From NCBI RefSeq assembly GCF_029167645.1, contig NZ_CP119147.1, forward strand, positions 1,178,001 to 1,242,000: a stretch of DNA of 64,000 nt, written 5' to 3'. This document shows positions 1 to 64,000 of this stretch, piece after piece. The stretch's first letter is position 1. The number at the start of each line of letters is the position of its first letter. A program made the translations under genes and the position numbers. The DNA is from Streptomyces sp. AM 2-1-1. GTDB lineage: Bacteria; Actinomycetota; Actinomycetes; Streptomycetales; Streptomycetaceae. The notes under the pieces are model-generated. The model made no database searches. It was not told the origin of the DNA and saw nothing but the letters and a program-made list of their open reading frames with translations.

Positions 1-2469
1 GTAGCGGGACATCGGCTCGAAGGCCCCGGTACGGGCGCTCTCGTGGTCTTCCGCGAGGTACGTGTGGAGCAGTACGGCGACCCGCCCCGCGTCGGGGTCG
101 AATCCGTGGCGCGCACGGGCCCGGCGGTACAGGTCCACGTTCTCCCGGAGCTGTTCGACGCTCTGGGTCATCAGGTTGGTGACCACGCCCAGATCGTGCC
201 GGGCCGCGAGTTCGTACGACTCCGGGTTGCCCACCACTGCCGTGTAGAGCGGTGGCATGTCCTGCACGGGCTTCGGGAAGAGCCGGATCTCGCGCACCCC
301 GTCCCCGGTGGTACGGCGCACCGCCTCGCCCCGCCAGAGGCGCCGTACCTGCTCCACCTGTTCGTACATCTCCTGTTTGTGGCGCCCGAAGCGGTCGGGG
401 AAGAAGACGAAGTCGTTGGCGTTCCATCCACTCGCCACACCGAGTCCGACGCGTCCCCCGGAGAGGTTGTCCGCCATGGACCATTCCTCTGCCACCCGGA
501 CCGGGTCGTGCAGCGGGAGCACCACCGATCCGGCGTTGAGACGGATACGCCGCGTCTCCCGGGACAATGCGGCAGCCAGCACGGCGGGGTTGGGGAAGAG
601 GCCGCCGAACGAGTCGAAGTGCCGCTCGGGCATCCACAGCGCCTGGAAGCCGTGTTCGTCGGCGAACCGGGCCGCCTCCATCAGCAGTTCGTACCGTCCG
701 CCCTCGGTGTCCGATGGTTCCCGGGGGTAGTCGCCGAAGAAGTACAGGCTGAAGTCGGCCGTGCGGACGGCGGTTCCTCGCGCCGGCTCACGCACCGGCT
801 CGGCTGCCGGCTCCCGTACAGGCGCGGAGGCGGGAGCCGGTACGGACGGGGTGCCGGGGGCGGGGACCCCGGTGGCTTGGCGGGCGGGCCTCGGTGCGGG
901 GGCCGGAGGACGGGCGGCCGGGAAGAAGCCGGCCCTGCGCAGTTCCCGGAGCGACTCGCGGACGGCGTGCGCCACGTGCTCGATGTCGCTGTCGGAGTGG
1001 GCGGTCGAGAGGAAGAAGTTGCGCCACTCCCAGACGTGCACGCCTCGCAGCATCAGGTGGTAATACAGCAACTCCATGTCGGCGCGGTGCTCGAAGCGGA
1101 ACTGCGAGCCGAACCAGGCGACCCGCAGGGGGAATTCCTCTTCCTCGAAGAAGGTGTTCAGTCCCGTGGCCAGTTCGGTGGTGCGGTCGTTGAGCTGCTG
1201 CTGCAGCCGGGGACTGCGCTCCTTGAGGTGGGTGAGGACGGCACGTGCGGCGGTCATCGACACCGGGTGCTGGAGGTAGGTGCCGCCGAAGAAGGTGGTG
1301 TCGGCCGGTGGGCCGCTGGTGTCGCCGTAGCTCCAGTACCCGCCGTCGACCCCGTCCATGATGTCGGAGCGGCCGGCGACCGCGCCGATCGGGAATCCGC
1401 CGCCGAGCAGCTTGCCGTAGGTGGCGAGGTCGGGAGCGACGCCGTAGAGCTCCTGCGCGCCCCGGAGCGCCGGGCGGAACCCCGTCAGCATTTCGTCGAA
1501 CATCAGGACGATTCCGTGACGTGACGTCAGGTCGCGCAGTCTGCGCACGAACTCGACCGGCTGGAGAAGGGGGTTCCTGCTCTGCACCGGCTCGATGATG
1601 ACCGCCGCGATCTGTGCGGCGTCCCGCTCGATCGCCTGCAGCGCCTCCTCGCTCCCGTAGGTCAGCACCGTCAGCTCGGCGACGGCACTCTGCGGGATGC
1701 CCCGGGACACGGGGACGGTCCCCGCGCCACCGCCCCGACCCGCGAAACGCCCCAGCACCTGGTCCGCGTGGCCGTGGTAGGCGCCCTGGAAGGTGACGAT
1801 GCGGTCGCGGCCGGTGGCGGCGCGGGCCAGCCGGATCGCCGCCGCGTTGGCCTCCGTACCGGAGTTGGCGAACGCCACCCGGTCCATCCCCGTCAGCTCG
1901 GTCAGCAGCTCCGCCGCCTCACCGGTCTCCACGCTGCGGGGGCCGAGCCGGATGCCCCGGGAGAGGTGCTCGCGCACCGGCTCCCGGACGAACTCGGGCT
2001 CGTGACCGAAGAGCAGGACACCGAAGCCCATGGTGATGTCGACATAGCTGTTGCCGTCGATGTCCTCCACCCGCGAACCCTCCGCGCGCCGGGCGGCCAC
2101 CGGGTAGAGCATCTCCTTGGTCGACCCGCGGAAGCCGACGACCGCCCTGCTGTCGGCGAGTCTCCTGCGGTGGCTCTGAGCCAGTCGTTTGGAGCTAGCG
2201 GTCCGTGCGGTGTAGCGGCGTACCAGCTCGTCCAGATGTTCCTGCTGCCCGCGCGGGGCCGTGCGGCCCACCATGCCGGAGCCGGGGGCGACCACCACGC
2301 GGGGGCCGTGCGCCTGGGGCTGTTCCACCGGCGGCGGCGCCGGGGACTGCTCCGCCGGCGCCGCGGCGGGTACCCGTGCCCCCATCTGCTCGGCGATGCG
2401 CTCAGCCAGCCCGGCCATGACGGCCAGATCCTGGTCCAGATCCTGGGCGAATCTACCCCCGTCGTTCAT
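1..2469 (-). CDS. Class III aminotransferase fused to luciferase-like monooxygenase (AMT-LLM), 3' end outside window
   Basis: The first 823 codons are present and the frame runs off the left edge. Residues 1-80 are a helical and Pro/Ala-rich lead-in. Residues 85-515 are a PLP-dependent class III aminotransferase of the glutamate-semialdehyde type, with SGTEAN near 203, FDEMLTGF near 324 and the PLP lysine K353 in YGKLLGG. After a Pro/Ala linker, residue 571 onward is a luciferase-like FMN monooxygenase of the kind fused to secondary-metabolite synthases (RHFDSFGG, NAGSVVLPLHDP, GVASGWNANDF). By analogy with MycA and McyE, the AMT should convert a beta-ketoacyl chain on a carrier protein to a beta-amino chain. 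The LLM may oxygenate it, but its substrate cannot be read. The start codon overlaps the upstream polyketide synthase stop (ATGA), so translation is probably coupled. A carrier or condensation domain may lie beyond the edge. Confidence 0.88.
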   Translation of the reverse strand, partial: MNDGGRFAQDLDQDLAVMAGLAERIAEQMGARVPAAAPAEQSPAPPPVEQPQAHGPRVVVAPGSGMVGRTAPRGQQEHLDELVRRYTARTASSKRLAQSHRRRLADSRAVVGFRGSTKEMLYPVAARRAEGSRVEDIDGNSYVDITMGFGVLLFGHEPEFVREPVREHLSRGIRLGPRSVETGEAAELLTELTGMDRVAFANSGTEANAAAIRLARAATGRDRIVTFQGAYHGHADQVLGRFAGRGGGAGTVPVSRGIPQSAVAELTVLTYGSEEALQAIERDAAQIAAVIIEPVQSRNPLLQPVEFVRRLRDLTSRHGIVLMFDEMLTGFRPALRGAQELYGVAPDLATYGKLLGGGFPIGAVAGRSDIMDGVDGGYWSYGDTSGPPADTTFFGGTYLQHPVSMTAARAVLTHLKERSPRLQQQLNDRTTELATGLNTFFEEEEFPLRVAWFGSQFRFEHRADMELLYYHLMLRGVHVWEWRNFFLSTAHSDSDIEHVAHAVRESLRELRRAGFFPAARPPAPAPRPARQATGVPAPGTPSVPAPASAPVREPAAEPVREPARGTAVRTADFSLYFFGDYPREPSDTEGGRYELLMEAARFADEHGFQALWMPERHFDSFGGLFPNPAVLAAALSRETRRIRLNAGSVVLPLHDPVRVAEEWSMADNLSGGRVGLGVASGWNANDFVFFPDRFGRHKQEMYEQVEQVRRLWRGEAVRRTTGDGVREIRLFPKPVQDMPPLYTAVVGNPESYELAARHDLGVVTNLMTQSVEQLRENVDLYRRARARHGFDPDAGRVAVLLHTYLAEDHESARTGAFEPMSRY

Positions 2470-5400
2470 CGGACCGCCTCACCGTCGAGCCGTTCGACCG
2501 CCGAGGCGTTCTGCGCGGCGAGCAGCTGGGACAGTTGCGTCATCAGCTGGAGCTGGATCTGGGACATCTGCCGCACCTGGCGGGCCAGCTCGTCGAGCTC
2601 CTGCCGAGTGACGAACCCGGCGGGAGGGGCGACCGAACTCGACGGGTCGACTCCCGCGGGGGACGGCGGCCGCACCGCCGTCGGAGCTTCGAGGGCGGGC
2701 GGGGCGAGGGTGGGCGGGACCGAGCGCTGTGGCGGAACCGCGAGCGGGACCGGTGCGGCGGCGGGGGTTGCGGGGGGCACCGCGTGCGATGCGGGGGCGG
2801 TCGGTTCCGGGGCCGCTGCCTCGGCGGTGCGCTGCGGCCCGGAAGCCGCTCCGGACGCCCGGGGCAGTCGCGCGGCGATCAGCTCCGCCAGCAGGCGGGG
2901 TGTCCCCGTGTCGTCGAACAGCTCCCTCATCGTCACCTTGACCTGGTGCTGCCGCTCCAGCTCACGCAGGACGTTGATCATCAGCAGGGAGTCCGCGCCG
3001 AGATCGAAGAAGGGGGTGTCGACCGGCACGGAGGTGAGATCCTCTCCGAAGCTCTGCGACAGCACCCCCAGAATGCTGTCGAGTATGTGCCCGGCGTCTG
3101 CCTGGTCCGCTGCCACGATGGCTTCCTCTCTCACTCGTATTTCGGGTCCCGGGGCCATGGGTGGCGCCCCCGCCCAGTGGTGTCGGTGCTGGAAGCGGTA
3201 ACCGGGCAGCGGGATCCGCCGCCCCCCGGTGCCCGCCAGGAACAACTCCCAGTGCACGTCCGCGCCCGCGCAGTGGAGTTCGGACGCGGCGCCCCAGAGG
3301 GGGGCGAGCCCGCTGCCCCGCCGCAGGGACGGGACCGCCCGCACCGCGGGCAGGGCCCGTCGGGCGAGACCGCTGAGCGTGCTGTGCGGCCCGATCTCCA
3401 GCAGTACGTCGGGCCGCAGACCGGCGACGGTGCGCAGGGCCTCGTCGAAACGGACCGGTTCGCGGGCGTGGCGCACCAGGTGATCCGGGTCCGGGACCCA
3501 GCCCGGTGCGCGGGTCCGCCCGTCCAGGGAGCTGATGAGGGGGATCCGGAGAGGGGCGAAGGGCATCTTCTCCGCCAGTGCCCGGAACTCATCGAGCATC
3601 GGTTCCGTCAGCGCGGTGTGGAAGGCCCGGTCCACCGCGAGCCGTTCGTACGGGGTGCCGCGTCCGTCGAGCAGGGTGCATGCCCGGTCCACCGACGCCA
3701 CGGGCCCCGCGAGCACCCGTGCGAGCTCCCCGTTGGTCACGGCGAGCTCCAGACCGGGCACCGCGGCGACGAGCGAGGCGGCGGACTCCTGATCGACGGC
3801 CGCGGCCACCATCGCGCCGGGCGGGCAGAGCCGCCGCATCAGCCGCCCCCGGGCCGTCACGAGCTCCAGCCCGTCCGCGAGGGTCAGCGCCCCGGCCGCG
3901 TACAGTGCCGCGTACTCACCCACGCTGTGGCCGGTCACGGCCTCAGGGGCGACGCCCGCCTCCTGCCAGAGCCGGACCAGGGCGCACTGCAACGCGTACA
4001 GGGCGGGCTGGGCCGTCCCGGTCGGCCAGACGCCGCCCTCCGCACCGCCCCCGCCACCCGGGACAGGACCGTCGGTGAGCAACCCCGCGAGCAGCGGTTC
4101 CCCGGTGAGCTCGCGGTGGAGCCTCTCACAGTGGTCCAGCACCTCGCGCACCACGGGGAACCGCTCGTACAGATCTGCCGCCGCTCCCGGGTACAGGGCG
4201 CCCTGTCCGGTGAACTGGTGGACGATTCCGGGTTGTTCACCGTCGCGGGATGCGGTTCCGGTGACCGTGTCCGCGGACGCGGTACCGGCGAGCCACCCGT
4301 CCAGGGAGTCGGCGAGTGCGGACGGGGTGGCGCCCCGGACGGCAATCCGGTGACGTCCGTGGGAGCGGCCGAGCGCGGCGGTGGTGACGAGATCGGCCGG
4401 GGAGAGCGCGGTCCGCCGGCGCAACTCGTCGCGGAGCGTGCGGGCGTTGTCCGCCAGGGCGTCCTCGGAGGTCGCGGAGACCAGGAGCACGTCCGGCGGA
4501 GCGGCCGAGCCCGAGCGGGGAGCCGGTTCGGGCGCCTCCTCCAGGATCAGGTGCACATTGGTGCCGCCGATGCCGAGGGAGGTCAGACCCGCGCGGCGGG
4601 GGGTTCCGGTCTCCGGCCACGGCTGGGGCGACCGGGGCGCGTAGAACGGGCTGTCGTCCAGCCGGAGCAGGGGGTTGGGTTCTTCGAAGCCTCCGATCGG
4701 CGGGATGACGCCGTGCTTCAGCACCAGCAGGGCCTTGACCAGGCCTGCCAGACCGGACGCCACGTCGAGGTGCCCGATGTTGGTCTTGACCGCTCCGAGG
4801 GCGCAGTAGCCGGTGCGCGCCGTGTCCTCCCGGTACGCGGCACCGGCACCCTCCAGTTCGATGGGATCGCCCTTCAGCGTGCCGGTGCCGTGGGTCTCCA
4901 GGTAGCCGATGGTCTCCGCGCCGACACCCGCGTGGTCCAGCGCCCGGCGGACGGCGATCCGCTGGCCCTGTGCGCTGGGCGCGGCGAACGCCCTCTTTCC
5001 GGAGCCGTCGTTGCAGATGCCCCAGCCCCGGATCACCCCGTGCACGGTGTCGCCGTCCACGAGGGCGCGGTCGAGCCGCTTCAGCACCACGGTCACCACC
5101 CCGGTGCCGCCGACCGTTCCGTTCGCCGCGGCGTCGAACGCCCGCAGCCGGCCGGTCTTCGAGAGGATCGAACCCTTCACGTAGTGGTAGCCGAGCACTT
5201 GGGGCACGTGGATGGCGGCGGCTCCCGCCAGCGCGACATCGCACTCACCCGTCAGAAGTGACTGCGCTGCCAGATGAACACCCACCAGCGAACTGGAGCA
5301 GGCCGTCTGCACATTGACGGCGGGGCCGGTGAGGCCCAGGCGGTAGGCGACCCGGGTGGCGTTGAAGTCGGTGAAGTTGCCCACCAGGATCTGCATTCCC

Positions 5401-5852
5401 GCCAGCCAGTCGGTGACATCCTCCTCCGGGAGAACGTTGTTGAGCAGGTAGGACTGCATGTTGTACAGGTGGTAGCCGGTGCTGGCGTAGACCCCCACGC
5501 GGGTGCCGTCCCGCTCGTCAGGACGCCCCGCGTTCTCCAGGGCATGCTGCGCGCACTCCAGGAAGATGCGCTGCTGGGGATCGGTGAGACGGGCCTCGCG
5601 GGCACTCATCCCGAAGTGCCTGGCGTCGAATCCCGCGATGTCGTCCAGGATCCCGGAGGCGCCGACGAAGTCGTCCCGCCCGTACAGCTCCTCCGGAACA
5701 CCGGCGGCCGCCAGCCGGCTCCGCGAGAAGCGCGTGATGCGGTCCTCACCGTTGCGGACGATGCGCCAGAGCTCCTCGGGCGTGTCCGCTCCCGGCAGAC
5801 GGAAGGCCGTTCCGATCACGGCGATGCGCGGGTCCATCTCGTCGGCGCCCAT
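2466..5852 (-). CDS. Type I polyketide synthase module, KS-AT-ACP
   Basis: A 1128-residue single-module synthase. The ketosynthase (about 6-435) has its full triad: C185 in TACSSSL, H321 in ETHGTGT and H361 in NIGHLD. The acyltransferase (about 545-845) has nucleophile S643 in GHSVGEY. Its AFHT motif at 743-746 (H745) resembles malonyl-CoA-specific ATs rather than the YASH of methylmalonyl types. The ACP (about 920-995) carries S955 in LGADSLL. A Pro/Ala-rich tether of about 75 residues leads to a C-terminal amphipathic coiled coil (about 1080-1120), probably a docking element. No KR, DH or ER is present, so the product should be a beta-ketoacyl-ACP, the substrate needed by the aminotransferase encoded next. 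The start shares one base with the exporter stop (TGATG). An internal ATG at codon 6 is an alternative start. Confidence 0.95.
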   Translation of the reverse strand: MGADEMDPRIAVIGTAFRLPGADTPEELWRIVRNGEDRITRFSRSRLAAAGVPEELYGRDDFVGASGILDDIAGFDARHFGMSAREARLTDPQQRIFLECAQHALENAGRPDERDGTRVGVYASTGYHLYNMQSYLLNNVLPEEDVTDWLAGMQILVGNFTDFNATRVAYRLGLTGPAVNVQTACSSSLVGVHLAAQSLLTGECDVALAGAAAIHVPQVLGYHYVKGSILSKTGRLRAFDAAANGTVGGTGVVTVVLKRLDRALVDGDTVHGVIRGWGICNDGSGKRAFAAPSAQGQRIAVRRALDHAGVGAETIGYLETHGTGTLKGDPIELEGAGAAYREDTARTGYCALGAVKTNIGHLDVASGLAGLVKALLVLKHGVIPPIGGFEEPNPLLRLDDSPFYAPRSPQPWPETGTPRRAGLTSLGIGGTNVHLILEEAPEPAPRSGSAAPPDVLLVSATSEDALADNARTLRDELRRRTALSPADLVTTAALGRSHGRHRIAVRGATPSALADSLDGWLAGTASADTVTGTASRDGEQPGIVHQFTGQGALYPGAAADLYERFPVVREVLDHCERLHRELTGEPLLAGLLTDGPVPGGGGGAEGGVWPTGTAQPALYALQCALVRLWQEAGVAPEAVTGHSVGEYAALYAAGALTLADGLELVTARGRLMRRLCPPGAMVAAAVDQESAASLVAAVPGLELAVTNGELARVLAGPVASVDRACTLLDGRGTPYERLAVDRAFHTALTEPMLDEFRALAEKMPFAPLRIPLISSLDGRTRAPGWVPDPDHLVRHAREPVRFDEALRTVAGLRPDVLLEIGPHSTLSGLARRALPAVRAVPSLRRGSGLAPLWGAASELHCAGADVHWELFLAGTGGRRIPLPGYRFQHRHHWAGAPPMAPGPEIRVREEAIVAADQADAGHILDSILGVLSQSFGEDLTSVPVDTPFFDLGADSLLMINVLRELERQHQVKVTMRELFDDTGTPRLLAELIAARLPRASGAASGPQRTAEAAAPEPTAPASHAVPPATPAAAPVPLAVPPQRSVPPTLAPPALEAPTAVRPPSPAGVDPSSSVAPPAGFVTRQELDELARQVRQMSQIQLQLMTQLSQLLAAQNASAVERLDGEAVR

Positions 5853-7153
5853 CAGTCGCGTCCCTCCGTCACCGGGTCGTCACTCTTCTCGCGCCGCTTC
5901 CCGGGCCCCGTGTCGACATGTCCGGCCACAGGGCCCGGTGCACGGCGCACCATGACCGTCCCCAGCAGTGCGAGGCACAGGACGATGGCCAGCCCGTGCA
6001 GCGAGGCAACCACCCCGAACGGTGAGAAGGACTCCAGCAGCGACCCGCTGACCAGCATCCCGAGACCGAACCCGGCGTTCTCCGTCGATGCGGAGAGCCC
6101 GAAGAGGCGGCCGCGCTGCTCGTCGGGGACGTCCTGCAGCCGGGACACGTAGACGACCTCGGTGACTCCGTCCGCAGCGCCCGCGACGAGCGCCATGACG
6201 AGTGTGGGTACGGTCGGCAGGCCGCTGAACACGAGGATGAACGCTCCCGACATGACGCAGGCGCCGAGCGCGAAGGCCCGCTCGCCCGGCGTGCGCCCGG
6301 TACGGCCGGTCCAACGGGCCAGCACCTGCTGGGCGATGATGGTGCCGACCGCCCAGGTCGCCCAGAACTGGCTGATGAAGGTGGCCGGATGATCCGGGTC
6401 GAGCAGGCTGGAGTAGACCGGAAGCGCGACGTTGTGGGAGGACGATCCCAGTCCGTCGACAGCCCGCACCGCGATCATCGCCATCAGCAGCGGCGCGGAG
6501 GTGAGCAGCATCCGGATCGTCCACGGCGGAGCGGCCGGTGCCCCGCCCGCACCTCTTTCCGTCTCTTTGTCCGCGTGCGACTCGGCGTGGCCGGGAACCG
6601 ATCTCGTACGGATCGGCAGCAGGAGCAGGATCGTCGCCGAAACCAGGAAGGTGGCGGCGTCCAGCGCGAACGCCGTGCGGTATCCGAGCTGCGCCACCAC
6701 GATGCCGGCTGACGAGAATCCCGCGACCATGGCGAGTGAACGGCCGATGACGAGGAGGCCGTTGGCACGGGTACGGAGATCGGGGCCGACGATCTCCGGG
6801 ATGCTGCTGCGCAGAGCCACCTGGGAGAGGGTCGAGCAGGCCCCCGTGATCACGGCCAAGCCGTAGAGCAGGGTGACCCGGCCCGTCTCCGGTGCGAGCA
6901 GCAGGGCCAGGAGCGCCAGCGCCTGACAGGTGTCGGCGCCGACGATGAGGCGCTTGCGATCGTACGTCGAGACCAGGTGGCCGCTGAAGAATCCGGCACC
7001 GACGCTCGTGCCCAGCCGCACCGCCATGAAGAGTCCTGCGGCGAGGGCGCTCCCGGTGACGTGGTAGACGAACACGTTGAGCGCGACCATGTTGAGATAA
7101 CTGCCGTACGCGGATATTCCGTTGCCGAGAACGAGCAGCCGGAAATGCTTCAT
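5852..7153 (-). CDS. MFS exporter of the polyketide operon
   Basis: A 433-residue integral membrane protein with about twelve hydrophobic segments in two halves separated by a charged loop, as in drug and siderophore exporters of the EntS/TIGR00900 type. The start was set at the ATG at 7153 (MKHFRLLVLG), five bases after a GGAAAGG ribosome site; the same frame is open further upstream but does not look coding. It is the first gene of the leftward operon and overlaps the synthase start by one base. Self-resistance or product export is therefore the likely role. The substrate is unknown. Confidence 0.85.
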   Translation of the reverse strand: MKHFRLLVLGNGISAYGSYLNMVALNVFVYHVTGSALAAGLFMAVRLGTSVGAGFFSGHLVSTYDRKRLIVGADTCQALALLALLLAPETGRVTLLYGLAVITGACSTLSQVALRSSIPEIVGPDLRTRANGLLVIGRSLAMVAGFSSAGIVVAQLGYRTAFALDAATFLVSATILLLLPIRTRSVPGHAESHADKETERGAGGAPAAPPWTIRMLLTSAPLLMAMIAVRAVDGLGSSSHNVALPVYSSLLDPDHPATFISQFWATWAVGTIIAQQVLARWTGRTGRTPGERAFALGACVMSGAFILVFSGLPTVPTLVMALVAGAADGVTEVVYVSRLQDVPDEQRGRLFGLSASTENAGFGLGMLVSGSLLESFSPFGVVASLHGLAIVLCLALLGTVMVRRAPGPVAGHVDTGPGKRREKSDDPVTEGRD

Positions 7154-7283
7154 GCGCACCTTTCCCTGGTCGACGAGAGAGAACCGGCGCACCGTGTCCC
7201 CCACGGACTCCGTCTGGCCACCTGTGTACCTGCCAACTCCGTCAAGCCTTGCCCGTCCGTCGCTCGCTTCACACCAGGAGTTG

Positions 7284-7382
7284 ACGGTGGTTCCGGGGAC
7301 GGTCCGCATGCGGAACGGTGGTGCGGGCGGTTCCCCCGGGGTCCGCCCATCGGTGTGAAGGCCGTTTGCCTGAACGGTGGTT
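7284..7382. repeat. Three direct copies of ACGGTGGT(T/G) upstream of the exporter/PKS operon
   Basis: The nonamer ACGGTGGTT occurs at 7284-7292 and 7374-7382, with ACGGTGGTG at 7315-7323, all in the same orientation. They lie 130-230 bases upstream of the exporter start. Directly repeated short sites are typical of activator binding, such as SARP-type pathway regulators, but the copies are 31 and 59 bases apart rather than on one helical face. Function is inferred only. Confidence 0.35.
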
Positions 7383-7556
7383 GATCCCGGGTGTCCTCGG
7401 GAAGACCGATCGGCACGCACCGGAGCGACGGAGGGCCGCCAACCCGCGCAGCCCGTCGTAGGGTCGACCCGGCAACCGGACCACCCTGTCGGCCCCCGTC
7501 GCGGCCCAGCCACGACCCGGGATCAGCCCTCCGAGCCTCGTCTCATCGGCTCGGTC

Positions 7557-7624
7557 GGGGGAGGACGGCGACAGGGCGAGCGCTCCTCGCGCGGCACCGC
7601 TCGCCCGGGGCAGCCGTCTCCCCC
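7557..7624. other. Large imperfect two-stem hairpin
   Basis: A perfect 9-bp inner stem (GGGCGAGCG at 7574-7582 with its complement at 7598-7606) sits inside an outer stem of 12-13 bases (7557-7569 with 7613-7624, one bulged G). It lies in the middle of the divergent intergenic region, where no terminator is expected. It could be an RNA element, a remnant or an insulator. Confidence 0.4.
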
Positions 7625-8184
7625 ACTCGCACGTCACCTTCGCGGGACGTACACGACTGGATTCAGCCAGTTCGGTTGTCCGTCCACGGCTCGTCCCCCG
7701 GCGCGTCGTGCACGCATCGGCGAAGCGGCCTCATCCCTCGGCGCCCGGTGGAGCTTGGCCGCCGACGGGGCGCCGCGGCAGCCGCTCTACTGGCGCTCCG
7801 GCTCTCCGCGCCCTTCTCGGCAAAGGCTCTCGGGCCGCGCTGGACCACCGGCCCGAGGCGTGGGCGGCTCCCTCGCGAGGACGGGCGCCGGTACGTCGGC
7901 GGGCCGCCGTCCCAGGTGCCGTTCGGCCGGGCGGAGGGCCCGTCGCTGTGCAGCCACTGTCCACGGGATCGCGTGACGAGCTCCCAGGTAGTCCGTTCGA
8001 GTGATTGGGACTTATCCGGACCTTTGCGAGTTTCCATCAAGGGCCCGCTTCGTTAGGGCTGTTATCCAGCGCGCACGTGGGACGTCTGTCCGCCAAGGTC
8101 TCCGGCCCCGGTCGCACGGTGTCGCCCGTCCGGCCATTCCTCGGGCGAGTCCATGCATACGGAAATTCCAAGGAAGAGCAGAAA

Positions 8185-8871
8185 ATGCGACAGGTTCTGA
8201 AGAAAAACACGGTGCTCATCGCCGCCGCAACGGGGCTCCTGTCCGTCGCGGGTGGGCAGGCGTACGCCGATGCCGGCGCGTCCGGTGCGGCCGTCGGCTC
8301 CCCCGGCGTCGCCTCCGGGAACGTGGTCCAGGTCCCCGTGCACGTCCCGGTCAACCTGTGCGGCAACACGGTGAACGTCATCGCTCTGCTCAACCCGGCG
8401 TTCGGCAACACCTGCGCGAACACCAGCACGCCCGACGCACCGCCGGTGGACCAACCCCCGGTGATCCAGCCGCCGGTGGACCACCCCCCGGTGGACCACC
8501 CCCCGGTGGACCACCCCCCGGTGGACCACCCTCCCGTCGACCAGCCGCCGGTCGACCACCCCCCGGTGGACCACCCCCCCGTCGACCAGCCGCCGGTCGA
8601 CCAGCCTCCCGTCGACCACCCCCCGGTGAACCAGCCGCCCACCGACCAGCCGCCGGTGGACCAGCCGCCCACGGACCAGCCGCCGTCGGAGGAGCCCCCG
8701 GCCGACCAGCCGCCGGCCGACCAGCCGCCGTCGGGTACGCCCGTGGCGCCGGCTCCGCCGGAGCTGGCCGAGACCGGTGCGGCCACCACCGGCCTGGCCG
8801 CGGGTACGAGCGCCGCGATGCTGCTCGGCGGTGTGCTGCTGATGCGACGCGCCCGGGACGCCCGTAACTGA
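8185..8871 (+). CDS. Chaplin-domain cell-wall protein with proline-rich pentapeptide repeats
   Basis: A 228-residue secreted protein. Residues 1-29 form a signal peptide cleaved near AYADA. Residues 36-80 form one chaplin domain with the two conserved cysteines C59 and C77 in the NLCGNTVNV...NTCANT pattern. About 20 pentapeptide units of the form PP(V/T/A)D(H/Q) follow (86-188). The C-terminus has LAETG at 194-198, a hydrophobic helix and an RRARDARN tail, matching the LAXTG sorting signal of class E sortases. Chaplins form the hydrophobic layer on Streptomyces aerial hyphae. Known long chaplins carry two chaplin domains before the sorting signal, and here the repeat tract seems to replace one. 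The start ATG follows AAGGAAGAG. The same frame is open upstream to about 8005, but the signal peptide fixes this start. Confidence 0.9.
   Translation: MRQVLKKNTVLIAAATGLLSVAGGQAYADAGASGAAVGSPGVASGNVVQVPVHVPVNLCGNTVNVIALLNPAFGNTCANTSTPDAPPVDQPPVIQPPVDHPPVDHPPVDHPPVDHPPVDQPPVDHPPVDHPPVDQPPVDQPPVDHPPVNQPPTDQPPVDQPPTDQPPSEEPPADQPPADQPPSGTPVAPAPPELAETGAATTGLAAGTSAAMLLGGVLLMRRARDARN
8440..8748 (+). repeat. Tandem 15-bp repeat encoding PPVDH/PPVDQ units
   Basis: About 20 near-identical 15-base units inside the chaplin gene. Copies near 8480-8540 are almost identical at the base level (ccccggtggaccac), while flanking copies use synonymous codons. Such tracts change length by slippage and are likely to vary between strains. 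They should extend the chaplin domain away from the wall anchor. Confidence 0.9.
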
Positions 8872-8885
8872 TCTCACGTCACACC

Positions 8886-8932
8886 GGAAGGTCCGGCGGA
8901 CAGCGTGTGTTGCGCTGTCCGCCGGACCTTCC
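8886..8932. terminator. Bidirectional intrinsic terminator between chaplin and thiolase genes
   Basis: A perfect 20-bp inverted repeat (8886-8905 with 8913-8932) with a 7-base loop lies 14 bases after the chaplin stop, between convergent genes. No T-tract is present, as is usual in Streptomyces. Confidence 0.85.
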
Positions 8933-9049
8933 TGTCGTCGAGGGCTCCCCGGCCCGGGGGCGCTCCGATTGCTCGGGTCGGATCAGGGAGCGGGGCCCGG
9001 CCCGTACCGCGCGGGATGCCGGATCCGCGCTTCCCTCCGGTGGCGCCGG

Positions 9050-10276
9050 TCAGCCGGTGACGCGCTCGAAGACCGCGGCCAGCCCTTGGCCGCCGCCGAT
9101 GCACATGGTCTCCAGGCCGTAGCGGGCCCCGGTGCGGTGCATCTCCCGGCTGAGGGTGGCGAGGATGCGGGCGCCGGTGGCGCCGACGGGGTGGCCGAGG
9201 GAGATGCCGGAGCCGTTCACGTTGATCCGCTGTTCGTGGTCGGTCGCGCCCAGTCCCAACTCGGTGGTGCAGGCGAGGACCTGGGCGGCGAAGGCTTCGT
9301 TGATCTCGATGAGGTCGAGGTCGGCGAGGGTGAGTCCGGCGCGCTCCAGAGCCGTCCTCGTGGCCGGGACCGGGCCGATCCCCATCGTCGAGGCTGGAAC
9401 CCCGGCGCGGGCGAAGGAGACCAGCCGGACCAGCGGGGTCAGGCCCAGGCGTCGGGCGGTGGCCGCGCTGGTGACGAGGCAGGCGGCGGCCGCGTCGTTC
9501 TGGCCGCTGGCGTTGCCCGCGGTGACCGTCGCCTCCGGATCGGACCCGCCCCTCACCGGTCGCAGCGCGGCCAGTTGCTCGGCGGTGGTGTCCGGCCGGG
9601 GGTGCTCGTCGGCGGTGACGGTGTGCTCGCCCTTGCGGGTCCTGACGGTGACGGGAACGGTCTCGGCGTCGTACCGCCCCTCGGCGGCGGCGCGGGCGGC
9701 CCGTTGCTGGGAGCGCAGCGCGAGCGCGTCCTGGTCCTCGCGCGTGATGCCGTACGTCCGGCGCAGGTTCTCGGCCGTCTCGATCATTCCGCCGGGGACG
9801 GGGTGGTGGAGGCCGCCGGCGGTGGCCCGGCCGCGCGCGAGGGCGTCGTGGAGCTGGAGACCAGGCCCCTTGATGCCCCAGCGGCCTTCGTGGGTGTAGT
9901 AGGGGGCGGCGCTCATGACGTCGACCCCGCCCGCGATCACCACCTCGCTGAAGCCCGCGCGGATCTGCATGGCCGCGTCGAGGACGGCCTGGAGACCCGA
10001 ACCGCAGCGCCGGTCGATCTGTGTCCCCGTGACGGTGACGGGGAGCCCCGCGTCGAGTGCGGCGACCCGGCCGATGGCCGGGGCCTCGGAGGTCGGGTAG
10101 GCGTGCCCGAGGATGACTTCGTCGATCCGGTCCGGGTCGACGCCGGTGCGCGCGACGATCTCGGAGATGACGCGGGCGGCGAGTGCCGCGGGGGTCTGCT
10201 GCGCGAAGGAGCCGCCGAAGCGGCCGATCGGGGTGCGCAGCGGTTCGCAGACGACGACATCCTGGGGATCGGGCAC
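9050..10276 (-). CDS. Thiolase (acetyl-CoA C-acyltransferase)
   Basis: A 408-residue thiolase covering the full family length. The nucleophile is C91 in RRCGSGLQAV, NEAFAAQ carries the active-site Asn region, and H362 in GHPVGATG and C392 in CIGGGQG complete the catalytic set. It should cleave 3-ketoacyl-CoA with CoA or condense two acetyl-CoA in the cytosol, in fatty acid or aromatic acid degradation or acetoacetyl-CoA formation. The chain-length preference cannot be read. A LysR regulator gene lies upstream on the same strand, with a gap of 180 bases that should carry the thiolase promoter. No other beta-oxidation gene is adjacent. Confidence 0.92.
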   Translation of the reverse strand: MPDPQDVVVCEPLRTPIGRFGGSFAQQTPAALAARVISEIVARTGVDPDRIDEVILGHAYPTSEAPAIGRVAALDAGLPVTVTGTQIDRRCGSGLQAVLDAAMQIRAGFSEVVIAGGVDVMSAAPYYTHEGRWGIKGPGLQLHDALARGRATAGGLHHPVPGGMIETAENLRRTYGITREDQDALALRSQQRAARAAAEGRYDAETVPVTVRTRKGEHTVTADEHPRPDTTAEQLAALRPVRGGSDPEATVTAGNASGQNDAAAACLVTSAATARRLGLTPLVRLVSFARAGVPASTMGIGPVPATRTALERAGLTLADLDLIEINEAFAAQVLACTTELGLGATDHEQRINVNGSGISLGHPVGATGARILATLSREMHRTGARYGLETMCIGGGQGLAAVFERVTG

Positions 10277-10456
10277 GGCGGGGCCTCTCGGTACGGGTAC
10301 GAGCCGGACGCCGCACGGCCCGGGCGGCGTACGGCGCGGGGGCGCGCAGTGGGCCGCGCGGTGCGGAACCCGGTGCGCTCCCCCGCCACGACCCTCGCAT
10401 CCGGTGACTGAGTCGGTCCAATACCGAAATGGCCCGCGGTTGAGACGAAGGGCGTC

Positions 10457-11359
10457 CTAATCGCTCGCGGTCGGTGTCGGCAGTGCCTCCTCGGCCACGG
10501 CGAGTACCGCTCTCAGCGCGGCGGAGGGGTTGTCCTCGCGCCAGGCGAGCGCGGTCCGACGGCGGACCGGAGGTCCGGCGAGGGGCCGGTGGACGAGCCC
10601 GTTCTGCTGGATGTGGCCGCAGGAGCTCACCGTCAGGGTCACGCCCACTCCGGCCGCGACCAGCGCCATGATCGTGTACGAGTCGGGGGCTTCCTGCACC
10701 ACGCGCGGGGTGAACCCGTGCCCCGCGCACGCCTGTTCCATGGCGGCGCGGACGGTGGAGCCGGCGTCGGCCGGGAAGGAGACGAACGGCTCGTCCGCGA
10801 GGGCGCCGAGGGGTACGGCGGGCAGGGACGCGAGCGCATGGTCGGAAGGAAGAGCGCAGAGGAGCTCCTCCTCCCCGATCACCCGGTGGACCACGCCCGG
10901 CCTGTCCGCCGGCAGCCGGACGAACCCGAGGTCGAGCGAACCGTCCGCGACCCTGGCCAGCGCGACGTCGGCATAGGTCTGGCCGGTCATGGCCAGCTCC
11001 AGGCCCGGGTGGGCGGCCCGGACGGCGCGGGTGAGCCGGGGCAGGGTCTCGTGGGAGGAGGCCCCCGCGAAACCGATGGTGACCCGGCCGTACTCGCCCC
11101 GCCCGGCGGCGCGGGCCACCCCCGCCGCGGCGTCGAGTCCGGCCAGGGCTGTCCGTACGGGGCCGAGGAAGGCCTCCCCCGCGCTGGTCAGCCGCACGGA
11201 GCGGGTGCTGCGCTCGAAGAGCTGGACGCCGAGCTCCTTCTCCAGCCGGCGGATCTGCTGGCTGAGGGGCGGCTGAGCCATCCGGAGCCGCCGGGCGGCG
11301 CGGCCGAAGTGGAGCTCTTCGGCCACCGCGACGAACCCGACCAGATGACGCAGTTCCAC
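10457..11359 (-). CDS. LysR-family transcriptional regulator
   Basis: A 300-residue regulator. The N-terminal winged helix (residues 1-62) has the LysR pattern FGRAARRLRMAQPPLSQQIR and LFERSTRSVRLTSAG. An effector-binding domain follows from about 90 to 295. It belongs to the CynR/BenM-like group by length and layout. It sits upstream of the thiolase gene on the same strand and may control it; no divergent partner is present. The ligand is unknown. Confidence 0.92.
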   Translation of the reverse strand: MELRHLVGFVAVAEELHFGRAARRLRMAQPPLSQQIRRLEKELGVQLFERSTRSVRLTSAGEAFLGPVRTALAGLDAAAGVARAAGRGEYGRVTIGFAGASSHETLPRLTRAVRAAHPGLELAMTGQTYADVALARVADGSLDLGFVRLPADRPGVVHRVIGEEELLCALPSDHALASLPAVPLGALADEPFVSFPADAGSTVRAAMEQACAGHGFTPRVVQEAPDSYTIMALVAAGVGVTLTVSSCGHIQQNGLVHRPLAGPPVRRRTALAWREDNPSAALRAVLAVAEEALPTPTASD

Positions 11360-11582
11360 GGAGTCTCCCCCTCTCGATCGAGCGGGCCGACCGGGTCCGC
11401 GGAGCCGGACGGTCTCCGGCTCCGAGAGTAATCGGGTGGTGTACCGCTCTCCAACGGTCCGTCCCGTACGCCGCAGGGGCGGGCGCCGGGCGAGGCGCCC
11501 CGCTGTCCGCTCCCAGGGTTTCCGCGGCTTCGGCGACGGGGAGACCGTGGCTCCGTGGTGCGGGGGAGGCGGTCCGCGGTGG

Positions 11583-12026
11583 TCAGGCGGCGGCGCGGGG
11601 GCGACGCAGTTCGGCCTGTCCGAACAGGAGGGCGTATCCGTCGGGGAGCCGGCGGATGACCCGGTCGAGGAGGTCGGGCCCGGCGAGGCGGGCGACGACG
11701 GCGAGCACGGCTCCGGTGTCCCAGCGTGCCGTGGCCGCGGTGGTGCCGGTACGGGTCGCCAGGTCCGCGACGAAGTTCCATCCGGTGAGCGGCTCTCCGG
11801 CGGGGACCTGACCGCTCAGGGTGAGCGCGGCCTCGACGGGCAGGCACTGCGCGAGATCGACGCGTTCGCCACCGCGGATCTGGCGCCCGAGGGCGCCGAG
11901 AACGGCGTGGACGACTTCCTCCGCACGTTCGACGGTGGGGTACGCGCCCTCGTCGCGGACTCGTTCGAGCAGCTGGTCGAACGTCATGGCCACAGCGGTC
12001 GGGTGGGCTCGGAGTCGGTCGTGCAT
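11583..12026 (-). CDS. DUF2267 domain protein
   Basis: A 147-residue acidic cytosolic protein matching the DUF2267 pattern: repeats of helices with TFDQLLERVRDEGAYPTVERAEEVVHAVLGAL and DLAQCLPVEAA cores. DUF2267 proteins often sit beside stress genes, and here hsp18 lies just upstream on the same strand. No biochemical function is established for the family. The chosen ATG has AAAGG about 14 bases upstream; the methionine at codon 14 (MTFDQLL) is an alternative start. Confidence 0.8.
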   Translation of the reverse strand: MHDRLRAHPTAVAMTFDQLLERVRDEGAYPTVERAEEVVHAVLGALGRQIRGGERVDLAQCLPVEAALTLSGQVPAGEPLTGWNFVADLATRTGTTAATARWDTGAVLAVVARLAGPDLLDRVIRRLPDGYALLFGQAELRRPRAAA

Positions 12027-12278
12027 GGTGCGGCGCTTGCCTTTCTGTTAGAGGGCCGGGCCGGGGGCGAGGGCTGGGTGGGCGGGTGGGTGGCGAGAAC
12101 GGGGCCGGGGCGAGCACGGGGACGGAGGAGGTCCGGGACGCGGGCGTGGCGGGACGACCCGACGGGCCATCGGCTCTTCCGCGGGACGCGCGGGGCGCCG
12201 CGGTGCGTGGTCCCGGGCGGAGGGCGGGGGCCGGGGGGACAGGTGTGTCCCGCCCTCCGCCACGGGGTGCCGGACGGT

Positions 12279-12713
12279 TCAGCCGGAGATCTCCCGGCGG
12301 TCGGACTGGCCGCCGATGGTGATCTTGCGCGGCTTGGCGCGCTCGGCGATCGGAATCCGCAGGGTCAGGACACCTGCGTCGTAGTCGGCTTCGATGTGCT
12401 CGGTGTCGAGGGTGTCGGCCAGCATGATCTGGCGGGAGAAGACGCCGAGGGGCCGCTCGCAGAGCTCCATCTGGACACCCTCGGACCGCTCCGCGGGCCG
12501 TCGCTCGGCCTTCACGGTCAGCATGTTGCGCTCGACGTCGACATCGATCGCCTCGGCGGGCACTCCGGGGAGGTCGAGGGCGATCACGTAGGTGTCGCCC
12601 TGTCGGTAGGCGTCCATCGGCATCACGGACGGCTTCGACCAGGTTCCCGAGGTGCCGGACAGCTGCTGGACGATGCGGTCCATCTCGCGGAACGGGTCAG
12701 TGCGCATCAACAT
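12279..12713 (-). CDS. hsp18: Small heat shock protein, Hsp20/alpha-crystallin family
   Basis: A 144-residue ATP-independent holdase. The alpha-crystallin domain spans about 38-138, ending in the family's conserved AGVLTLRIPIAE segment and an I-x-I-like tail (KITIGG). The N-terminal arm begins MRTDPFREMDRIVQQL, as in the Hsp18 of Streptomyces albus. It should keep heat-unfolded proteins soluble. The start is the ATG nine bases after GGAGG. It is divergent from the rheA-type gene and has two RheA operators in front, matching the known arrangement in which RheA represses hsp18 until temperature rises. Confidence 0.93.
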   Translation of the reverse strand: MLMRTDPFREMDRIVQQLSGTSGTWSKPSVMPMDAYRQGDTYVIALDLPGVPAEAIDVDVERNMLTVKAERRPAERSEGVQMELCERPLGVFSRQIMLADTLDTEHIEADYDAGVLTLRIPIAERAKPRKITIGGQSDRREISG

Positions 12714-12771
12714 CGCGAAACACCTCCAGTTGGCTCAGGCAGGAACTGCCAATGCGCTTCCAGGTGCTTCC

Positions 12772-12800
12772 GTTGTAGCATGTCATCGAAACGATGACAA
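12772..12800 (-). promoter_or_regulatory. hsp18 promoter overlapping a RheA operator
   Basis: Read leftward, TTGTCA (12800-12795) and TACAAC (12777-12772) form a vegetative-type promoter with a 17-base spacer. A perfect TGTCATC-GAAAC-GATGACA palindrome (12781-12799) covers most of the -35 box and the spacer, so repressor binding would block polymerase. The same sequence is the published RheA operator consensus of S. albus. Confidence 0.85.
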
Positions 12801-12806
12801 GCAGGA

Positions 12807-12825
12807 TGTCATCCATAGGGTGACA
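12807..12825. promoter_or_regulatory. Second RheA-type operator
   Basis: TGTCATC-CATAG-GGTGACA, one mismatch from a perfect palindrome, centred 26 bases from the first operator. It contains TAGGGT (12816-12821), a plausible -10 box for the rightward rheA gene. This fits autoregulation. Confidence 0.75.
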
Positions 12826-12842
12826 GACGTCAGGAGACTGCC

Positions 12843-13553
12843 ATGGACGACGCTCACGGCACCGCCGAGCCGGACCTCCCCGTCCCGTTCCTGGCCGCCG
12901 CCGCGGCGCTGGAGGCCATCGACCGCGCCGTCAAGGACGCACGGGACCCCTCCGCGGCGGGGCGCGGGGCGAACGGCGGACCGGGAGACGCGGCGGCCGA
13001 CCGGGCCCAGGTTCCGCCGGCCGGCTCGGGTCCCCACCCCGCTCTCGCCGCTCTGCTGATGCTGCGCGAAGTCCGGGAGCAGCTCGCCGGTTGGGAGAGC
13101 GGGCTGATCGAGACGGCGCGCGACCAGGGAGCGAGCTGGGCCGATCTCGCCGGACCGCTCGGGGTGGCCAGCCGGCAGGCCGCCGAGCGCCGTTACCTGC
13201 GCCAGCGCCCCGGCAAGGCCGGCAGCACCGGCGAACAGCGCGTCCAGGCCACCCGTACCACCCGGGCCGCGGACCGCACCGTCACCGTCTGGGCCCGCGA
13301 CCACGCGGCCGACCTCCGTCGTCTCGCCGGCCGGGTCACCGCGCTGACCGGGCTGCCCGAAGGGGCCGCGGACGCCGTCGACGAACTGAACCGGGCCCTC
13401 GCGCACTCCGACCCCGCCCGGCTCATCCGCCCGCTGGCCGACTCCCGCCCTCACCTGGGGGCCCGGGACACCGACCTCGCCGCACGCATCGACGCCCTGA
13501 CCGAGCACACCGAGCGCCTCCGCCGTGACACCCGTCACCAGCGCGACGCCTGA
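12843..13553 (+). CDS. rheA: Hsp18 transcriptional repressor, RheA type
   Basis: A 236-residue protein with the sequence type annotated in Streptomyces as Hsp18 regulator. A helix-turn-helix-like segment lies at about 80-125 (LIETARDQGASWADLAGPLG then VASRQAAERRYLR), followed by an alpha-helical C-terminal domain. In S. albus, RheA is itself the thermosensor: it binds DNA at low temperature and releases it on heating. Support comes from the divergent position beside hsp18, the two TGTCATC palindromes between them and the similar length. AGGAG at 12831-12835 sits seven bases before the ATG. Confidence 0.88.
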   Translation: MDDAHGTAEPDLPVPFLAAAAALEAIDRAVKDARDPSAAGRGANGGPGDAAADRAQVPPAGSGPHPALAALLMLREVREQLAGWESGLIETARDQGASWADLAGPLGVASRQAAERRYLRQRPGKAGSTGEQRVQATRTTRAADRTVTVWARDHAADLRRLAGRVTALTGLPEGAADAVDELNRALAHSDPARLIRPLADSRPHLGARDTDLAARIDALTEHTERLRRDTRHQRDA

Positions 13554-13554
13554 C

Positions 13555-13695
13555 GCACCGAGTACCGCGCGCCGCCGAGAGGCCGCCGGACACCGGGGGG
13601 ACAAGGAGCCGTGGGAAGCGGTGCGGGGCCGGCGCTACGCCATCGTCCTGGACCCGGACGGGTGCGGCGTGCAGCCCTTCGGCGACGCGGCCTGA
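13555..13695 (+). pseudogene. C-terminal remnant of a VOC (glyoxalase-fold) protein
   Basis: In frame from 13600 to the stop at 13693-13695 the reading is DKEPWEAVRGRRYAIVLDPDG..., which resembles the last strand pair of glyoxalase/PhnB-type proteins (EPWGxRYAxVxDPDGxxVxLF). No start, ribosome site or N-terminal half exists; rheA ends directly upstream. It is either a relic or chance similarity. Confidence 0.4.
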
Positions 13696-13738
13696 CCGGC
13701 GCGTACCGCCCCGGGCCCCCGGGTCGGGGAAACCCGTC

Positions 13739-14950
13739 CTACTCGGGGGGTCCCGGCTTCCAGGTGGATCCGCCGACCGGCCCGTCGGCGGCGTCCCTGT
13801 GCTCCTCCGGCTTCTTCGCCTCCTTGTCGCGGGCCGCGTGCAGCCGGGACCTCAGGTCGTCCGGGGGCAGGAAGCGGGACCAGCGTTCCGGGTACTCGGA
13901 GGGCATGTCGCCGCCCTCGTCGGCGCCGTCCTCGTCGTCCGCGTACATCGCCCAGGCCGAGGGCCGGGTCCGGGCGACGAACTCGGCGGCCTGCGCGGCG
14001 CGGGCGAGATCGTTGGCCTCACGGGCGGCGGCCGTCGCCAGCGACGGCCACACCCGGTCGATGGCGGCGTTGACCGCGGCGCCGACGAGCACCGCGAAGG
14101 CGGAGACTCCGATCCACAGGAGGACGGCGATGGGTGCGGCGAGCGATCCGTAGATCGTCGGGCCCTCGACGGTGCTGGTCAGGTAGAACCGCAGGACGAA
14201 GCTGCCGATCACCCACATCGCCAGAGCCACCAGCGCGCCCGGCACGTCCTCCATCCACGGCGACCGCACGGGAACGGAGACGTGGTAGAGGGTGGTCAGG
14301 AAGGCGATGGTGAGCAGGATGACCAACGGCCAGTAGAGGACGGCGAGGACCTCGGTGCCCCAGGGAACGAACTCGACCACCCGGTCGGGTCCGGCCACCA
14401 GCAGGGGCAGCACGACGGCCCCCAGCAGCAGGGCGACGACGTACAGCAGGAAGGCGAGCAGGCGGGTCTTGACGATGCCGCGCTGGCCGTCGAGGCCGTA
14501 CATGACGGTGATGGTCTCGACGAAGACGTTGACCGCGCGGGAGCCGGACCACAGGGCGATGGCGAAGCCGATGGAGATGACGTCGGGGCGCGCCCCGTTG
14601 GTGATGTCGTCCAGGAGCGGCTTGGCGAAGTCGTTGACCCCACGCTGGGAGAGGACCGCCTGCGCGGCGTCGAGGATGTTGTGCTCGATGGAGGCGACCG
14701 TGGCGGTGGAGGTCCACTCGTCGACGTAGCCGAGGAGACCGATCAGGCCGAGCAGCAGGGGCGGCAGGGACAGCAGGGTGAAGAACGCCGCCTCGGCCGC
14801 GAGCCCGAGGATGCGGTACTCCATGCACGAGTTGACGGTGTCCTTGAGCAGATGCCACGCCATCTGCCGCTTGGAGACGTTGCGGTAGAGAACTCGGGCG
14901 CGGTGGAGCCGGCTCGATCTCCGCTCGGGTGTTTCCTTTGCTGCCTGCAC
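13739..14950 (-). CDS. YihY/BrkB-family integral membrane protein
   Basis: About 403 residues with six predicted membrane helices in the middle (about 55-320), including AEAAFFTLLSLPPLLLGLIG and the conserved SGSRAVNVFVETI region. A polar acidic tail follows. BrkB/YihY proteins are widespread inner-membrane proteins once misannotated as RNase BN; no transport substrate is firmly known. The start is uncertain. The GTG at 14950 sits directly against AAGGAG, too close for a normal ribosome site, so translation may be leaderless or may begin at a later GTG. The divergent AidB-like gene begins only 17 bases away, so the two promoters must overlap the opposing coding ends. Confidence 0.85.
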   Translation of the reverse strand: MQAAKETPERRSSRLHRARVLYRNVSKRQMAWHLLKDTVNSCMEYRILGLAAEAAFFTLLSLPPLLLGLIGLLGYVDEWTSTATVASIEHNILDAAQAVLSQRGVNDFAKPLLDDITNGARPDVISIGFAIALWSGSRAVNVFVETITVMYGLDGQRGIVKTRLLAFLLYVVALLLGAVVLPLLVAGPDRVVEFVPWGTEVLAVLYWPLVILLTIAFLTTLYHVSVPVRSPWMEDVPGALVALAMWVIGSFVLRFYLTSTVEGPTIYGSLAAPIAVLLWIGVSAFAVLVGAAVNAAIDRVWPSLATAAAREANDLARAAQAAEFVARTRPSAWAMYADDEDGADEGGDMPSEYPERWSRFLPPDDLRSRLHAARDKEAKKPEEHRDAADGPVGGSTWKPGPPE

Positions 14951-14967
14951 CTCCTTACCGTAACGGC

Positions 14968-16611
14968 ATGGCAGCCACCACCCACACAGTGACCAATCAG
15001 GTACCGCCGCTGGTCGGCTACGACGTGTTCGGCGCGGACCGCGCCCTGTCCGAGGCGGTGGAGCGACATCTCGCCCCCGGGGTCCTGGCGGAGGCCCGGC
15101 AGGAGTTGACCACGCTCGGACAGGCGGCCGGATCGGCCCAGGCGCGGGAGTGGGGGGCGCAGGCGAACGAGAATCCACCGAAACTGCGCACGCACGACCG
15201 ATACGGACACCGTATCGACGAGGTCGAGTTCCATCCGGCCTGGCACCGGCTGCTGGGCCACGCCGTGACCGCGGGGCTGACCGACGCCTGGGGCAGGGAG
15301 GGCGGTCACGTGCGGCGGGCGGCCGGCTTCCTGGTGTGGACGCAGGCCGAGGCGGGACACGGCTGTCCGCTGTCGATGACGCACGCCGCGGTGCCCGCGC
15401 TGCGGACCGATCCGGCGCTCGCCGCCGTGTGGGAGCCGCTGCTGACCTCGCACGTCTACGAGGAGGGGCTGCGGTCCCCCGCGCAGAAGCCGGGCGTCCT
15501 CTTCGGGATGGGGATGACCGAGAAGCAGGGCGGTACGGACGTCCGCTCCAACACGACCCGGGCCGAACCGCTGGCCGCCGAGGGCGAGTACCTGCTCACC
15601 GGTCACAAGTGGTTCTGCTCCGCTCCGATGTCGGACGGCTTCCTGGTGCTGGCGCAGGCCCCGGGCGGGCTGACCTGCTTCCTGGTGCCGCGGGTGCTGC
15701 CGGACGACACCCGCAACGTGTTCGCGCTCCAGCGGCTCAAGGACAAGCTGGGCAACAGGTCCAACGCGTCGGCCGAGGTCGAGTTCGACCGGACGTGGGG
15801 GCGCCGGGTCGGCGAGGAGGGGCGGGGGGTGCGCACCATCATCGAGATGGTCGCGGCGACCCGCCTGGACTGCGTCGTCGGTTCCGCCGCGCTGATGCGG
15901 CAGGCGGTGGCGCAGGCGGTCCACCACAGCAGCCACCGGAGCGCGTTCGGCGGGCTGCTGGTCGAGAAGCCGCTGATGCGCAACGTGCTCGCCGATCTCG
16001 CGCTGGAGTCCGAGGCGGCGACGGTGCTGGGGATGCGGCTGGCCGCCGCGTACGACGCGGACACCGAGGAGGAGCGGGCGTTCCTGCGGCTGGCGGTGCC
16101 GGCCGCGAAGTACTGGGTGACCAAGCGGTGCACCGCCGTGGTCGGCGAGGCGCTGGAGTGCCTGGGCGGCAACGGGTACGTGGAGGAGTCGGGGATGCCC
16201 CGGCTGCTGCGGGAGGCGCCGCTCAACTCCCTCTGGGAGGGGTCCGGCAATGTGCAGGCGCTCGACGCGCTGCGCGCGCTCCAGCGGGAGCCGAAGGCGC
16301 TGGACGCGTTGCTGCGGGAGGTCGGGAAGGCGCGGGGCGCCGATCACCGCCTGGACGGGGCGATCAAGGATCTGCTGACCGACCTGGCCGACCTGGACGG
16401 GGTGGAGGCACGGGCCCGGCGGATCGTCGAGCGGATGGCGTTGGTGCTCCAGGGTTCGCTGCTGGTGCGCTGGGCGCCGCCGGAGGTCGCCGACGCCTTC
16501 TGCGCCTCGCGGCTGGGCGGTGACTGGGGTTCGGCCTTCGGGACGCTGCCGCACACCCTCGGTCTGAAGTCCGTCGTCGCCCGGGCCCGGCCGGTCGTGG
16601 ACCCGTCCTGA
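14968..16611 (+). CDS. aidB: AidB-like acyl-CoA dehydrogenase family flavoprotein
   Basis: A 547-residue FAD protein of the AidB branch, longer than standard acyl-CoA dehydrogenases. Typical signatures are GMGMTEKQGGTDVRSNTT, GHKWFCSAPMSDGFLVLAQA, CLGGNGYVEESGMPRL and NSLWEGSGNV. E. coli AidB belongs to the adaptive response to alkylation and binds DNA as well as FAD; many actinobacterial members are simply called acyl-CoA dehydrogenases. Either role is possible, and an aidB name rests on family signatures only. The ATG at 14968 was chosen because the AidB-type N-terminus begins here; the frame is open 39 bases further upstream. A strong hairpin follows the gene. Confidence 0.87.
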   Translation: MAATTHTVTNQVPPLVGYDVFGADRALSEAVERHLAPGVLAEARQELTTLGQAAGSAQAREWGAQANENPPKLRTHDRYGHRIDEVEFHPAWHRLLGHAVTAGLTDAWGREGGHVRRAAGFLVWTQAEAGHGCPLSMTHAAVPALRTDPALAAVWEPLLTSHVYEEGLRSPAQKPGVLFGMGMTEKQGGTDVRSNTTRAEPLAAEGEYLLTGHKWFCSAPMSDGFLVLAQAPGGLTCFLVPRVLPDDTRNVFALQRLKDKLGNRSNASAEVEFDRTWGRRVGEEGRGVRTIIEMVAATRLDCVVGSAALMRQAVAQAVHHSSHRSAFGGLLVEKPLMRNVLADLALESEAATVLGMRLAAAYDADTEEERAFLRLAVPAAKYWVTKRCTAVVGEALECLGGNGYVEESGMPRLLREAPLNSLWEGSGNVQALDALRALQREPKALDALLREVGKARGADHRLDGAIKDLLTDLADLDGVEARARRIVERMALVLQGSLLVRWAPPEVADAFCASRLGGDWGSAFGTLPHTLGLKSVVARARPVVDPS

Positions 16612-16667
16612 CCGCGGGGCCGTCCCGTCCCCGGCCCAGGAGGCGTCACGGGGCCGGGCGCAGCGAA

Positions 16668-16703
16668 GGAGGGTGGTGCTGCGCCGACACGGCACCACCC
16701 TCC
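16668..16703 (+). terminator. Intrinsic terminator after the AidB-like gene
   Basis: A perfect 12-bp inverted repeat (GGAGGGTGGTGC at 16668-16679 with its complement at 16692-16703) with a 12-base loop, 56 bases past the stop. Confidence 0.75.
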
Positions 16704-16745
16704 CCGCCGGTGCTGCACCGAGCGGCGCCGGCGCGAAGCCACGCC

Positions 16746-16809
16746 GAACGGTGTGGTGCCAGTCTCACCGTTCGCCCGAGGCTTGGCCAAGAGTTGCAAA
16801 GGGTTGCAA
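16746..16809. promoter_or_regulatory. Two palindromic elements upstream of the GAF regulator gene
   Basis: GAACGGTG (16746-16753) and CACCGTTC (16766-16773) form a perfect inverted repeat with a 12-base gap. Then TTGCAA-AGGG-TTGCAA lies at 16794-16809, about 105 bases before the start. Both resemble operators more than terminators, because the arms are short and the flanks are relatively A/T-rich. The 16612-16912 stretch holds nothing else except the terminator. Confidence 0.4.
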
Positions 16810-16912
16810 GCGGGCGTACGCGGGGGCGGCAGGGGCCCGCCGCGACGGCAGGATGAGTACCTCGGGTCCCCGACCGGGGCCGAGGCACCTTTTGTGGGGG
16901 GGAAGATCCGTG

Positions 16913-18217
16913 ATGGAGAGAGGCCCTGCCCGGACGGCACCGCCGGTTCCTCCGCCGGGACAGGCGGACGCGGTGCGGGCGCTGCGCCGGGCGCGTGAGG
17001 CGCGGCTGACGGGGCGGCGCACCGGCGCCGCGCCCCGGGCGGAGATCGACGCCTCCTGGTCCCGGGCGCTGCGCAACGGGATCGATCCGGAGCGGGCGCC
17101 GGACGGGCCGTTGATGGAGGCGGAGGAGATCGAGCACCGGCGGCGGTCCACGGCGCTCGGCGCGGTGATGCCGTTGCTGCGCGAAGGGCTGGCCGCCTTC
17201 GCGGACTCCACGCGGCAGATCATGGTGGTCAGCGATGCGGAGGGGCGTGTGCTCTGGCGGCAGGGCGACCGTTCCGTGCTGCGGCGGGCGGAGGGCATCC
17301 TGCTGGAGGAAGGCGCCACGTGGACCGAGCCGGTGAGAGGGACCAACGCGATCGGTACCTCGCTGGCCGCGCGTACCCCCGTTCGGGTGCACTCCGCCGA
17401 GCACTTCGTGGACGCCCTGCAGAGCTGGACGTGCGCGGCGGCGCCGGTCCGCGATCCGCGTGACGGCCGGCTGATCGGCGTCGTCGACATCAGCGGTCCG
17501 GAGTCGACCTTCCATCCGGCGACGCTGGCCCTGGTGGATTCGGTGGCGAAGCTCGCCGAGAGCGAGATACGCAACCGCCACCTGTCGACGATCGAGCGGC
17601 TGCGGTCCGTGGCCGCTCCGATCCTCTGCCGGATCGGCGGCCGGGCCCTCGCCGTGGACGCCCACGGCTGGCTGGCCGCGGTGGCCGGGATGCCGCCGGT
17701 GGACCGGCTGCCGCTGCCGAAGTCGCTCGCGCCGGGCCGGGCGTGGTTCCCGTCGCTGGGGATGTGCCGGGTGGAGCCGCTGCCCGGGGGCTGGCTGGTG
17801 CAGGTGGTGGACGGGGCGTCGGGAAACCCGTCGGACGGGCCGCCGCGGCGGGTGGTGCTCGACCTGGGGCGGGCCGGGCAGCCGGTGGTGCACGTGGCGG
17901 GGCCGGTGGGCACCTGGACGCAGCGGCTCTCGCCCCGCCACGCGGAGCTGCTGTACGCGCTGGCCCTGCGCAGGGACGGGTGCACCGCTTCCGAGCTGGC
18001 GCGGGACATCTTCGGCGACGGCACCCGCACGGTGACGGTGCGCGCGGAGATCTCCCGGATGCGCCGTCATCTCGCCGAGGTGCTGGCCCACCGCCCGTAC
18101 CGTTTCCGGGAAGGGGTGGACGTGGAGATCGTGCACCCGGAGAAGCCGGCCGATCTGCTGCCGCACTCGACCGCGCCGGTGGTGGTCCGGGCCAGGACGT
18201 CGGCGGAGGGCGGCTGA
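16913..18217 (+). CDS. GAF-domain transcriptional regulator without AAA+ domain
   Basis: A 434-residue protein resembling the N-terminal half of AcoR-type activators. After a helical lead (DASWSRALRNGIDPERAP) comes a GAF sensor domain at about 90-235 (IMVVSDAEGRVLWRQGD, GTNAIGTSLAARTPVRVHSAEHF, GVVDISGPES). The sigma-54-interacting AAA+ module is absent. Instead the C-terminus (about 335-415) looks like a winged helix (LSPRHAELLYALALRRDG, TVRAEISRMRRHLAEVL). Such proteins occur widely in actinomycetes, which lack sigma-54, often beside dehydrogenase genes. The start was placed at the ATG at 16913, behind a G-rich ribosome site; the GTG at 16910 is equally possible. No target gene is evident. 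Confidence 0.85.
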   Translation: MERGPARTAPPVPPPGQADAVRALRRAREARLTGRRTGAAPRAEIDASWSRALRNGIDPERAPDGPLMEAEEIEHRRRSTALGAVMPLLREGLAAFADSTRQIMVVSDAEGRVLWRQGDRSVLRRAEGILLEEGATWTEPVRGTNAIGTSLAARTPVRVHSAEHFVDALQSWTCAAAPVRDPRDGRLIGVVDISGPESTFHPATLALVDSVAKLAESEIRNRHLSTIERLRSVAAPILCRIGGRALAVDAHGWLAAVAGMPPVDRLPLPKSLAPGRAWFPSLGMCRVEPLPGGWLVQVVDGASGNPSDGPPRRVVLDLGRAGQPVVHVAGPVGTWTQRLSPRHAELLYALALRRDGCTASELARDIFGDGTRTVTVRAEISRMRRHLAEVLAHRPYRFREGVDVEIVHPEKPADLLPHSTAPVVVRARTSAEGG

Positions 18218-18321
18218 GTCGCGGTCCTCCCGGCGGCGGCGCCTCCGGAGCACGGGCCGCCGTCGGCGCGGCCGGGGCCCCGCTTCGCCGGCTCCGGGGG
18301 CGTCGTGGTTCCCTGACGCCC

Positions 18322-18915
18322 ATGAACAGCCCCGATCGCCCCGCCGCCACCACCGACGTGACCACCTGGTCCCTGGAGCAGACCTCTCCCGACGATCTCG
18401 AACCCGCGAAGGCACCCGACGGTGACGTCCGGATCGTGCGGGCCGAGGTGCCGTCGCCGGAGTTCAGCCGCTTCCTCTACACGGCGGTCGGCGGGGACGT
18501 CCGCTGGACGGACCGGCTCGCGCTGACGTACGCGCAGTGGCAGGAGATCGTGGACCGGCCGGGGGCCGAGACGTGGGTGGCGTACGTCGACGGGACGCCG
18601 GCCGGGTACGTCGAGCTGGACCCGCAGGACGACGGTGCCGTGGAGATCATGTACTTCGGGCTCCTGCCCGCCTTCCGGGGCCGCCGGATCGGGGGCCATC
18701 TGCTCGGTGCGGGTACCGCGCGGGCCTGGGACCTCGCCGAGCGGTGGCCCGGCCGGCCGGCGACCCGGCGGGTGTGGCTGCACACCTGCTCGCTGGACGG
18801 TCCGCACGCGCTGGCCAACTACCGGCGCCGCGGGTTCCGCCTCTTCGACACGAAGGTGAGCCAGGAGTCCGTGGGCGCGGCGCCCGGACCGTGGCCGGGG
18901 GCGTTCCCGTCCTGA
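18322..18915 (+). CDS. GNAT-family N-acetyltransferase
   Basis: A 197-residue cytosolic protein. The acetyl-CoA-binding motif A is at about 105-130 (EIMYFGLLPAFRGRRIGGHLL), and motif B ends in ANYRRRGFRLF near 170. Residues 30-100 form the N-terminal strands. The substrate is unknown. It follows the GAF regulator gene by about 100 bases on the same strand but has no obvious ribosome overlap, so it may be independent. Confidence 0.88.
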   Translation: MNSPDRPAATTDVTTWSLEQTSPDDLEPAKAPDGDVRIVRAEVPSPEFSRFLYTAVGGDVRWTDRLALTYAQWQEIVDRPGAETWVAYVDGTPAGYVELDPQDDGAVEIMYFGLLPAFRGRRIGGHLLGAGTARAWDLAERWPGRPATRRVWLHTCSLDGPHALANYRRRGFRLFDTKVSQESVGAAPGPWPGAFPS

Positions 18916-19038
18916 GCAGGGAGTCCACCAGTTGAACCACCCGGGGAAGAGGGTCCGTCACCACCTTTCGGACATACGGGACCGATGGGCGCCCATCGGA
19001 GAAGGAACGGGGTGACGGGGGCCACACCATCTCGCCGT

Positions 19039-19053
19039 ACGAGACGATCTCGT
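19039..19053. promoter_or_regulatory. Candidate operator of the sulfur assimilation operon
   Basis: ACGAGA-CGA-TCTCGT is a perfect inverted repeat about 55 bases before the leader peptide ATG. A GGATAGCTAT stretch (19063-19072) just downstream could serve as the -10 region. The 18916-19107 interval holds nothing else recognisable. Confidence 0.4.
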
Positions 19054-19107
19054 CCGCATGGTGGATAGCTATGGACTGCCCGGAGACGCGCATGACACGC
19101 TTCCGTC

Positions 19108-19191
19108 ATGTCTGGAACTGGGATTGCCTTGGTGAGTCGACGCCACGTCGACCTCTGCCGCATGTCCAGCGCCATCTGTCCGGCGGGCTGA
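19108..19191 (+). CDS. Cysteine-codon leader peptide ahead of the cys operon
   Basis: A 27-residue open frame with the SRRHVDLCR core and two Cys codons (C17 and C24), followed by IC-PAG and TGA. Short peptides with an RRHVDLxR core and late cysteines are recurrent upstream of sulfite reductase and other sulfur genes in actinobacteria. They are thought to sense cysteinyl-tRNA by ribosome stalling. It lies 113 bases before the sulfite reductase ATG. A clear ribosome site is missing, and a start at the internal GTG (codon 9) is possible. It is too short to be found by ordinary gene calling. Confidence 0.72.
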   Translation: MSGTGIALVSRRHVDLCRMSSAICPAG

Positions 19192-19304
19192 CAGTCCCAG
19201 CACCGCCGCGCTCCCCCTTCCTCTGCAAGCCCCGCCGCACCACCGCGTCCACGCGAGTGCGCAGCTCAGAGCCGCCCTCCCGCAGTCCCGAAGGACGTAT
19301 TGTC

Positions 19305-21002
19305 ATGGCCGCTACCCCTGAACAGCCTGCGACCACCACTCCCCGCCGCAAGACCGGACGCCACCGCGGCGAGGGCCAGTGGGCGATGGGGCATCACACC
19401 CCCCTCAACGGGAACGAGCAGTTCAAGAAGGACGACGACGCTCTCAACGTGCGGGCACGCATCGAGAACATCTACTCCAAGCGCGGTTTCGACTCCATCG
19501 ACCCCAACGACCTCCGCGGACGCATGCGGTGGTGGGGCCTGTACACCCAGCGCAAGCCCGGGATCGACGGCGGCAAGACCGCGGTGCTGGAGCCGGAGGA
19601 GCTGGACGACCGCTTCTTCATGCTGCGGGTGCGTATCGACGGTGGCCGGCTGACCTCCGCACAGCTCCGCGCGATCGGTGAGATCTCCCAGCAGTACGCC
19701 CGCGGCACGGCGGACATCACAGACCGTCAGAACATCCAGCTGCACTGGATCGCCATCGAGGACGTCCCGGCCATCTGGGAGAAGCTGGAGGCCGTCGGGC
19801 TCTCCACCACCGAGGCGTGCGGCGACTGCCCGCGAGTGATCATCGGTTCGCCGGTGGCGGGCATCGCGGCCGACGAGATCATCGACGGCACCCCGGCGGT
19901 GGACGAGATCCACGAGCGGTACATCGGCAGCAAGGAGTTCTCCAACCTGCCCCGCAAGTTCAAGACCGCGATCTCCGGTTCGCCGGTCCAGGACGTGGTC
20001 CACGAGATCAACGACATCGCCTTCGTCGGCGTCGAGCACCCCGAGCACGGGGCCGGGTTCGACCTCTGGGTCGGCGGCGGGCTCTCCACCAACCCGCGGT
20101 TCGCCGAACGCCTGAACGCCTGGGTGCCGTTGGACGAGGTGCCCGACGTGTGGGCCGGCGTCGTCGGGATCTTCCGGGACTACGGCTACCGCCGCCTGCG
20201 CACCCGGGCCCGTCTGAAGTTCCTGATGGCCGACTGGGGGCCCGCCAAGTTCCGCCAGGTGCTGGAGGACGAGTACCTGAAGCGTCCGCTGCTCGACGGC
20301 CCCGCCCCCGCGCAGCCCACGTCCCGCTGGCGCGACCACATCGGGGTGCACGAGCAGAACGACGGCAACTTCTACGTGGGGTTCGCACCCCGCGTGGGCC
20401 GCGTGGACGGCTCCACCCTCACCAAGATCGCGGATCTCGCCGCCGCGCACGGTTCCGACCGGCTGCGCACCACGGTCGAGCAGAAGATGATCGTCCTCGA
20501 CGTGGCGCCCGACCAGGTCGACTCGCTGGTCGAAGGGCTGGAGGCACTGGACTTCCAGGTGCGCCCCTCGTCCTTCCGGCGCGGCACGATGGCCTGCACC
20601 GGCATCGAATTCTGCAAGCTGGCGATCGTCGAGACGAAGGCGCGCGGCGCCGCGCTCATCGACGAACTGGAGCGCCGCCTGCCGGAGTTCGACGAGCCGC
20701 TGACCATCAACATCAACGGGTGCCCCAACGCCTGTGCCCGTATCCAGACCGCGGACATCGGTCTCAAGGGGCAGCTGATGCTGGACTCCGAGGGCAACCA
20801 GGTGGAGGGCTACCAGGTGCACCTGGGCGGCGCGCTCGGTCTGGAGGCCGGCTTCGGTCGCAAGGTCCGCGGTCTGAAGGTCACTTCGGCCGAGCTTCCG
20901 GAGTACGTCGAGCGGGTGCTGAGCTGCTACCAGGACGAGCGCGAAGAGGGCGAGCGGTTCGCCACCTGGGCGGCGCGGGCCACCGCGGAGTCGCTGTCAT
21001 GA
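19305..21002 (+). CDS. cysI: Ferredoxin-type assimilatory sulfite reductase
   Basis: A 565-residue siroheme/[4Fe-4S] enzyme reducing sulfite to sulfide with six electrons. Cluster ligands are C431 and C437 (CTGIEFC) and C473 and C477 (GCPNAC). Y80 in GLYTQR and C172 in EACGDCPR have the same 92-residue spacing as the covalently linked Tyr69-Cys161 pair of the Mycobacterium tuberculosis enzyme NirA/SirA, so this is probably sulfite rather than nitrite reductase. The ATG follows GAAGGA by several bases. It heads a tightly coupled operon; the next start overlaps its stop (ATGA). Confidence 0.94.
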   Translation: MAATPEQPATTTPRRKTGRHRGEGQWAMGHHTPLNGNEQFKKDDDALNVRARIENIYSKRGFDSIDPNDLRGRMRWWGLYTQRKPGIDGGKTAVLEPEELDDRFFMLRVRIDGGRLTSAQLRAIGEISQQYARGTADITDRQNIQLHWIAIEDVPAIWEKLEAVGLSTTEACGDCPRVIIGSPVAGIAADEIIDGTPAVDEIHERYIGSKEFSNLPRKFKTAISGSPVQDVVHEINDIAFVGVEHPEHGAGFDLWVGGGLSTNPRFAERLNAWVPLDEVPDVWAGVVGIFRDYGYRRLRTRARLKFLMADWGPAKFRQVLEDEYLKRPLLDGPAPAQPTSRWRDHIGVHEQNDGNFYVGFAPRVGRVDGSTLTKIADLAAAHGSDRLRTTVEQKMIVLDVAPDQVDSLVEGLEALDFQVRPSSFRRGTMACTGIEFCKLAIVETKARGAALIDELERRLPEFDEPLTININGCPNACARIQTADIGLKGQLMLDSEGNQVEGYQVHLGGALGLEAGFGRKVRGLKVTSAELPEYVERVLSCYQDEREEGERFATWAARATAESLS

Positions 21003-21178
21003 GCGAGCGAGCCGCTCCGTTCTACTGCCCGTACTGCGGGGACGAGGACCTGCGTCCGCACGAGACCGGGCACGGCGCCTGGGAATGTGCGTCCTGCAAC
21101 CGCGCGTTCCAGCTGAAGTTCCTGGGTCTGCTGGCCCAGGGGCTGCTGCGCAACGACGGTGAAGGGGAACGGACATGA
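20999..21178 (+). CDS. Small zinc-ribbon protein of the cys operon
   Basis: A 59-residue protein with two CxxC knuckles: CPYC at 10-13 and CASC at 36-39. It overlaps the upstream stop and the downstream start by four bases each (ATGA), so it is locked into the operon between sulfite reductase and cysH. The zinc ribbon may bind metal or act as a small electron or protein adaptor. Function is unknown, but the position in streptomycete sulfur operons suggests a role in sulfite or APS reduction. Confidence 0.85.
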   Translation: MSERAAPFYCPYCGDEDLRPHETGHGAWECASCNRAFQLKFLGLLAQGLLRNDGEGERT

Positions 21179-21891
21179 CGAACACCCTGAGGGACGGCGG
21201 GCGCACCGACGCCGAGTTGGAGGAACTCGCCGAGCGGGCCGGCCGGGAGCTGGAGGACGCCTCGGCGCTCTCCATCCTGACGTGGGCGGCGGACACCTTC
21301 GGCGAGCGGTTCTGCGTCACCTCCTCGATGGAGGACGCGGTCGTCGCCCACCTCGCCTCCCGGGCCCGGCCCGGCGTGGACGTGGTCTTCCTGGACACCG
21401 GCTACCACTTCCCCGAGACCATCGGGACCCGGGACGCGGTCGAGGCGGTGATGGACGTGAAGGTCATCACGCTGACCCCCCGTCAGTCGGTGGCCGAGCA
21501 GGACGCCGCGTACGGACCGCAGCTGCACGACCGCGACCCCGACCTGTGCTGCGCGCTGCGCAAGGTGAAGCCGCTCGAAGAAGGGCTGACCGGATACAGC
21601 GCCTGGGCGACCGGGCTGCGCCGCGACGAGTCCCCGACCCGGGCCGGCACCCCGGTGGTCGGCTGGGACGCGAAGCGCCGCAAGGTGAAGGTCTCGCCGA
21701 TCGCGCGCTGGACGCAGGAGGACGTGGACGCCTACGTGCTGGAGCACGGGGTGCTCACCAACCCGCTGCTGATGGACGGTTACGCCTCCGTCGGCTGCGC
21801 GCCCTGCACCCGCCGGGTGGCCGAGGGCGAGGACGCGCGCGCCGGCCGCTGGGCCGGTCGGGGCAAGACCGAGTGCGGGCTGCACGGCTGA
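21175..21891 (+). CDS. cysH: Adenylylsulfate (APS) reductase, CysH family
   Basis: A 238-residue enzyme converting adenylylsulfate to sulfite and AMP with thioredoxin. The catalytic Cys is C234 in the terminal ECGLH motif. C125-C126 plus C208 and C211 (CAPC) supply the [4Fe-4S] cluster that marks the APS-using branch, as opposed to cluster-free PAPS reductases. The presence of a cysC kinase gene next to it would allow PAPS to be made too, but the cluster cysteines favour APS as substrate. The start overlaps the zinc-ribbon gene stop. Confidence 0.94.
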   Translation: MTNTLRDGGRTDAELEELAERAGRELEDASALSILTWAADTFGERFCVTSSMEDAVVAHLASRARPGVDVVFLDTGYHFPETIGTRDAVEAVMDVKVITLTPRQSVAEQDAAYGPQLHDRDPDLCCALRKVKPLEEGLTGYSAWATGLRRDESPTRAGTPVVGWDAKRRKVKVSPIARWTQEDVDAYVLEHGVLTNPLLMDGYASVGCAPCTRRVAEGEDARAGRWAGRGKTECGLHG

Positions 21892-21914
21892 TGACGACTG
21901 ATCAGGAGATATCG

Positions 21915-22460
21915 ATGAGCGTGACGGAGACGGGAGCCACCGTCTGGCTGACCGGTCTGCCGAGCGCGGGCAAGACCACCATCGCGTACGAACTCGCCGG
22001 CCGGCTAAAGAGCGACGGCCACCGGGTGGAGGTCCTCGACGGGGACGAGATCCGGGAGTTCCTCTCCGCGGGCCTCGGCTTCTCCCGCGAGGACCGCCAC
22101 ACGAACGTGCAGCGCATCGGCTTCGTCGCCGAACTGCTCGCGGCGAACGGCGTGAAGGTGCTGGTACCGGTGATCGCCCCGTACGCGGACAGCCGCGACG
22201 CCGTCCGCAAGCGGCACCACTCCGAGGGCACCCCCTATCTGGAGGTGCACGTCGCGACACCGGTGGAGGTCTGCTCGGAACGCGACGTGAAGGGGTTGTA
22301 CGCCAAGCAGGCCGCCGGCGAGATCAGCGGCCTCACCGGGGTCGACGACCCCTACGAGGCGCCCGAAGCACCCGACCTGCGCATCGAGTCGCACCAGCAG
22401 ACCGTGCAGGAGTCCGCAAGCGTGCTCCACGCGCTGCTCACCGAGAGGGGCCTGGCGTGA
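21915..22460 (+). CDS. cysC: Adenylylsulfate kinase
   Basis: A 181-residue P-loop kinase that phosphorylates APS to PAPS. The Walker A motif is GLPSAGKTT (14-22); DGDEIREFLSAGLGFSREDR and the LYAKQAAGEI region are typical. The start was set at 21915 because AGGAG at 21904-21908 sits six bases upstream; an in-frame ATG at 21891 overlaps the cysH stop but has no ribosome site. PAPS would serve sulfotransferases, since the adjacent CysH looks APS-specific. Confidence 0.92.
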   Translation: MSVTETGATVWLTGLPSAGKTTIAYELAGRLKSDGHRVEVLDGDEIREFLSAGLGFSREDRHTNVQRIGFVAELLAANGVKVLVPVIAPYADSRDAVRKRHHSEGTPYLEVHVATPVEVCSERDVKGLYAKQAAGEISGLTGVDDPYEAPEAPDLRIESHQQTVQESASVLHALLTERGLA

Positions 22461-23392
22461 CGTCCGTCGCCACCGTGCCGGAAGGCACCGTCAACCCGTA
22501 CGCGCTCAGCCACCTCGACTCGCTGGAGTCGGAGGCGGTCCACATCTTCCGTGAGGTGGCGGGGGAGTTCGAGCGGCCGGTGATCCTCTTCTCCGGCGGC
22601 AAGGACTCCATCGTGATGCTCCACCTCGCGCTGAAGGCCTTCGCCCCCGCCCCGATCCCGTTCACGCTGCTGCACGTCGACACCGGGCACAACTTCCCCG
22701 AGGTCCTCGACTACCGCGACCGCACGGTCGCCGCACACGGGCTGCGCCTGCACGTCGCCTCCGTCCAGGAGTACATCGACGCCGGCACCCTGCGCGAGCG
22801 CCCCGACGGCACCCGCAACCCCCTGCAGACCGTCCCGCTCACCGAAGCGATCCAGCGCCACCGCTTCGACGCCGTCTTCGGCGGGGGACGCCGCGACGAG
22901 GAGAAGGCACGCGCCAAGGAACGCGTCTTCTCCCTCCGCGACGAGTTCTCCCAGTGGGACCCCCGCCGCCAGCGCCCCGAACTCTGGCAGCTCTACAACG
23001 GCCGCCACGCCCCCGGCGAACACGTCCGCGTCTTCCCGATCTCCAACTGGACCGAACTCGACGTCTGGCAGTACATCCAGCGCGAGCGCATCGAACTCCC
23101 CGAGATCTACTTCGCCCACCACCGCGAGGTCTTCAACCGCCACGGCATGTGGCTCACCGCCGGCGACTGGGGCGGCCCCAAGGACACCGAACCCACCCAG
23201 ACCCGCCTCGTGCGCTACCGCACCGTCGGCGACATGTCCTGCACCGGAGCCGTCGACTCCGACGCCACCACCCTCGACGCCGTCATCACCGAGATCGCCG
23301 CCTCCCGCCTCACCGAACGCGGCGCCACCCGCGCCGACGACAAGATGAGCGAAGCCGCGATGGAAGACCGCAAGCGTGAGGGGTATTTCTAA
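22457..23392 (+). CDS. cysD: Sulfate adenylyltransferase subunit 2
   Basis: A 311-residue ATP-pyrophosphatase-fold subunit that forms APS from ATP and sulfate, with CysN. The PP-loop is SGGKDS at 46-51; GGGRRDEEKARAKERVFS and the RKREGYF C-terminus are family hallmarks. It starts with GTG inside the cysC stop (GTGA). The full family length is present. Confidence 0.95.
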   Translation: MTSVATVPEGTVNPYALSHLDSLESEAVHIFREVAGEFERPVILFSGGKDSIVMLHLALKAFAPAPIPFTLLHVDTGHNFPEVLDYRDRTVAAHGLRLHVASVQEYIDAGTLRERPDGTRNPLQTVPLTEAIQRHRFDAVFGGGRRDEEKARAKERVFSLRDEFSQWDPRRQRPELWQLYNGRHAPGEHVRVFPISNWTELDVWQYIQRERIELPEIYFAHHREVFNRHGMWLTAGDWGGPKDTEPTQTRLVRYRTVGDMSCTGAVDSDATTLDAVITEIAASRLTERGATRADDKMSEAAMEDRKREGYF

Positions 23393-24751
23393 ATGACCAC
23401 CACCACGGACCAGTCGGCCGACCCACTGGCGGAGACCACGCTGCTGCGCTTCGCCACCGCCGGCTCCGTCGACGACGGCAAGTCCACCCTCGTGGGCCGC
23501 CTCCTGCACGACTCGAAGTCGGTCCTCACCGACCAGCTGGAGGCCGTCGAGCACGCCTCCCGCAACCGGGGCCAGGACACCCCCGACCTCGCCCTCCTCA
23601 CCGACGGGCTGCGCGCGGAGCGCGAGCAGGGCATCACCATCGACGTCGCCTACCGCTACTTCGCCACGCCCCGGCGCCGGTTCATCCTCGCCGACACCCC
23701 GGGCCACGTGCAGTACACCCGCAACATGGTCACCGGCGCCTCCACGGCCGAGCTCGCCGTCGTCCTCGTCGACGCCCGCAACGGCGTCGTCGAGCAGACC
23801 CGGCGCCATGCCGCCGTCGCCGCCCTGCTCCGCGTCCCGCACGTCGTCCTCGCCGTCAACAAGATGGACCTCGTGGGGTACGAGGAGCCGGTCTTCGCCG
23901 CGATCGCGAAGGAGTTCACCGCGTACGCGGCCTCGCTCGGCGTCCCGGAGATCACCGCGATCCCCATCTCGGCGCTGGCCGGGGACAACGTCGTGGAACC
24001 GTCCGCGCACATGGACTGGTACGGCGGCCCGACGGTCCTGGAACACCTGGAGACCGTGCCGGTGAGCCACGACCTGACCGCGTGCCCGGCGCGCTTCCCG
24101 GTGCAGTACGTCATCCGCCCGCAGAGCGCGGAGCACCCCGACTACCGCGGCTACGCGGGCCAGATCGCCTCGGGCGTGCTGCGGGTCGGCGAGTCCGTCA
24201 CCGTGCTGCCCTCGGGCCGTACCTCGACGATCGCGGGCATCGACGCGCTGGGCGAGAGCGTGGACACGGCGTGGGCGCCGCAGTCGGTGACCGTGCGCCT
24301 CGCGGACGACGTGGACGTCTCGCGCGGCGACCTGATCGCCCCGAGCGGTGACCTGCCGGCCTCCACGCAGGACGTCGAGGCGACCGTCTGCCACGTCGCG
24401 GACCAGCCGCTCACGGTCGGCCGGCGGGTGCTGCTGAAGCACACCACGCGCACGGTCAAGGCGATCGTGAAGGACATCCCCTCGCGGCTCACCCTGGACG
24501 ACCTCTCCCAGCACCCCGCCCCGGGGCAGCTGGTCGCCAACGACATCGGGCGGGTGGTGGTGCGTACCGCCGAACCGCTCGCGCTCGACGCGTACGCCGA
24601 CTCCCGGCGTACCGGATCGTTCCTGCTGATCGACCCCGCGGACGGAACGACCCTCTCGGCCGGCATGGCGGGCGCCTCGTTCGCCGAGGCCGCCCGGGCC
24701 GGGGCAGCGGCACCCGCAGCGGGCGACGACGACGCCGAATGGGACTTCTGA
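23393..24751 (+). CDS. cysN: Sulfate adenylyltransferase subunit 1 (GTPase)
   Basis: A 452-residue EF-Tu-like GTPase whose GTP hydrolysis drives the unfavourable synthesis of APS by CysD. G1 is GSVDDGKST (24-32), G3 is DTPGH (101-105) and G4 is NKMD (156-159); two beta-barrel domains follow. The ATG comes directly after the cysD TAA stop. No C-terminal CysC domain is fused, consistent with the separate cysC gene. Confidence 0.95.
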   Translation: MTTTTDQSADPLAETTLLRFATAGSVDDGKSTLVGRLLHDSKSVLTDQLEAVEHASRNRGQDTPDLALLTDGLRAEREQGITIDVAYRYFATPRRRFILADTPGHVQYTRNMVTGASTAELAVVLVDARNGVVEQTRRHAAVAALLRVPHVVLAVNKMDLVGYEEPVFAAIAKEFTAYAASLGVPEITAIPISALAGDNVVEPSAHMDWYGGPTVLEHLETVPVSHDLTACPARFPVQYVIRPQSAEHPDYRGYAGQIASGVLRVGESVTVLPSGRTSTIAGIDALGESVDTAWAPQSVTVRLADDVDVSRGDLIAPSGDLPASTQDVEATVCHVADQPLTVGRRVLLKHTTRTVKAIVKDIPSRLTLDDLSQHPAPGQLVANDIGRVVVRTAEPLALDAYADSRRTGSFLLIDPADGTTLSAGMAGASFAEAARAGAAAPAAGDDDAEWDF

Positions 24752-24849
24752 TGAGAACCGATTTCTTCTCCTCCTTCGCCAAGGAGGGCGGTCGCGTGGG
24801 CAGCGGTGCTCTCGGCAGCGGCCAGGGCGGGGTGGCGCGATGTGCGTGA
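24751..24849 (+). CDS. Possible small peptide coupled to cysN
   Basis: A 32-codon frame starting inside the cysN stop (TGATG): MRTDFFSSFAKEGGRVGSG..., ending in ARCA. The tight overlap and the Cys codon next to the stop are the only support. A second frame (24840-24956, 38 codons, starting MCVMTYAHCLRAL with two further early Cys/Leu-rich codons) overlaps its end. Either could be a cysteine-responsive leader for the importer genes, or both could be chance. Confidence 0.35.
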   Translation: MRTDFFSSFAKEGGRVGSGALGSGQGGVARCA

Positions 24850-24932
24850 TGACGTACGCGCACTGCCTGCGCGCCCTCCCGCACCACACGCACGGCCCGT
24901 ACAGACGAAGACCTGCCGACCGCCCGGCCGCG

Positions 24933-24953
24933 TCCCCTCGCACCCGAGGGACG
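24933..24953 (+). promoter_or_regulatory. Small hairpin before the importer genes
   Basis: GTCCCCTCG (24933-24941) pairs with CGAGGGAC (24946-24953), with one bulge. It ends 31 bases before the substrate-binding protein start. It could attenuate between cysN and the importer or act as an internal processing stop. Confidence 0.35.
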
Positions 24954-24984
24954 TAGAGTCCGGCCAACGAGAGGAAAGCCTCCC

Positions 24985-26100
24985 GTGCCAGCCACCCGTA
25001 CCACCGTCCGCCGCAGCCTCGCCGCTGCCGCCGCACTGCCGCTGCTCGCCGTGGTTCTCACCGCCTGCGGCTACGGCTCCGAGTCGACCGACGACGACTC
25101 GAAGAAGGCGGACGTCACCGCAGGGGAGAAGAAGCTCTCCGCGGACACCGTGAACATCGGGTACTTCCCGAACCTCACGCACGCCACCGCCCTGGTCGGA
25201 GTCCAGGAGGGCACCTTCCAGAAGGAGCTCGGCGGGACGAAGGTCAAGACCTCGACCTTCAACGCCGGCCCGTCCGAGATCGAGGCGCTCAACGCCGGTT
25301 CGATCGACATCGGCTTCATCGGCCCCTCGCCGTCCATCAACGGCTACACCAAGTCCGAGGGCAAGGGCCTGCGGATCATCGGTGGTTCGGCCTCCGGCGG
25401 CGTGAAGCTGGTCGTGAACCCGGACAAGATCAAGACCGTGGCGGACCTCAAGGGCAAGAAGATCGCCACCCCGCAGCTCGGCAACACGCAGGACGTCGCG
25501 TTCCTCAACTGGATCTCCGAGCAGGGGTGGAAGGTCGACGCGCAGAGCGGCAAGGGCGACGTGTCCGTCGTCCGCTCGGACAACAAGGTGACCCCGGACG
25601 CCTACAAGGCCGGTTCGCTGGACGGCGCCTGGGTCCCGGAGCCGACCGCGTCCAAGCTGGTCGCCGAGGGCGCCAAGGTGCTGCTGGACGAGACGTCGCT
25701 CTGGCCGGACAACAAGTTCGTCATCACCAACATCATCGTGTCGCAGAAGTTCCTCACCGAGCACCCCGACGTGGTCGAGGCGGTCCTGCGCGGTTCGGTG
25801 AAGACGAACAAGTGGATCAACGCGAACCCGGACGCGGCCAAGGCGTCGGCCAACAAGGCGCTGGAGACCCTGAGCGGCAAGGCGCTCGCCCCCGAGGTCC
25901 TCGACCCGGCCTGGAAGTCGATCCTGGTCACCGACGACCCGCTGGCGGCCACCCTGAACGCGGAGGCGGAGCACGCGGTCAAGGCGGGCCTGCTGGAGAA
26001 GCCCAACCTCGACGGCATCTACGACCTGACCCTGCTCAACAAGGTCCTGAAGGCCGAGGGCGAACCCGCGGTCGACGACGCCGGCCTCGGCGTCAAGTAA
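24985..26100 (+). CDS. ABC transporter substrate-binding lipoprotein, sulfonate/sulfate-ester type
   Basis: A 371-residue lipoprotein with lipobox LTAC (lipid Cys C28). The mature part has the SsuA/NMT1-like fold: VNIGYFPNLTHATALVG, then PSEIEALNAGSIDIGFIGPSP, then an ITNIIVSQKFL segment. The GTG start has GAGAGGAAAG upstream. In this sulfur locus the likely ligand is an alkanesulfonate, taurine or other organosulfur compound, but SsuA-like proteins also bind nitrate or thiamine precursors. No sulfonate monooxygenase is present here, so the ligand stays open. Confidence 0.88.
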   Translation: MPATRTTVRRSLAAAAALPLLAVVLTACGYGSESTDDDSKKADVTAGEKKLSADTVNIGYFPNLTHATALVGVQEGTFQKELGGTKVKTSTFNAGPSEIEALNAGSIDIGFIGPSPSINGYTKSEGKGLRIIGGSASGGVKLVVNPDKIKTVADLKGKKIATPQLGNTQDVAFLNWISEQGWKVDAQSGKGDVSVVRSDNKVTPDAYKAGSLDGAWVPEPTASKLVAEGAKVLLDETSLWPDNKFVITNIIVSQKFLTEHPDVVEAVLRGSVKTNKWINANPDAAKASANKALETLSGKALAPEVLDPAWKSILVTDDPLAATLNAEAEHAVKAGLLEKPNLDGIYDLTLLNKVLKAEGEPAVDDAGLGVK

Positions 26101-26143
26101 CCCGCCCGCCCATCCGAACCAGGATTCCCAGGAGGTGACGACC

Positions 26144-26935
26144 ATGGCGATCAGTACCCTCACCAAGGCCGAGGACCGTGCGTCCGTCGAGCACGCCGCT
26201 CGTATTTCCCACGTCTCGAAGTCCTTCGCCGGGCCCACCGGTCAGCAGCTCGTCCTGGACGACATCACGCTCGATGTCGCTCCGGGCGAGTTCGTCACCC
26301 TCCTGGGAGCCTCCGGGTGCGGCAAGTCGACGCTGCTCAACCTGGTGGCCGGACTCGACCGCCCGTCCGCGGGGTCCATCGAGACCCCCGGCGGGCGGCC
26401 GGCCCTGATGTTCCAGGAACACGCCCTCTTCCCGTGGCTGACCGCGGGCAAGAACATCGAACTCGCCCTGCGACTGCGCGGGGTGACCAAGACCGAGCGC
26501 CGCCAGGAGGCGGAGCGGCTGCTCGACCTCGTACGCCTGGGCGGGGCGTACGGCAAGCGGGTGCACGAACTCTCCGGCGGCATGCGCCAGCGGGTCGCGA
26601 TGGCCCGCGCGCTCGCCCAGGACAGCCAACTGCTCCTGATGGACGAGCCGTTCGCGGCTCTCGACGCGATCACCCGGGACGTACTGCACGACGAACTCAC
26701 CCGGATCTGGCGGGAGACCAACGCCTCGGTCCTCTTCGTGACCCACAACGTGCGTGAGGCGGTGCGCCTCGCCCAGCGGGTCGTGCTGCTGTCGTCGCGG
26801 CCCGGCCGGATCGCCCGCGAGTGGACGGTCGGCATCGAACACCCGCGCCGCATCGAGGACTCCGCCGTCGCGGAACTGTCCGTAGAGATCACCGAAGAAC
26901 TGCGTGGGGAGATCCGCCGTCATGGCCAGCACTGA
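26144..26935 (+). CDS. ABC transporter ATPase, SsuB/TauB type
   Basis: A 263-residue ATPase. Walker A is GASGCGKST, the Q-loop is FQEHALFPW, the signature is LSGGMRQR, Walker B is LLLMDEPFAALD, and the H-loop is FVTHN. The ATG at 26144 lies eight bases after AGGAGG; the GTG at 26135 directly abuts that site and is rejected. It overlaps the permease gene by 14 bases and powers uptake with its two neighbours. Confidence 0.92.
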   Translation: MAISTLTKAEDRASVEHAARISHVSKSFAGPTGQQLVLDDITLDVAPGEFVTLLGASGCGKSTLLNLVAGLDRPSAGSIETPGGRPALMFQEHALFPWLTAGKNIELALRLRGVTKTERRQEAERLLDLVRLGGAYGKRVHELSGGMRQRVAMARALAQDSQLLLMDEPFAALDAITRDVLHDELTRIWRETNASVLFVTHNVREAVRLAQRVVLLSSRPGRIAREWTVGIEHPRRIEDSAVAELSVEITEELRGEIRRHGQH

Positions 26936-27833
26936 CATCGAGTCCGTCGGGAAGACGGCGGGCGGGGTCACGAAGTCCGACGACCTCGCGGGCCTGGAGG
27001 CCGGCCTCGACGCGCTGGACGCCGTCCAGGTCCGCCGCACCCCCGTCCGGGAGGTCTTCGGCAAGAAGGTGCTGCCGCCGGTCCTCGCGGTGCTGCTGGT
27101 CGTCCTGGTCTGGCAGGTGCTGGTCTGGGCGAAGGTCACCGACGACTACAAGCTGCCGCCGCCCGCCGCCGTCTGGGACAGCGCGCGGGACATGTGGATC
27201 AAGGGGACCCTGCTGGAGGTCGTCTGGACCAGCGTCTCGCGCGGTCTGCTCGGCTTCGTGCTGGCGGTCGTCATCGGCACACCGCTCGGTCTGCTGGTCG
27301 CCCGGGTACGGTTCGTCCGCGCGGCGATCGGCCCGATCCTCTCCGGTCTCCAGTCGCTGCCCTCGGTCGCCTGGGTCGCTCCGGCCGTCATCTGGCTCGG
27401 GCTCCAGGACTCGATGATGTACGCGGTGATCCTGCTGGGCGCCGTCCCGTCGATCGCCAACGGCCTCGTCTCCGGCGTCGACCAGGTACCGCCGCTCTTC
27501 CTCCGGGCGGGCCGCACCATCGGCGCCACCGGACTGCGCGGCACCTGGCACATCGTGCTCCCGGCGGCGCTGCCGGGCTACCTCGCGGGGCTGAAGCAGG
27601 GCTGGGCCTTCTCCTGGCGGTCGCTGATGGCCGCCGAGATCATCGCCTCCTCCCCCGATCTCGGCCTGGGACTGGGGCAGTTGCTGGAGAACGGCCGCAA
27701 CAACTTCGACATGCCCGGCATCTTCCTGTCGATCCTGCTCATCCTCTTCGTCGGCGTCGCGATCGACCTGCTGATCTTCAGTCCGCTGGAGCGGTGGGTC
27801 CTGCGCAGCCGCGGTCTCCTCGTCACGAGCTGA
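26922..27833 (+). CDS. ABC transporter permease, SsuC/TauC type
   Basis: A 303-residue permease with about six membrane helices. The N-terminal 45 residues are charged and cytosolic. The binding-protein-dependent permease signature lies near 200-225 (LRAGRTIGATGLRGTWHIVLPAALPG). Its start lies inside the ATPase gene. It completes a three-gene importer. Confidence 0.9.
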   Translation: MASTDIESVGKTAGGVTKSDDLAGLEAGLDALDAVQVRRTPVREVFGKKVLPPVLAVLLVVLVWQVLVWAKVTDDYKLPPPAAVWDSARDMWIKGTLLEVVWTSVSRGLLGFVLAVVIGTPLGLLVARVRFVRAAIGPILSGLQSLPSVAWVAPAVIWLGLQDSMMYAVILLGAVPSIANGLVSGVDQVPPLFLRAGRTIGATGLRGTWHIVLPAALPGYLAGLKQGWAFSWRSLMAAEIIASSPDLGLGLGQLLENGRNNFDMPGIFLSILLILFVGVAIDLLIFSPLERWVLRSRGLLVTS

Positions 27834-27841
27834 GTCGCTCC

Positions 27842-28624
27842 ATGCCCGCACCCGTCCTCCTCGTCGTCGCCCACGGCAGCCGTGATCCGCGGCACGCGGC
27901 GACCGTGCACGCGCTCACCGCGCGGGTTCGGTCGCTGCGGCCGGGGCTCCGTGTCGAGACGGGCTTCCTCGAATTCAACGCGCCGTCCGTGCCCCGGATC
28001 CTCGAACGCCTGAACGCCGAAGCGGCGGGGAGCACCTCCGGCGCGACGGAGGTCGTCGCGCTGCCACTGCTGCTCACCCGGGCCTTCCACGCCAAGACCG
28101 ACATCCCGTCGGTACTGCGCGAGGCCCGGTCCCGGCTGCCGCGGCTGCGTATCCGGCAGGCTGGCGTCCTCGGCCCGTCCCCGCTGCTGCTGACCGCTCT
28201 GGAGCAGCGGCTGTACGAGGCCGGACTCACCGCTGCCGACAAACGCTCGACCGGGCTCGTACTGGCCTCGGCGGGCTCCACCGACCCGGAGGCGATCGCA
28301 GTGATCGCTGAAATCGCGCGGGAGCTGCGGCACACCGGCTGGTGCGCCGTGCGGCCTGCGTTCGCCTCCGCCTCTTCGTCCGCCGGGTTCCCGCCGACCG
28401 GGGACGCGGTACGCGCCCTGCGCGCCGAGGGGGTGAGCCGGGTGGCGGTTGCCCCGTACGTCGTCGCGCCCGGCCGCCTCCCGGACCGGATCGTGGCGGG
28501 TGCGGCCGAGGCCCGCGCGGACGTGCTCTCCGAGGTGCTCGGCGCCTCCCCCGCCCTCGCCCGGCTGCTGCTGAGGCGTTACGACGAGGCGCTGACGGCA
28601 CGCACGCTCCTCCTATCCGCGTGA
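27842..28624 (+). CDS. Sirohydrochlorin chelatase, CbiX/SirB type
   Basis: A 260-residue two-domain chelatase. The metal-binding residues are H11 in VVAHGSRDP and H83 in LLLTRAFHAKTDIP; a second half repeats the fold in degenerate form. It would insert Fe2+ into sirohydrochlorin to make siroheme for the sulfite reductase at the head of the locus; cobalt insertion for cobalamin is the alternative. It begins eight bases after the permease stop. Confidence 0.88.
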   Translation: MPAPVLLVVAHGSRDPRHAATVHALTARVRSLRPGLRVETGFLEFNAPSVPRILERLNAEAAGSTSGATEVVALPLLLTRAFHAKTDIPSVLREARSRLPRLRIRQAGVLGPSPLLLTALEQRLYEAGLTAADKRSTGLVLASAGSTDPEAIAVIAEIARELRHTGWCAVRPAFASASSSAGFPPTGDAVRALRAEGVSRVAVAPYVVAPGRLPDRIVAGAAEARADVLSEVLGASPALARLLLRRYDEALTARTLLLSA

Positions 28625-28756
28625 GACCGCCTCGTCGGGCGACACCCCACCCCGCGGCATGCTCCGCTCCGGCCGGCCTCGGCGCCCGCCCGTCCGTCCG
28701 TATGGTGGACGGATAGGGTCCACTGGCCGGATACAAGGATGCAAGGAGCAGCCATC

Positions 28757-29704
28757 GTGACCCCCACCTCCCTCGCCGGGCCCGCACCCGTGCCCGGCGA
28801 GCGGCACCCCGCTCCCGCCGCCGACCGGTCCGCACCCGTGGTCCACGCCGACGGGGTGGCCGTGGTCCGGGGCGGCCGGACGATCCTGGACGACGTGTCG
28901 CTCACCGTCCGGCAGGGCGAGCACTGGGCGCTCCTGGGTGCCAACGGCGCGGGGAAGAGCACGCTGCTGGGGCTGCTCGGGGCGGTCACCCACCCCAGCC
29001 GGGGCACGGTGGAGGTACTCGGCAGGACACTGGGCCGGGTGGATCTGCGGGAGTTGCGGACCCTGCTGGGCCACGTGAATCCGCGCCACCCGCTCCAGGC
29101 GTCGCTGACGGTGCGCCAGGTCACCCTGACGGGTCTCACCAACTCGATCATGCCGTTGCCGCGCTGGTCACCGACCACCGACGAGCGGGCACGGGCCGAC
29201 GCCCTGCTGGCGATGCTCGGGATGGGCGGCAAGGAGGCGTCCCGCTGGCCCGATCTCTCCCAGGGCGAGCGGGGCAGGACGCTGATCGCCCGCAGCCTGA
29301 TGCCGAGCCCCCGCCTCCTCCTCCTCGACGAGCCGGCCACCGGCCTGGACCTCGCGGCCCGGGAACAGCTGCTGGACAGCCTGGACGACCTGCGCGAGGA
29401 ACATCCGGAACTCGCGACGGTGCTGGTGACGCACCACCTGGAGGAACTGCCCGCATCCACGACGCACGCGATGCTGCTGCGGGGCGGTCGGTGCGTGGCC
29501 GCGGGGCCCGCCGACGAGGTACTGACCACGGACCGGGTCAGCGACTGCTTCGGCCACCCCGTGCGCATCACGCGCACGGAGGGCCGGTGGGCGGCGCGGG
29601 CGCAGCGGGGGCGACCGTCAGGACTCGGTGAACGGGTCGTCGACGAACGGCGTGGCCTGGTGGAAGTAGAGCAGCCAGCCGCTCCCGGTCAGCCGCCAGA
29701 GTGA
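28757..29704 (+). CDS. Stand-alone ABC ATPase
   Basis: A 315-residue ATP-binding protein. Walker A is GANGAGKST, Walker B is LLLLDEPATGLD, and the H-loop is VTHHLEEL. The signature is LSQGE instead of LSGGQ, as in YlmA/ModF-like soluble ABC proteins. No permease or binding protein is adjacent, so it may not be a transporter subunit. The GTG at 28757 was chosen because AGGAG lies nine bases upstream; the ATG at 28739 is an alternative. Its 3' end overlaps the convergent gene by 87 bases. Confidence 0.85.
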   Translation: MTPTSLAGPAPVPGERHPAPAADRSAPVVHADGVAVVRGGRTILDDVSLTVRQGEHWALLGANGAGKSTLLGLLGAVTHPSRGTVEVLGRTLGRVDLRELRTLLGHVNPRHPLQASLTVRQVTLTGLTNSIMPLPRWSPTTDERARADALLAMLGMGGKEASRWPDLSQGERGRTLIARSLMPSPRLLLLDEPATGLDLAAREQLLDSLDDLREEHPELATVLVTHHLEELPASTTHAMLLRGGRCVAAGPADEVLTTDRVSDCFGHPVRITRTEGRWAARAQRGRPSGLGERVVDERRGLVEVEQPAAPGQPPE

Positions 29705-30001
29705 ACTGCGGTGCGAGCGGCGGCCCTTGTACTCGGTGTCGAAGGTGAGGTGGACGAGTCCGGGCGAGAGTTCGACGCCGGCCATCCGGGAGACGGTCAG
29801 CGGGCCGGGCCGGGTGGTGGCTTCGGCGGTGAGCTCCGCGATGATCGTGTCGCGGTCCCACAGCCGGCCGCTGGTGCCGATCTCCCGGTAGCCGGGGTCC
29901 AGCATCGTCGCGAGAACCGGCGCTGAGGAACGTACCTCGGGGTCGATCAGCCGCAGCTCGTTCTCGATGGCTTCGGCCACCGCGTCGAGGGGTTCAGTCA
30001 C
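29618..30001 (-). CDS. NTF2-like (DUF4440-type) protein
   Basis: A 127-residue single-domain protein with the cone-shaped NTF2 pattern: an N-terminal helix (VAEAIENELRLIDPEVRSS), DREIGTSGRLWDRDTIIAEL-like strands and SSLWRLTGSGWLLYFHQATP at the end. Such proteins often bind small molecules or act as SnoaL-like enzymes; no function can be assigned. It starts with GTG eight bases inside the end of the DUF1697 gene (GTGACTGA), so the two are coupled. Confidence 0.82.
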   Translation of the reverse strand: MTEPLDAVAEAIENELRLIDPEVRSSAPVLATMLDPGYREIGTSGRLWDRDTIIAELTAEATTRPGPLTVSRMAGVELSPGLVHLTFDTEYKGRRSHRSSLWRLTGSGWLLYFHQATPFVDDPFTES

Positions 30002-30542
30002 GGGTGAGCTCCACCAGTTTGACCACGGTGTTCCAGTTGCGGCTGGTGGCGACGAGGCCCTTGGTGACGGCGGGCCGGGCGAGGGCGGTGGCGAGACCGG
30101 AGCGGCCGAGACCGTCGGGGGCGTAGAGGTACAGCGCCCGGTCGCCGAGCCGGAACTCCTCCGGGAGGTGAGCGGCGGGGTCCACCGGCGCGAAGCGGTC
30201 CCCGGTGACCGGACCGTCGAAGAAGGTGACGTGCAGCTGCTTCCCTTCCAGCTCGGCGGCGGGGAAGGGGCAGGCGTCCACGACGGCACGCAGGTACGCG
30301 CCCGAGCGGACGAGGCAGTCGACGGCGAACCCGAAGTGCTTCTCCACGGCCCGCGCGATCCCGTCCGCCACCTCGTCCTCGTCGTCGCTCGCCGCGGTGA
30401 GGACGGCGTTGCCGCTCTGCAGGTACGTGGACACGCCGCTGTGGCCCAGTTCCGAGAGGAGCGTGCGCAGTTGCGGCATGGGCACCTTGCGGTGGCCCCC
30501 CACGTTGATGCCGCGCAGCAGGAGTGCGTACGTCGTCGTCAT
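29994..30542 (-). CDS. DUF1697 family protein
   Basis: A 182-residue protein with the DUF1697 start TTYALLLRGINVGGHRKVPM, the STYLQSGNAVL segment and the C-terminal SRNWNTVVKLVEL motif that defines the family. Biochemical function is unknown. GGGTGAG precedes the ATG. It is the first gene of a two-gene unit with the NTF2-like gene. Confidence 0.9.
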   Translation of the reverse strand: MTTTYALLLRGINVGGHRKVPMPQLRTLLSELGHSGVSTYLQSGNAVLTAASDDEDEVADGIARAVEKHFGFAVDCLVRSGAYLRAVVDACPFPAAELEGKQLHVTFFDGPVTGDRFAPVDPAAHLPEEFRLGDRALYLYAPDGLGRSGLATALARPAVTKGLVATSRNWNTVVKLVELTRD

Positions 30543-30589
30543 GGGGCTCACCCTAATTCCCCGGGGACCCGGAGACGGGCACACCGCCC

Positions 30590-31402
30590 AGGTCCTCACC
30601 CCGGCCGGCCACTGTCCGGCCGGGGGTGCGTGCGCTGCTGGACGCGGACGGTCTGGACGGGCCCGCGCCCGGGAAGCCGAGCGTGAGGCGGCCCGTGCCA
30701 CCGCCCGGGAGCGGGCGGAGCTGGAGCGCCAGGCCGCAGCCGTCGCCGTCGCCGTCGCCGAGACAGTGCGCCAGGGGCTGGCGTGCGCGGACTGCGGGCA
30801 GACTGGGGCTGGCGGGATGTGCGAGGCGTGTGGCTGCCGCCGCGAGACCGAGACGCTCACCATGCGGACTGTGCAGCTCGTCGCGGCGCGAACGCTCAAG
30901 CGGTCGGCCGGTGCCGTGGACGCCGCTTCCCTCGACGCCAGGGTCGTACGGCCATCGACCGCAAGGTCGCCGCCGAGTGGGCGGAGTTCCTGGAGCTCTC
31001 CGCCCCGGCTGACCTCGAGGACGACCAGGGCCGTGCTCACCGTCCACGGCACCGTCCAGCAGATCACCGACCAGGCCGCGGCCAGCACGCTGGCCGCGTT
31101 CGGCCGGACCGACGAAGCCGACACGGAGGCCGACCGGGCCTACCGGACCGAGCAGGGCAGGAGGTGGTTCCGGCACAACCCGAGCGGTGAAGCCGCTGTC
31201 GCAGCCGCGACGAAGGCCGCCGCGACCGCCCGGGACCGCGTCGCCCAGCATCTGCTGACGGTGCGCCCTGGAGCAGCTGCGCGAGCAGGCCACCGCAGGG
31301 CGTCGGTCCGGGCAGGCCGGGGCCGGGTCGTGGACGGACCGGCTGCCGCAGCTCGCCGCCCGCGCTTTCGACGGTGACACCACCAGGGTGGTGATCGCGT
31401 GA
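30590..31402 (+). pseudogene. Frameshifted plasmid/integrative-element gene with zinc-finger and coiled-coil pieces
   Basis: Protein-like stretches occur in three frames in order. An Ala/Arg/Glu coiled coil with CADC...CEAC knuckles lies around 30650-30950. DRKVAAEWAEFLELSAPADL is read in another frame near 30957-31017. TDEADTEADRAYRTEQGRRW and RDRVAQHLL follow to about 31260 in the first frame. The end ALEQLREQATAGRRSGQAG runs to a TGA at 31400-31402 in the third frame. The pattern resembles helix-turn-helix/zinc-knuckle proteins carried on Streptomyces plasmids and integrative elements. At least three frameshifts make it non-functional. Its stop still overlaps the next gene start (GTGA), an operon fossil. 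Confidence 0.65.
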
Positions 31403-31821
31403 GTGCCGAGTCGGAGCTGAGCGGGGTCGACCTCGCGCGTCAGGCCCTGACCGCCGCCCGGGAAGCGGCGAAGAAGAACGGCGCCACCGCCAAGAAGCCG
31501 AAGCGGCGCACCATCACCGTCGTACGGCGCGACGGCCGCGAGCCGCTCGGGCTGGGCAGGGCGATCAGCCGGATGCTGACCGAGCTCGGCATGACCGCCC
31601 CGGCCGCCGGCGGCAGCGTCCTCCCCCACTTCGACACGATCCTCGCCATGATCGCGCCGGAACTCGTCGGCCGAGTCCGGGCCGGGGGATACGACGCGGA
31701 CACCGGGCGCCTGGACATCGTCCCCGACACCCCAGCGGCCGCCACGAAACTTCGGTGGAGCGCCCCGAAGGGGTGGCGGCGGATTCGGCGTCCGTCGCTT
31801 CGCTCCGCGGCCGATCCCTAG
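31399..31821 (+). CDS. DUF721 (DciA-like) protein, probably truncated
   Basis: A 140-residue protein beginning SAESELSGVDLARQALTAAR, the typical start of actinobacterial DUF721 proteins. The family core (LGRAISRMLTELG, APELVGRV, DTPAAATKLRW) follows. Chromosomal DciA helps load the replicative helicase and normally sits by recF/gyrB. This copy lies behind an element-type pseudogene, and its expected C-terminal end is replaced after KLRWSAP by an Arg-rich tail. It is probably an element-borne paralogue cut by a deletion. Confidence 0.65.
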   Translation: MSAESELSGVDLARQALTAAREAAKKNGATAKKPKRRTITVVRRDGREPLGLGRAISRMLTELGMTAPAAGGSVLPHFDTILAMIAPELVGRVRAGGYDADTGRLDIVPDTPAAATKLRWSAPKGWRRIRRPSLRSAADP

Positions 31822-31854
31822 TGCCTACCGTCTTTGGTCGGCCCTCTGGCATGT

Positions 31855-31869
31855 CCAAGAAGGTCTTGG
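31855..31869. promoter_or_regulatory. Palindrome upstream of the amidase gene
   Basis: CCAAGA-AGG-TCTTGG, perfect 6-base arms, about 95 bases before the amidase ATG. Candidate operator or weak terminator of the truncated gene upstream. Confidence 0.3.
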
Positions 31870-31963
31870 CAGGGGTGTGGAGGGGGCTCATCATGAGGCA
31901 CATCATTGTCATGGACACGGCTTACGTTTGAGTGCCCCACTCCTCTTCCCAAGGGAGCCCCCC

Positions 31964-32569
31964 ATGGATCGGCCCAGCCCTCACCCCCTCAGACCCTCGC
32001 GCCGACGACTGCTGCAGGGCGCCGCCGTCACCGCCGCTGCTGCCGCGCTGGGGCCACTGGCCGCCGCCCGTGCCGTCGCCGCGGCTCCGTATCCCGTAAC
32101 GCACTGGATACCGGCAAGCACCTCCAACTACACGGTCTCCAGCCGCCCGAGCAGTTACCGCCTGAACTACGTGGTCATCCACGTCACCCAGGAAACCTTC
32201 CAGGACGCGATGCGGATCTTCGAAGATCCGGCTCGCCGGGTGTCCGCGCACTACATGGTCGCTTCCGCGGACGGCTACATCGGGCAGTTCGTACGGGAGA
32301 AGGACATCGCCTGGCACGCCGGCAACTGGGACTACAACACGCGCTCCATCGGCATCGAGCACGAAGGCTGGGTCGACCAGCCGCAGTGGTTCACCGACGT
32401 GATGTACCAGCAGTCGGCCAAGCTCACCGCGGCCGTCTGCGACCACTACGGCATCCCGAAGACCCGTACGCACATCATCGGCCACGTCGAGGTTCCGGGC
32501 ACGGACCACACGGATCCGGGTCCAAACTGGGACTGGACGAAGTACATGAAGCTGGTCAACACGGCCTGA
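31964..32569 (+). CDS. Tat-exported N-acetylmuramoyl-L-alanine amidase
   Basis: A 201-residue enzyme with a twin-arginine signal (RRRLLQG at 13-19, cleavage near residue 41) and an Amidase_2 domain. Zinc ligands fit H73, H174 and D184: the last two keep the ten-residue spacing of AmpD (GHVEVPGTDHTD), followed by DPGPNWDW. It should cut the MurNAc-L-Ala bond of peptidoglycan outside the cell. The small size, with no wall-binding domain, resembles prophage or spore-type amidases. AAGGGAG precedes the ATG. It looks intact despite decayed neighbours. Confidence 0.9.
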   Translation: MDRPSPHPLRPSRRRLLQGAAVTAAAAALGPLAAARAVAAAPYPVTHWIPASTSNYTVSSRPSSYRLNYVVIHVTQETFQDAMRIFEDPARRVSAHYMVASADGYIGQFVREKDIAWHAGNWDYNTRSIGIEHEGWVDQPQWFTDVMYQQSAKLTAAVCDHYGIPKTRTHIIGHVEVPGTDHTDPGPNWDWTKYMKLVNTA

Positions 32570-32609
32570 CCCCTCCGTACTGCCCGGCCGAGGGGGAAGG
32601 AAGACTGCG

Positions 32610-32873
32610 GGCAGGAAGTTTCTCTGTTACCACCGTGATCGGCCCGGCTCCCTGGCGCTCCGTGACGAGTTGTTGAAAGCACACTGGTCGCACACGGACG
32701 GGTTCCCGAAGGAGATGACCGCCCGCAGTACGACCCTCACCGCAGACCGGGACGCGCCCACCGGCAGCGTGCACACCCTCGGTCCGCCCTATGCCGCCGC
32801 CGCGCGTGCCTTCGCCTTCGCCTTCGACGAGCCCAGGTATCAGGCGGGAGCTATTGTCAAATCCTGTGGATGA
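32610..32873 (+). pseudogene. YciI-like protein remnant
   Basis: The frame reads KFLCYHRDRPGSLALRDELL, then AHWSHTDGF, TGSVHTLG and AAARAFAFAFDEPRYQAGA, which follows the order of YciI-family (PF03795) proteins (CxDRPxS...GSVH...A.AFAFDEPxxxAG). No start codon precedes the first strand, and the expected C-terminal strand is lost: the frame ends at IVKSCG. Confidence 0.55.
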
Positions 32874-32897
32874 CCGGCCAGCCCGATGGCCGGTCGA

Positions 32898-33881
32898 TCA
32901 AGCAAGCGGCTTGCGGTAACGGACGTATTCGTTCTGCCGCCGGAACCCCACGCTCTCGTAGAGGTCGTAGGACCGATGTGGATTTGCCGTGCCCGTGAAC
33001 AGCCGGACGGTCGTTGCACCCTGTTCGCGAAGGCTTTGCAGCCCGTCCAGCAGCAGGGCCCGGCCGATTCCGAGGCGTCGCTGGTCCGTCCGAATACTCA
33101 GCTCTTCTACCTCGCCCACGGTGTGGTCGTGACGGCGGATGGAGCAGAGGGCGACGCCGACCATGTCCTGCCCGTTCCAGGCAGCCCTCCAGCATGCCGG
33201 GTCGGCGGTGTCGACGAAGTCCTGGAACGGCCATCTCTGAGTGAAGCCGCTGTCCGCGTACGAATCGACGACCGTCCTCCAGGCTGCACCGTAGTGGCTT
33301 GTCCCGATCGGCCCCGTCCGTATCCCGGCCGGCAGTTCGTCGCCCGGCTCGGGCATCTGCTGCAGATCGCCCAGCTCCAGCTCGACCAGACTGAAGACAC
33401 GTCGGTAGCCGGCTGCACGCAGAAGCGCCGTGGCATCCTGCTCGGAGGTCGTGGCGTTCGCGCCGATCACTGCCGTCCGCGCCGTTCCATGCTGTTTGAC
33501 GAGCTGGCGGATCCGCTCTTCGGCCCAGCTCAGCATGGCTGACCCGATGCCCTGGCCGCGATGCTCGGGCAAGAGGTAGCCGCGGTGCAGGTATAGCCAC
33601 GTATCGTCCCGCTCCTGCCACCACCGGATCGTCGAGTAGCCGACGACGCTCCCGTCGCACACCACCAGGATCTGGTTCTTGGACGGCTCCTCCAACTTGG
33701 CAGAAGCTTCCGCGATCTCGGCCGCTGTCGGGAGCCCTTCCACAACCGAATGGGCATCGACCCGGTCCCGTTCAGCACACCCCCGCCGCACCGCGGCCAT
33801 GGCGCCGTGGTCTTCGTCGCCGCGATACGGCCGGAACCCGAAGCCGACCGGAAGGTCCTGTCCTGCCGTGCCATCCAACAT
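32898..33881 (-). CDS. Tandem GNAT acetyltransferase
   Basis: A 327-residue protein with two GNAT domains. The first (about 15-170) has GYLLPEHRGQGIGSAML. The second (about 180-325) has LSIRTDQRRLGIGRALL and ends in YDLYESVGFRRQNEYVRYRK. Tandem GNATs of this kind include mycothiol synthase MshD and several antibiotic-modifying enzymes; this one is not clearly either. Codon use is somewhat less G+C-biased than in the core genes, and it borders the degraded region. The ATG at 33881 is used; no strong ribosome site is visible. Confidence 0.85.
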   Translation of the reverse strand: MLDGTAGQDLPVGFGFRPYRGDEDHGAMAAVRRGCAERDRVDAHSVVEGLPTAAEIAEASAKLEEPSKNQILVVCDGSVVGYSTIRWWQERDDTWLYLHRGYLLPEHRGQGIGSAMLSWAEERIRQLVKQHGTARTAVIGANATTSEQDATALLRAAGYRRVFSLVELELGDLQQMPEPGDELPAGIRTGPIGTSHYGAAWRTVVDSYADSGFTQRWPFQDFVDTADPACWRAAWNGQDMVGVALCSIRRHDHTVGEVEELSIRTDQRRLGIGRALLLDGLQSLREQGATTVRLFTGTANPHRSYDLYESVGFRRQNEYVRYRKPLA

Positions 33882-33923
33882 GACCGGATGATCTCGAACC
33901 TCGAGGCAGGCCCGCCACCCTAT

Positions 33924-34440
33924 TCACGCCGCGGTCGTCTGCGGCCGTTCAACGAGCAGGCCGCGTTCGAAACGGGCCCGGCGCGAACGAGGGCAACGAG
34001 GCGGGGTGCATTCACGGCTCGCCAGCGGGCCTGGGCGGCCTCGACGAGCTTGAAGACCATCGCCAGGGCGGCGGCCCGGGACCCGGCACCCCTGGTGACC
34101 TTGGTCCGCAGACGGACGGTCGCGAAGGTCGACTCGATGGGGTTGGTTGTCCGCAGGTGGATCCAGTGCTCGGCGGGCAAGTCGTAGAACGCCAACAGTT
34201 CGTCCTCGTCATCGACGATCTTCTTGACGGCCTTGGGGAACTTCGCGCTGTACTGCTTGGCGAACGTCTTGACCGCGGCGGCCGCGTGCTCGCGGTCCTC
34301 GGCGTTGTAGATGTCCTGGATGGCCTTCTTCGCCGCGGGCTGAGCTGACTTCGGGAAGCTGTCGAGGCAGTTGGCCGTTTTGTGAACCCAGCACCCCTGG
34401 TGGCGGGTTTCGGAGGAATCGGGGGCCAAGGCAGCGGTCG
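33924..34440 (-). pseudogene. IS256-family transposase, C-terminal fragment
   Basis: Reads ETRHQGCWVHKTANCLDSF through HWIHLRTTNPIESTFATVR to RLVALVRAG, the C-terminal third of IS256-type (Mutator-like) transposases, including the last catalytic Glu in NPIES. After VRAG the family ending (ARFERGLLVERPQTTAA, stop at 33924-33926) continues in a neighbouring frame, so there is one frameshift. The N-terminal two thirds are missing; an oppositely oriented IS5 fragment starts at about 34440. Confidence 0.85.
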
Positions 34441-34451
34441 GCCGGACGACA

Positions 34452-34700
34452 GTGATAGCTGACGGCAGCAATCCAGGAACCGGATCGATCATGCCGCAGC
34501 GCCGCACCCATGGCCAGGACCTGCCCGGCTGGAAGCGGGAGCACAACCGCTCACACAAGCAGGTCCGTGCACGAGTGGAGCACGTCTTTGCCCGGATGAA
34601 GACCTGGAAGATCCTCCGCGACTGCCGGCTCAAGGGCGACGGCGTCCACCACGCCATGCGCGGCATCCCCCGCCTGCACAATCTCAACCTGGCTGGATAG
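34452..34700 (+). pseudogene. IS5-family transposase, C-terminal fragment
   Basis: About 82 residues with HNRSHKQVRARVEHVFARMK and TWKILRDCRLKGDGVHHAM, the conserved DDE-domain end of IS5-type transposases. The rest of the element is absent, and it abuts the IS256 fragment in the opposite orientation. Confidence 0.85.
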
Positions 34701-35436
34701 GACCATGGCCGAACTCAGGCAGTCCCTCGCCCGCGTCCGCCAGCGGGGGCGGCGTGTGCCGCGGCCACTGCGCGCCTGTCTGTTCCACAACTGCGGCCCG
34801 GAACGCTTCCAAAAGGTCGCATCCGGGATACGTCCCGAACGCTCCATACTTCAAGCGGTAGTAGCACGACCAGTAGCTCACCACGCGCCGCTCCGTGCGT
34901 GCGAAGAAGGCCGGATTCCGAGCGATGAACTCCCCGAAATGTCGGCGCTGGGTTGATCCCGGGACCGCGAGCCCGGGCAGCCCCCGGCCGATCAACTCAA
35001 TGATCTCCAGCACGTATTCGCCGGCCAACTGCACCACGAACGGGACCACCCACGGCTCACCCGACGCCGCAATCTGCTCAAGGTGCCGCTGGCGAACCCG
35101 GCCATCGTGGTGCCGGGAATACAGGCAGTGCAAAATCATCTGCTGGGTTCCGGACAGAGGCCGCTCAAAGTCGGCGCACGGCTCCTCGTTGTAGAGGCGA
35201 TAGGGGATGGCGACGATCTCGCCCTGCACCTTGACCTCGAAGGGCATCATCGGCGCGAGCCTGGCCTCCGGCATGGCCGCCAGGACACTCTGCACGTCAC
35301 CGGCAAGACGGGTCGGAAACGCTGCCACCAGGGCATAGGCGACGTTCGACGGATCCCGAGGCAGCTGCACAACAGGAGGATAAGCGGCGAACCTCTCGGT
35401 CTCTCCACCGCCTGCCTCAACGTTGTGGGACAGCCC
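34684..35436 (-). pseudogene. 5'-truncated conserved hypothetical gene
   Basis: An open frame of about 250 codons without a credible start: reading begins right after the stop of an IS5 fragment (ERFAAYPPVVQLPRDPSNV...) and the only in-frame starts lack ribosome sites (GTG at 35370). The body has well-conserved-looking stretches (GEIVAIPYRLYNEEP, LHCLYSRHHDGRVRQRHLEQ, ARTERRVVSYWSCYYRLKYG). The tail runs into the IS5 fragment at 34700. I do not recognise the family. It was probably a chromosomal gene decapitated by an IS insertion. Confidence 0.6.
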
Positions 35437-35568
35437 TCAGACGATCGCGGCCAGCACTTTCCGGTCGCCGTGCCGACGCCGACCACCACCCCGCGGCCGC
35501 GACGGCGCCTCCTGCTGGAGCAACTCCCACAACTCGTCCGGCACCAGCCGCTCAACGATCCCCACCAT
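35437..35568 (-). pseudogene. IS5-family transposase, N-terminal fragment
   Basis: A 43-codon frame MVGIVERLVPDELWELL...RPRGGGRRRHGDRKVLAAIV, the usual start of IS5-type transposases, closed by TGA at 35437-35439. GGGCTGTCCC next to the stop resembles IS5 terminal inverted repeats. It is oriented opposite to the C-terminal fragment at 34452, so the two need not come from one copy. Confidence 0.75.
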
Positions 35569-35730
35569 GACTCACAGAATACTGAGTTCGCCCAAATGAG
35601 ATGACTTCTAAGGGAAGGCGAAGCTGTCCCTTTTTCGACCCACATTCCAACCGCCAAGAATGACCGACTGGCGCCCAGCAGGACAATTGTGAGTAGAAAC
35701 GATCTATTGATACCGAACCGTCATGGATTG

Positions 35731-36012
35731 CTATTCGTGACGCAAAAATTCTGGAACTCCCGCGAGGGATTGATCGTCATCGATGGGCCACACTGGGCAG
35801 CCTTCCGGCGCACGAACCCTGGAAATCGAAATGCCATGCAAACAGGCATTGCACCAGAAGAGCGCATATCCGACTCGACTTTCCGCCTTGACGACATACC
35901 TGACGTTCAAACCTTGCTGACCGCAGTCAACACAGGCGTACACGCCCCGCCCTGCCTTATGGTCTATAAATTCTCCGAGCGCCCGCAACCACGCTTTTCG
36001 ATTGGCCACCAT
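35731..36012 (-). CDS. Small zinc-ribbon protein in low-G+C segment
   Basis: A 93-residue protein with CVDCG near 28-32 and CNAC near 53-56, a typical four-Cys ribbon, then SRVRAPEGCPVWPIDDD. The ATG at 36012 has GGAG six bases upstream; a GTG at 36075 is in frame but lacks a site. Its start lies 49 bases inside the end of the metalloprotease-like frame upstream, as in toxin/immunity pairs. Base composition is near 50 % G+C, unlike the surroundings, which indicates recent acquisition. Function unknown; an immunity or accessory role is only inferred. Confidence 0.6.
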   Translation of the reverse strand: MVANRKAWLRALGEFIDHKAGRGVYACVDCGQQGLNVRYVVKAESRVGYALFWCNACLHGISISRVRAPEGCPVWPIDDDQSLAGVPEFLRHE

Positions 36013-36239
36013 CCAGCACTCCCGTTGAAGTAGTTCCAGAATTGATCTTCCGATGCATAAGCTGCTTTTTCCCACACGTGCTCTTGCGCAGAAGATGATG
36101 ACGGACCATATACACCGATCTGCATCACATGCATCCGCTCATGTCCAAGCGTTTTGACTAGATTCTCCATCGAGGAAAATCGGTCCGCGCGTTCGCGGAT
36201 CATGCGCAGGAGAACGCCGATTCCGTCCGGGCTCATCAT
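35964..36239 (-). pseudogene. Fragment of a secreted metalloprotease- or toxin-type domain
   Basis: A 91-codon frame with LVKTLGHERMHVMQIGVYG, then HVWEKAAYASEDQFWNYFNG. HE-R-MH-x-MQ followed by an Ala-Tyr/Glu-rich helix resembles the zinc-binding HExxH end of polymorphic toxin and DUF4157-like domains. A stop at 36273-36275 closes the frame upstream, and the N-terminal delivery region is missing. A parallel frame upstream (about 36245-36290) may be its continuation before a frameshift. Confidence 0.45.
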
Positions 36240-36473
36240 GGGCGCACCGTCCGATCGATGTGGTCGAGGTCTTCATCGTGGCCCCTCGGCGTGGCCTCCC
36301 GCAGCAGAATTGCACCCCCTTCTGGCACCCGTGGGGTTGATGTGCCCGCGCGTTGAATGGGCGACGCCGGTCCCGGCCCTGTGGGCTCACCTACAGCCCG
36401 CTAGGCGCCGGGCGGAACCGGCGCGTTGAGCTGCGGTGCGCGGGCGTGCCGCACGGCCGAAGGAGGAACCCCT

Positions 36474-36915
36474 GTGGCCCATTCCCAGATCGAGTGCGGC
36501 ACGGCGACCGCACCGTCCATCATGCCGATCGGCCCGGTCCTGGAGTTCGCGGACGAGCTGATCGTCCGGTCTGCCCAGACTCTGTGGCCTTCGGCGCGGA
36601 TACGGCTCCATGAGAGCGCGCCGAGCGTCACCAGCCATGTACGGCGGGTCGAGGTGGACGGGGAGTCGCTGTTCGCGAAGTGCTCCGTCCTCGGTGTGTC
36701 GCTGGTGTCGGTGCTGCGGGGTGCGCGGGGTGACTGGGGCGGCGGTGAAGGCGGCGCACGCCGCCTACGGCCGTTCCAGCGGCGCGTCGCTGGGGCGCGA
36801 GATGGCGCAGCTGCGCGCGCTCGGGGCGGCTGGTCTGCGGGTTCCCCGGGTGGCCGGGCATGCGGACGGAGTGCTGTTCACGCATGCGGTTACCGGGCCG
36901 ACGCTCGCGGAGCGG
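36474..36915 (+). pseudogene. Phosphotransferase-like gene, frameshifted and 3'-truncated
   Basis: Starts with GTG seven bases after AGGAGG. It reads PIGPVLEFADELIVRSAQ, then SVTSHVRRVEVDGESLFAK, then VLRGARGDW. After about 36735 the homology continues one frame later as VKAAHAAYGRSSGASLGRE, LRALGAAGLRVPRVAGHADG and LFTHAVTGPTLAE. It then stops matching at about 36915, where an aldo/keto reductase fragment on the other strand begins. The pattern (Lys-containing strand, then VAGHADGVLF) resembles the N-lobe of aminoglycoside phosphotransferase-like proteins. Confidence 0.65.
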
Positions 36916-37365
36916 GAGCCACCGCGTCCAGCAGGGCGGTCTCCTCCGCGGACAGGCGCAGGCGGGCGGATTCGGCGTTGTCGGCCACGTGGTCCGGGTT
37001 TCCGGTGCCGGGGATCGCGAGGACGTGTGCACCGCGCCCGAGGGACCAGGCCAGCCACACCCGCGCCGTCGAGACTCCGTGCGCGCGGGCGACCGCACGC
37101 ACCTGCGGGCCCTCGGCGCCTGTCGCTCCACCTTCGCGGCCCCGCCCGGCCACGGAGAGGAAGGGAACGAAGGCGATCCCCAGTTCGCCGCAGGCGGTCA
37201 GCACGTCCTCGTGGCGGCGGTCGTCGATGCCGTAGCGGTTCCGCACGCAGACGATGGGGACGATTGCGCGGGCCTCGGTCAGCTGGGGTCGAGGCGGGCC
37301 GCGGAGATCCCGATGTGCCGGACGAGTCCCGCCTCGCGAAGGTCGGCGAGAGGTCCTGTTCCGTC
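36890..37365 (-). pseudogene. Aldo/keto reductase fragment
   Basis: Reads LADLREAGLVRHIGISAARL, then, after a frame change near 37290, TEARAIVPIVCVRNRYGI, AFVPFLSVAG, VARAHGVSTARVWLAW and LAIPGTGNPDHVADN, the C-terminal half of NADPH-dependent aldo/keto reductases. The N-terminal half with the catalytic Tyr/Lys is missing. It ends in APAPRASAR at the junction with the broken phosphotransferase gene. Confidence 0.75.
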
Positions 37366-37683
37366 ATCGTCCGTTCCCCTCGTCACGTGGTGTCCCCCAC
37401 CACCGGGCGGTCGGGCCGACTCCGGAGTATGCGGCGGCGGGCGGGCGGTCCGGAAGGAGGACGGGATCGGATCCTTGTCACAGAGCGTCAGGGACCTGCG
37501 GACGAGGGCGACACGTTGTCAGTGATGACGGGTTCGGCGTTCAAGTCCACCCCCCGGCTGCCGGCCGCCCGGCTGCCGACCTCCGTGCGGCGTGCCGACG
37601 GCTCCGCCCCGGGGGATGATCGGTCGCGGACACCGGGGCGCGGTTCGGCGGTTCCCCGGGGAGGCCGAGTGGCAGGAGATCCC
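37366..37683. other. Intergenic region with no recognisable gene
   Basis: About 320 bases between the aldo/keto reductase remnant and the NAD(P)-binding gene. Frames here show no family resemblance. The promoter of the rightward gene must lie at its right end, where AGGAG (37674-37678) marks the ribosome site. Confidence 0.5.
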
Positions 37684-38493
37684 GTGAAGATCGCAGTGGC
37701 CGGCGGCACCGGCGCCGTCGGGCGGCATGTGGTCGACCTTGTCCGCGAGGGCGGCCACGAGGCCGTGGTGCTGTCCCGAGCGCACGGCGTCGACCTCGTC
37801 TCCGGTTCCGGTGCGGCCGAGGCGCTGCGGGGGGTCGCGGCGGTCGTGGACGTGACATCGACGCCGACCATGTCCGCCAAGGCGTCCGAGGAGTTCTTCA
37901 CCACGGTGACCCGGCAGCTGCTGGCAGCCGGGCAGGCCGCCGGGGTGGAGCACCACGTCGCGCTGTCGATCGTCGGTGTCGACCGGGCCCCGTACGGCTA
38001 CCACGCCGGCAAGGTGGCCCAGGAGCGGGTGGTCGAAGGCGGGGGGGTGGCGTGGACGATCCTGCGGGCGACGCGGTTCCACGAGTTCGCGGGCCAGATG
38101 TACGGGCGGATGCGGCGCGGACCCCTGGTGGTGGTGCCGAGGATGACCTCCGAGCCGGTCGCCGCCCGCGAGGTCGCGGCACGCCTGGTGGAGCTGGCCA
38201 CCGGCGCTCCAGCGGGCCGCGTCACCGACCTGGGTGGCCCGCGCGTCGAGTCGGTGTCCGCGATGGTCAGGGCGTACGCGCACCACACGGGAAGGAGGGG
38301 CCCGGTCGTGGAGGTCCCCCTCCCCGGGGGGATGGGCCGGGCCATGCGGGACGGGAGCCTGGTCACCCGGGCGCCCGCCGACCACGGGACGCTCACCTAC
38401 GCGCAGTGGCTCTGGCTCCAGCAGCCCGTCATGCAGGCCCGCCGGGTGGTGCCCCGGGCCTCGGGAGCAGCCGGGAGGTCTCAGCGCTGGTAG
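37684..38493 (+). CDS. NAD(P)-binding Rossmann protein, atypical SDR (NmrA-like)
   Basis: A 269-residue protein starting KIAVAGGTGAVGRHVVDLV, the GxxGxxG dinucleotide site of atypical short-chain dehydrogenases. A Tyr/Lys pair typical of classical SDRs is not kept: YGYHAGKVAQE is the nearest. WTILRATRFHEF is the usual NmrA-like core. It may be a redox sensor or an isomerase/reductase. The GTG has AGGAG six bases upstream. Its last 13 bases overlap the convergent binding-protein gene. Confidence 0.85.
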   Translation: MKIAVAGGTGAVGRHVVDLVREGGHEAVVLSRAHGVDLVSGSGAAEALRGVAAVVDVTSTPTMSAKASEEFFTTVTRQLLAAGQAAGVEHHVALSIVGVDRAPYGYHAGKVAQERVVEGGGVAWTILRATRFHEFAGQMYGRMRRGPLVVVPRMTSEPVAAREVAARLVELATGAPAGRVTDLGGPRVESVSAMVRAYAHHTGRRGPVVEVPLPGGMGRAMRDGSLVTRAPADHGTLTYAQWLWLQQPVMQARRVVPRASGAAGRSQRW

Positions 38494-39779
38494 CGCGCCA
38501 GGACCCGGTTGCCGTCGTCGACCAGGCGGTCCGTCAGCTCGTCGAGGCCGATCGCGCCGCTGTAGTACTCCTGGAGCGCGGGGGTGGCCACCTTGTCCTT
38601 CCACTCCGGGTAGCCGCGTACGGACTGGGCCGGGGCCGGACGGAGTCGCTGGGCGAGGGCGGTGCCGGTGGCCCAGCCCTGGTCCTCGGTGTGCAGAGCG
38701 GGATCGGCCAGCGCCTTCGTACCGGTGGGGAGCATCCAGTCGCCCTTGGCCAGGCGCACCATGTTGGGCGGGTCGAGCAGGAAGTCGATGAACTCGACCG
38801 CCTCCTTCTTGTGCGGGCTGTCCTCGGCGACGGAGAGGGTCTGCGGGCTCACCCCCTGGGCCGTGCCGCCGCTGCCGGCGGGGGCGGGCAGCACGCTCCA
38901 CTCGAATCCCTCGGGCGCCTGTTCGACGACCTGCTGGCGGTAGGCGAAGCCGAGCGGCACCATGGCGTACTTGCCTCCGAAGAGGCCGGGCAGAGTGTCG
39001 GAGCCGCCCATGCCGAGGGCGGTGCGGGCCGCGCTGTGGTCGACGGTGACCTGGTCGTGGATGGTCCGGGGCACCACGGCGTCACCCTCCCCGAACCGGA
39101 GGTCCACCGCCCCGTCCTCGCCCCGGTGGAAGAGCTGTCCGCCGGCGGAGAGGCCGAGGTTGAGGGTGACCGATACGGGTTCCTTGAGCGGCCAGGCGAC
39201 CCCGTACCGGCCCTTTCCGGTGAGTTCCTCGGTGATCCGGCGGAACTCCTCCCAGCTCCACGGCCGGTCGGCGGTGGGGATGCGGACGCCCGAGGCCTTC
39301 AGGATCTTCGTGTTGGCGATGAGGACCTTGGGTTCCTGGAGGAACGGGACGCCGTAGACGCCGCCGTCGAAGGTGGTGGTCGACCAGGACGCCTGGGGGA
39401 TGTCCTCGGTCAGCCGGCCGGGGAGGAGGGTGCGGAGGTCGGCGAGGTAGCCGCCGTACGCGAAGTCGGCGAGGTCGTCGGAGGCGTCGTGGATGATGTC
39501 GGGAGCCTCGTCGCCCTCGAACGAGGTGAGCAGCTGGTCGTGGACGCTGTCCCAGCTGCCCTGGACGTACTCCACCTGGACGCCCGGGTGGGCGGCGTTC
39601 CACTCCGCGACGAGTTCCTTGTTGGCGGTGACGGACTCCGTCTGCCAGGCCAGCGACTGGAAGCGGAGGTGGATCGTCCCGTCGGCGTCGGTCCTCTCGC
39701 CCCCGCCTCCGGAGCATCCGGTGAGCAAGAGGGCGAGCGCGGTGGCGGCGGAGGCGGCCGCTCGGGCGAGGGCGCGCAT
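38481..39779 (-). CDS. Sugar ABC transporter substrate-binding lipoprotein
   Basis: A 432-residue type-1 extracytoplasmic binding protein with lipobox LTGC (C22). It has IHLRFQSLAWQTES at the start of the mature domain and VEYVQGSWDSVHDQLLTSFE, then GVYGVPFLQEPKVL, as in MalE/UgpB-like proteins. It is third in the operon, sharing one base (TGATG) with the upstream permease gene. The carbohydrate is unknown; GH29 and GH1 glycosidase genes 11-13 kb away may belong to the same diet. No ATPase gene is present, so a shared MsiK-type ATPase is likely. Confidence 0.9.
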   Translation of the reverse strand: MRALARAAASAATALALLLTGCSGGGGERTDADGTIHLRFQSLAWQTESVTANKELVAEWNAAHPGVQVEYVQGSWDSVHDQLLTSFEGDEAPDIIHDASDDLADFAYGGYLADLRTLLPGRLTEDIPQASWSTTTFDGGVYGVPFLQEPKVLIANTKILKASGVRIPTADRPWSWEEFRRITEELTGKGRYGVAWPLKEPVSVTLNLGLSAGGQLFHRGEDGAVDLRFGEGDAVVPRTIHDQVTVDHSAARTALGMGGSDTLPGLFGGKYAMVPLGFAYRQQVVEQAPEGFEWSVLPAPAGSGGTAQGVSPQTLSVAEDSPHKKEAVEFIDFLLDPPNMVRLAKGDWMLPTGTKALADPALHTEDQGWATGTALAQRLRPAPAQSVRGYPEWKDKVATPALQEYYSGAIGLDELTDRLVDDGNRVLARYQR

Positions 39780-40618
39780 CAGCTCTTCACCGCCCCGGCC
39801 AGCATCCCGCCGGTGATCCGGCGCTGGATGAAGGCGAAGAGGAGGAGCGAGGGGAGGGTGGCGAGGAAGGCGGCGGCGGCGAGCGGGCCGAGGTCGGCGG
39901 CTCCCTCGGCTCCGATGAAGTGGGTGAGGACGACCGGCAAGGTCTGCTTCTCCGGGGTCTTGAGCAGGACGAGGGCGAAGAAGAACTCGTTCCACGCGGT
40001 GATGAAAGCGAAGAGCGCGGTGGCAACGATCCCCGGGGCCAGCAGCGGGGCGGTGACCGAGACGAGGGTGCGCAGGCGTCCGGCACCGTCGACGGAGGCG
40101 GCTTCCTCCAGTTCGGCGGGGACGGCCCGGACGTAGCCGACGAGCATCCACAGCGCGAAGGGCAGCGACCAGACGACGTACACCATGATCAGGCCGGCCA
40201 ACGAGTTGATCAGCTGCAGGTTCTTCAGGACGAGGAAGAGCGGGATGATCAGGAGGACGAACGGGAACGCCTGGCTGATCACCACCCAGCCGGTGGCGGC
40301 GGCCGAGAGCTTGCTGCGGTGGCGGGCCATCACGTAGGCCATGGGGGTGGCGATGGCCACGCAGATCACCCCGGCGCTGACGGCGGCGAGAGCCGAGTTC
40401 GCGGCGGCCTGGAGCAGCGGCTGTTCGTCGAAGGCCTGGCGGAAGTTGTCCAGGGTCGGGTGGTCGGGGATCCAGGTGGGGTGGAGCGAGCCCAGTTCGC
40501 GGGCGGGTTTGAAGGCGGTGGAGATCAGCCACAGGAAGGGGAACGCCAGGAAGACGAGGTAGCCGGTGAGCGCGAGGTACTGCCCCGTGCGGGTGGCGCG
40601 TCCGGTGCGCGTGCTCAT
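39779..40618 (-). CDS. Sugar ABC transporter permease, MalG type
   Basis: A 279-residue permease with six helices and the coupling-loop motif EEAASVDGAGRLRTLVSVTAP that contacts the ATPase. It starts with ATG overlapping the MalF-type stop (ATGA). Confidence 0.92.
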   Translation of the reverse strand: MSTRTGRATRTGQYLALTGYLVFLAFPFLWLISTAFKPARELGSLHPTWIPDHPTLDNFRQAFDEQPLLQAAANSALAAVSAGVICVAIATPMAYVMARHRSKLSAAATGWVVISQAFPFVLLIIPLFLVLKNLQLINSLAGLIMVYVVWSLPFALWMLVGYVRAVPAELEEAASVDGAGRLRTLVSVTAPLLAPGIVATALFAFITAWNEFFFALVLLKTPEKQTLPVVLTHFIGAEGAADLGPLAAAAFLATLPSLLLFAFIQRRITGGMLAGAVKS

Positions 40619-41559
40619 GTGTCGTCCCCTCCCCTGAGCCGGCCGGCCAGGAACACGGCGAGGATCACGGAGATCACCGCCACCATCACACAGCCCATCG
40701 CCGCCGCATAGCCGAACTGGCCGTAGCGGAAGGCCTCCTCGTACGCGAAGAGCATCGGCAAGCGGGTCCGTCCGCCGGGTCCGCCGCTGGTCAGGACGTA
40801 GACCAGGGCGAACGAGTTGAAGTTCCAGATGAAGTTGAGGGCCGTGATGGAGAGCGCGACGGGTTTCAGCGCGGGCCAGGTGACCGTACGGAAGCGACGC
40901 CAGGCCCCGGCGCCGTCGAGGGCCGCGGCCTCGTGGAGTTCGTGCGGGGTGTTCTGGAGCCCGGCCAGCAGGGCGACGGTGGACTGGGGCATTCCGGCCC
41001 AGATGCCCACGACGATCACGGCGGGCAGCGCGGTGCCGAATCCGGTGAGCCAGTCGCGGCCGTCGCCGAGGCCGAGATCGTGGATGGTCTCGTTCAGGAT
41101 GCCCGCGTCGGGGTTGTAGACCAGCCGCCACATGATGCCGACGACGACCTCGGGCATCGCCCAGGGGATGATCGCCAGCGCACGGGCCAGCCACCGCATC
41201 CGCAGGTTCTCGTTGAGCAGCAGCGCGAGTCCGAGGGCGAGCACGAACTGCGGAACGGTGACGCCGACCGCCCAGACCAGACCGATCCGGAAGGAGTCCC
41301 AGAAGAGGGTGTCGTGCACCAGGTCCTGGAAGTTGAGCGCGCCGATCCACTGCGTGGAGCGGGTGCGGCCCGACTGCGCGTCGGTGAAGGCCAGTCCGAT
41401 GCCGTAGAGCAGCGGTCCGACGCTGAGGACGAGGATCGGGACGAGTGCGGGCAGCACCAGGAACCAGGCCGCCCGGTCGCGGGCGGCCCGTGCCCCGCCC
41501 CGTCCGTCGTCCCGGCGGCGTTGTCCCGGCCGCCCCCTTACGCTCGCCAACGTCACCAT
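40615..41559 (-). CDS. Sugar ABC transporter permease, MalF type
   Basis: A 314-residue permease, first gene of the importer operon. An Arg-rich cytosolic start precedes six helices; the coupling loop is EAAALDGAGAWRRFRTVTWP. AGAGG lies five bases before the ATG. The 41560-41680 gap to the divergent phosphotransferase gene should carry the promoters of both; no known operator (DasR, MalR) could be matched. Confidence 0.92.
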   Translation of the reverse strand: MVTLASVRGRPGQRRRDDGRGGARAARDRAAWFLVLPALVPILVLSVGPLLYGIGLAFTDAQSGRTRSTQWIGALNFQDLVHDTLFWDSFRIGLVWAVGVTVPQFVLALGLALLLNENLRMRWLARALAIIPWAMPEVVVGIMWRLVYNPDAGILNETIHDLGLGDGRDWLTGFGTALPAVIVVGIWAGMPQSTVALLAGLQNTPHELHEAAALDGAGAWRRFRTVTWPALKPVALSITALNFIWNFNSFALVYVLTSGGPGGRTRLPMLFAYEEAFRYGQFGYAAAMGCVMVAVISVILAVFLAGRLRGGDDT

Positions 41560-41680
41560 TCGACCTCTTTGTCGTATTGGTTTGGCTTCCTGCCGATCTG
41601 GCCGCTCACCCGGCCTCCGTCATGGTCCTGACGGCCCGACCGTCCGTCAAGGTGGCCTGCGGCAATGCGAAAATCGGGCC

Positions 41681-42571
41681 ATGAACGAAGAGCGAGCGCG
41701 CGAGGTACTGGCCGCGGCGGGACTGGCCGGAAACGGTTCCTCCGGTACGAGGTCCGGGGCGGAGCTGCTGGCGCTGGGCGAGAACGCGGTCTTCGCCGTG
41801 GGTGATCTGGTGGTCAAGGTAGGCCGTGACGCCACGCACCATCCCGAGCTGCGCGAACGCGCCGCACGCGAGGTCGCCGTGGCCCAATGGCTCGCCGACT
41901 CCCAGGTCCCCGCCGTACGGGCCGCCGAGCCCGCGCCCCGAACGGCGCAGGGACACCCGGTGACCCTCTGGCACCGGCTTCCGGAGGCCGTACGCGCACC
42001 CGAACCGCGCGATCTGGCGCCGCTGTTGACGCTGGTGCACGCGCTGCCCGCGCCGGAGGGTCTCACCCTCCCGCGCCGCGAGCTGCTGGGCGGGGTCGAG
42101 CGCTGGCTCCGGCTGGCGGGCGACGCCATCGATCCGGCGGACGCCGCCTATCTGCGTGCCCGGCGGGACGGCTTCGCGGCGGCCGCCGCGGCCCTCGTAC
42201 CCCGTCTGCGGCCGGGGCCCGTGCACGGCGACGCCCTGCCGCGCAACGTCCAGGTCGGCCCGGACGGGCCCGTCCTGGTCGACCTGGAGACCTTCTCCTT
42301 CGACCTGCGCGAACACGACCTCGTGGTACTCGCCCTCTCCCGGGACCGGTACGGGCTGCCCGCCGCGGCGTACGACGCGTTCACCGCCGCCTACGGCTGG
42401 GACGTACGGGAGTGGGACGGCTGCGCCGTGCTGCGCGGGGCACGGGAGACGGCCAGCTGCGCCTGGGTCGCCCAGCACGCGCCTGCGGATCCGAAGGCCC
42501 TCACCGAATTCCGCCGCCGGGTCGCCTCGCTCCGCGACGAGGACCCCGAGGTGCGCTGGTACCCCTTCTGA
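41681..42571 (+). CDS. APH-family phosphotransferase
   Basis: A 296-residue kinase-fold protein. The catalytic loop is VHGDALPRN (H182, D184, N189), with D201 in LVDLE as the metal ligand and K46 in DLVVKVG as the nucleotide-contacting lysine. The substrate may be an aminoglycoside, a sugar or a small alcohol; streptomycetes have many such genes without resistance function. It is divergent from the sugar importer. Confidence 0.88.
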   Translation: MNEERAREVLAAAGLAGNGSSGTRSGAELLALGENAVFAVGDLVVKVGRDATHHPELRERAAREVAVAQWLADSQVPAVRAAEPAPRTAQGHPVTLWHRLPEAVRAPEPRDLAPLLTLVHALPAPEGLTLPRRELLGGVERWLRLAGDAIDPADAAYLRARRDGFAAAAAALVPRLRPGPVHGDALPRNVQVGPDGPVLVDLETFSFDLREHDLVVLALSRDRYGLPAAAYDAFTAAYGWDVREWDGCAVLRGARETASCAWVAQHAPADPKALTEFRRRVASLRDEDPEVRWYPF

Positions 42572-42640
42572 GGCTCCCTCGGAAGAGGTCCCCTCCGAGC
42601 GCGTCCTCCGCGGGGTGTCCCGGAGGGTGGGCCGCATCCC

Positions 42641-43381
42641 TCAGGCCACCGGTCGGCTCGGTACGGGGGCCGGACGGCGCAGCGGCCAGTCGCCGTCGAT
42701 CAGGGCGTCGGCGGAGCCCTTGCGGCGCAGGAACGCCTGGAAGTCCGCGGCCCACTCGGCGTACCAGCCGATCTGGCGTTCGTGCAGCGCCGCCGGGGTG
42801 AGCGCGGCCACTTCGGGGTGACGCCCGGCTATCGCGTAGGCGACGTGGACGGCCGCGACGGCGTCGGCGGACGCGTCGTGGGCACCGCCGTGCACCACGC
42901 CGTACTCGGTGCAGACCGCTTCGAGGTTCCGCTTGCCCTTGCGGTACCGGTCGACCGCGCGGTCGATGGTGTACGGGTCGATGACCGGGCCGATCCGGCC
43001 GCCGCCCATCCGGTCGCCCAGCGGGGCGAGCCCGTGCCGGCGCAGCTCGGCCGAGAGCAGGGTCAGGTCGAACGCGGCGTTGTAGGCGACGACCGGAATG
43101 CCTTCGCGCCAGTGGTGGACCAGGGCGTCGGCGATCTCGTCGGCCACCTCGTGCACCGGGCGGCCCTCGGCCACCGCGCGTTCACTGGTGATGCCGTGGA
43201 TCGCCGAGGCCTGCTCGGGGATCCTGACGCCGGGGTCGGCCAGCCAGGTGCTCTTCCGGAACGGCTCGTCCTCCCCGGGCGTGAGGGCGACCACCGCCGC
43301 CGTCACGATCCTGGCCTCCAACGGCTCGGTGCCCGTCGTCTCCAGGTCGAAGCCGACCAGTGGTTCCCGGTGCCAGCTCAT
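42641..43381 (-). CDS. DEDDh 3'-5' exonuclease, DnaQ-like
   Basis: A 246-residue stand-alone exonuclease. Catalytic residues are D12 and E14 (GFDLETTG), D105 (YNAAFDLTLL), H168 and D173 (GGAHDASADA), the full DEDDh set. It resembles the proofreading subunit but lacks a polymerase-binding extension, and is typical of actinobacterial 'exonuclease' paralogues. Role in DNA repair or oligonucleotide turnover is inferred. Confidence 0.9.
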   Translation of the reverse strand: MSWHREPLVGFDLETTGTEPLEARIVTAAVVALTPGEDEPFRKSTWLADPGVRIPEQASAIHGITSERAVAEGRPVHEVADEIADALVHHWREGIPVVAYNAAFDLTLLSAELRRHGLAPLGDRMGGGRIGPVIDPYTIDRAVDRYRKGKRNLEAVCTEYGVVHGGAHDASADAVAAVHVAYAIAGRHPEVAALTPAALHERQIGWYAEWAADFQAFLRRKGSADALIDGDWPLRRPAPVPSRPVA

Positions 43382-43464
43382 CCCGTACCTCCTCCGTGGT
43401 GCTTACCCCCAGTGAGGAACACCCTGCCACGGGCCACTGACACGCCGGCCGGGGGCGGCCGGGG

Positions 43465-44697
43465 TCAGGAGACCGGCCGGGAGTCGGTCCACACCGACTC
43501 GAACTCCTCGCGGTACGTCTCGAACAGCCCGTGCTCGGTGTCCTGCCCCGCCCGGACGACGGCACGCCCGCCGCCCCGGAGGACGAGGACGGGGGCCTCC
43601 ATCCCGCGTGCGCGGCGCAGATAGGGCTGGACGACTCCCACCGCCTCCGGGCCGTCACCGTCCACCAGGTAGGCGGTGAAGCGCGGGGTCTCGTCGAACA
43701 CCTGGATCTGGAAGGCCCCCGGGTCGCGGAGCCTGGCCCGTACGCGGCGCATGTGCAGGATGTTCATCTCCACCGACCGGCTCAGCTCGCCCTTGCGGAG
43801 GTTGAGTTCCCGCTCGCGGCGGCGGACCGCGCTGCTGGCCGGGTTGATGAAGAGGAGACGGATCCGGCAGCCGGTCTCGGCGAGCCGGACCAGGCGCCGC
43901 CCGGAGAAGTTCTGCACCAGCAGGTTGAGCCCTATGCCGATCGCGTCGAGCCGCCGGGAGTTGCCGAACAGGTCCTCGGCGGGGAGCTGGCGCTGGAGCC
44001 GGACCCGGTCCGGGTGGACGGAGACCACGTCGGCGTACCGGTCACCGACGAGGGACTCCACGGCGTCGACCGGCAGCCGGTCGGCGGACGGGACGGCGGC
44101 CCCGCCGCCGAGGATGGTGAGCAGGCGCTGGGAGGCCCGTTCGGCCTGCGCGTGGACCGCCTCGTTGAGCGCGCGGTTGCGGGAGACGACGTTGCGGGCG
44201 ACCTCCAGCTCGTCGAGGGCCAGCTCGACCTCGCGCCGGTCGTCGAAGTACGGTTCGAAGCAGGGCCAGTGCTGGACCATCAGCTCGCGGAGCTGCGGCA
44301 GGGTCAGGAAACTCAGGACGTTGTCGTCGGCCGGGTCGAGCAGGTAACCCTTGCGGCGGGAGACCTCGCGCACCGCGACGGCCCGCTGCACCCACTCCTG
44401 TCCGGCGGGCCCGGCGGCGGCCACCACCCACTCGTCGCCGTGCACCGGCGCGTAGACGGGGCGCAGCACGGCGGCGACGACCGCACGGAGCCGCTGTTCG
44501 ACGAGATTCAGCCAGATGTACGCCCGTCCGGCGCGCTGGGCGCGGGTGCGCACCTCGCTCCAGTCCTCGGCGTTCCAGCCCAGCTCCGCGCCGATCTCCA
44601 GGGGCTGCGCCAGGGATACCGTCCCGGGCGGCGCGTCGTTCGGCTCCCCCTCGTGACTCACCTCACCCGGAGGCAGCTCGAACCCTCCCGAGCTCAC
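43465..44697 (-). CDS. SAV2148-type HEPN domain protein
   Basis: A 410-residue cytosolic protein matching the Streptomyces SAV2148 family: SSGGFELPPGEVSHEG at the start, then GRAYIWLNLVEQRLRAVV, LLDPADDNVLSFLTLPQLRE, and a C-terminal region with LLFINP and HMRRVRARL. An R-x6-H motif (RALNEAVH) fits the HEPN RNase/nucleotide-binding signature. HEPN proteins act in RNA cleavage or stress control, but this family is uncharacterised. The GTG at 44697 was preferred because GGAAGG lies about ten bases upstream; TTG and GTG starts at 44727 and 44715 are alternatives. Confidence 0.85.
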   Translation of the reverse strand: MSSGGFELPPGEVSHEGEPNDAPPGTVSLAQPLEIGAELGWNAEDWSEVRTRAQRAGRAYIWLNLVEQRLRAVVAAVLRPVYAPVHGDEWVVAAAGPAGQEWVQRAVAVREVSRRKGYLLDPADDNVLSFLTLPQLRELMVQHWPCFEPYFDDRREVELALDELEVARNVVSRNRALNEAVHAQAERASQRLLTILGGGAAVPSADRLPVDAVESLVGDRYADVVSVHPDRVRLQRQLPAEDLFGNSRRLDAIGIGLNLLVQNFSGRRLVRLAETGCRIRLLFINPASSAVRRRERELNLRKGELSRSVEMNILHMRRVRARLRDPGAFQIQVFDETPRFTAYLVDGDGPEAVGVVQPYLRRARGMEAPVLVLRGGGRAVVRAGQDTEHGLFETYREEFESVWTDSRPVS

Positions 44698-45089
44698 CCG
44701 CGTACCGCCTTCCACTCCCCCACCCAACGATCACGGAAGGGTACTCCGCGAGCCCGGACCCGTGCAGCCCTCTGCTGAGGACGCTCCGTCAACTGGTCGA
44801 TACGGAAAGCGGGTTCCACGGCGGCCCCAAAGGGGTAGTGAGCTGATTCATAGTGAGGTGACCAGCGCGGGCGCGGTGTTCCGGGCCGAGGGAGGGTGCG
44901 CGCGGGGCGACGAGCCGAAGGGGTGTCACGTGGTGCGGTGTGTTGACGGCCTACGCCGGGGTACACGGCGCACGGCACCGCCCGTTCGCGACCGCACCGG
45001 CCGACGTACTAGGTACGCGCCCCTCTTTCGGGGATTATCTGGCTGAAGAACCGCACCGCACCCGGATCAGAAGTGGAAGAGTCATATCT
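44698..45089. other. Divergent intergenic region, HEPN gene / glgX
   Basis: About 390 bases with no gene. It includes CGTAC-TAG-GTACG (45005-45017) and CCCC-TCTTTC-GGGG (45021-45034), two small palindromes within 85 bases of the glgX start that could be operator and leader structures. A patch near 44847-44865 (gagctgattcatagtgagg) is relatively A/T-rich and may hold a promoter. Confidence 0.4.
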
Positions 45090-47279
<2,190 letters not shown>

Positions 47280-47289
47280 GACCGGCGCG

Positions 47290-47312
47290 GGTGCGGGGCC
47301 CGGCCCCGCATC
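47290..47312 (+). terminator. Terminator after glgX
   Basis: TGCGGGGCC (47292-47300) and its exact complement (47302-47310) around a single base, extendable by two pairs. It begins 11 bases after the stop and precedes treY, which therefore probably has its own promoter. Confidence 0.6.
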
Positions 47313-47425
47313 CGCACGCGTGCCCGCCGTCCGGGTGAATCCTCCCGGGTGCATTGGTGCGGTCGCGGGCAGCCGGGCGCCGGGCGGGTGGCACGGACGG
47401 GCCGTGAGTGGGTACGTAACCGGGC

Positions 47426-49825
47426 ATGACCCCCACCGCCACGTACCGGCTCCAGCTCCAACCGGACTTCACCTTCGCGGACGCCGGGGAGGCGGTCGCG
47501 TACCTCGCTTCGCTCGGAGTCTCCCATCTGCACCTCTCCCCCGTCCTGGAGGCGGTGCCCGGTTCCCGTCACGGGTACGACGTCACCGATCCCGGCCGGG
47601 TCCGCGCCGAACTGGGCGGGGAGGAAGGGCTGCGCCGGCTCTCGGCGACGGCCCGCGCGCACGGGCTCGGGCTGATCGTCGACATCGTGCCGAACCACAT
47701 GGCCGCGTCCCCGCGGTACAACAGGGCGCTGTGGGAGGTCCTGCGCGAGGGCCCGGGCACACCGTACGCACGCTGGTTCGACATCGACTGGGAGGGCGGC
47801 GGCGGGAAGGTTCTGCTGCCCGTCCTCGCCGGGCCGGTCGGCGACGAGCTGGAGCGGTTCGCCGTCGCGGAGAACGGGACCGTGCTCCGCTACGGCGAGC
47901 AGGAGTTCCCGCTCCGGCCGGGCACCGGAGGACTGGCGCTCCCGGAGCTGCTGGAGGCCCAGCACTACCGGCTCGGCTGGTGGCGGCTGGCCCGTACCGA
48001 GCTCAACTACCGGCGCTTCTTCACCATCTCGGACCTGATCGCGGTCCGCGTCGAGCATCCCGAGGTCTTCGACGCCACCCACGGCAAGATCCTCGAACTC
48101 GTCCGCGACGGGGTCGTGGAAGGGCTGCGGATCGACCATCCGGACGGCCTCGCCGATCCCGCCGGGTACCTGGAGCGGCTGGCAGCGGGGACGGGCAGCC
48201 GGTGGACGGTGGTGGAGAAGATCCTCACGGACGAGGAGACCCTCCCGGCGGGCTGGGCGGTGGCCGGAACCACCGGTTACGACGCACTGCACCGCATCGA
48301 CGGGCTCTTCACCGACCCGACGGGCACCGCCGAACTCCTCGGCCACTACCGCACCTTCGCGAACCCGGAGTCCGACAGAGGTGGCTCCTGGGCACAGACC
48401 GCACGGCGGGCCGCCCGGCACGTCGTCGGCCACGACCTCGCCGCCGAGACGGCCTGGCTCACCCGGCTGGCCGTACGGATCTGCGAGCGGGACCCGGCTC
48501 TGCGCGACCACGCGCCGTGGGCGCTGCACACCGCCGTACGGGAACTCCTCGTCCGGCTCCCGGTCTACCGGCCGTACGTCAGGGCCGGTGGCGCGGTGCC
48601 CGAGTCGGCCGTCGCGGCGGTGCCGGACCGGGCGGTGCGCGACGCGAAAGCCGTGTTCGCCGTACCGGAGGAGGCCGGGGCGGTCGACGTGGTGCGGGAG
48701 CTGGCGCTGGGCCGGCTGGGGGACGGACCCGATCAGGTCTCCTTCTGCGCCCGGTTCGCCCAGACCGCGTCCGCCCTGCACGCCAAGTCGGTGGAGGACA
48801 CGGCGTTCTACCGGTACGTCCCGCTGATCTCGGCGACCGAGGTGGGCGGCCGGCCGGGCACCCCGGCCGTCGAGCCGGCCGCCTTCCACGCCTTCTGCAC
48901 CCGCCTGGCCCGGGACTGGCCCGCCACCGGCACGGTGCTGACCACCCACGACACGAAGCGCAGCGCCGACGTCCGGGCCCGGATCGCGGTCCTCTCCGAA
49001 TGCCCCTCGTGGTGGGCCACGTTGGTGGGCGAACTGACGCGGGCGACCACGGTGGCGGCTCCGGACGGACAGCTGGCGTGGCAGGCGTGGCAGTCGGCCT
49101 TCGGCTGCGTGGACCTGCCGGCCTCCGAGGCGACGGGCAGGCTGGAGCCCGCGCTGCTCAAAGCCGTGCGCGAGGCGGGTCTCCACACCACCTGGACCGA
49201 GCCCGACTCCTCGTACGAGCGCGCGGTCTCGGATTTCGTCGCGGCCGGGCCGGGCAGCGCGGCGGGGCCCGCCCGGGACCTGCTCGCCTCCTTCGCCCGC
49301 TCGCTCGCCCCGCAGGTGCGGGCCAACGTCCTGGGGGCGGCGCTCGTCCACCTGACGATGCCGGGGGTCCCCGACCTGTACCAGGGAACCGAGCGGGAGT
49401 ACCTCGCCCTGGTGGACCCCGACAACCGGCGGCCTTTCGCGCGACCGGAGGCGGGGGAACCCGGCGAGAAGGCGGCGGTGACCGCCGCCGCCCTCCGGCT
49501 CCGCGCCGAACGTCCGGACGTCTTCGGCGAGTCGGGTACGTACGTCCCGCTCACTCCGCGAGGACCGGCCGCGGACCACGCCCTCGCGTTCTGCCGTTCG
49601 GGGGAGGTGGTCACGGCGGTGACCCGGCTCTCGCTCCGGCTCGACGAGGCGGGCGGCTGGCAGGACACCGTCCTGCCGTTGCCCGGCTCCGGCCCCTGGC
49701 ACGACGTCCTCGCCGCGGAGGGCGAGTTCGGCGGCGGTGAGGTGAAGGTGGCCGAGCTCTTCGCCGAGCGACCGGTCGCCCTGCTCAGGAAGGGTCCGCG
49801 CGGACGGGGTGCGGGAAAGGGCTGA
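47426..49825 (+). CDS. treY: Maltooligosyl trehalose synthase
   Basis: A 799-residue GH13 intramolecular transglucosylase that turns the reducing end of a maltodextrin into a trehalose unit. Hallmarks are TATYRLQLQPDFTFADA at the start, HLHLSPVLEAVPGSRHGYDV, GLRIDHPDGLADP with the nucleophile Asp, TVVEKIL with the acid/base Glu, and TTHDTKRSADVRARI near residue 510. The full length fits the family. The partner hydrolase treZ is 3.7 kb downstream, separated by three opposing genes. Confidence 0.95.
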   Translation: MTPTATYRLQLQPDFTFADAGEAVAYLASLGVSHLHLSPVLEAVPGSRHGYDVTDPGRVRAELGGEEGLRRLSATARAHGLGLIVDIVPNHMAASPRYNRALWEVLREGPGTPYARWFDIDWEGGGGKVLLPVLAGPVGDELERFAVAENGTVLRYGEQEFPLRPGTGGLALPELLEAQHYRLGWWRLARTELNYRRFFTISDLIAVRVEHPEVFDATHGKILELVRDGVVEGLRIDHPDGLADPAGYLERLAAGTGSRWTVVEKILTDEETLPAGWAVAGTTGYDALHRIDGLFTDPTGTAELLGHYRTFANPESDRGGSWAQTARRAARHVVGHDLAAETAWLTRLAVRICERDPALRDHAPWALHTAVRELLVRLPVYRPYVRAGGAVPESAVAAVPDRAVRDAKAVFAVPEEAGAVDVVRELALGRLGDGPDQVSFCARFAQTASALHAKSVEDTAFYRYVPLISATEVGGRPGTPAVEPAAFHAFCTRLARDWPATGTVLTTHDTKRSADVRARIAVLSECPSWWATLVGELTRATTVAAPDGQLAWQAWQSAFGCVDLPASEATGRLEPALLKAVREAGLHTTWTEPDSSYERAVSDFVAAGPGSAAGPARDLLASFARSLAPQVRANVLGAALVHLTMPGVPDLYQGTEREYLALVDPDNRRPFARPEAGEPGEKAAVTAAALRLRAERPDVFGESGTYVPLTPRGPAADHALAFCRSGEVVTAVTRLSLRLDEAGGWQDTVLPLPGSGPWHDVLAAEGEFGGGEVKVAELFAERPVALLRKGPRGRGAGKG

Positions 49826-49864
49826 GCGGTGCCGGCGGCGCGGACCGGGCGGGCGCCGGACTCC

Positions 49865-50446
49865 TCAGAGGGTGGGCGGCGGGGCCGGTGGCAGAGCGGG
49901 GGGCGCGGTCAGGCGGAAGGTCATGTGGCCGAAGCTCACCTGGTCCCCCTCCCGGACCGGGACGAGGCCGACGACCCGTTGCCCGTTGACGCAGGTGCCG
50001 TTGGTCGAGCCGAGGTCGCGGAGCAGCCAGATCCGTCCCCGTGCGGTGAGTTCGGCGTGGTTGCGGGAGACGGTCTCGTGGTTGAGCCGCAGTCCGTTGC
50101 CCGGGTCGCGGCCGATGAGCAGCGGGTGCGGCCCGGGTGCGGGCAACAGGAGTTGGGGGAGCTTGCCGGACCGCCAGGCCATCCGCAGCCGTCCCGGGAA
50201 GCCGGAGACCCCGCCCACCGCGCGCAACAGGACACGGCCCCAGGCGCGTTCCTCGTGCAGGTCGGCGGTGAGCGCCAGCAGATCCTCGGAGCGGTGGGCG
50301 GAGAGGGCGAGTTCCATCCGGCGCAGGAAGGTGTCGTGGGAGAGCCGGCCCTGGGCGGCGCCCTCGCGCAGCACCCCGAGGACACGGTCGCGCTGGGCGT
50401 CGGACACCCGCGCGGGATACGTGTGGAACTCGGAGGAGGACGTCAC
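49865..50446 (-). CDS. DUF1707 and FHA domain protein
   Basis: A 193-residue protein. A DUF1707 helix-strand domain (about 14-66, ARVSDAQRDRVLGVLREGAA then RLSHDTFLRRMELALSA) is joined to a forkhead-associated domain (about 105-185) with IGRDPGNGLRL, SRNHAEL and LGSTNGTCVNG. The FHA part should bind phosphothreonine peptides, linking it to Ser/Thr kinase signalling. DUF1707 is common at the N-terminus of actinobacterial membrane or FHA proteins. It starts with GTG, and its end faces treY across 39 bases. Confidence 0.9.
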   Translation of the reverse strand: MTSSSEFHTYPARVSDAQRDRVLGVLREGAAQGRLSHDTFLRRMELALSAHRSEDLLALTADLHEERAWGRVLLRAVGGVSGFPGRLRMAWRSGKLPQLLLPAPGPHPLLIGRDPGNGLRLNHETVSRNHAELTARGRIWLLRDLGSTNGTCVNGQRVVGLVPVREGDQVSFGHMTFRLTAPPALPPAPPPTL

Positions 50447-50560
50447 CCCGTGATTGTCGGGCCGAGCGGCCCGAGGTGTCCAGCGGCGGTGTCGGCCGGC
50501 CGCGCGACCCGGGGCGCGAGGGCCGGGCGGCTCCCAACCGGCCGGGGGGCCGTGCCCGGA

Positions 50561-51745
50561 TCACCCGGCGGCCGGATCCTCCGGACCGGCGGGCGGTACG
50601 GGCGCGGCCGGCCCGGCGGGCGCGCCCGTACCGGCCGGCGCCGCGTCCCGTGCCACCTCCGAGAGCCAGCGCAGCCGCAGCAGCTGTTCCTCCGGGATCG
50701 CCGCGTCCTCGCCGCGCGGACCGACGTTGAGCAGCAGGTTGCCGCCGTCCGCGGCGGTGTCGCGGACCAGTGCCGTGAGGGCGTCGCGGCCGAGGAAGGC
50801 GGTGGGCGGGGAGTTGCGGTTGTAGCCGAAGCTGTGGTCGATGCCGCGCGTGATCTCGTACGGGTCGGGGCCGGAGTAGCGGGTGAACTCCGGGGTGCGG
50901 AAGTCGTAGGAGGGGGGCTTGCGCGGGACGAAGCCCTCGCCCCGGGCGACCGTGCGCCGTTCCCAGCGGTTGTGGAGGGTCCCGGCGCCGGGGAGGGCGA
51001 AGGTGCGCCAGAGCGGTGAGCGCGGCAGCAGCCGGTCGTTGACCACGCCGTGCGGGACGGTGAAGCGGTAGAAGTCGATCAGCCGGCGGACCTCGGGTGC
51101 GCCGGCCGGCCAGGCGATGTCGTTCCAGAGGATGTCCGGGCGGTAGCGGCGTACCAGCTCGCGCAGTTGGGCGTCGGCGTAGCCGGGGTAGGAGCCGCGC
51201 GGCACGGAGGCGAGCATGTCGGCGGCGGTGCCGACCGGGCGGTCGTCGAAGGTCCAGTCGAGTCCGCCGGAGTAGTACACCCCGAAGCGCAGACCTTCGG
51301 CCCTGACCGCTTCGGCGAACTCCCCGACCACGTCACGGGTGGTGTGCCAGCCGGTCCGGTGCGGGTTCTTCACCCCGGAGGGCCACAGGCAGTAACCGTC
51401 GTGGTGCTTGGTGACGAGGACGGCGTAGCGGGCCCCGGCGGCGCGGAAGGCGCGCGCCCAGGCGGCCGGGTCCCAGCTCGCCAGCCCGTCCTCGAACTCC
51501 CCGCCGAAGTCGGTGTAGGGCTTGTCGCCGTAGGTGGCCCGGTGGTGGGCGAAGACCGGGCTGCCGGGGAAACGGAGCCCGTTCTCGTACCACTCGGCGT
51601 ACGGGGTCCAGGCGAGCGGGGCTGCCCGGCCGGCCTCGGGGAGATCCTCCGGCGGGGTGCGGGGCGGCGCCCATCCCGGTACCGACGCGGGCGTCCAGTG
51701 AACGAGGATTCCCAGGCCGGCCTGGGTCCACCATCGAGCAACCAT
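50561..51745 (-). CDS. GH29 alpha-L-fucosidase-like enzyme
   Basis: A 394-residue TIM-barrel glycosidase. Family features are WWTQAGLGILVHWTPASVP, YAVLVTKHHDGYCLWPS and RPDILWNDIAWP, with the Asp of WND as the likely nucleophile. GGNLLLNVGPRGEDAAIP closes the barrel. A Pro/Ala tail (about 370-394) follows. There is no signal peptide, so it acts on imported fucosides. It lies 59 bases downstream of the GH1 gene on the same strand and may be co-transcribed with it. Confidence 0.9.
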   Translation of the reverse strand: MVARWWTQAGLGILVHWTPASVPGWAPPRTPPEDLPEAGRAAPLAWTPYAEWYENGLRFPGSPVFAHHRATYGDKPYTDFGGEFEDGLASWDPAAWARAFRAAGARYAVLVTKHHDGYCLWPSGVKNPHRTGWHTTRDVVGEFAEAVRAEGLRFGVYYSGGLDWTFDDRPVGTAADMLASVPRGSYPGYADAQLRELVRRYRPDILWNDIAWPAGAPEVRRLIDFYRFTVPHGVVNDRLLPRSPLWRTFALPGAGTLHNRWERRTVARGEGFVPRKPPSYDFRTPEFTRYSGPDPYEITRGIDHSFGYNRNSPPTAFLGRDALTALVRDTAADGGNLLLNVGPRGEDAAIPEEQLLRLRWLSEVARDAAPAGTGAPAGPAAPVPPAGPEDPAAG

Positions 51746-51804
51746 GGCGCGAAGTATCGGTCACCGGGGCCCGGTCGGGAAGACCCGTCCGGGCCGCCCT
51801 CCGG

Positions 51805-53244
51805 TCAGGCGGGGCGGACGGCGGCCGGTTCCGGCTCCCCGGTGGGCGGCTGTCCGATGATCTTGATCGCCGGCCGGCCGGCCTCCGGCGCGTCCGGTGC
51901 GCGTTGGGCCCGGATGACCTCGCGGTACCACGCGTAGGACTCCTTGGGGGTCCGGCGCAGGGTCTCGTAGTCGATGTGCACGAGCCCGAAGCGCTTGCTG
52001 GCGCCCTCGGTCCACTCCACGTTGTCCGTCAGGGACCAGGTGAAGTAGCCGCGTACGTCCACGCCTTCACCGATCGCGGCGTGCAGCGCGCCCAGGTGGC
52101 CCTCCAGGAAGGAGATGCGTCGGGTGTCACTGACGGCATCGTCCACCGCGCAGCCGTTCTCGGTGATGTAGAGCGGTGGCAGCCGGTCGCCGTAGCGGTC
52201 GCGGAGCTGGACGAGGGTCTCGCGCAGTCCGTCCGGGACCACCGGCCAGCCGAAGTCCGTCTTCTCGTACCCCTCGATCTCCCGGATTCCGAAGGGGAGT
52301 TCGGCGGGGATCTCGAATCCGGCGAAGGATGCGAGCGTGTCGGGCCGGCGGGGCGCGCCGACGAGAGTGGGGTTGTAGTAGTTGACGCCGTACCAGTCGA
52401 GTGGGGTGGAGATGGTCTTCAGGTCGTCGGCGACCGGGCCCGGCATCAGCGCGGCGAACCCTTCGTCGGGGTAGCGGCCGGCGAGCAGCGGGTCGGCGAA
52501 GAGCCAGTTGGTGAGGGTGTCGTAGAGGCGGGCGGCGTCCCGGTCCTCGTCCGAGTCGCCGGCCGTCCAGACGGGGGTGTGCGAGACGGCGATGCCGATG
52601 TTGGCGGCCCCGGCGGCGCGCAGCGCCCGCACGGCCAGTCCGTGGGCGAGGAGCTGGTGGTGGGCGGCGGGCAGGGCGTCGAAGAGCAGGGTGCGGCCGG
52701 GCGCGTGCTCGCCGAGGGCGTAGCCCAGCAGGGTCACCTCCGCGGGCTCGTTGAGGGTGATCCACATGGGGACGCGGTCGGCGAGCCGTTCGGCGACGAT
52801 GCCCGCGTACTCGGCGAAGCGGTAGGCGGTGTCGCGGTTGAGCCAGCCGCCCTCCTCGTCCAGCGGCAGCGGGGTGTCCCAGTGGTAGAGCGTGGGGGCG
52901 GGGGTGACGCCCCGGGCGCAGAGCTCGTCGACGAGCCGGTCGTAGAAGTCGAGCCCGGCCGGGTTGACCGCGCCGCTGCCGCCGGGGACCACGCGGGGCC
53001 AGCTGATGGAGAAGCGGAAGGCGTCGGCGCCGAGCCCGGCGAGCAGCCCGACGTCCTCGCGCCAGTGTTCGTGGAAACCGGTTCCCCGGGTGGTGTCCGT
53101 CCCGTCCTTGATGCGACCGGGGACGGCGGCGAAGGCGTCCCAGCCCGAGAGGCCCTTTCCGTCGGCCTCGACGGCTCCCTCGGTCTGGAACGCGGAGGCG
53201 GAGGCTCCCCAGAGGAAGCCGGGTGGGAACTTCGGCACGGTCAT
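51805..53244 (-). CDS. GH1 beta-glucosidase
   Basis: A 479-residue family 1 glycosidase. The acid/base is E166 in TLNEPAE and the nucleophile E362 in ITENG; the N-terminal signature is FLWGASASAFQTEGA. It lacks a signal peptide and should hydrolyse imported beta-glucosides such as cellobiose. GGAGG is five bases before the chosen ATG; the ATG at 53256 and longer readings to 53358 are less likely. It heads a unit with the GH29 gene and is divergent from treZ. Confidence 0.94.
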   Translation of the reverse strand: MTVPKFPPGFLWGASASAFQTEGAVEADGKGLSGWDAFAAVPGRIKDGTDTTRGTGFHEHWREDVGLLAGLGADAFRFSISWPRVVPGGSGAVNPAGLDFYDRLVDELCARGVTPAPTLYHWDTPLPLDEEGGWLNRDTAYRFAEYAGIVAERLADRVPMWITLNEPAEVTLLGYALGEHAPGRTLLFDALPAAHHQLLAHGLAVRALRAAGAANIGIAVSHTPVWTAGDSDEDRDAARLYDTLTNWLFADPLLAGRYPDEGFAALMPGPVADDLKTISTPLDWYGVNYYNPTLVGAPRRPDTLASFAGFEIPAELPFGIREIEGYEKTDFGWPVVPDGLRETLVQLRDRYGDRLPPLYITENGCAVDDAVSDTRRISFLEGHLGALHAAIGEGVDVRGYFTWSLTDNVEWTEGASKRFGLVHIDYETLRRTPKESYAWYREVIRAQRAPDAPEAGRPAIKIIGQPPTGEPEPAAVRPA

Positions 53245-53510
53245 TTCGGCCTCCATCAGCCGTACGTCGGCGTACGTATGAGCAGGATCGGGCAGGGCAA
53301 TGATCAGAGCAGACCTTAAGGGGTGTTCCGTACTCCTGCGCGCGGATGCACGGAACACGGGACATCCCCGTGGTGGAACCGGTCCAGTATTCCGGGCCGC
53401 GCGTGCGACTTCAGCCGATCATGGAAGCCGCCGGGGACTTTCCGCCGGCGCATCCGGTTTTTCGTACGCATCACTGACACACGACGGACATGACGGACGG
53501 GGAGTGGCGG

Positions 53511-55271
53511 ATGCGGTTCGAGGTGTGGGCCCCCGGGGCGGAGTCGGTCGGACTCCAGTTGTCCGGTACACGGCTGCCGATGGGGCGCGACGGGTCCCGT
53601 GCGGGCTGGTGGACGGCCGAGGCGGACGCGGCCGGGGGTGACCGGTACGGCTTCTCGGTGGACGGGGGTCCGCCCCTCCCCGATCCGCGCACGCGCCGCC
53701 AGCCGGACGGACCGGACGGGCTGAGCGCGGTCGTCGACCAGGACGCGTACGTCTGGCGGAGCGAGTGGCGGGGGCTCGGGCTGCCGGGCGGCGTGCTGTA
53801 CGAGCTCCACGTGGGGACGTACACGGGCGAGGGCACCTTCGACGCGGCGGCCGGACGGCTGGGCCATCTGGCGGAACTCGGCGTCACCCACGTGTCGCTG
53901 ATGCCGGTCTGCCCCTTCCCCGGCACGCACGGCTGGGGGTACGAGGGCGTGTCGCTCTGGGCCGTCCACGAGCCGTACGGCGGACCCGAGGGGCTGAAGC
54001 GCTTTGTCGACACCGCGCACGGGCTGGGGCTGGCGGTGCTGCTGGACGTGGTCCACAACCATCTCGGTCCGTCCGGCAACTACCTCCCCGTGTTCGGCCC
54101 GTACTTCACCGAGACGCACCACACCCCGTGGGGCGCGGCGGTCAACCTCGACGCCCCCGGATCGGACGAGGTACGGGCGTACCTGCTGGGCAGTGCGCTG
54201 GCCTGGCTGCGCGACTACCGCCTCGACGGGCTGCGGCTGGACGCGGTGCACGCGCTCGCCGACACCCGGGCCCTGACCTACCTGGAGGAGCTGGCCGCCG
54301 GGGTGGACGCGCTGGCGGCCGAAGTGGGCAGGCCTCTGACGCTGATCGCCGAGTCCGACCTCTGCGACCCGCGCACGACGACGCCGCGCGCCTCGGGCGG
54401 GCTGGGTCTGCACGCCCAGTGGAACGACGACTTCCACCACGCGCTGCACACCGCGCTGACGGGTGAGGCGCAGGGCTACTACGCCGATTTCGCCGTCGCC
54501 CCGCTGGCCGCGCTGGCGAAGACGGTGACCCGGGCCTTCTTCCACGACGGCACGTACTCCACCTTCCGGGGGCGTACGCACGGCCGCCGGGTCGACGTGC
54601 ACCGCACCCCGGCCCACCGGTTCGTCGGCTACGCCCAGACCCACGACCAGATCGGGAACCGCGCCCTCGGTGACCGGCTCGCCGCCTCCCTCTCCCCCGG
54701 GCTCCTGGCGTGCGCGGCGGTGCTGGTGCTGACCGGCCCCTTCACGCCGATGCTCTTCATGGGCGAGGAGTGGGGGGCGCGGACCCCGTGGCAGTTCTTC
54801 ACCGACCACACCGATCCGGAGCTGGCCGAGGCCGTGCGCAACGGCCGGCGGCGGGAGTTCGGGGCGCACGGCTGGGCCGAGGAGGACATCCCCGACCCGC
54901 AGGACCCCGCGACGCGCGACCGCTCCTGCCTGGACTGGACCGAGCCGGAACGCGCTCCGCACGACCGGCTGCGGGCCTGGTACCGGGAGCTGATCGCGCT
55001 GCGGCGGGCCGTTCCCGACCTGTACGACCCGGACCTCGCCTCGGTGAAGGTCGCCTTCGACGAGGAGGCCCGCTGGCTGGCGCTGCGCCGGGGCGACGTG
55101 CGGATCGCGGTCAACCTCGCCGGCCGGCCCGTCGCGGTGCCCTGGGGCGGCGGGCACCACCGGGGCGGACCGGGGCGGGTCCTGGCGGCCTGGGAGCCCG
55201 TCGAGCCCCCGGGCCCGGACGGTCTGCTGAGGCTGCCCGCCGAATCCTGTGTGGTGCTCGGGACGACCTGA
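53511..55271 (+). CDS. treZ: Malto-oligosyltrehalose trehalohydrolase
   Basis: A 586-residue GH13 hydrolase that releases trehalose from maltooligosyl trehalose made by TreY. An N-terminal CBM48-like domain (FEVWAPGAESVGLQLSG) precedes the barrel: HVGTYTGEGTFDAAAGRL, GLRLDAVHAL with the nucleophile Asp, TLIAESD with the acid/base Glu, and QTHDQIGNRALGDRL, LFMGEEWG. The ATG at 53511 has GGGGAG six bases upstream; the ATG at 53490 has no ribosome site. The 53245-53510 gap holds the divergent promoters; none could be assigned. Confidence 0.94.
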   Translation: MRFEVWAPGAESVGLQLSGTRLPMGRDGSRAGWWTAEADAAGGDRYGFSVDGGPPLPDPRTRRQPDGPDGLSAVVDQDAYVWRSEWRGLGLPGGVLYELHVGTYTGEGTFDAAAGRLGHLAELGVTHVSLMPVCPFPGTHGWGYEGVSLWAVHEPYGGPEGLKRFVDTAHGLGLAVLLDVVHNHLGPSGNYLPVFGPYFTETHHTPWGAAVNLDAPGSDEVRAYLLGSALAWLRDYRLDGLRLDAVHALADTRALTYLEELAAGVDALAAEVGRPLTLIAESDLCDPRTTTPRASGGLGLHAQWNDDFHHALHTALTGEAQGYYADFAVAPLAALAKTVTRAFFHDGTYSTFRGRTHGRRVDVHRTPAHRFVGYAQTHDQIGNRALGDRLAASLSPGLLACAAVLVLTGPFTPMLFMGEEWGARTPWQFFTDHTDPELAEAVRNGRRREFGAHGWAEEDIPDPQDPATRDRSCLDWTEPERAPHDRLRAWYRELIALRRAVPDLYDPDLASVKVAFDEEARWLALRRGDVRIAVNLAGRPVAVPWGGGHHRGGPGRVLAAWEPVEPPGPDGLLRLPAESCVVLGTT

Positions 55272-55393
55272 GCCCGTCGGCCGCTTCCCGTGGAGCGGGC
55301 GGGCGGGATCGGGGACTGCGGTGTCCGGGGCGGGTGGGCAAGGCACCGGCCGTCTCCGGACCGGCAGGTGCGGCGGCCGGCGTCGTCGTCGGG

Positions 55394-56248
55394 TCAGCCG
55401 GCCTGCTCGTAGGCGAAGGCCTTGTCCTGCACCGCATCCTGCAGGGGCCCCATCCGCTCGACGAGTTCCTGGTAGTCGGCGGTCCGGCCGTCGGCCCACT
55501 GGCCCAGAGCGATCACGGCCGCCCGACCGCCGCCGCCGAACGCCTGGACGAGACCGCTGTCCGCGGGCAGGACCGGCAGGCCCGATTCCGGCGGCGGTGC
55601 CTGCGCGGCGACCTGGTAGTCCTCGAAGTCGTGGGCCAGCTCCATGACCAGGTCCGCCGTGTCCACAGGGTCGTTCATGGTGAAGACCGCCAGGTTGTAC
55701 TGGTTGCCGTCCTCGTCCCGGTAGAGCGCGATCTGCTCGCCCACGCACCCCGCGCTCGCCCGGATGAGGGCGGCCAGCCGGGCGCCGACACTGTCCGTCG
55801 CCGTGCAGGAGTCCAGCACCACCGCGTCCACCTTGCTGAACACGACGGACGAACCGTCCTCGACCGTGGCCGGAAAGACCTCGTCGAGCGGAATCATCGG
55901 GCGTGCGGCCGCGGCCGGGACGGCGTCGGCAGGGGCGGACGCCGGCGTGGAAGCGGACGGGGTGGCGGAGGCGGAGGCTGCCGCGGAGGCCGACACCGAC
56001 GCGGACGCCGAGGCGGGGGTGTCGCCGTCCGAAGACCCGCCCGCGTACGTCATGACGCCGAACGCCGCGCCGGCCGCCAGCAGGGCGACGGCCGCGTTCC
56101 GGGGCCACACCCGGGCGGGCCGGGGAGCCGGTGGTTCCGGCTCCGGCGCCGGCGCGGCCCTCGGTGCGGAGTGCTGCGCGATGAACGCCCTCCACTGCTC
56201 GTCGGGGGAACTGTCGGGGCTCGGGGGTCGTCCCTCGTTCTTCGGCAC
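55394..56248 (-). CDS. Membrane-anchored extracytoplasmic protein of unknown function
   Basis: A 284-residue protein. A cytosolic N-terminus (1-45, with DEQWRAFIAQHSAPR) is followed by one helix (about 48-68), then an Ser/Ala-rich linker (about 75-112). The outer domain has two cysteines, in LDSCTATDS and SAGCVGEQ, that could form a disulfide. The pattern of a short cytosolic head, one helix and an Ala/Ser linker is common in streptomycete surface or anti-sigma-type proteins, but no family was recognised. Confidence 0.8.
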   Translation of the reverse strand: MPKNEGRPPSPDSSPDEQWRAFIAQHSAPRAAPAPEPEPPAPRPARVWPRNAAVALLAAGAAFGVMTYAGGSSDGDTPASASASVSASAAASASATPSASTPASAPADAVPAAAARPMIPLDEVFPATVEDGSSVVFSKVDAVVLDSCTATDSVGARLAALIRASAGCVGEQIALYRDEDGNQYNLAVFTMNDPVDTADLVMELAHDFEDYQVAAQAPPPESGLPVLPADSGLVQAFGGGGRAAVIALGQWADGRTADYQELVERMGPLQDAVQDKAFAYEQAG

Positions 56249-56338
56249 GGGCGAACCCTACGGCCTGCCACCGACACCCCGGACAAGCCCCTCTCCCCAC
56301 CCGGCCCCGCCCACTCGCCCCGGGGGCCGGGGCACCCG

Positions 56339-57466
56339 TCAGGCGACGACGGCCAGTTCGCGCGCGGTGGAGTTGAGCCGCCGTCCGCCGTCCTCGGTGA
56401 CGGTCACGATGTCCTCGATCCGCACGCCGAACCGCCCCGGCAGGTAGATCCCCGGCTCCACCGAGAAGCACATCCCCGGCACCAACGGCTGTTCCTCGCC
56501 CTCGATCATGTAGGGCGGCTCGTGGGTGGTGACCCCGATGCCGTGGCCGGTGCGGTGGATGAACCGGTCGCCGTAGCCGAACTCGGTGATGACCGCGCGG
56601 GCCGCCCGGTCGACGTCCTGGCAGGCGGCGCCGGGCCGGACCGCGGCGCACCCGGCCGCCTGCGCCTCGCGCACCACGTCGTGGACCCGCTGCTCCTCGG
56701 CGGTGGGTTCGCCGACGTGGACCGTACGGGAGGTGTCGGAGCCGTAGCCGTACCGCAGGCCCCCGAAGTCGAGGACCACCATGTCTCCGTGCTGGATGAC
56801 CCGGTCACCGGCCTCGTGGTGCGGGTTCGCGCCGTTCGGTCCGGAGCCGACGATGGCGAAGTCCACCTGGGAGTGCCCGAATCCGATGAGCAGTTCCACG
56901 AGGTCCGCCGAGACCTCGGTCTCCCGGCGCCCGGCGAAGGGGACCTTCAGGATCTCCTCGTAGGCGGCGTCGGCCGCCGCCCCCGCCGCCGCCAGGCGCT
57001 CCAGCTCCGCCGCGTCCTTGACGGCCCGCAGCATCGGCAGCGCCTGGGTGAGCGAGGCGTAGGAGGTGGCGGGGAGGAACTGCTGGAGCCCGAGCAGGTG
57101 CATGGCCCAGGCGTTGTCGCTGATCCCGTACCGCCCGGCGGCGTCGAGGAGGGGCGCGGCCACCTCGTACGGATTCCTGGCGTCGGTCCAGTCCCTCAGG
57201 GTGAGGGCGGGGGCACCGGTCGCCGACTCCGCGTCGGGCGCCTCCAGGGCCGGGACGACCAGCACCGGCTCCTGACCGGGCGTCAGGACGAGGAGGGTGA
57301 GGCGCTCGGTGCTGACGGGCTGGTAACCGGTCAGGTGCACCAGGTCGGGGCCGGGCGCCACCAGGACGCCGGCGAGCCCGGCCTCGGCGGCGGCGTCGGC
57401 CGCGCGGGCCATCCGGGTCCGGTAGACGTCGGCGGTGAAGGGCTCGGGCGGGTTCGGGCTGGACAT
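56339..57466 (-). CDS. M24-family metallopeptidase (Xaa-Pro aminopeptidase-like)
   Basis: A 375-residue creatinase/aminopeptidase P-type protein. The C-terminal pita-bread domain keeps the five metal ligands: two Asp in VVLDFGGLRYGYGSDTSRT, His in HRTGHGIGVTTHEPP, and Glu in FSVEPGIYLP and RIEDIVTVT. The N-terminal half is the creatinase_N domain. It should release an N-terminal residue before proline, in the cytosol. No neighbour suggests a specific pathway. Confidence 0.92.
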   Translation of the reverse strand: MSSPNPPEPFTADVYRTRMARAADAAAEAGLAGVLVAPGPDLVHLTGYQPVSTERLTLLVLTPGQEPVLVVPALEAPDAESATGAPALTLRDWTDARNPYEVAAPLLDAAGRYGISDNAWAMHLLGLQQFLPATSYASLTQALPMLRAVKDAAELERLAAAGAAADAAYEEILKVPFAGRRETEVSADLVELLIGFGHSQVDFAIVGSGPNGANPHHEAGDRVIQHGDMVVLDFGGLRYGYGSDTSRTVHVGEPTAEEQRVHDVVREAQAAGCAAVRPGAACQDVDRAARAVITEFGYGDRFIHRTGHGIGVTTHEPPYMIEGEEQPLVPGMCFSVEPGIYLPGRFGVRIEDIVTVTEDGGRRLNSTARELAVVA

Positions 57467-57826
57467 GCGGGGCCTCCAGAGGTACGGCCGGTACGGCTAC
57501 CGGTGGCCGGCGCACCACTGCGTACGCCGCACGGAGCATCCTGCCGCCGCCCGCCGCCCGCCGCGGGACGCGAGCGCCGGACGGGCGTGGCGGGACGGCG
57601 GGTGCCGCGCGTACGGGGCGGCGGGCACGGGCGGGGCGGCGGGCGGACGGGACGGCGGGCACGGGCGGGGTGGGGACACGGGCGGCGGGGCGGTGGCGGG
57701 CGGACGGTGCACGACGCCCGGGGTCCATGATCCGTAATGGTTTGCCCACGTCACCCGCTCGGTGCTTCCCTGTCCGGAGCGCGCCCGCGCGCCCCGTCTC
57801 CCCCCCTCCACGAGCGAAGGGCTCCC
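57467..57826. other. G-rich divergent intergenic region with an 18-bp direct repeat
   Basis: About 360 bases between the peptidase and acetyltransferase genes. Runs of GGG and GGGG fill 57540-57710, and CGGCGGGCACGGGCGGGG occurs twice (57619-57636 and 57653-57670). The top strand could fold into G-quadruplexes. No gene or clear promoter box is visible except a short A/T-richer patch at 57726-57745. Confidence 0.55.
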
Positions 57827-58786
57827 GTGAAACCTGGTTACGAGATACGTGCTCCGCGACGGTCACAGCTCCCGGCGATCCTCGACACCGTGAACGCGGC
57901 GGGCCGGGCCGGGGACGCCACGGCGGGGGCCCAGACCGTCGACGAGTACCTGCGCGTCTGGTCGCGTGTCGACACCGATCAGGATGCCTGGGTCGTGACC
58001 TCGCCGGACGGGGGCGTCGCCGGATACGGGCACGTGGTCGCCGAGCCGCACGAGAACCGGGTGCACGTCGACGCCTACACCCATCCCGCCCACCAGGGAG
58101 CGGGCATCGGCACGCTGCTGCTGGAGCGGGCGGAAGAGCGCGCCGCCGCGCTGACGGCCGGCGCGGACGGCCCGGCCCACCTGGTCAACTACGTGTATCT
58201 GGACGGCGCGTCGGAGCGGCTGCTGCGCGCCCGCGGCTACCGGCGCACGCGCGTCCACCAGCGGATGGCGATCGCCCTGGACCGTCCGCCCGCCGCACCC
58301 GAGTGGGCGGACGGCGTCACGCTGCGACCGTGCACCGGATCGGCCGAGGAGCTGCGCGCGGTGCACGCCTGCGTCGAGGACGCCTTCGGCGACCGGTGGG
58401 GGCGAACGCCCCGCCCGTACGAGGAGTGGGCCGACGACCTGCTGTACGACGGCTTCGATCCGTCGCTCTGGCTGCTCGCGGAGCGCTCCGGGCACCTCGC
58501 GGGTGCGGCACTGTGCCGTTTCCGCGACGTGGAGGGCCGATCCGCGGGCGAGGTCGGCCAGTTGGCCGTCGGCCGGGAGCACCGCCGGCTCGGGATCGGG
58601 CGCGCCCTGCTGCTGAGCGCTTTCGCCCTCTTCGCGGAGCGGGGCGCGGTCTCGGTCGGGCTGGACGTGGACAGCGAGAGCCCGACCGGCGCGCACCTCC
58701 TCTACGCGCGGGCCGGGATGTCGGTCACCGTCTCCATCGGCCAGTTCGAACGCGAACTGCCCACCGGGGTTCGCGCGGAGGAGTGA
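57827..58786 (+). CDS. Two-domain GNAT acetyltransferase
   Basis: A 319-residue protein with two GNAT folds. The first (about 3-150) carries VDAYTHPAHQGAGIGTLLLERAEERA, the second (about 155-310) carries VGQLAVGREHRRLGIGRALLL and LLYARAGMSVTVSIGQFER. The substrate is unknown. The GTG at 57827 has GAAGG about seven bases upstream; the frame is open further but the upstream part does not look coding. Confidence 0.88.
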   Translation: MKPGYEIRAPRRSQLPAILDTVNAAGRAGDATAGAQTVDEYLRVWSRVDTDQDAWVVTSPDGGVAGYGHVVAEPHENRVHVDAYTHPAHQGAGIGTLLLERAEERAAALTAGADGPAHLVNYVYLDGASERLLRARGYRRTRVHQRMAIALDRPPAAPEWADGVTLRPCTGSAEELRAVHACVEDAFGDRWGRTPRPYEEWADDLLYDGFDPSLWLLAERSGHLAGAALCRFRDVEGRSAGEVGQLAVGREHRRLGIGRALLLSAFALFAERGAVSVGLDVDSESPTGAHLLYARAGMSVTVSIGQFERELPTGVRAEE

Positions 58787-58803
58787 CGGGCCGGTCCGCC
58801 GGG

Positions 58804-59460
58804 TCAGGGGGCGACGGCAGCCGACGAGCCGATCGCCCGGCCGAGGAGTCGCTGTTCGTCCTCGGGCAGCCACCGGCCGGCGTGGACCATGTGCAGGGCC
58901 GTGACGAGGCGCATCCGGTCGTCCTCCGTACCGAGGTCCGCGAGGTGGGCGGGGAGGATCATCCCCAGTGCCTTGAGGTCGCCGCGCTCGCAGAGTCTGG
59001 CGAGGAGAGCGGTCACGAGGCCGTCCGTGTCCCGCGGCGGAACCGCCCCGGTGGCCCGCAGACCTTCGGCGATGACGATCCGGATCCACTCGGCGTACGG
59101 TCCCGGCGGCACCGCATCGAGGCGGGCAGCGGCCAGCACGAAGTGCTCGCGCGCCCGCTCCGGTTCCCCGACCTCCGCGTACGCCTTGGCCAGATTGAGG
59201 TGGAGGGAGGGGCGGAAGGCGGCCACCCGTTCGTCGCCGACCAGCTCCGCCCGGCGCAGGCCCTCCTGGTTCCAGTGCAGCGTCAGCCGGGGCGTGGGCT
59301 GGTGGCGGGCCAGGTAGTGGGCGGCCACACATGCCTCGTAGTCGTCGCCGGCCGCCTCCCACGCCTGCTGGAAGAGACCGACGGCGTCAGCCGGCCGGCC
59401 CTCGGCCTCGGCCCGCATGCCCTGGGCGCACAGGCTGACGACGGGGTTGTCGGGATCCAT
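58804..59460 (-). CDS. Helical repeat (TPR-like) protein
   Basis: A 218-residue, all-helical cytosolic protein with tetratricopeptide-like units: GRPADAVGLFQQAWEAAGDD, AAFRPSLHLNLAKAYAEVGEPERAREHFVLA. It probably binds a partner protein. It lies 155 bases downstream of the MerR/clamp gene on the same strand, so co-transcription is possible. No specific family was recognised. Confidence 0.8.
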   Translation of the reverse strand: MDPDNPVVSLCAQGMRAEAEGRPADAVGLFQQAWEAAGDDYEACVAAHYLARHQPTPRLTLHWNQEGLRRAELVGDERVAAFRPSLHLNLAKAYAEVGEPERAREHFVLAAARLDAVPPGPYAEWIRIVIAEGLRATGAVPPRDTDGLVTALLARLCERGDLKALGMILPAHLADLGTEDDRMRLVTALHMVHAGRWLPEDEQRLLGRAIGSSAAVAP

Positions 59461-59615
59461 GGGTTCGCTCTCGTTCTCGGTCCGGGGCAGGAGCGCGCCC
59501 GGTGGGGCCGAAGTGGTGGGCGGGGTCGGCGTGGTCGGCCGGAGCCGGCTCGGGCCGGAACGGGCAGGCGCTGGGGACCGGGGGGGGCGACTGGGCCGGG
59601 GCGACTCGGCCGGGA

Positions 59616-60698
59616 TCAGTTCTCCGCCGGGGCGTGGACCGGCATGACCAGGGTCGTGAAGCTCCCCTGGTCGGCGGAGCGGACGACTACCGGCTGGTCG
59701 GGCCCCGTGATCTCCAGCAGGATGTCGGGGCCCACGCCCGCATCGAGCGACGGCAGGAGAACCGCCGGGTCGAAGGCGATGCGCAGGGACGGCCCGGTGC
59801 AGAGAGCGGCCGGGGTGGCGGAAACCGTGTCGCCGAAGGCGACGGTGAGCCGTTGTTCCCCGCTCCGGGTCCGCAGGACGACCGGGCCGTCGTGCACACC
59901 GCCGGCGACCGCCGCGCGCAGGACGGCCCGGTCCACGATGATGCGGTGCCGCGCGGCCGGCAGGCCGTCCAGCATCGGCCGGTACTCCGGAAAGGTCCCG
60001 TCGACGGTCGCGAGGTCGCGTGCCGTCCCGGCACCGAGGAGCCGCACGCTCTGCCGGTCCGCTTCGATCCGGAGGTCCAGGAGCCCCGCGGCCCAGGCGG
60101 CGGCCTCCCTCAACTCCTCGGCACCGACCAGGAACGCACAGGGATCGCCCTCACCCGAGAAGGAGCGCAGGGCGCGGACCGCGAGGCGGTAGCGGTCCGT
60201 GGCCACCAGCCGTACTTCCTGGCCGTCGAGTTCGAGCAGGACGCAGCCGAGTACCGGGAACTCCGCGGCGGCGGGCCCCGACGCAACCGCCGGGGCGACC
60301 TGCCGGACCGCTCCGGCGAGTTCGGCTCCGCCGATCCGCGCCGTCGTCCGGCGCGGGCCGCCCGGCAGCTCCCGGAGGATCTCCTCGATCGCCGACTGGG
60401 CGGTCACGGCGGTCTCCCGCGCCCTTCTGGCGTGCGCCTCGAGTACGGCACGGGCCTCGTCGCGGCTGCCGCCCAGGACCACCGAGGCGTCGGTGAGCGG
60501 CATCCCGGCTTCGCGCAGCCGCCGCACCAGGAGCGCGCGGCGCTCCTGCCCCGGCGAGTAGTAGCGGTAGCCGGTCGCGGGATCCACGTGCGCCGGGGGA
60601 AGCACGTCGCAGTCGTCGTAGAAGCGCAGGGCGCTCGGAGCCAGACCCACCCGGCGTGCGAAGGCGCCGATGCTCATCAGCGCGTCGGTGTCGTCCAT
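59616..60698 (-). CDS. MerR-type regulator fused to DNA polymerase III beta-clamp domains
   Basis: A 360-residue fusion. Residues 7-75 form a MerR winged helix (SIGAFARRVGLAPSALRFYD, then GYRYYSPGQERRALLVRRL), and about 80-112 form a dimerising helix. Residues 118-235 match clamp domain 2, with VLGCVLLELDGQEVRLVATD and RYRLAVRAL. Residues 240-354 match domain 3, with DGTFPEYRPML at the junction and TTLVMPV at the end, as at the C-terminus of beta clamps. Clamp domain 1 is replaced by the DNA-binding domain. Either the clamp folds bind a ligand or partner, or they form a ring-like dimer on DNA; neither can be read. The start is fixed at 60698 by a promoter ending seven bases upstream. Confidence 0.9.
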   Translation of the reverse strand: MDDTDALMSIGAFARRVGLAPSALRFYDDCDVLPPAHVDPATGYRYYSPGQERRALLVRRLREAGMPLTDASVVLGGSRDEARAVLEAHARRARETAVTAQSAIEEILRELPGGPRRTTARIGGAELAGAVRQVAPAVASGPAAAEFPVLGCVLLELDGQEVRLVATDRYRLAVRALRSFSGEGDPCAFLVGAEELREAAAWAAGLLDLRIEADRQSVRLLGAGTARDLATVDGTFPEYRPMLDGLPAARHRIIVDRAVLRAAVAGGVHDGPVVLRTRSGEQRLTVAFGDTVSATPAALCTGPSLRIAFDPAVLLPSLDAGVGPDILLEITGPDQPVVVRSADQGSFTTLVMPVHAPAEN

Positions 60699-60705
60699 GC
60701 GGGCG

Positions 60706-60736
60706 ATTGTCGGCTCTCAAGCCGCTTGAAGGTCAA
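60706..60736 (-). promoter_or_regulatory. MerR-type promoter and operator of the fusion regulator
   Basis: Read leftward: -35 TTGACC (60736-60731), a 19-base spacer and -10 GACAAT (60711-60706). The spacer contains TCAAG-CCG-CTTGA (60717-60729). An over-long 19-base spacer with a central dyad is the hallmark of promoters that MerR proteins activate by untwisting DNA. Only seven bases separate the -10 box from the ATG, so the mRNA is probably leaderless. Confidence 0.8.
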
Positions 60737-60967
60737 ACTCTCGCGATGACGCGCGTATCGGGGAGCGAGAGCCCGGCCCCGGAGCGCGACCGGAGCGACG
60801 GAGGATCATCCATCCCCCGGCACGCGTGCCGGGCTCGCGCTCGGGATGCCTGGCAGAACAGAACGGGCAGAACAGGACGGCGGAACAGGACGGTGATCGA
60901 TACACGTATTCTTGCCCGCGCGACGAAGGTCCACGGTGGACGCGTCGGCGGACACGGGGGAGTTCAC

Positions 60968-62119
60968 ATGCGGCACCGTTCCACTCCACTCTCGAAGGGC
61001 TTGGGCGCTGCGGCGCTCGCGTCCATGGCTGTGGCCTACGGGAGTGCCCTCGTCCCAGCCGATGCGGACGTGGTCCGTTGGGAGGTACTCGTTCCGTTGG
61101 CGGCGGGTGGTCTGTTCGCCGGCTGTTGGGTGCTGGCCGTGCGGACCGCGCCCCCCGTGGTGCGCAGAGCCGCCGTCCCGGCCCGTGCCGGGATACCTGC
61201 CGCGCTGGGCTCGATCAAGCGTGATTGGGGGCACATCGCCACGGCGTATCTCGTCATCTGGGCCCCGTTCTTCGCCGGTGCGGCAGCTCAGCATGGCTCA
61301 GGGTCGACGCTGGGCGGCCTCTGGTGTGTGCTGACCGCCATCTTCGGCGTGGTGCTCTCCTTCTACGCCCTCGCGTTGGCCACCCCGCAGCTGGGCCCTG
61401 GCCAGAGGGTTCTCCGGGCTGACGCCGGAGCGGGGCGCGTGCACGCCGTGCGGGCCCGGTTCGGCGACGCGGTACGTGAGCAGTACCGCAAGCCCACCGG
61501 TACGGGCACCGGCGACATCACCACCGTCGACCAATACTACGCCGAGTTGTTGCCGGAGAGCGAAGGAGGCGGACCTGCCGTGCGGCCGACCGTGCGCTTC
61601 GCTCCCATGTACGGCGAGAGCTTCCGGATCAACCTCGGAGACAAGCACCTGTCCCGCGCCGCCGCGGAACTGGCCGGACACAGCGGGTGGTTGTGCTGGC
61701 CCACCCGTTGGAAGGACCTCGCCGGCACGGACGAACACCGCCGGGTCGCCGCAGCCTTCGTCACCGACACCGGGCACGTCGTCTGGGGGCACACCCGGCA
61801 GGATGACTGGACGACATGGCTGCGCGGCGGGCTCGCACCCGTACGCGAGACCGACCCCGGTCTCTCCGCCGAGGTACTCCCCTCGCCGTCCCGCTTCCTC
61901 CCGGCGGCACACGGCGTCAGCCTGCTCCATGCGGCCGCCGCGGTGCTCCTGACCGTCCCCTACCTCGTCGGAGCGGTCCCCTTCGGCGTGGGTGTCGGCC
62001 TGGGCGCGGCCGCAGGACTGGTCGGCCTCATCGCCGGCGTACGGATGGGAAGCGGCGCCAAGATCCTGGACCCGGAGGTGTGGACGCCTCGTCAGGAATC
62101 ACACCCCTCCCTGTGCTAG
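60968..62119 (+). CDS. Multi-pass membrane protein of unknown function
   Basis: A 383-residue protein with about four helices in the first 140 residues, a soluble middle (about 145-315, with ITTVDQYYAELLPES and WLCWPTRWKDLAG) and two helices near 320-365. The family was not recognised. GGGGGAG is five bases before the ATG. It is divergent from the MerR/clamp regulator across 269 bases, so it is a candidate target of that regulator. Confidence 0.8.
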   Translation: MRHRSTPLSKGLGAAALASMAVAYGSALVPADADVVRWEVLVPLAAGGLFAGCWVLAVRTAPPVVRRAAVPARAGIPAALGSIKRDWGHIATAYLVIWAPFFAGAAAQHGSGSTLGGLWCVLTAIFGVVLSFYALALATPQLGPGQRVLRADAGAGRVHAVRARFGDAVREQYRKPTGTGTGDITTVDQYYAELLPESEGGGPAVRPTVRFAPMYGESFRINLGDKHLSRAAAELAGHSGWLCWPTRWKDLAGTDEHRRVAAAFVTDTGHVVWGHTRQDDWTTWLRGGLAPVRETDPGLSAEVLPSPSRFLPAAHGVSLLHAAAAVLLTVPYLVGAVPFGVGVGLGAAAGLVGLIAGVRMGSGAKILDPEVWTPRQESHPSLC

Positions 62120-62248
62120 AAGGTGGCCTCACCCGGGGGGACGACGGGCGCGGTGGGAGATTGCCGCTCCGCCGGCGAAGGCGGGGAGGTGTCCGGGTTC
62201 GGCGGTGGGGGCGGCGGGCCGCGCACACCGGATCCGCCGTGCGCGGAC

Positions 62249-63007
62249 CTACGAGCTCTCGGGCCACGGGGAACGGACGTCCTCATCGGTTCGCGGCCGG
62301 ACGACGAGGTCGGCGCGGTCGCGACCGGCCCGGACCAGCCGGGCGTTCGCCTCGTCGCAACCCGTCACCCACCGCTCGGCGGCCGGCCTGGGCCTGCCGA
62401 ACCGTACGTGCCGGTCGACCAGTCTCCGTACCCGTACCTCCGGATCGATCTCCAGGTACCAGACCTCGTCGAGAAGCCCGCGCACCGGCGTCCACGGCCC
62501 GTCGTCGAGGAGGAGGTAGTTCCCCTCGGTGACGACGAGCGGGGTGCCGGGGCCCACCGCGACGGAGCCGGCGATCGGTTCCTCCAGCGCGCGGTCGAAG
62601 ACGGGGGCGTAGACCGTCCCACCTCCCGCCGTGCTCCCCTCGGCCGTGTCGCCTCCGGCGGCCTGCCCCTCGGCCGTCTCCCCGTCGGCCGTGCTCCCCT
62701 CGACGACCGCCGCCGGGTCGGCCGTGTCGCGCAGGCGGCGCAGCAGCGCCGCGTATCCGGCCGCGTCGAAGGTGTCCGGTGCGCCCTTGCGCTGCGCTCG
62801 CCCGAGCCGTTCCAGTTCGGCGCCGGCGAGGTGGAAACCGTCCATGGGGACGAGTACGGCCGCACCGTCCAGTGCTTCCACCAGTGCGGCGGCGAGAGTC
62901 GACTTCCCGGCGCCGGGCGGCCCGGTGATCCCCAGGATCCGGCGCCGGCCGGGGACGATGAGCGCCCGGGCGCGGGCGGCGAGCGGAGCGAGGTCGTACG
63001 TGTCCAT
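62249..63007 (-). CDS. P-loop nucleoside/nucleotide kinase family protein
   Basis: A 252-residue kinase resembling uridine kinase and the fructose-transport-system kinase group. Walker A is GPPGAGKST (29-37); VLVPMDGFHLAGAELERLGR and VVTEGNYLLLDDGPW are conserved family segments. An insertion at about 102-130 carries a low-complexity TAEG/TADG-type repeat not seen in typical members. The substrate is unknown. Confidence 0.85.
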   Translation of the reverse strand: MDTYDLAPLAARARALIVPGRRRILGITGPPGAGKSTLAAALVEALDGAAVLVPMDGFHLAGAELERLGRAQRKGAPDTFDAAGYAALLRRLRDTADPAAVVEGSTADGETAEGQAAGGDTAEGSTAGGGTVYAPVFDRALEEPIAGSVAVGPGTPLVVTEGNYLLLDDGPWTPVRGLLDEVWYLEIDPEVRVRRLVDRHVRFGRPRPAAERWVTGCDEANARLVRAGRDRADLVVRPRTDEDVRSPWPESS

Positions 63008-63096
63008 ACGGGAGAGTGTGCGGGCCGACGCCGTGCCTCGTTAGTGTTACGTATAACCATCTTCATCACCGTCTGCGCCCGCCCCGAGGAGCCGAG

Positions 63097-63489
63097 ATGC
63101 CGTACATCGCCCTGACCACTCTGGTGGTCCACGACTACGACGAGGCCATCGCCTTCTACCGGGACGCCGTCGGGTTCGAACTGACCGAGGACACCGACCG
63201 GGGTGACGGGTCACGTTGGGTCGTCGTGACGCCGCGCGGCGCCGGCCCGGCGGGCGGTGGGCTGCTGCTGGCCCGCGCGAAGGACGACGGCCAGCGGGCG
63301 GCGGTCGGGGCGCAGACGGGTGGCCGGGTCGGCTTCTTCCTGCACACCGGAGACTTCGCGGCCGATCACGCGAGGATGACGGCGGCCGGGGTGCGGTTCC
63401 TGGAGGAGCCCCGGCACGAGGCGTACGGCTCGGTCGCGGTCTTCGAGGACCTGTACGGCAACCGCTGGGACCTGCTCCAGCCCGCGTGA
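63097..63489 (+). CDS. VOC (glyoxalase-fold) protein
   Basis: A 130-residue single-domain protein with two beta-alpha-beta-beta-beta units: LVVHDYDEAIAFYRDAVGFE at the start and VAVFEDLYGNRWDLLQ at the end. Metal ligands are possible at the usual His/Glu positions, but catalysis cannot be assigned. GAGGAG lies five bases before the ATG. A divergent promoter region of about 90 bases separates it from the kinase gene. Confidence 0.88.
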   Translation: MPYIALTTLVVHDYDEAIAFYRDAVGFELTEDTDRGDGSRWVVVTPRGAGPAGGGLLLARAKDDGQRAAVGAQTGGRVGFFLHTGDFAADHARMTAAGVRFLEEPRHEAYGSVAVFEDLYGNRWDLLQPA

Positions 63490-63628
63490 CCCGACACCGG
63501 GTGCCGTCCCCGGCCACACGGCGGCGAGTGACCCCCGGCGCGGGGGAGGACCGGCTTCTCCCCGCGGGCCCGGACGGGCTCCAACCACCCGCCCGGGCCG
63601 GACAGCGGTGGCGTGGCAGACTCCGCCC

Positions 63629-64000
63629 ATGGATCATCTGACGGTGGAACGTTCGGACGCGCGGGACTGGGCCGGTGGCCAGCTCACGGAGCTGTTCAGC
63701 GACGGATTCCCGGAGTTCATCACGGCGGACCGGGTCGCGAAGGAGTACCTGGGCCGGGTCCAGGAGTGGTTCGCCGCGTTCGACCTCTTCCTCGTCGACC
63801 GCTCGGGGGTTCCGGTGGCGGGCGGCTGGGGAGTCCCGTTGCGGTGGGACGGGGACCCGGACACCCTGCCCACCGGCTACACCGACGCGCTGATACGTGC
63901 GGTGCGGGGGCGGGAGGAGGGCGTCGAGCCCGACACCCTGGTGATCTGCGGGGCGATCGTCACTCCCGCGCTGAAGGGGCAGGGTCTGGCCGGCCGGGCC
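63629..64000 (+). CDS. GNAT-like acetyltransferase, 3' end outside window
   Basis: The first 124 codons are present. FLVDRSGVPVAGGWGVPLRW and VICGAIVTPALKGQGLAGRA (a motif A-like glycine loop at the edge) suggest the GNAT fold. The rest lies beyond the right edge. Confidence 0.7.
   Translation, partial: MDHLTVERSDARDWAGGQLTELFSDGFPEFITADRVAKEYLGRVQEWFAAFDLFLVDRSGVPVAGGWGVPLRWDGDPDTLPTGYTDALIRAVRGREEGVEPDTLVICGAIVTPALKGQGLAGRA

Follow-up and report, generated by a model that had tools for sequence, protein, structure and literature searches.

In the window analyzed here, a 64,000-nucleotide stretch of DNA taken as a whole, a single open reading frame joins a MerR winged helix-turn-helix to domains 2 and 3 of a bacterial sliding clamp. 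We tentatively interpret the encoded protein as an autoregulated, TipA-like ligand sensor that uses the two-domain clamp as its effector domain, a reading that we favor without calling it probable. Its basis lies at the level of sequence, namely the MerR domain, clamp domains 2 and 3, the clamp pocket, a MerR-type promoter, operator scans and, in the subfamily SF3, an internal start.

Domain architecture of the MerR-clamp protein

The sequence-only reading had described a MerR DNA-binding domain in place of domain 1 of a DNA polymerase III beta clamp, and both halves of that description hold. Pfam identifies the MerR domain in the window protein (PF13411, 49 bits against a cut-off of 21.6) together with clamp domain 2 (DNA_pol3_beta_2), and the VIA-align fold match to sliding clamps is confined to residues 117-357, with clamp domain 1 absent. 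Clamp similarity over residues 118-354, on which the earlier reading had staked its proposal, is borne out by the same two matches, and the clamp motifs it had picked out align with their E. coli DnaN counterparts (Table 1). Its statement that domains 2 and 3 are clearly kept stands for domain 2 by Pfam and for domain 3 by structure; as a Pfam profile match, domain 3 is weak. A frameshift or assembly artifact joining two genes, which it had raised against itself, is ruled out by the single open reading frame and by the same fusion in many genomes. The long helix between the two parts is presumed to be the MerR dimerization coil. Against the dnaN family model (TIGR00663) the protein reaches 48.9 bits, below the cut-off of 137.65, and Pfam scans found no TipAS domain (PF07739), returning clamp domains instead. 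The domain-3 dimer-interface positions 272-273 are gaps in 22 of 24 aligned rows of SF1, the window protein's subfamily.

An ordinary DnaN is encoded elsewhere in the window's genome (G000) and coexists with the fusion. One could imagine a direct role in replication, in which the MerR-clamp protein, or a clamp-only form of it, competes for polymerases against DnaN, as would suit a protein that keeps the pocket and for which a ring is unlikely because domain 1 is lost. The MerR domain and the gene's own promoter, however, would then need another signal, and we consider direct competition exceedingly improbable.

Table 1. Positions of the MerR-clamp gene, its parts and its downstream neighbor in the window
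Feature	Position	Strand	Basis or remark
MerR-clamp gene, 360 aa, SF1 subfamily	59616..60698	-	single ORF
MerR winged HTH, residues 8-75	60474..60677	-	Pfam MerR_1 6.7e-13
Long helix, residues 79-110	60369..60464	-	AlphaFold2 secondary structure
Clamp domain 2, residues 117-238	59985..60350	-	Pfam DNA_pol3_beta_2; VIA-align
Clamp domain 3, residues 239-357	59628..59984	-	VIA-align; Pfam DNA_pol3_beta_3 under cut-off
Pocket motif TDRYRL, residues 167-172 = E. coli clamp 172-177	60183..60200	-	alignment to E. coli DnaN
Pocket motif FPEYR, residues 236-240 (P237 = E. coli P242)	59979..59993	-	alignment to E. coli DnaN
Pocket motif LVMPV, residues 350-354 = E. coli 360-364	59637..59651	-	alignment to E. 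coli DnaN
MerR-type promoter/operator TTGACC-19 bp-GACAAT	60706..60736	-	sequence; 7 nt between -10 hexamer and ATG
TPR-fold partner gene, 218 aa	58804..59460	-	155 nt past MerR-clamp stop

A widespread family in three groups

A protein search with the window protein returned 963 relatives at E values up to 0.001 from 8000 scored candidates. All of the 120 best listed carry a MerR Pfam domain and 109 (our count) a clamp domain-2 entry; a search from an SF3 member gave 2292 relatives, the best 120 of which were listed, and relatives beyond the best 120 of either search may match one domain only. The earlier reading knew of no characterized case. The protein proves to belong to a widespread family with a database name. 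Our searches of the open-access literature yielded nothing recognizable as a report of the fusion or of a sliding-clamp fold as the effector domain of a transcription factor.

Profile A1 sorted the matches in 391 genomes of the same order into three score groups: SF1 (>400 bits in full-length matches, window protein included), SF2 (255-295 bits) and SF3 (133-189 bits; at least about 93 matches counted by eye, 63 of which were fetched and examined). Across 396 genomes of the phylum, SF3 matches above 350 bits occur in 4 Streptomyces genomes and one other (G587). Duplicate rows L003, L005, L006 and L008 (identical to L044, L043, L045 and L049, respectively) were dropped, and SF3 counts over 18 loci are without L085 and L088, which ORF calling had missed. 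An unrooted clamp tree (76 rows, with 23 of 62 SF3 genes; bootstrap unsettled and long branches flagged) sets DnaN, SF3 and SF1+SF2 apart from one another, with SF2 nested inside SF1 and SF3 a distinct clade. As to whether the fusion arose once or twice, SF3 lies beside MerR-PP2C proteins in the MerR tree (96/85), but the test does not reject a topology that unites all clamp-MerRs (p-AU 0.32) with SF1_L051, L059, L061 and L062 left out and L117 and L125 placed in SF2; an earlier MerR tree, which held a mis-cut SF1_L051 row and the SF2-like L117 and L125 as 'other', gave p-AU 0.104.

Several loci deserve mention in their own right. Locus L105 (2260-3378) holds a different MerR fusion, a MerR helix-turn-helix with a PP2C-type phosphatase domain by Pfam, and similar ORFs occur in L107, L109 and L110 (Pfam-checked in L105 only); genes of this type have a MerR-type long-spacer promoter just upstream, and it is their MerR domain that groups beside that of SF3. 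Genome G056 carries near-identical SF3 paralogues (L101 and L102), each with its own operator, and in the SF3 gene L114 (genome G001) the MerR half is out of frame in the available sequence, while the operator, internal Shine-Dalgarno site and start, and clamp frame are all intact. The longer SF1 members P0089, P0096, P0112 and P0116 (432-498 aa) owe their extra length to low-complexity sequence in the clamp part and, in P0116, at the N-terminus as well.

Retention of clamp-pocket residues

Pocket residues were those given in PMC11139829, mapped through E. coli DnaN (L103). SF3 retains N320, R246, R365, M362 and P363 in 18 of 18 loci, along with most other pocket residues. Across 24 SF1 loci L155, T172, R176, P242, M362 and P363 are near-invariant; within subsite II, N320 is replaced by D and Y323 by V in 23 of the 24, and R365 is kept in 14. 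The window protein is like the E. coli or host clamp at L150, T167, R169, Y170, R171, L172, P237, L350, M352, P353 and V354, and has D310, V313 and H355 against N320, Y323 and R365 of E. coli.

With alignment columns treated as independent in both tests, the SF3 majority residue equals that of the G000 DnaN at 16 of 18 pocket positions against 58 of 222 others (Fisher 1.7e-7), the SF1 majority at 11 of 18 against 58 of 222 (Fisher 0.003) and the SF2 majority at 11 of 18 against 48 of 222 (Fisher 0.0007), and within each group the pocket columns are more conserved than the others (permutation p <5e-5 for SF3, 0.002 for SF1 and 0.046 for SF2, the last only marginally above the remaining clamp). 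Split by subsite, the majority residue matches the host DnaN at 10 of 12 subsite I and 6 of 6 subsite-II-only positions for SF3, and at 8 of 12 and 3 of 6, respectively, for SF1. Among the three roles that the sequence-only reading had offered for the clamp fold, those of a ligand pocket and of a platform for clamp-binding peptides fit best, since pocket residues are kept better than the remaining clamp.

A stretch that is near-invariant in 64 aligned SF1 proteins, RSADQGSFTTLVMPV, suggests that SF1 has a specialized pocket of its own. This near-invariance, alongside the altered subsite II of SF1 and SF2, could also mean that the clamp fold is a mere scaffold and the protein an ordinary small-molecule MerR sensor with some unrelated hydrophobic drug or metabolite as the ligand of its former pocket, which would be in keeping with the many kinds of ligand sensed by MerR regulators (PMC9909328). 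However, the identity of SF3 to the host clamp at 16 of the 18 pocket positions would be unlikely if clamp-type ligands were irrelevant there, and we judge the mere-scaffold explanation unlikely. Because subsite II is changed, the ligand of the window's SF1 protein is probably related but different, and not an ordinary clamp-binding motif.

Promoter, operator and likely targets

The sequence-only reading had placed a promoter just upstream of the gene, and the element there is indeed of MerR type (Table 1). Its 19-bp spacer before the gene's own ATG falls within the long 19-20 bp spacing of MerR target promoters (PMC9909328), and the mRNA is likely leaderless, because the -10 hexamer ends 7 nt before the ATG. 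A TTGACCYTC element lies just before 24 of 24 SF1 genes examined (19 by script, with L047, L061, L051, L059 and L062 read separately), 20 of 20 SF2 genes and 64 of 64 SF3 genes (20, 42 and 2 from separate readings); the 19-bp spacing to a -10-like hexamer comes from the 54 script-matched loci only. The SF3 start may be a GTG or an ATG four codons later, and database entries often use the ATG.

Genome scans returned these operators chiefly at the family's own genes. Allowing up to 3 mismatches, the SF3 operator gave 21 sites in 20 SF3-bearing genomes, one of which has two SF3 genes and two sites; every site lay just before an SF3 gene, and the reversed-pattern control gave 0 sites in the same 20 genomes. 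In 20 genomes without a family match the scan found one site, at L104 (genome G014), where the operator almost directly precedes the last 35 codons only, a deletion relic. For the SF1/SF2 operator (up to 1 mismatch), 30 genomes contained 41 sites, of which 30 stand before the own gene and 11 elsewhere, against 1 site for the reversed control; of the 6 extra sites fetched among these 11, 4 clearly lie ahead of some other MerR gene (one Pfam-checked, MerR + PP2C). Under a stricter pattern (up to 3 mismatches) the own site is the sole match in the window's genome, although this pattern gave nothing in 2 of 7 other genomes with more divergent operators. Target sites that have diverged further would escape the scans. 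As far as can be read from sequence, the regulator's chief target would be its own transcript, because the scans find sites mainly, and for SF3 only, before the own gene. From the operator before every gene examined we infer that the family is autoregulated in the cell.

A conserved internal start in SF3

At the MerR/clamp junction, 64 of 64 SF3 genes have a start codon with an upstream Shine-Dalgarno sequence (62 read by script, L156 and L114 by eye). Among the 62, the start is ATG in 59, GTG in 2 and TTG in 1, and 61 lie at codons 118-123. Within a 20-gene set this is the sole internal start column with a Shine-Dalgarno sequence in every member, codon 5 near the N-terminus excepted, and the strongest intervals of synonymous conservation begin at codons 119-126 (z up to 3.2). 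The Shine-Dalgarno codon is AGG in 46 of 62 genes, AGG making up 4.5% of Arg codons in these genes, and Arg-to-Lys or Arg-to-Gln replacements preserve the site as AAGGAG or CAGGAG. Together, these features predict a clamp-only product.

A hairpin masking the internal Shine-Dalgarno sequence is conceivable, since the site is mostly paired in predicted folds (mean pairing 0.83), but the stretch upstream of the start gains no stability over codon-shuffled versions (mean z +0.2, with 6% below -1). Within codons 105-120, Ser107 is TCC in 54 of 54 genes in which the motif was found (of 62), and this, with conserved rare CTA/CGA codons before the start, hints at an RNA element. No conserved internal start is present in SF1 or SF2, the window's side of the family, so that SF1 does not share the two-product arrangement of tipA. 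The window gene does have a GTG at V98 in the coil region with GGGAG six bases upstream (60405-60418), which we treat as chance because the column is not conserved in SF1.

A downstream TPR gene and the gene neighborhood

Downstream of the MerR-clamp gene, on the same strand and no more than 1.5 kb away, a TPR gene is present at 17 of 24 SF1 loci, 18 of 20 SF2 loci and 0 of 18 SF3 loci. The matches at L061 and L080 are short fragments (52 and 39 residues) and that at L047 covers 133 residues, while L049 offered just 94 nt of downstream sequence. In the window, a simple scan found no terminator-like site between the two genes. The window's TPR protein is modeled with a TPR fold (pLDDT 94.9); the top structural matches, near-tied, include several peptide-binding TPR proteins and are uninformative on function, and visual inspection of the consensus revealed no clamp-binding motif.

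Among neighbor clusters, only that of the TPR gene is common to more than 8 of 64 loci, no cluster occurs in more than 3 SF3 loci, and none of the clusters common to at least 4 of 64 loci looks replication-like, as judged by eye from first residues. A replication or repair operon is accordingly unsupported. The third role offered by the earlier reading, that of tying transcription to replication, likewise finds no support, there being no replication-like neighbor cluster and no replication gene behind any inspected operator; the clusters were judged by eye, and the operators inspected took in 6 of the 11 extra SF1/SF2 sites. The same observations weigh against the idea that the pocket gauges how much free protein or peptide with a clamp-binding motif the cell contains, as a sign of replication stress, with the product buffering these molecules. 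Both pocket subsites are kept in SF3 as in the host DnaN, as such a sensor would require; yet the SF3 operator was found only before SF3 genes and not before repair or replication genes, the neighborhood is not replication-like, and subsite II is changed in SF1 and SF2, and we give this idea a low probability.

A device against phages or mobile elements, sensing or soaking up phage proteins that bind the host clamp, strikes us as very unlikely. The solved structures matched include a complex of the clamp with Gp168, a phage protein, and SF1-type genes occur in a minority of the 391 genomes of the order, both of which would fit such a device. PADLOC, however, gave only a MerR-domain match (mad1) for the protein P0001 and one SF3 protein, and none for the TPR protein.

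Proposed mechanism

In the autoregulated TipA-like sensor that we favor, a griselimycin- or mycoplanecin-like cyclic peptide, or another clamp-binding peptide, would occupy the clamp pocket, and the bound ligand would shift the MerR dimer and re-align the 19-bp-spaced promoter. The gene's own promoter would then fire, giving more MerR-clamp protein, accompanied in SF3 by the clamp-only form and in SF1/SF2 by the TPR partner. By sequestering the ligand, the clamp domain would protect the genuine replication clamp. In SF1, the TPR protein may contribute to the response. Control directed chiefly at the regulator's own gene is understandable if the same protein also serves as the effector.

Griselimycin and mycoplanecin, both actinomycete products, fill subsites I and II of the DnaN pocket, with mycoplanecin forming an additional bond to Arg365 of E. 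coli DnaN (PMC10817943). Since both subsites are occupied by these compounds and Arg365 is kept in SF3, they are natural candidate ligands for SF3. Against our explanation stand several features of SF1, which has no conserved internal start and a changed subsite II, with His at R365 in the window protein. The marginal pocket conservation within SF2, the 11 extra operator-like sites and the unremarkable fold energy before the SF3 internal start also speak against it.

A narrower version, possible but in our view doubtful, is a target-mimic resistance switch, in which the pocket-bearing half of an essential antibiotic target has been copied onto a MerR regulator so that a clamp antibiotic induces its own decoy and, in SF3, one gene supplies the sensor as well as a soluble sponge made of the clamp part only. 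Such a system would resemble TipA, except that the domain binding the drug would derive from the drug's own target. Should the ligand prove to be a peptide directed at the clamp, numerous actinomycetes would already possess a sensor and sponge for griselimycins and mycoplanecins, a drug class studied against tuberculosis, which would be relevant to resistance surveillance and might offer a reporter for discovering new clamp inhibitors.

Comparison with known systems

In the databases these proteins appear as NCBI 'MerR family transcriptional regulator' or 'DNA polymerase III subunit beta family protein' entries, names that many listed relatives bear; they are the same proteins, named from their domains, and the listings state no function. 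GriR and MypR, the self-resistance clamps, are likewise second clamp-derived proteins that could encounter clamp-targeting peptides, but they are described as DnaN genes inside the griselimycin and mycoplanecin biosynthetic clusters (PMC10817943), whereas the MerR-clamp protein is a regulator. With the DnaN beta clamp the protein has domains 2 and 3 in common, together with many residues of the protein-binding pocket; it differs in having MerR at its N-terminus in place of domain 1, in not keeping interface positions 272-273 and in scoring below the dnaN cut-off.

The closest parallel is TipA of Streptomyces lividans, of a class with AlbA, SkgA and Mta, which has the same arrangement of MerR helix-turn-helix, ligand domain and own-gene promoter. 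The tipA gene uses two start codons to yield TipAL and the drug-sequestering TipAS (PMC7762955), and AlbA likewise comes as two products from two starts (PMC6078987). SF3 resembles TipA in its second in-frame start, predicted to give the ligand domain alone, a feature that SF1 lacks, and the effector domain of TipA is TipAS whereas that of the MerR-clamp protein is a clamp. Collectively, these comparisons indicate that the MerR-clamp protein would work in the manner of TipA-class sensors yet falls outside their class, because the TipAS domain is absent, and that it is not a DnaN either.
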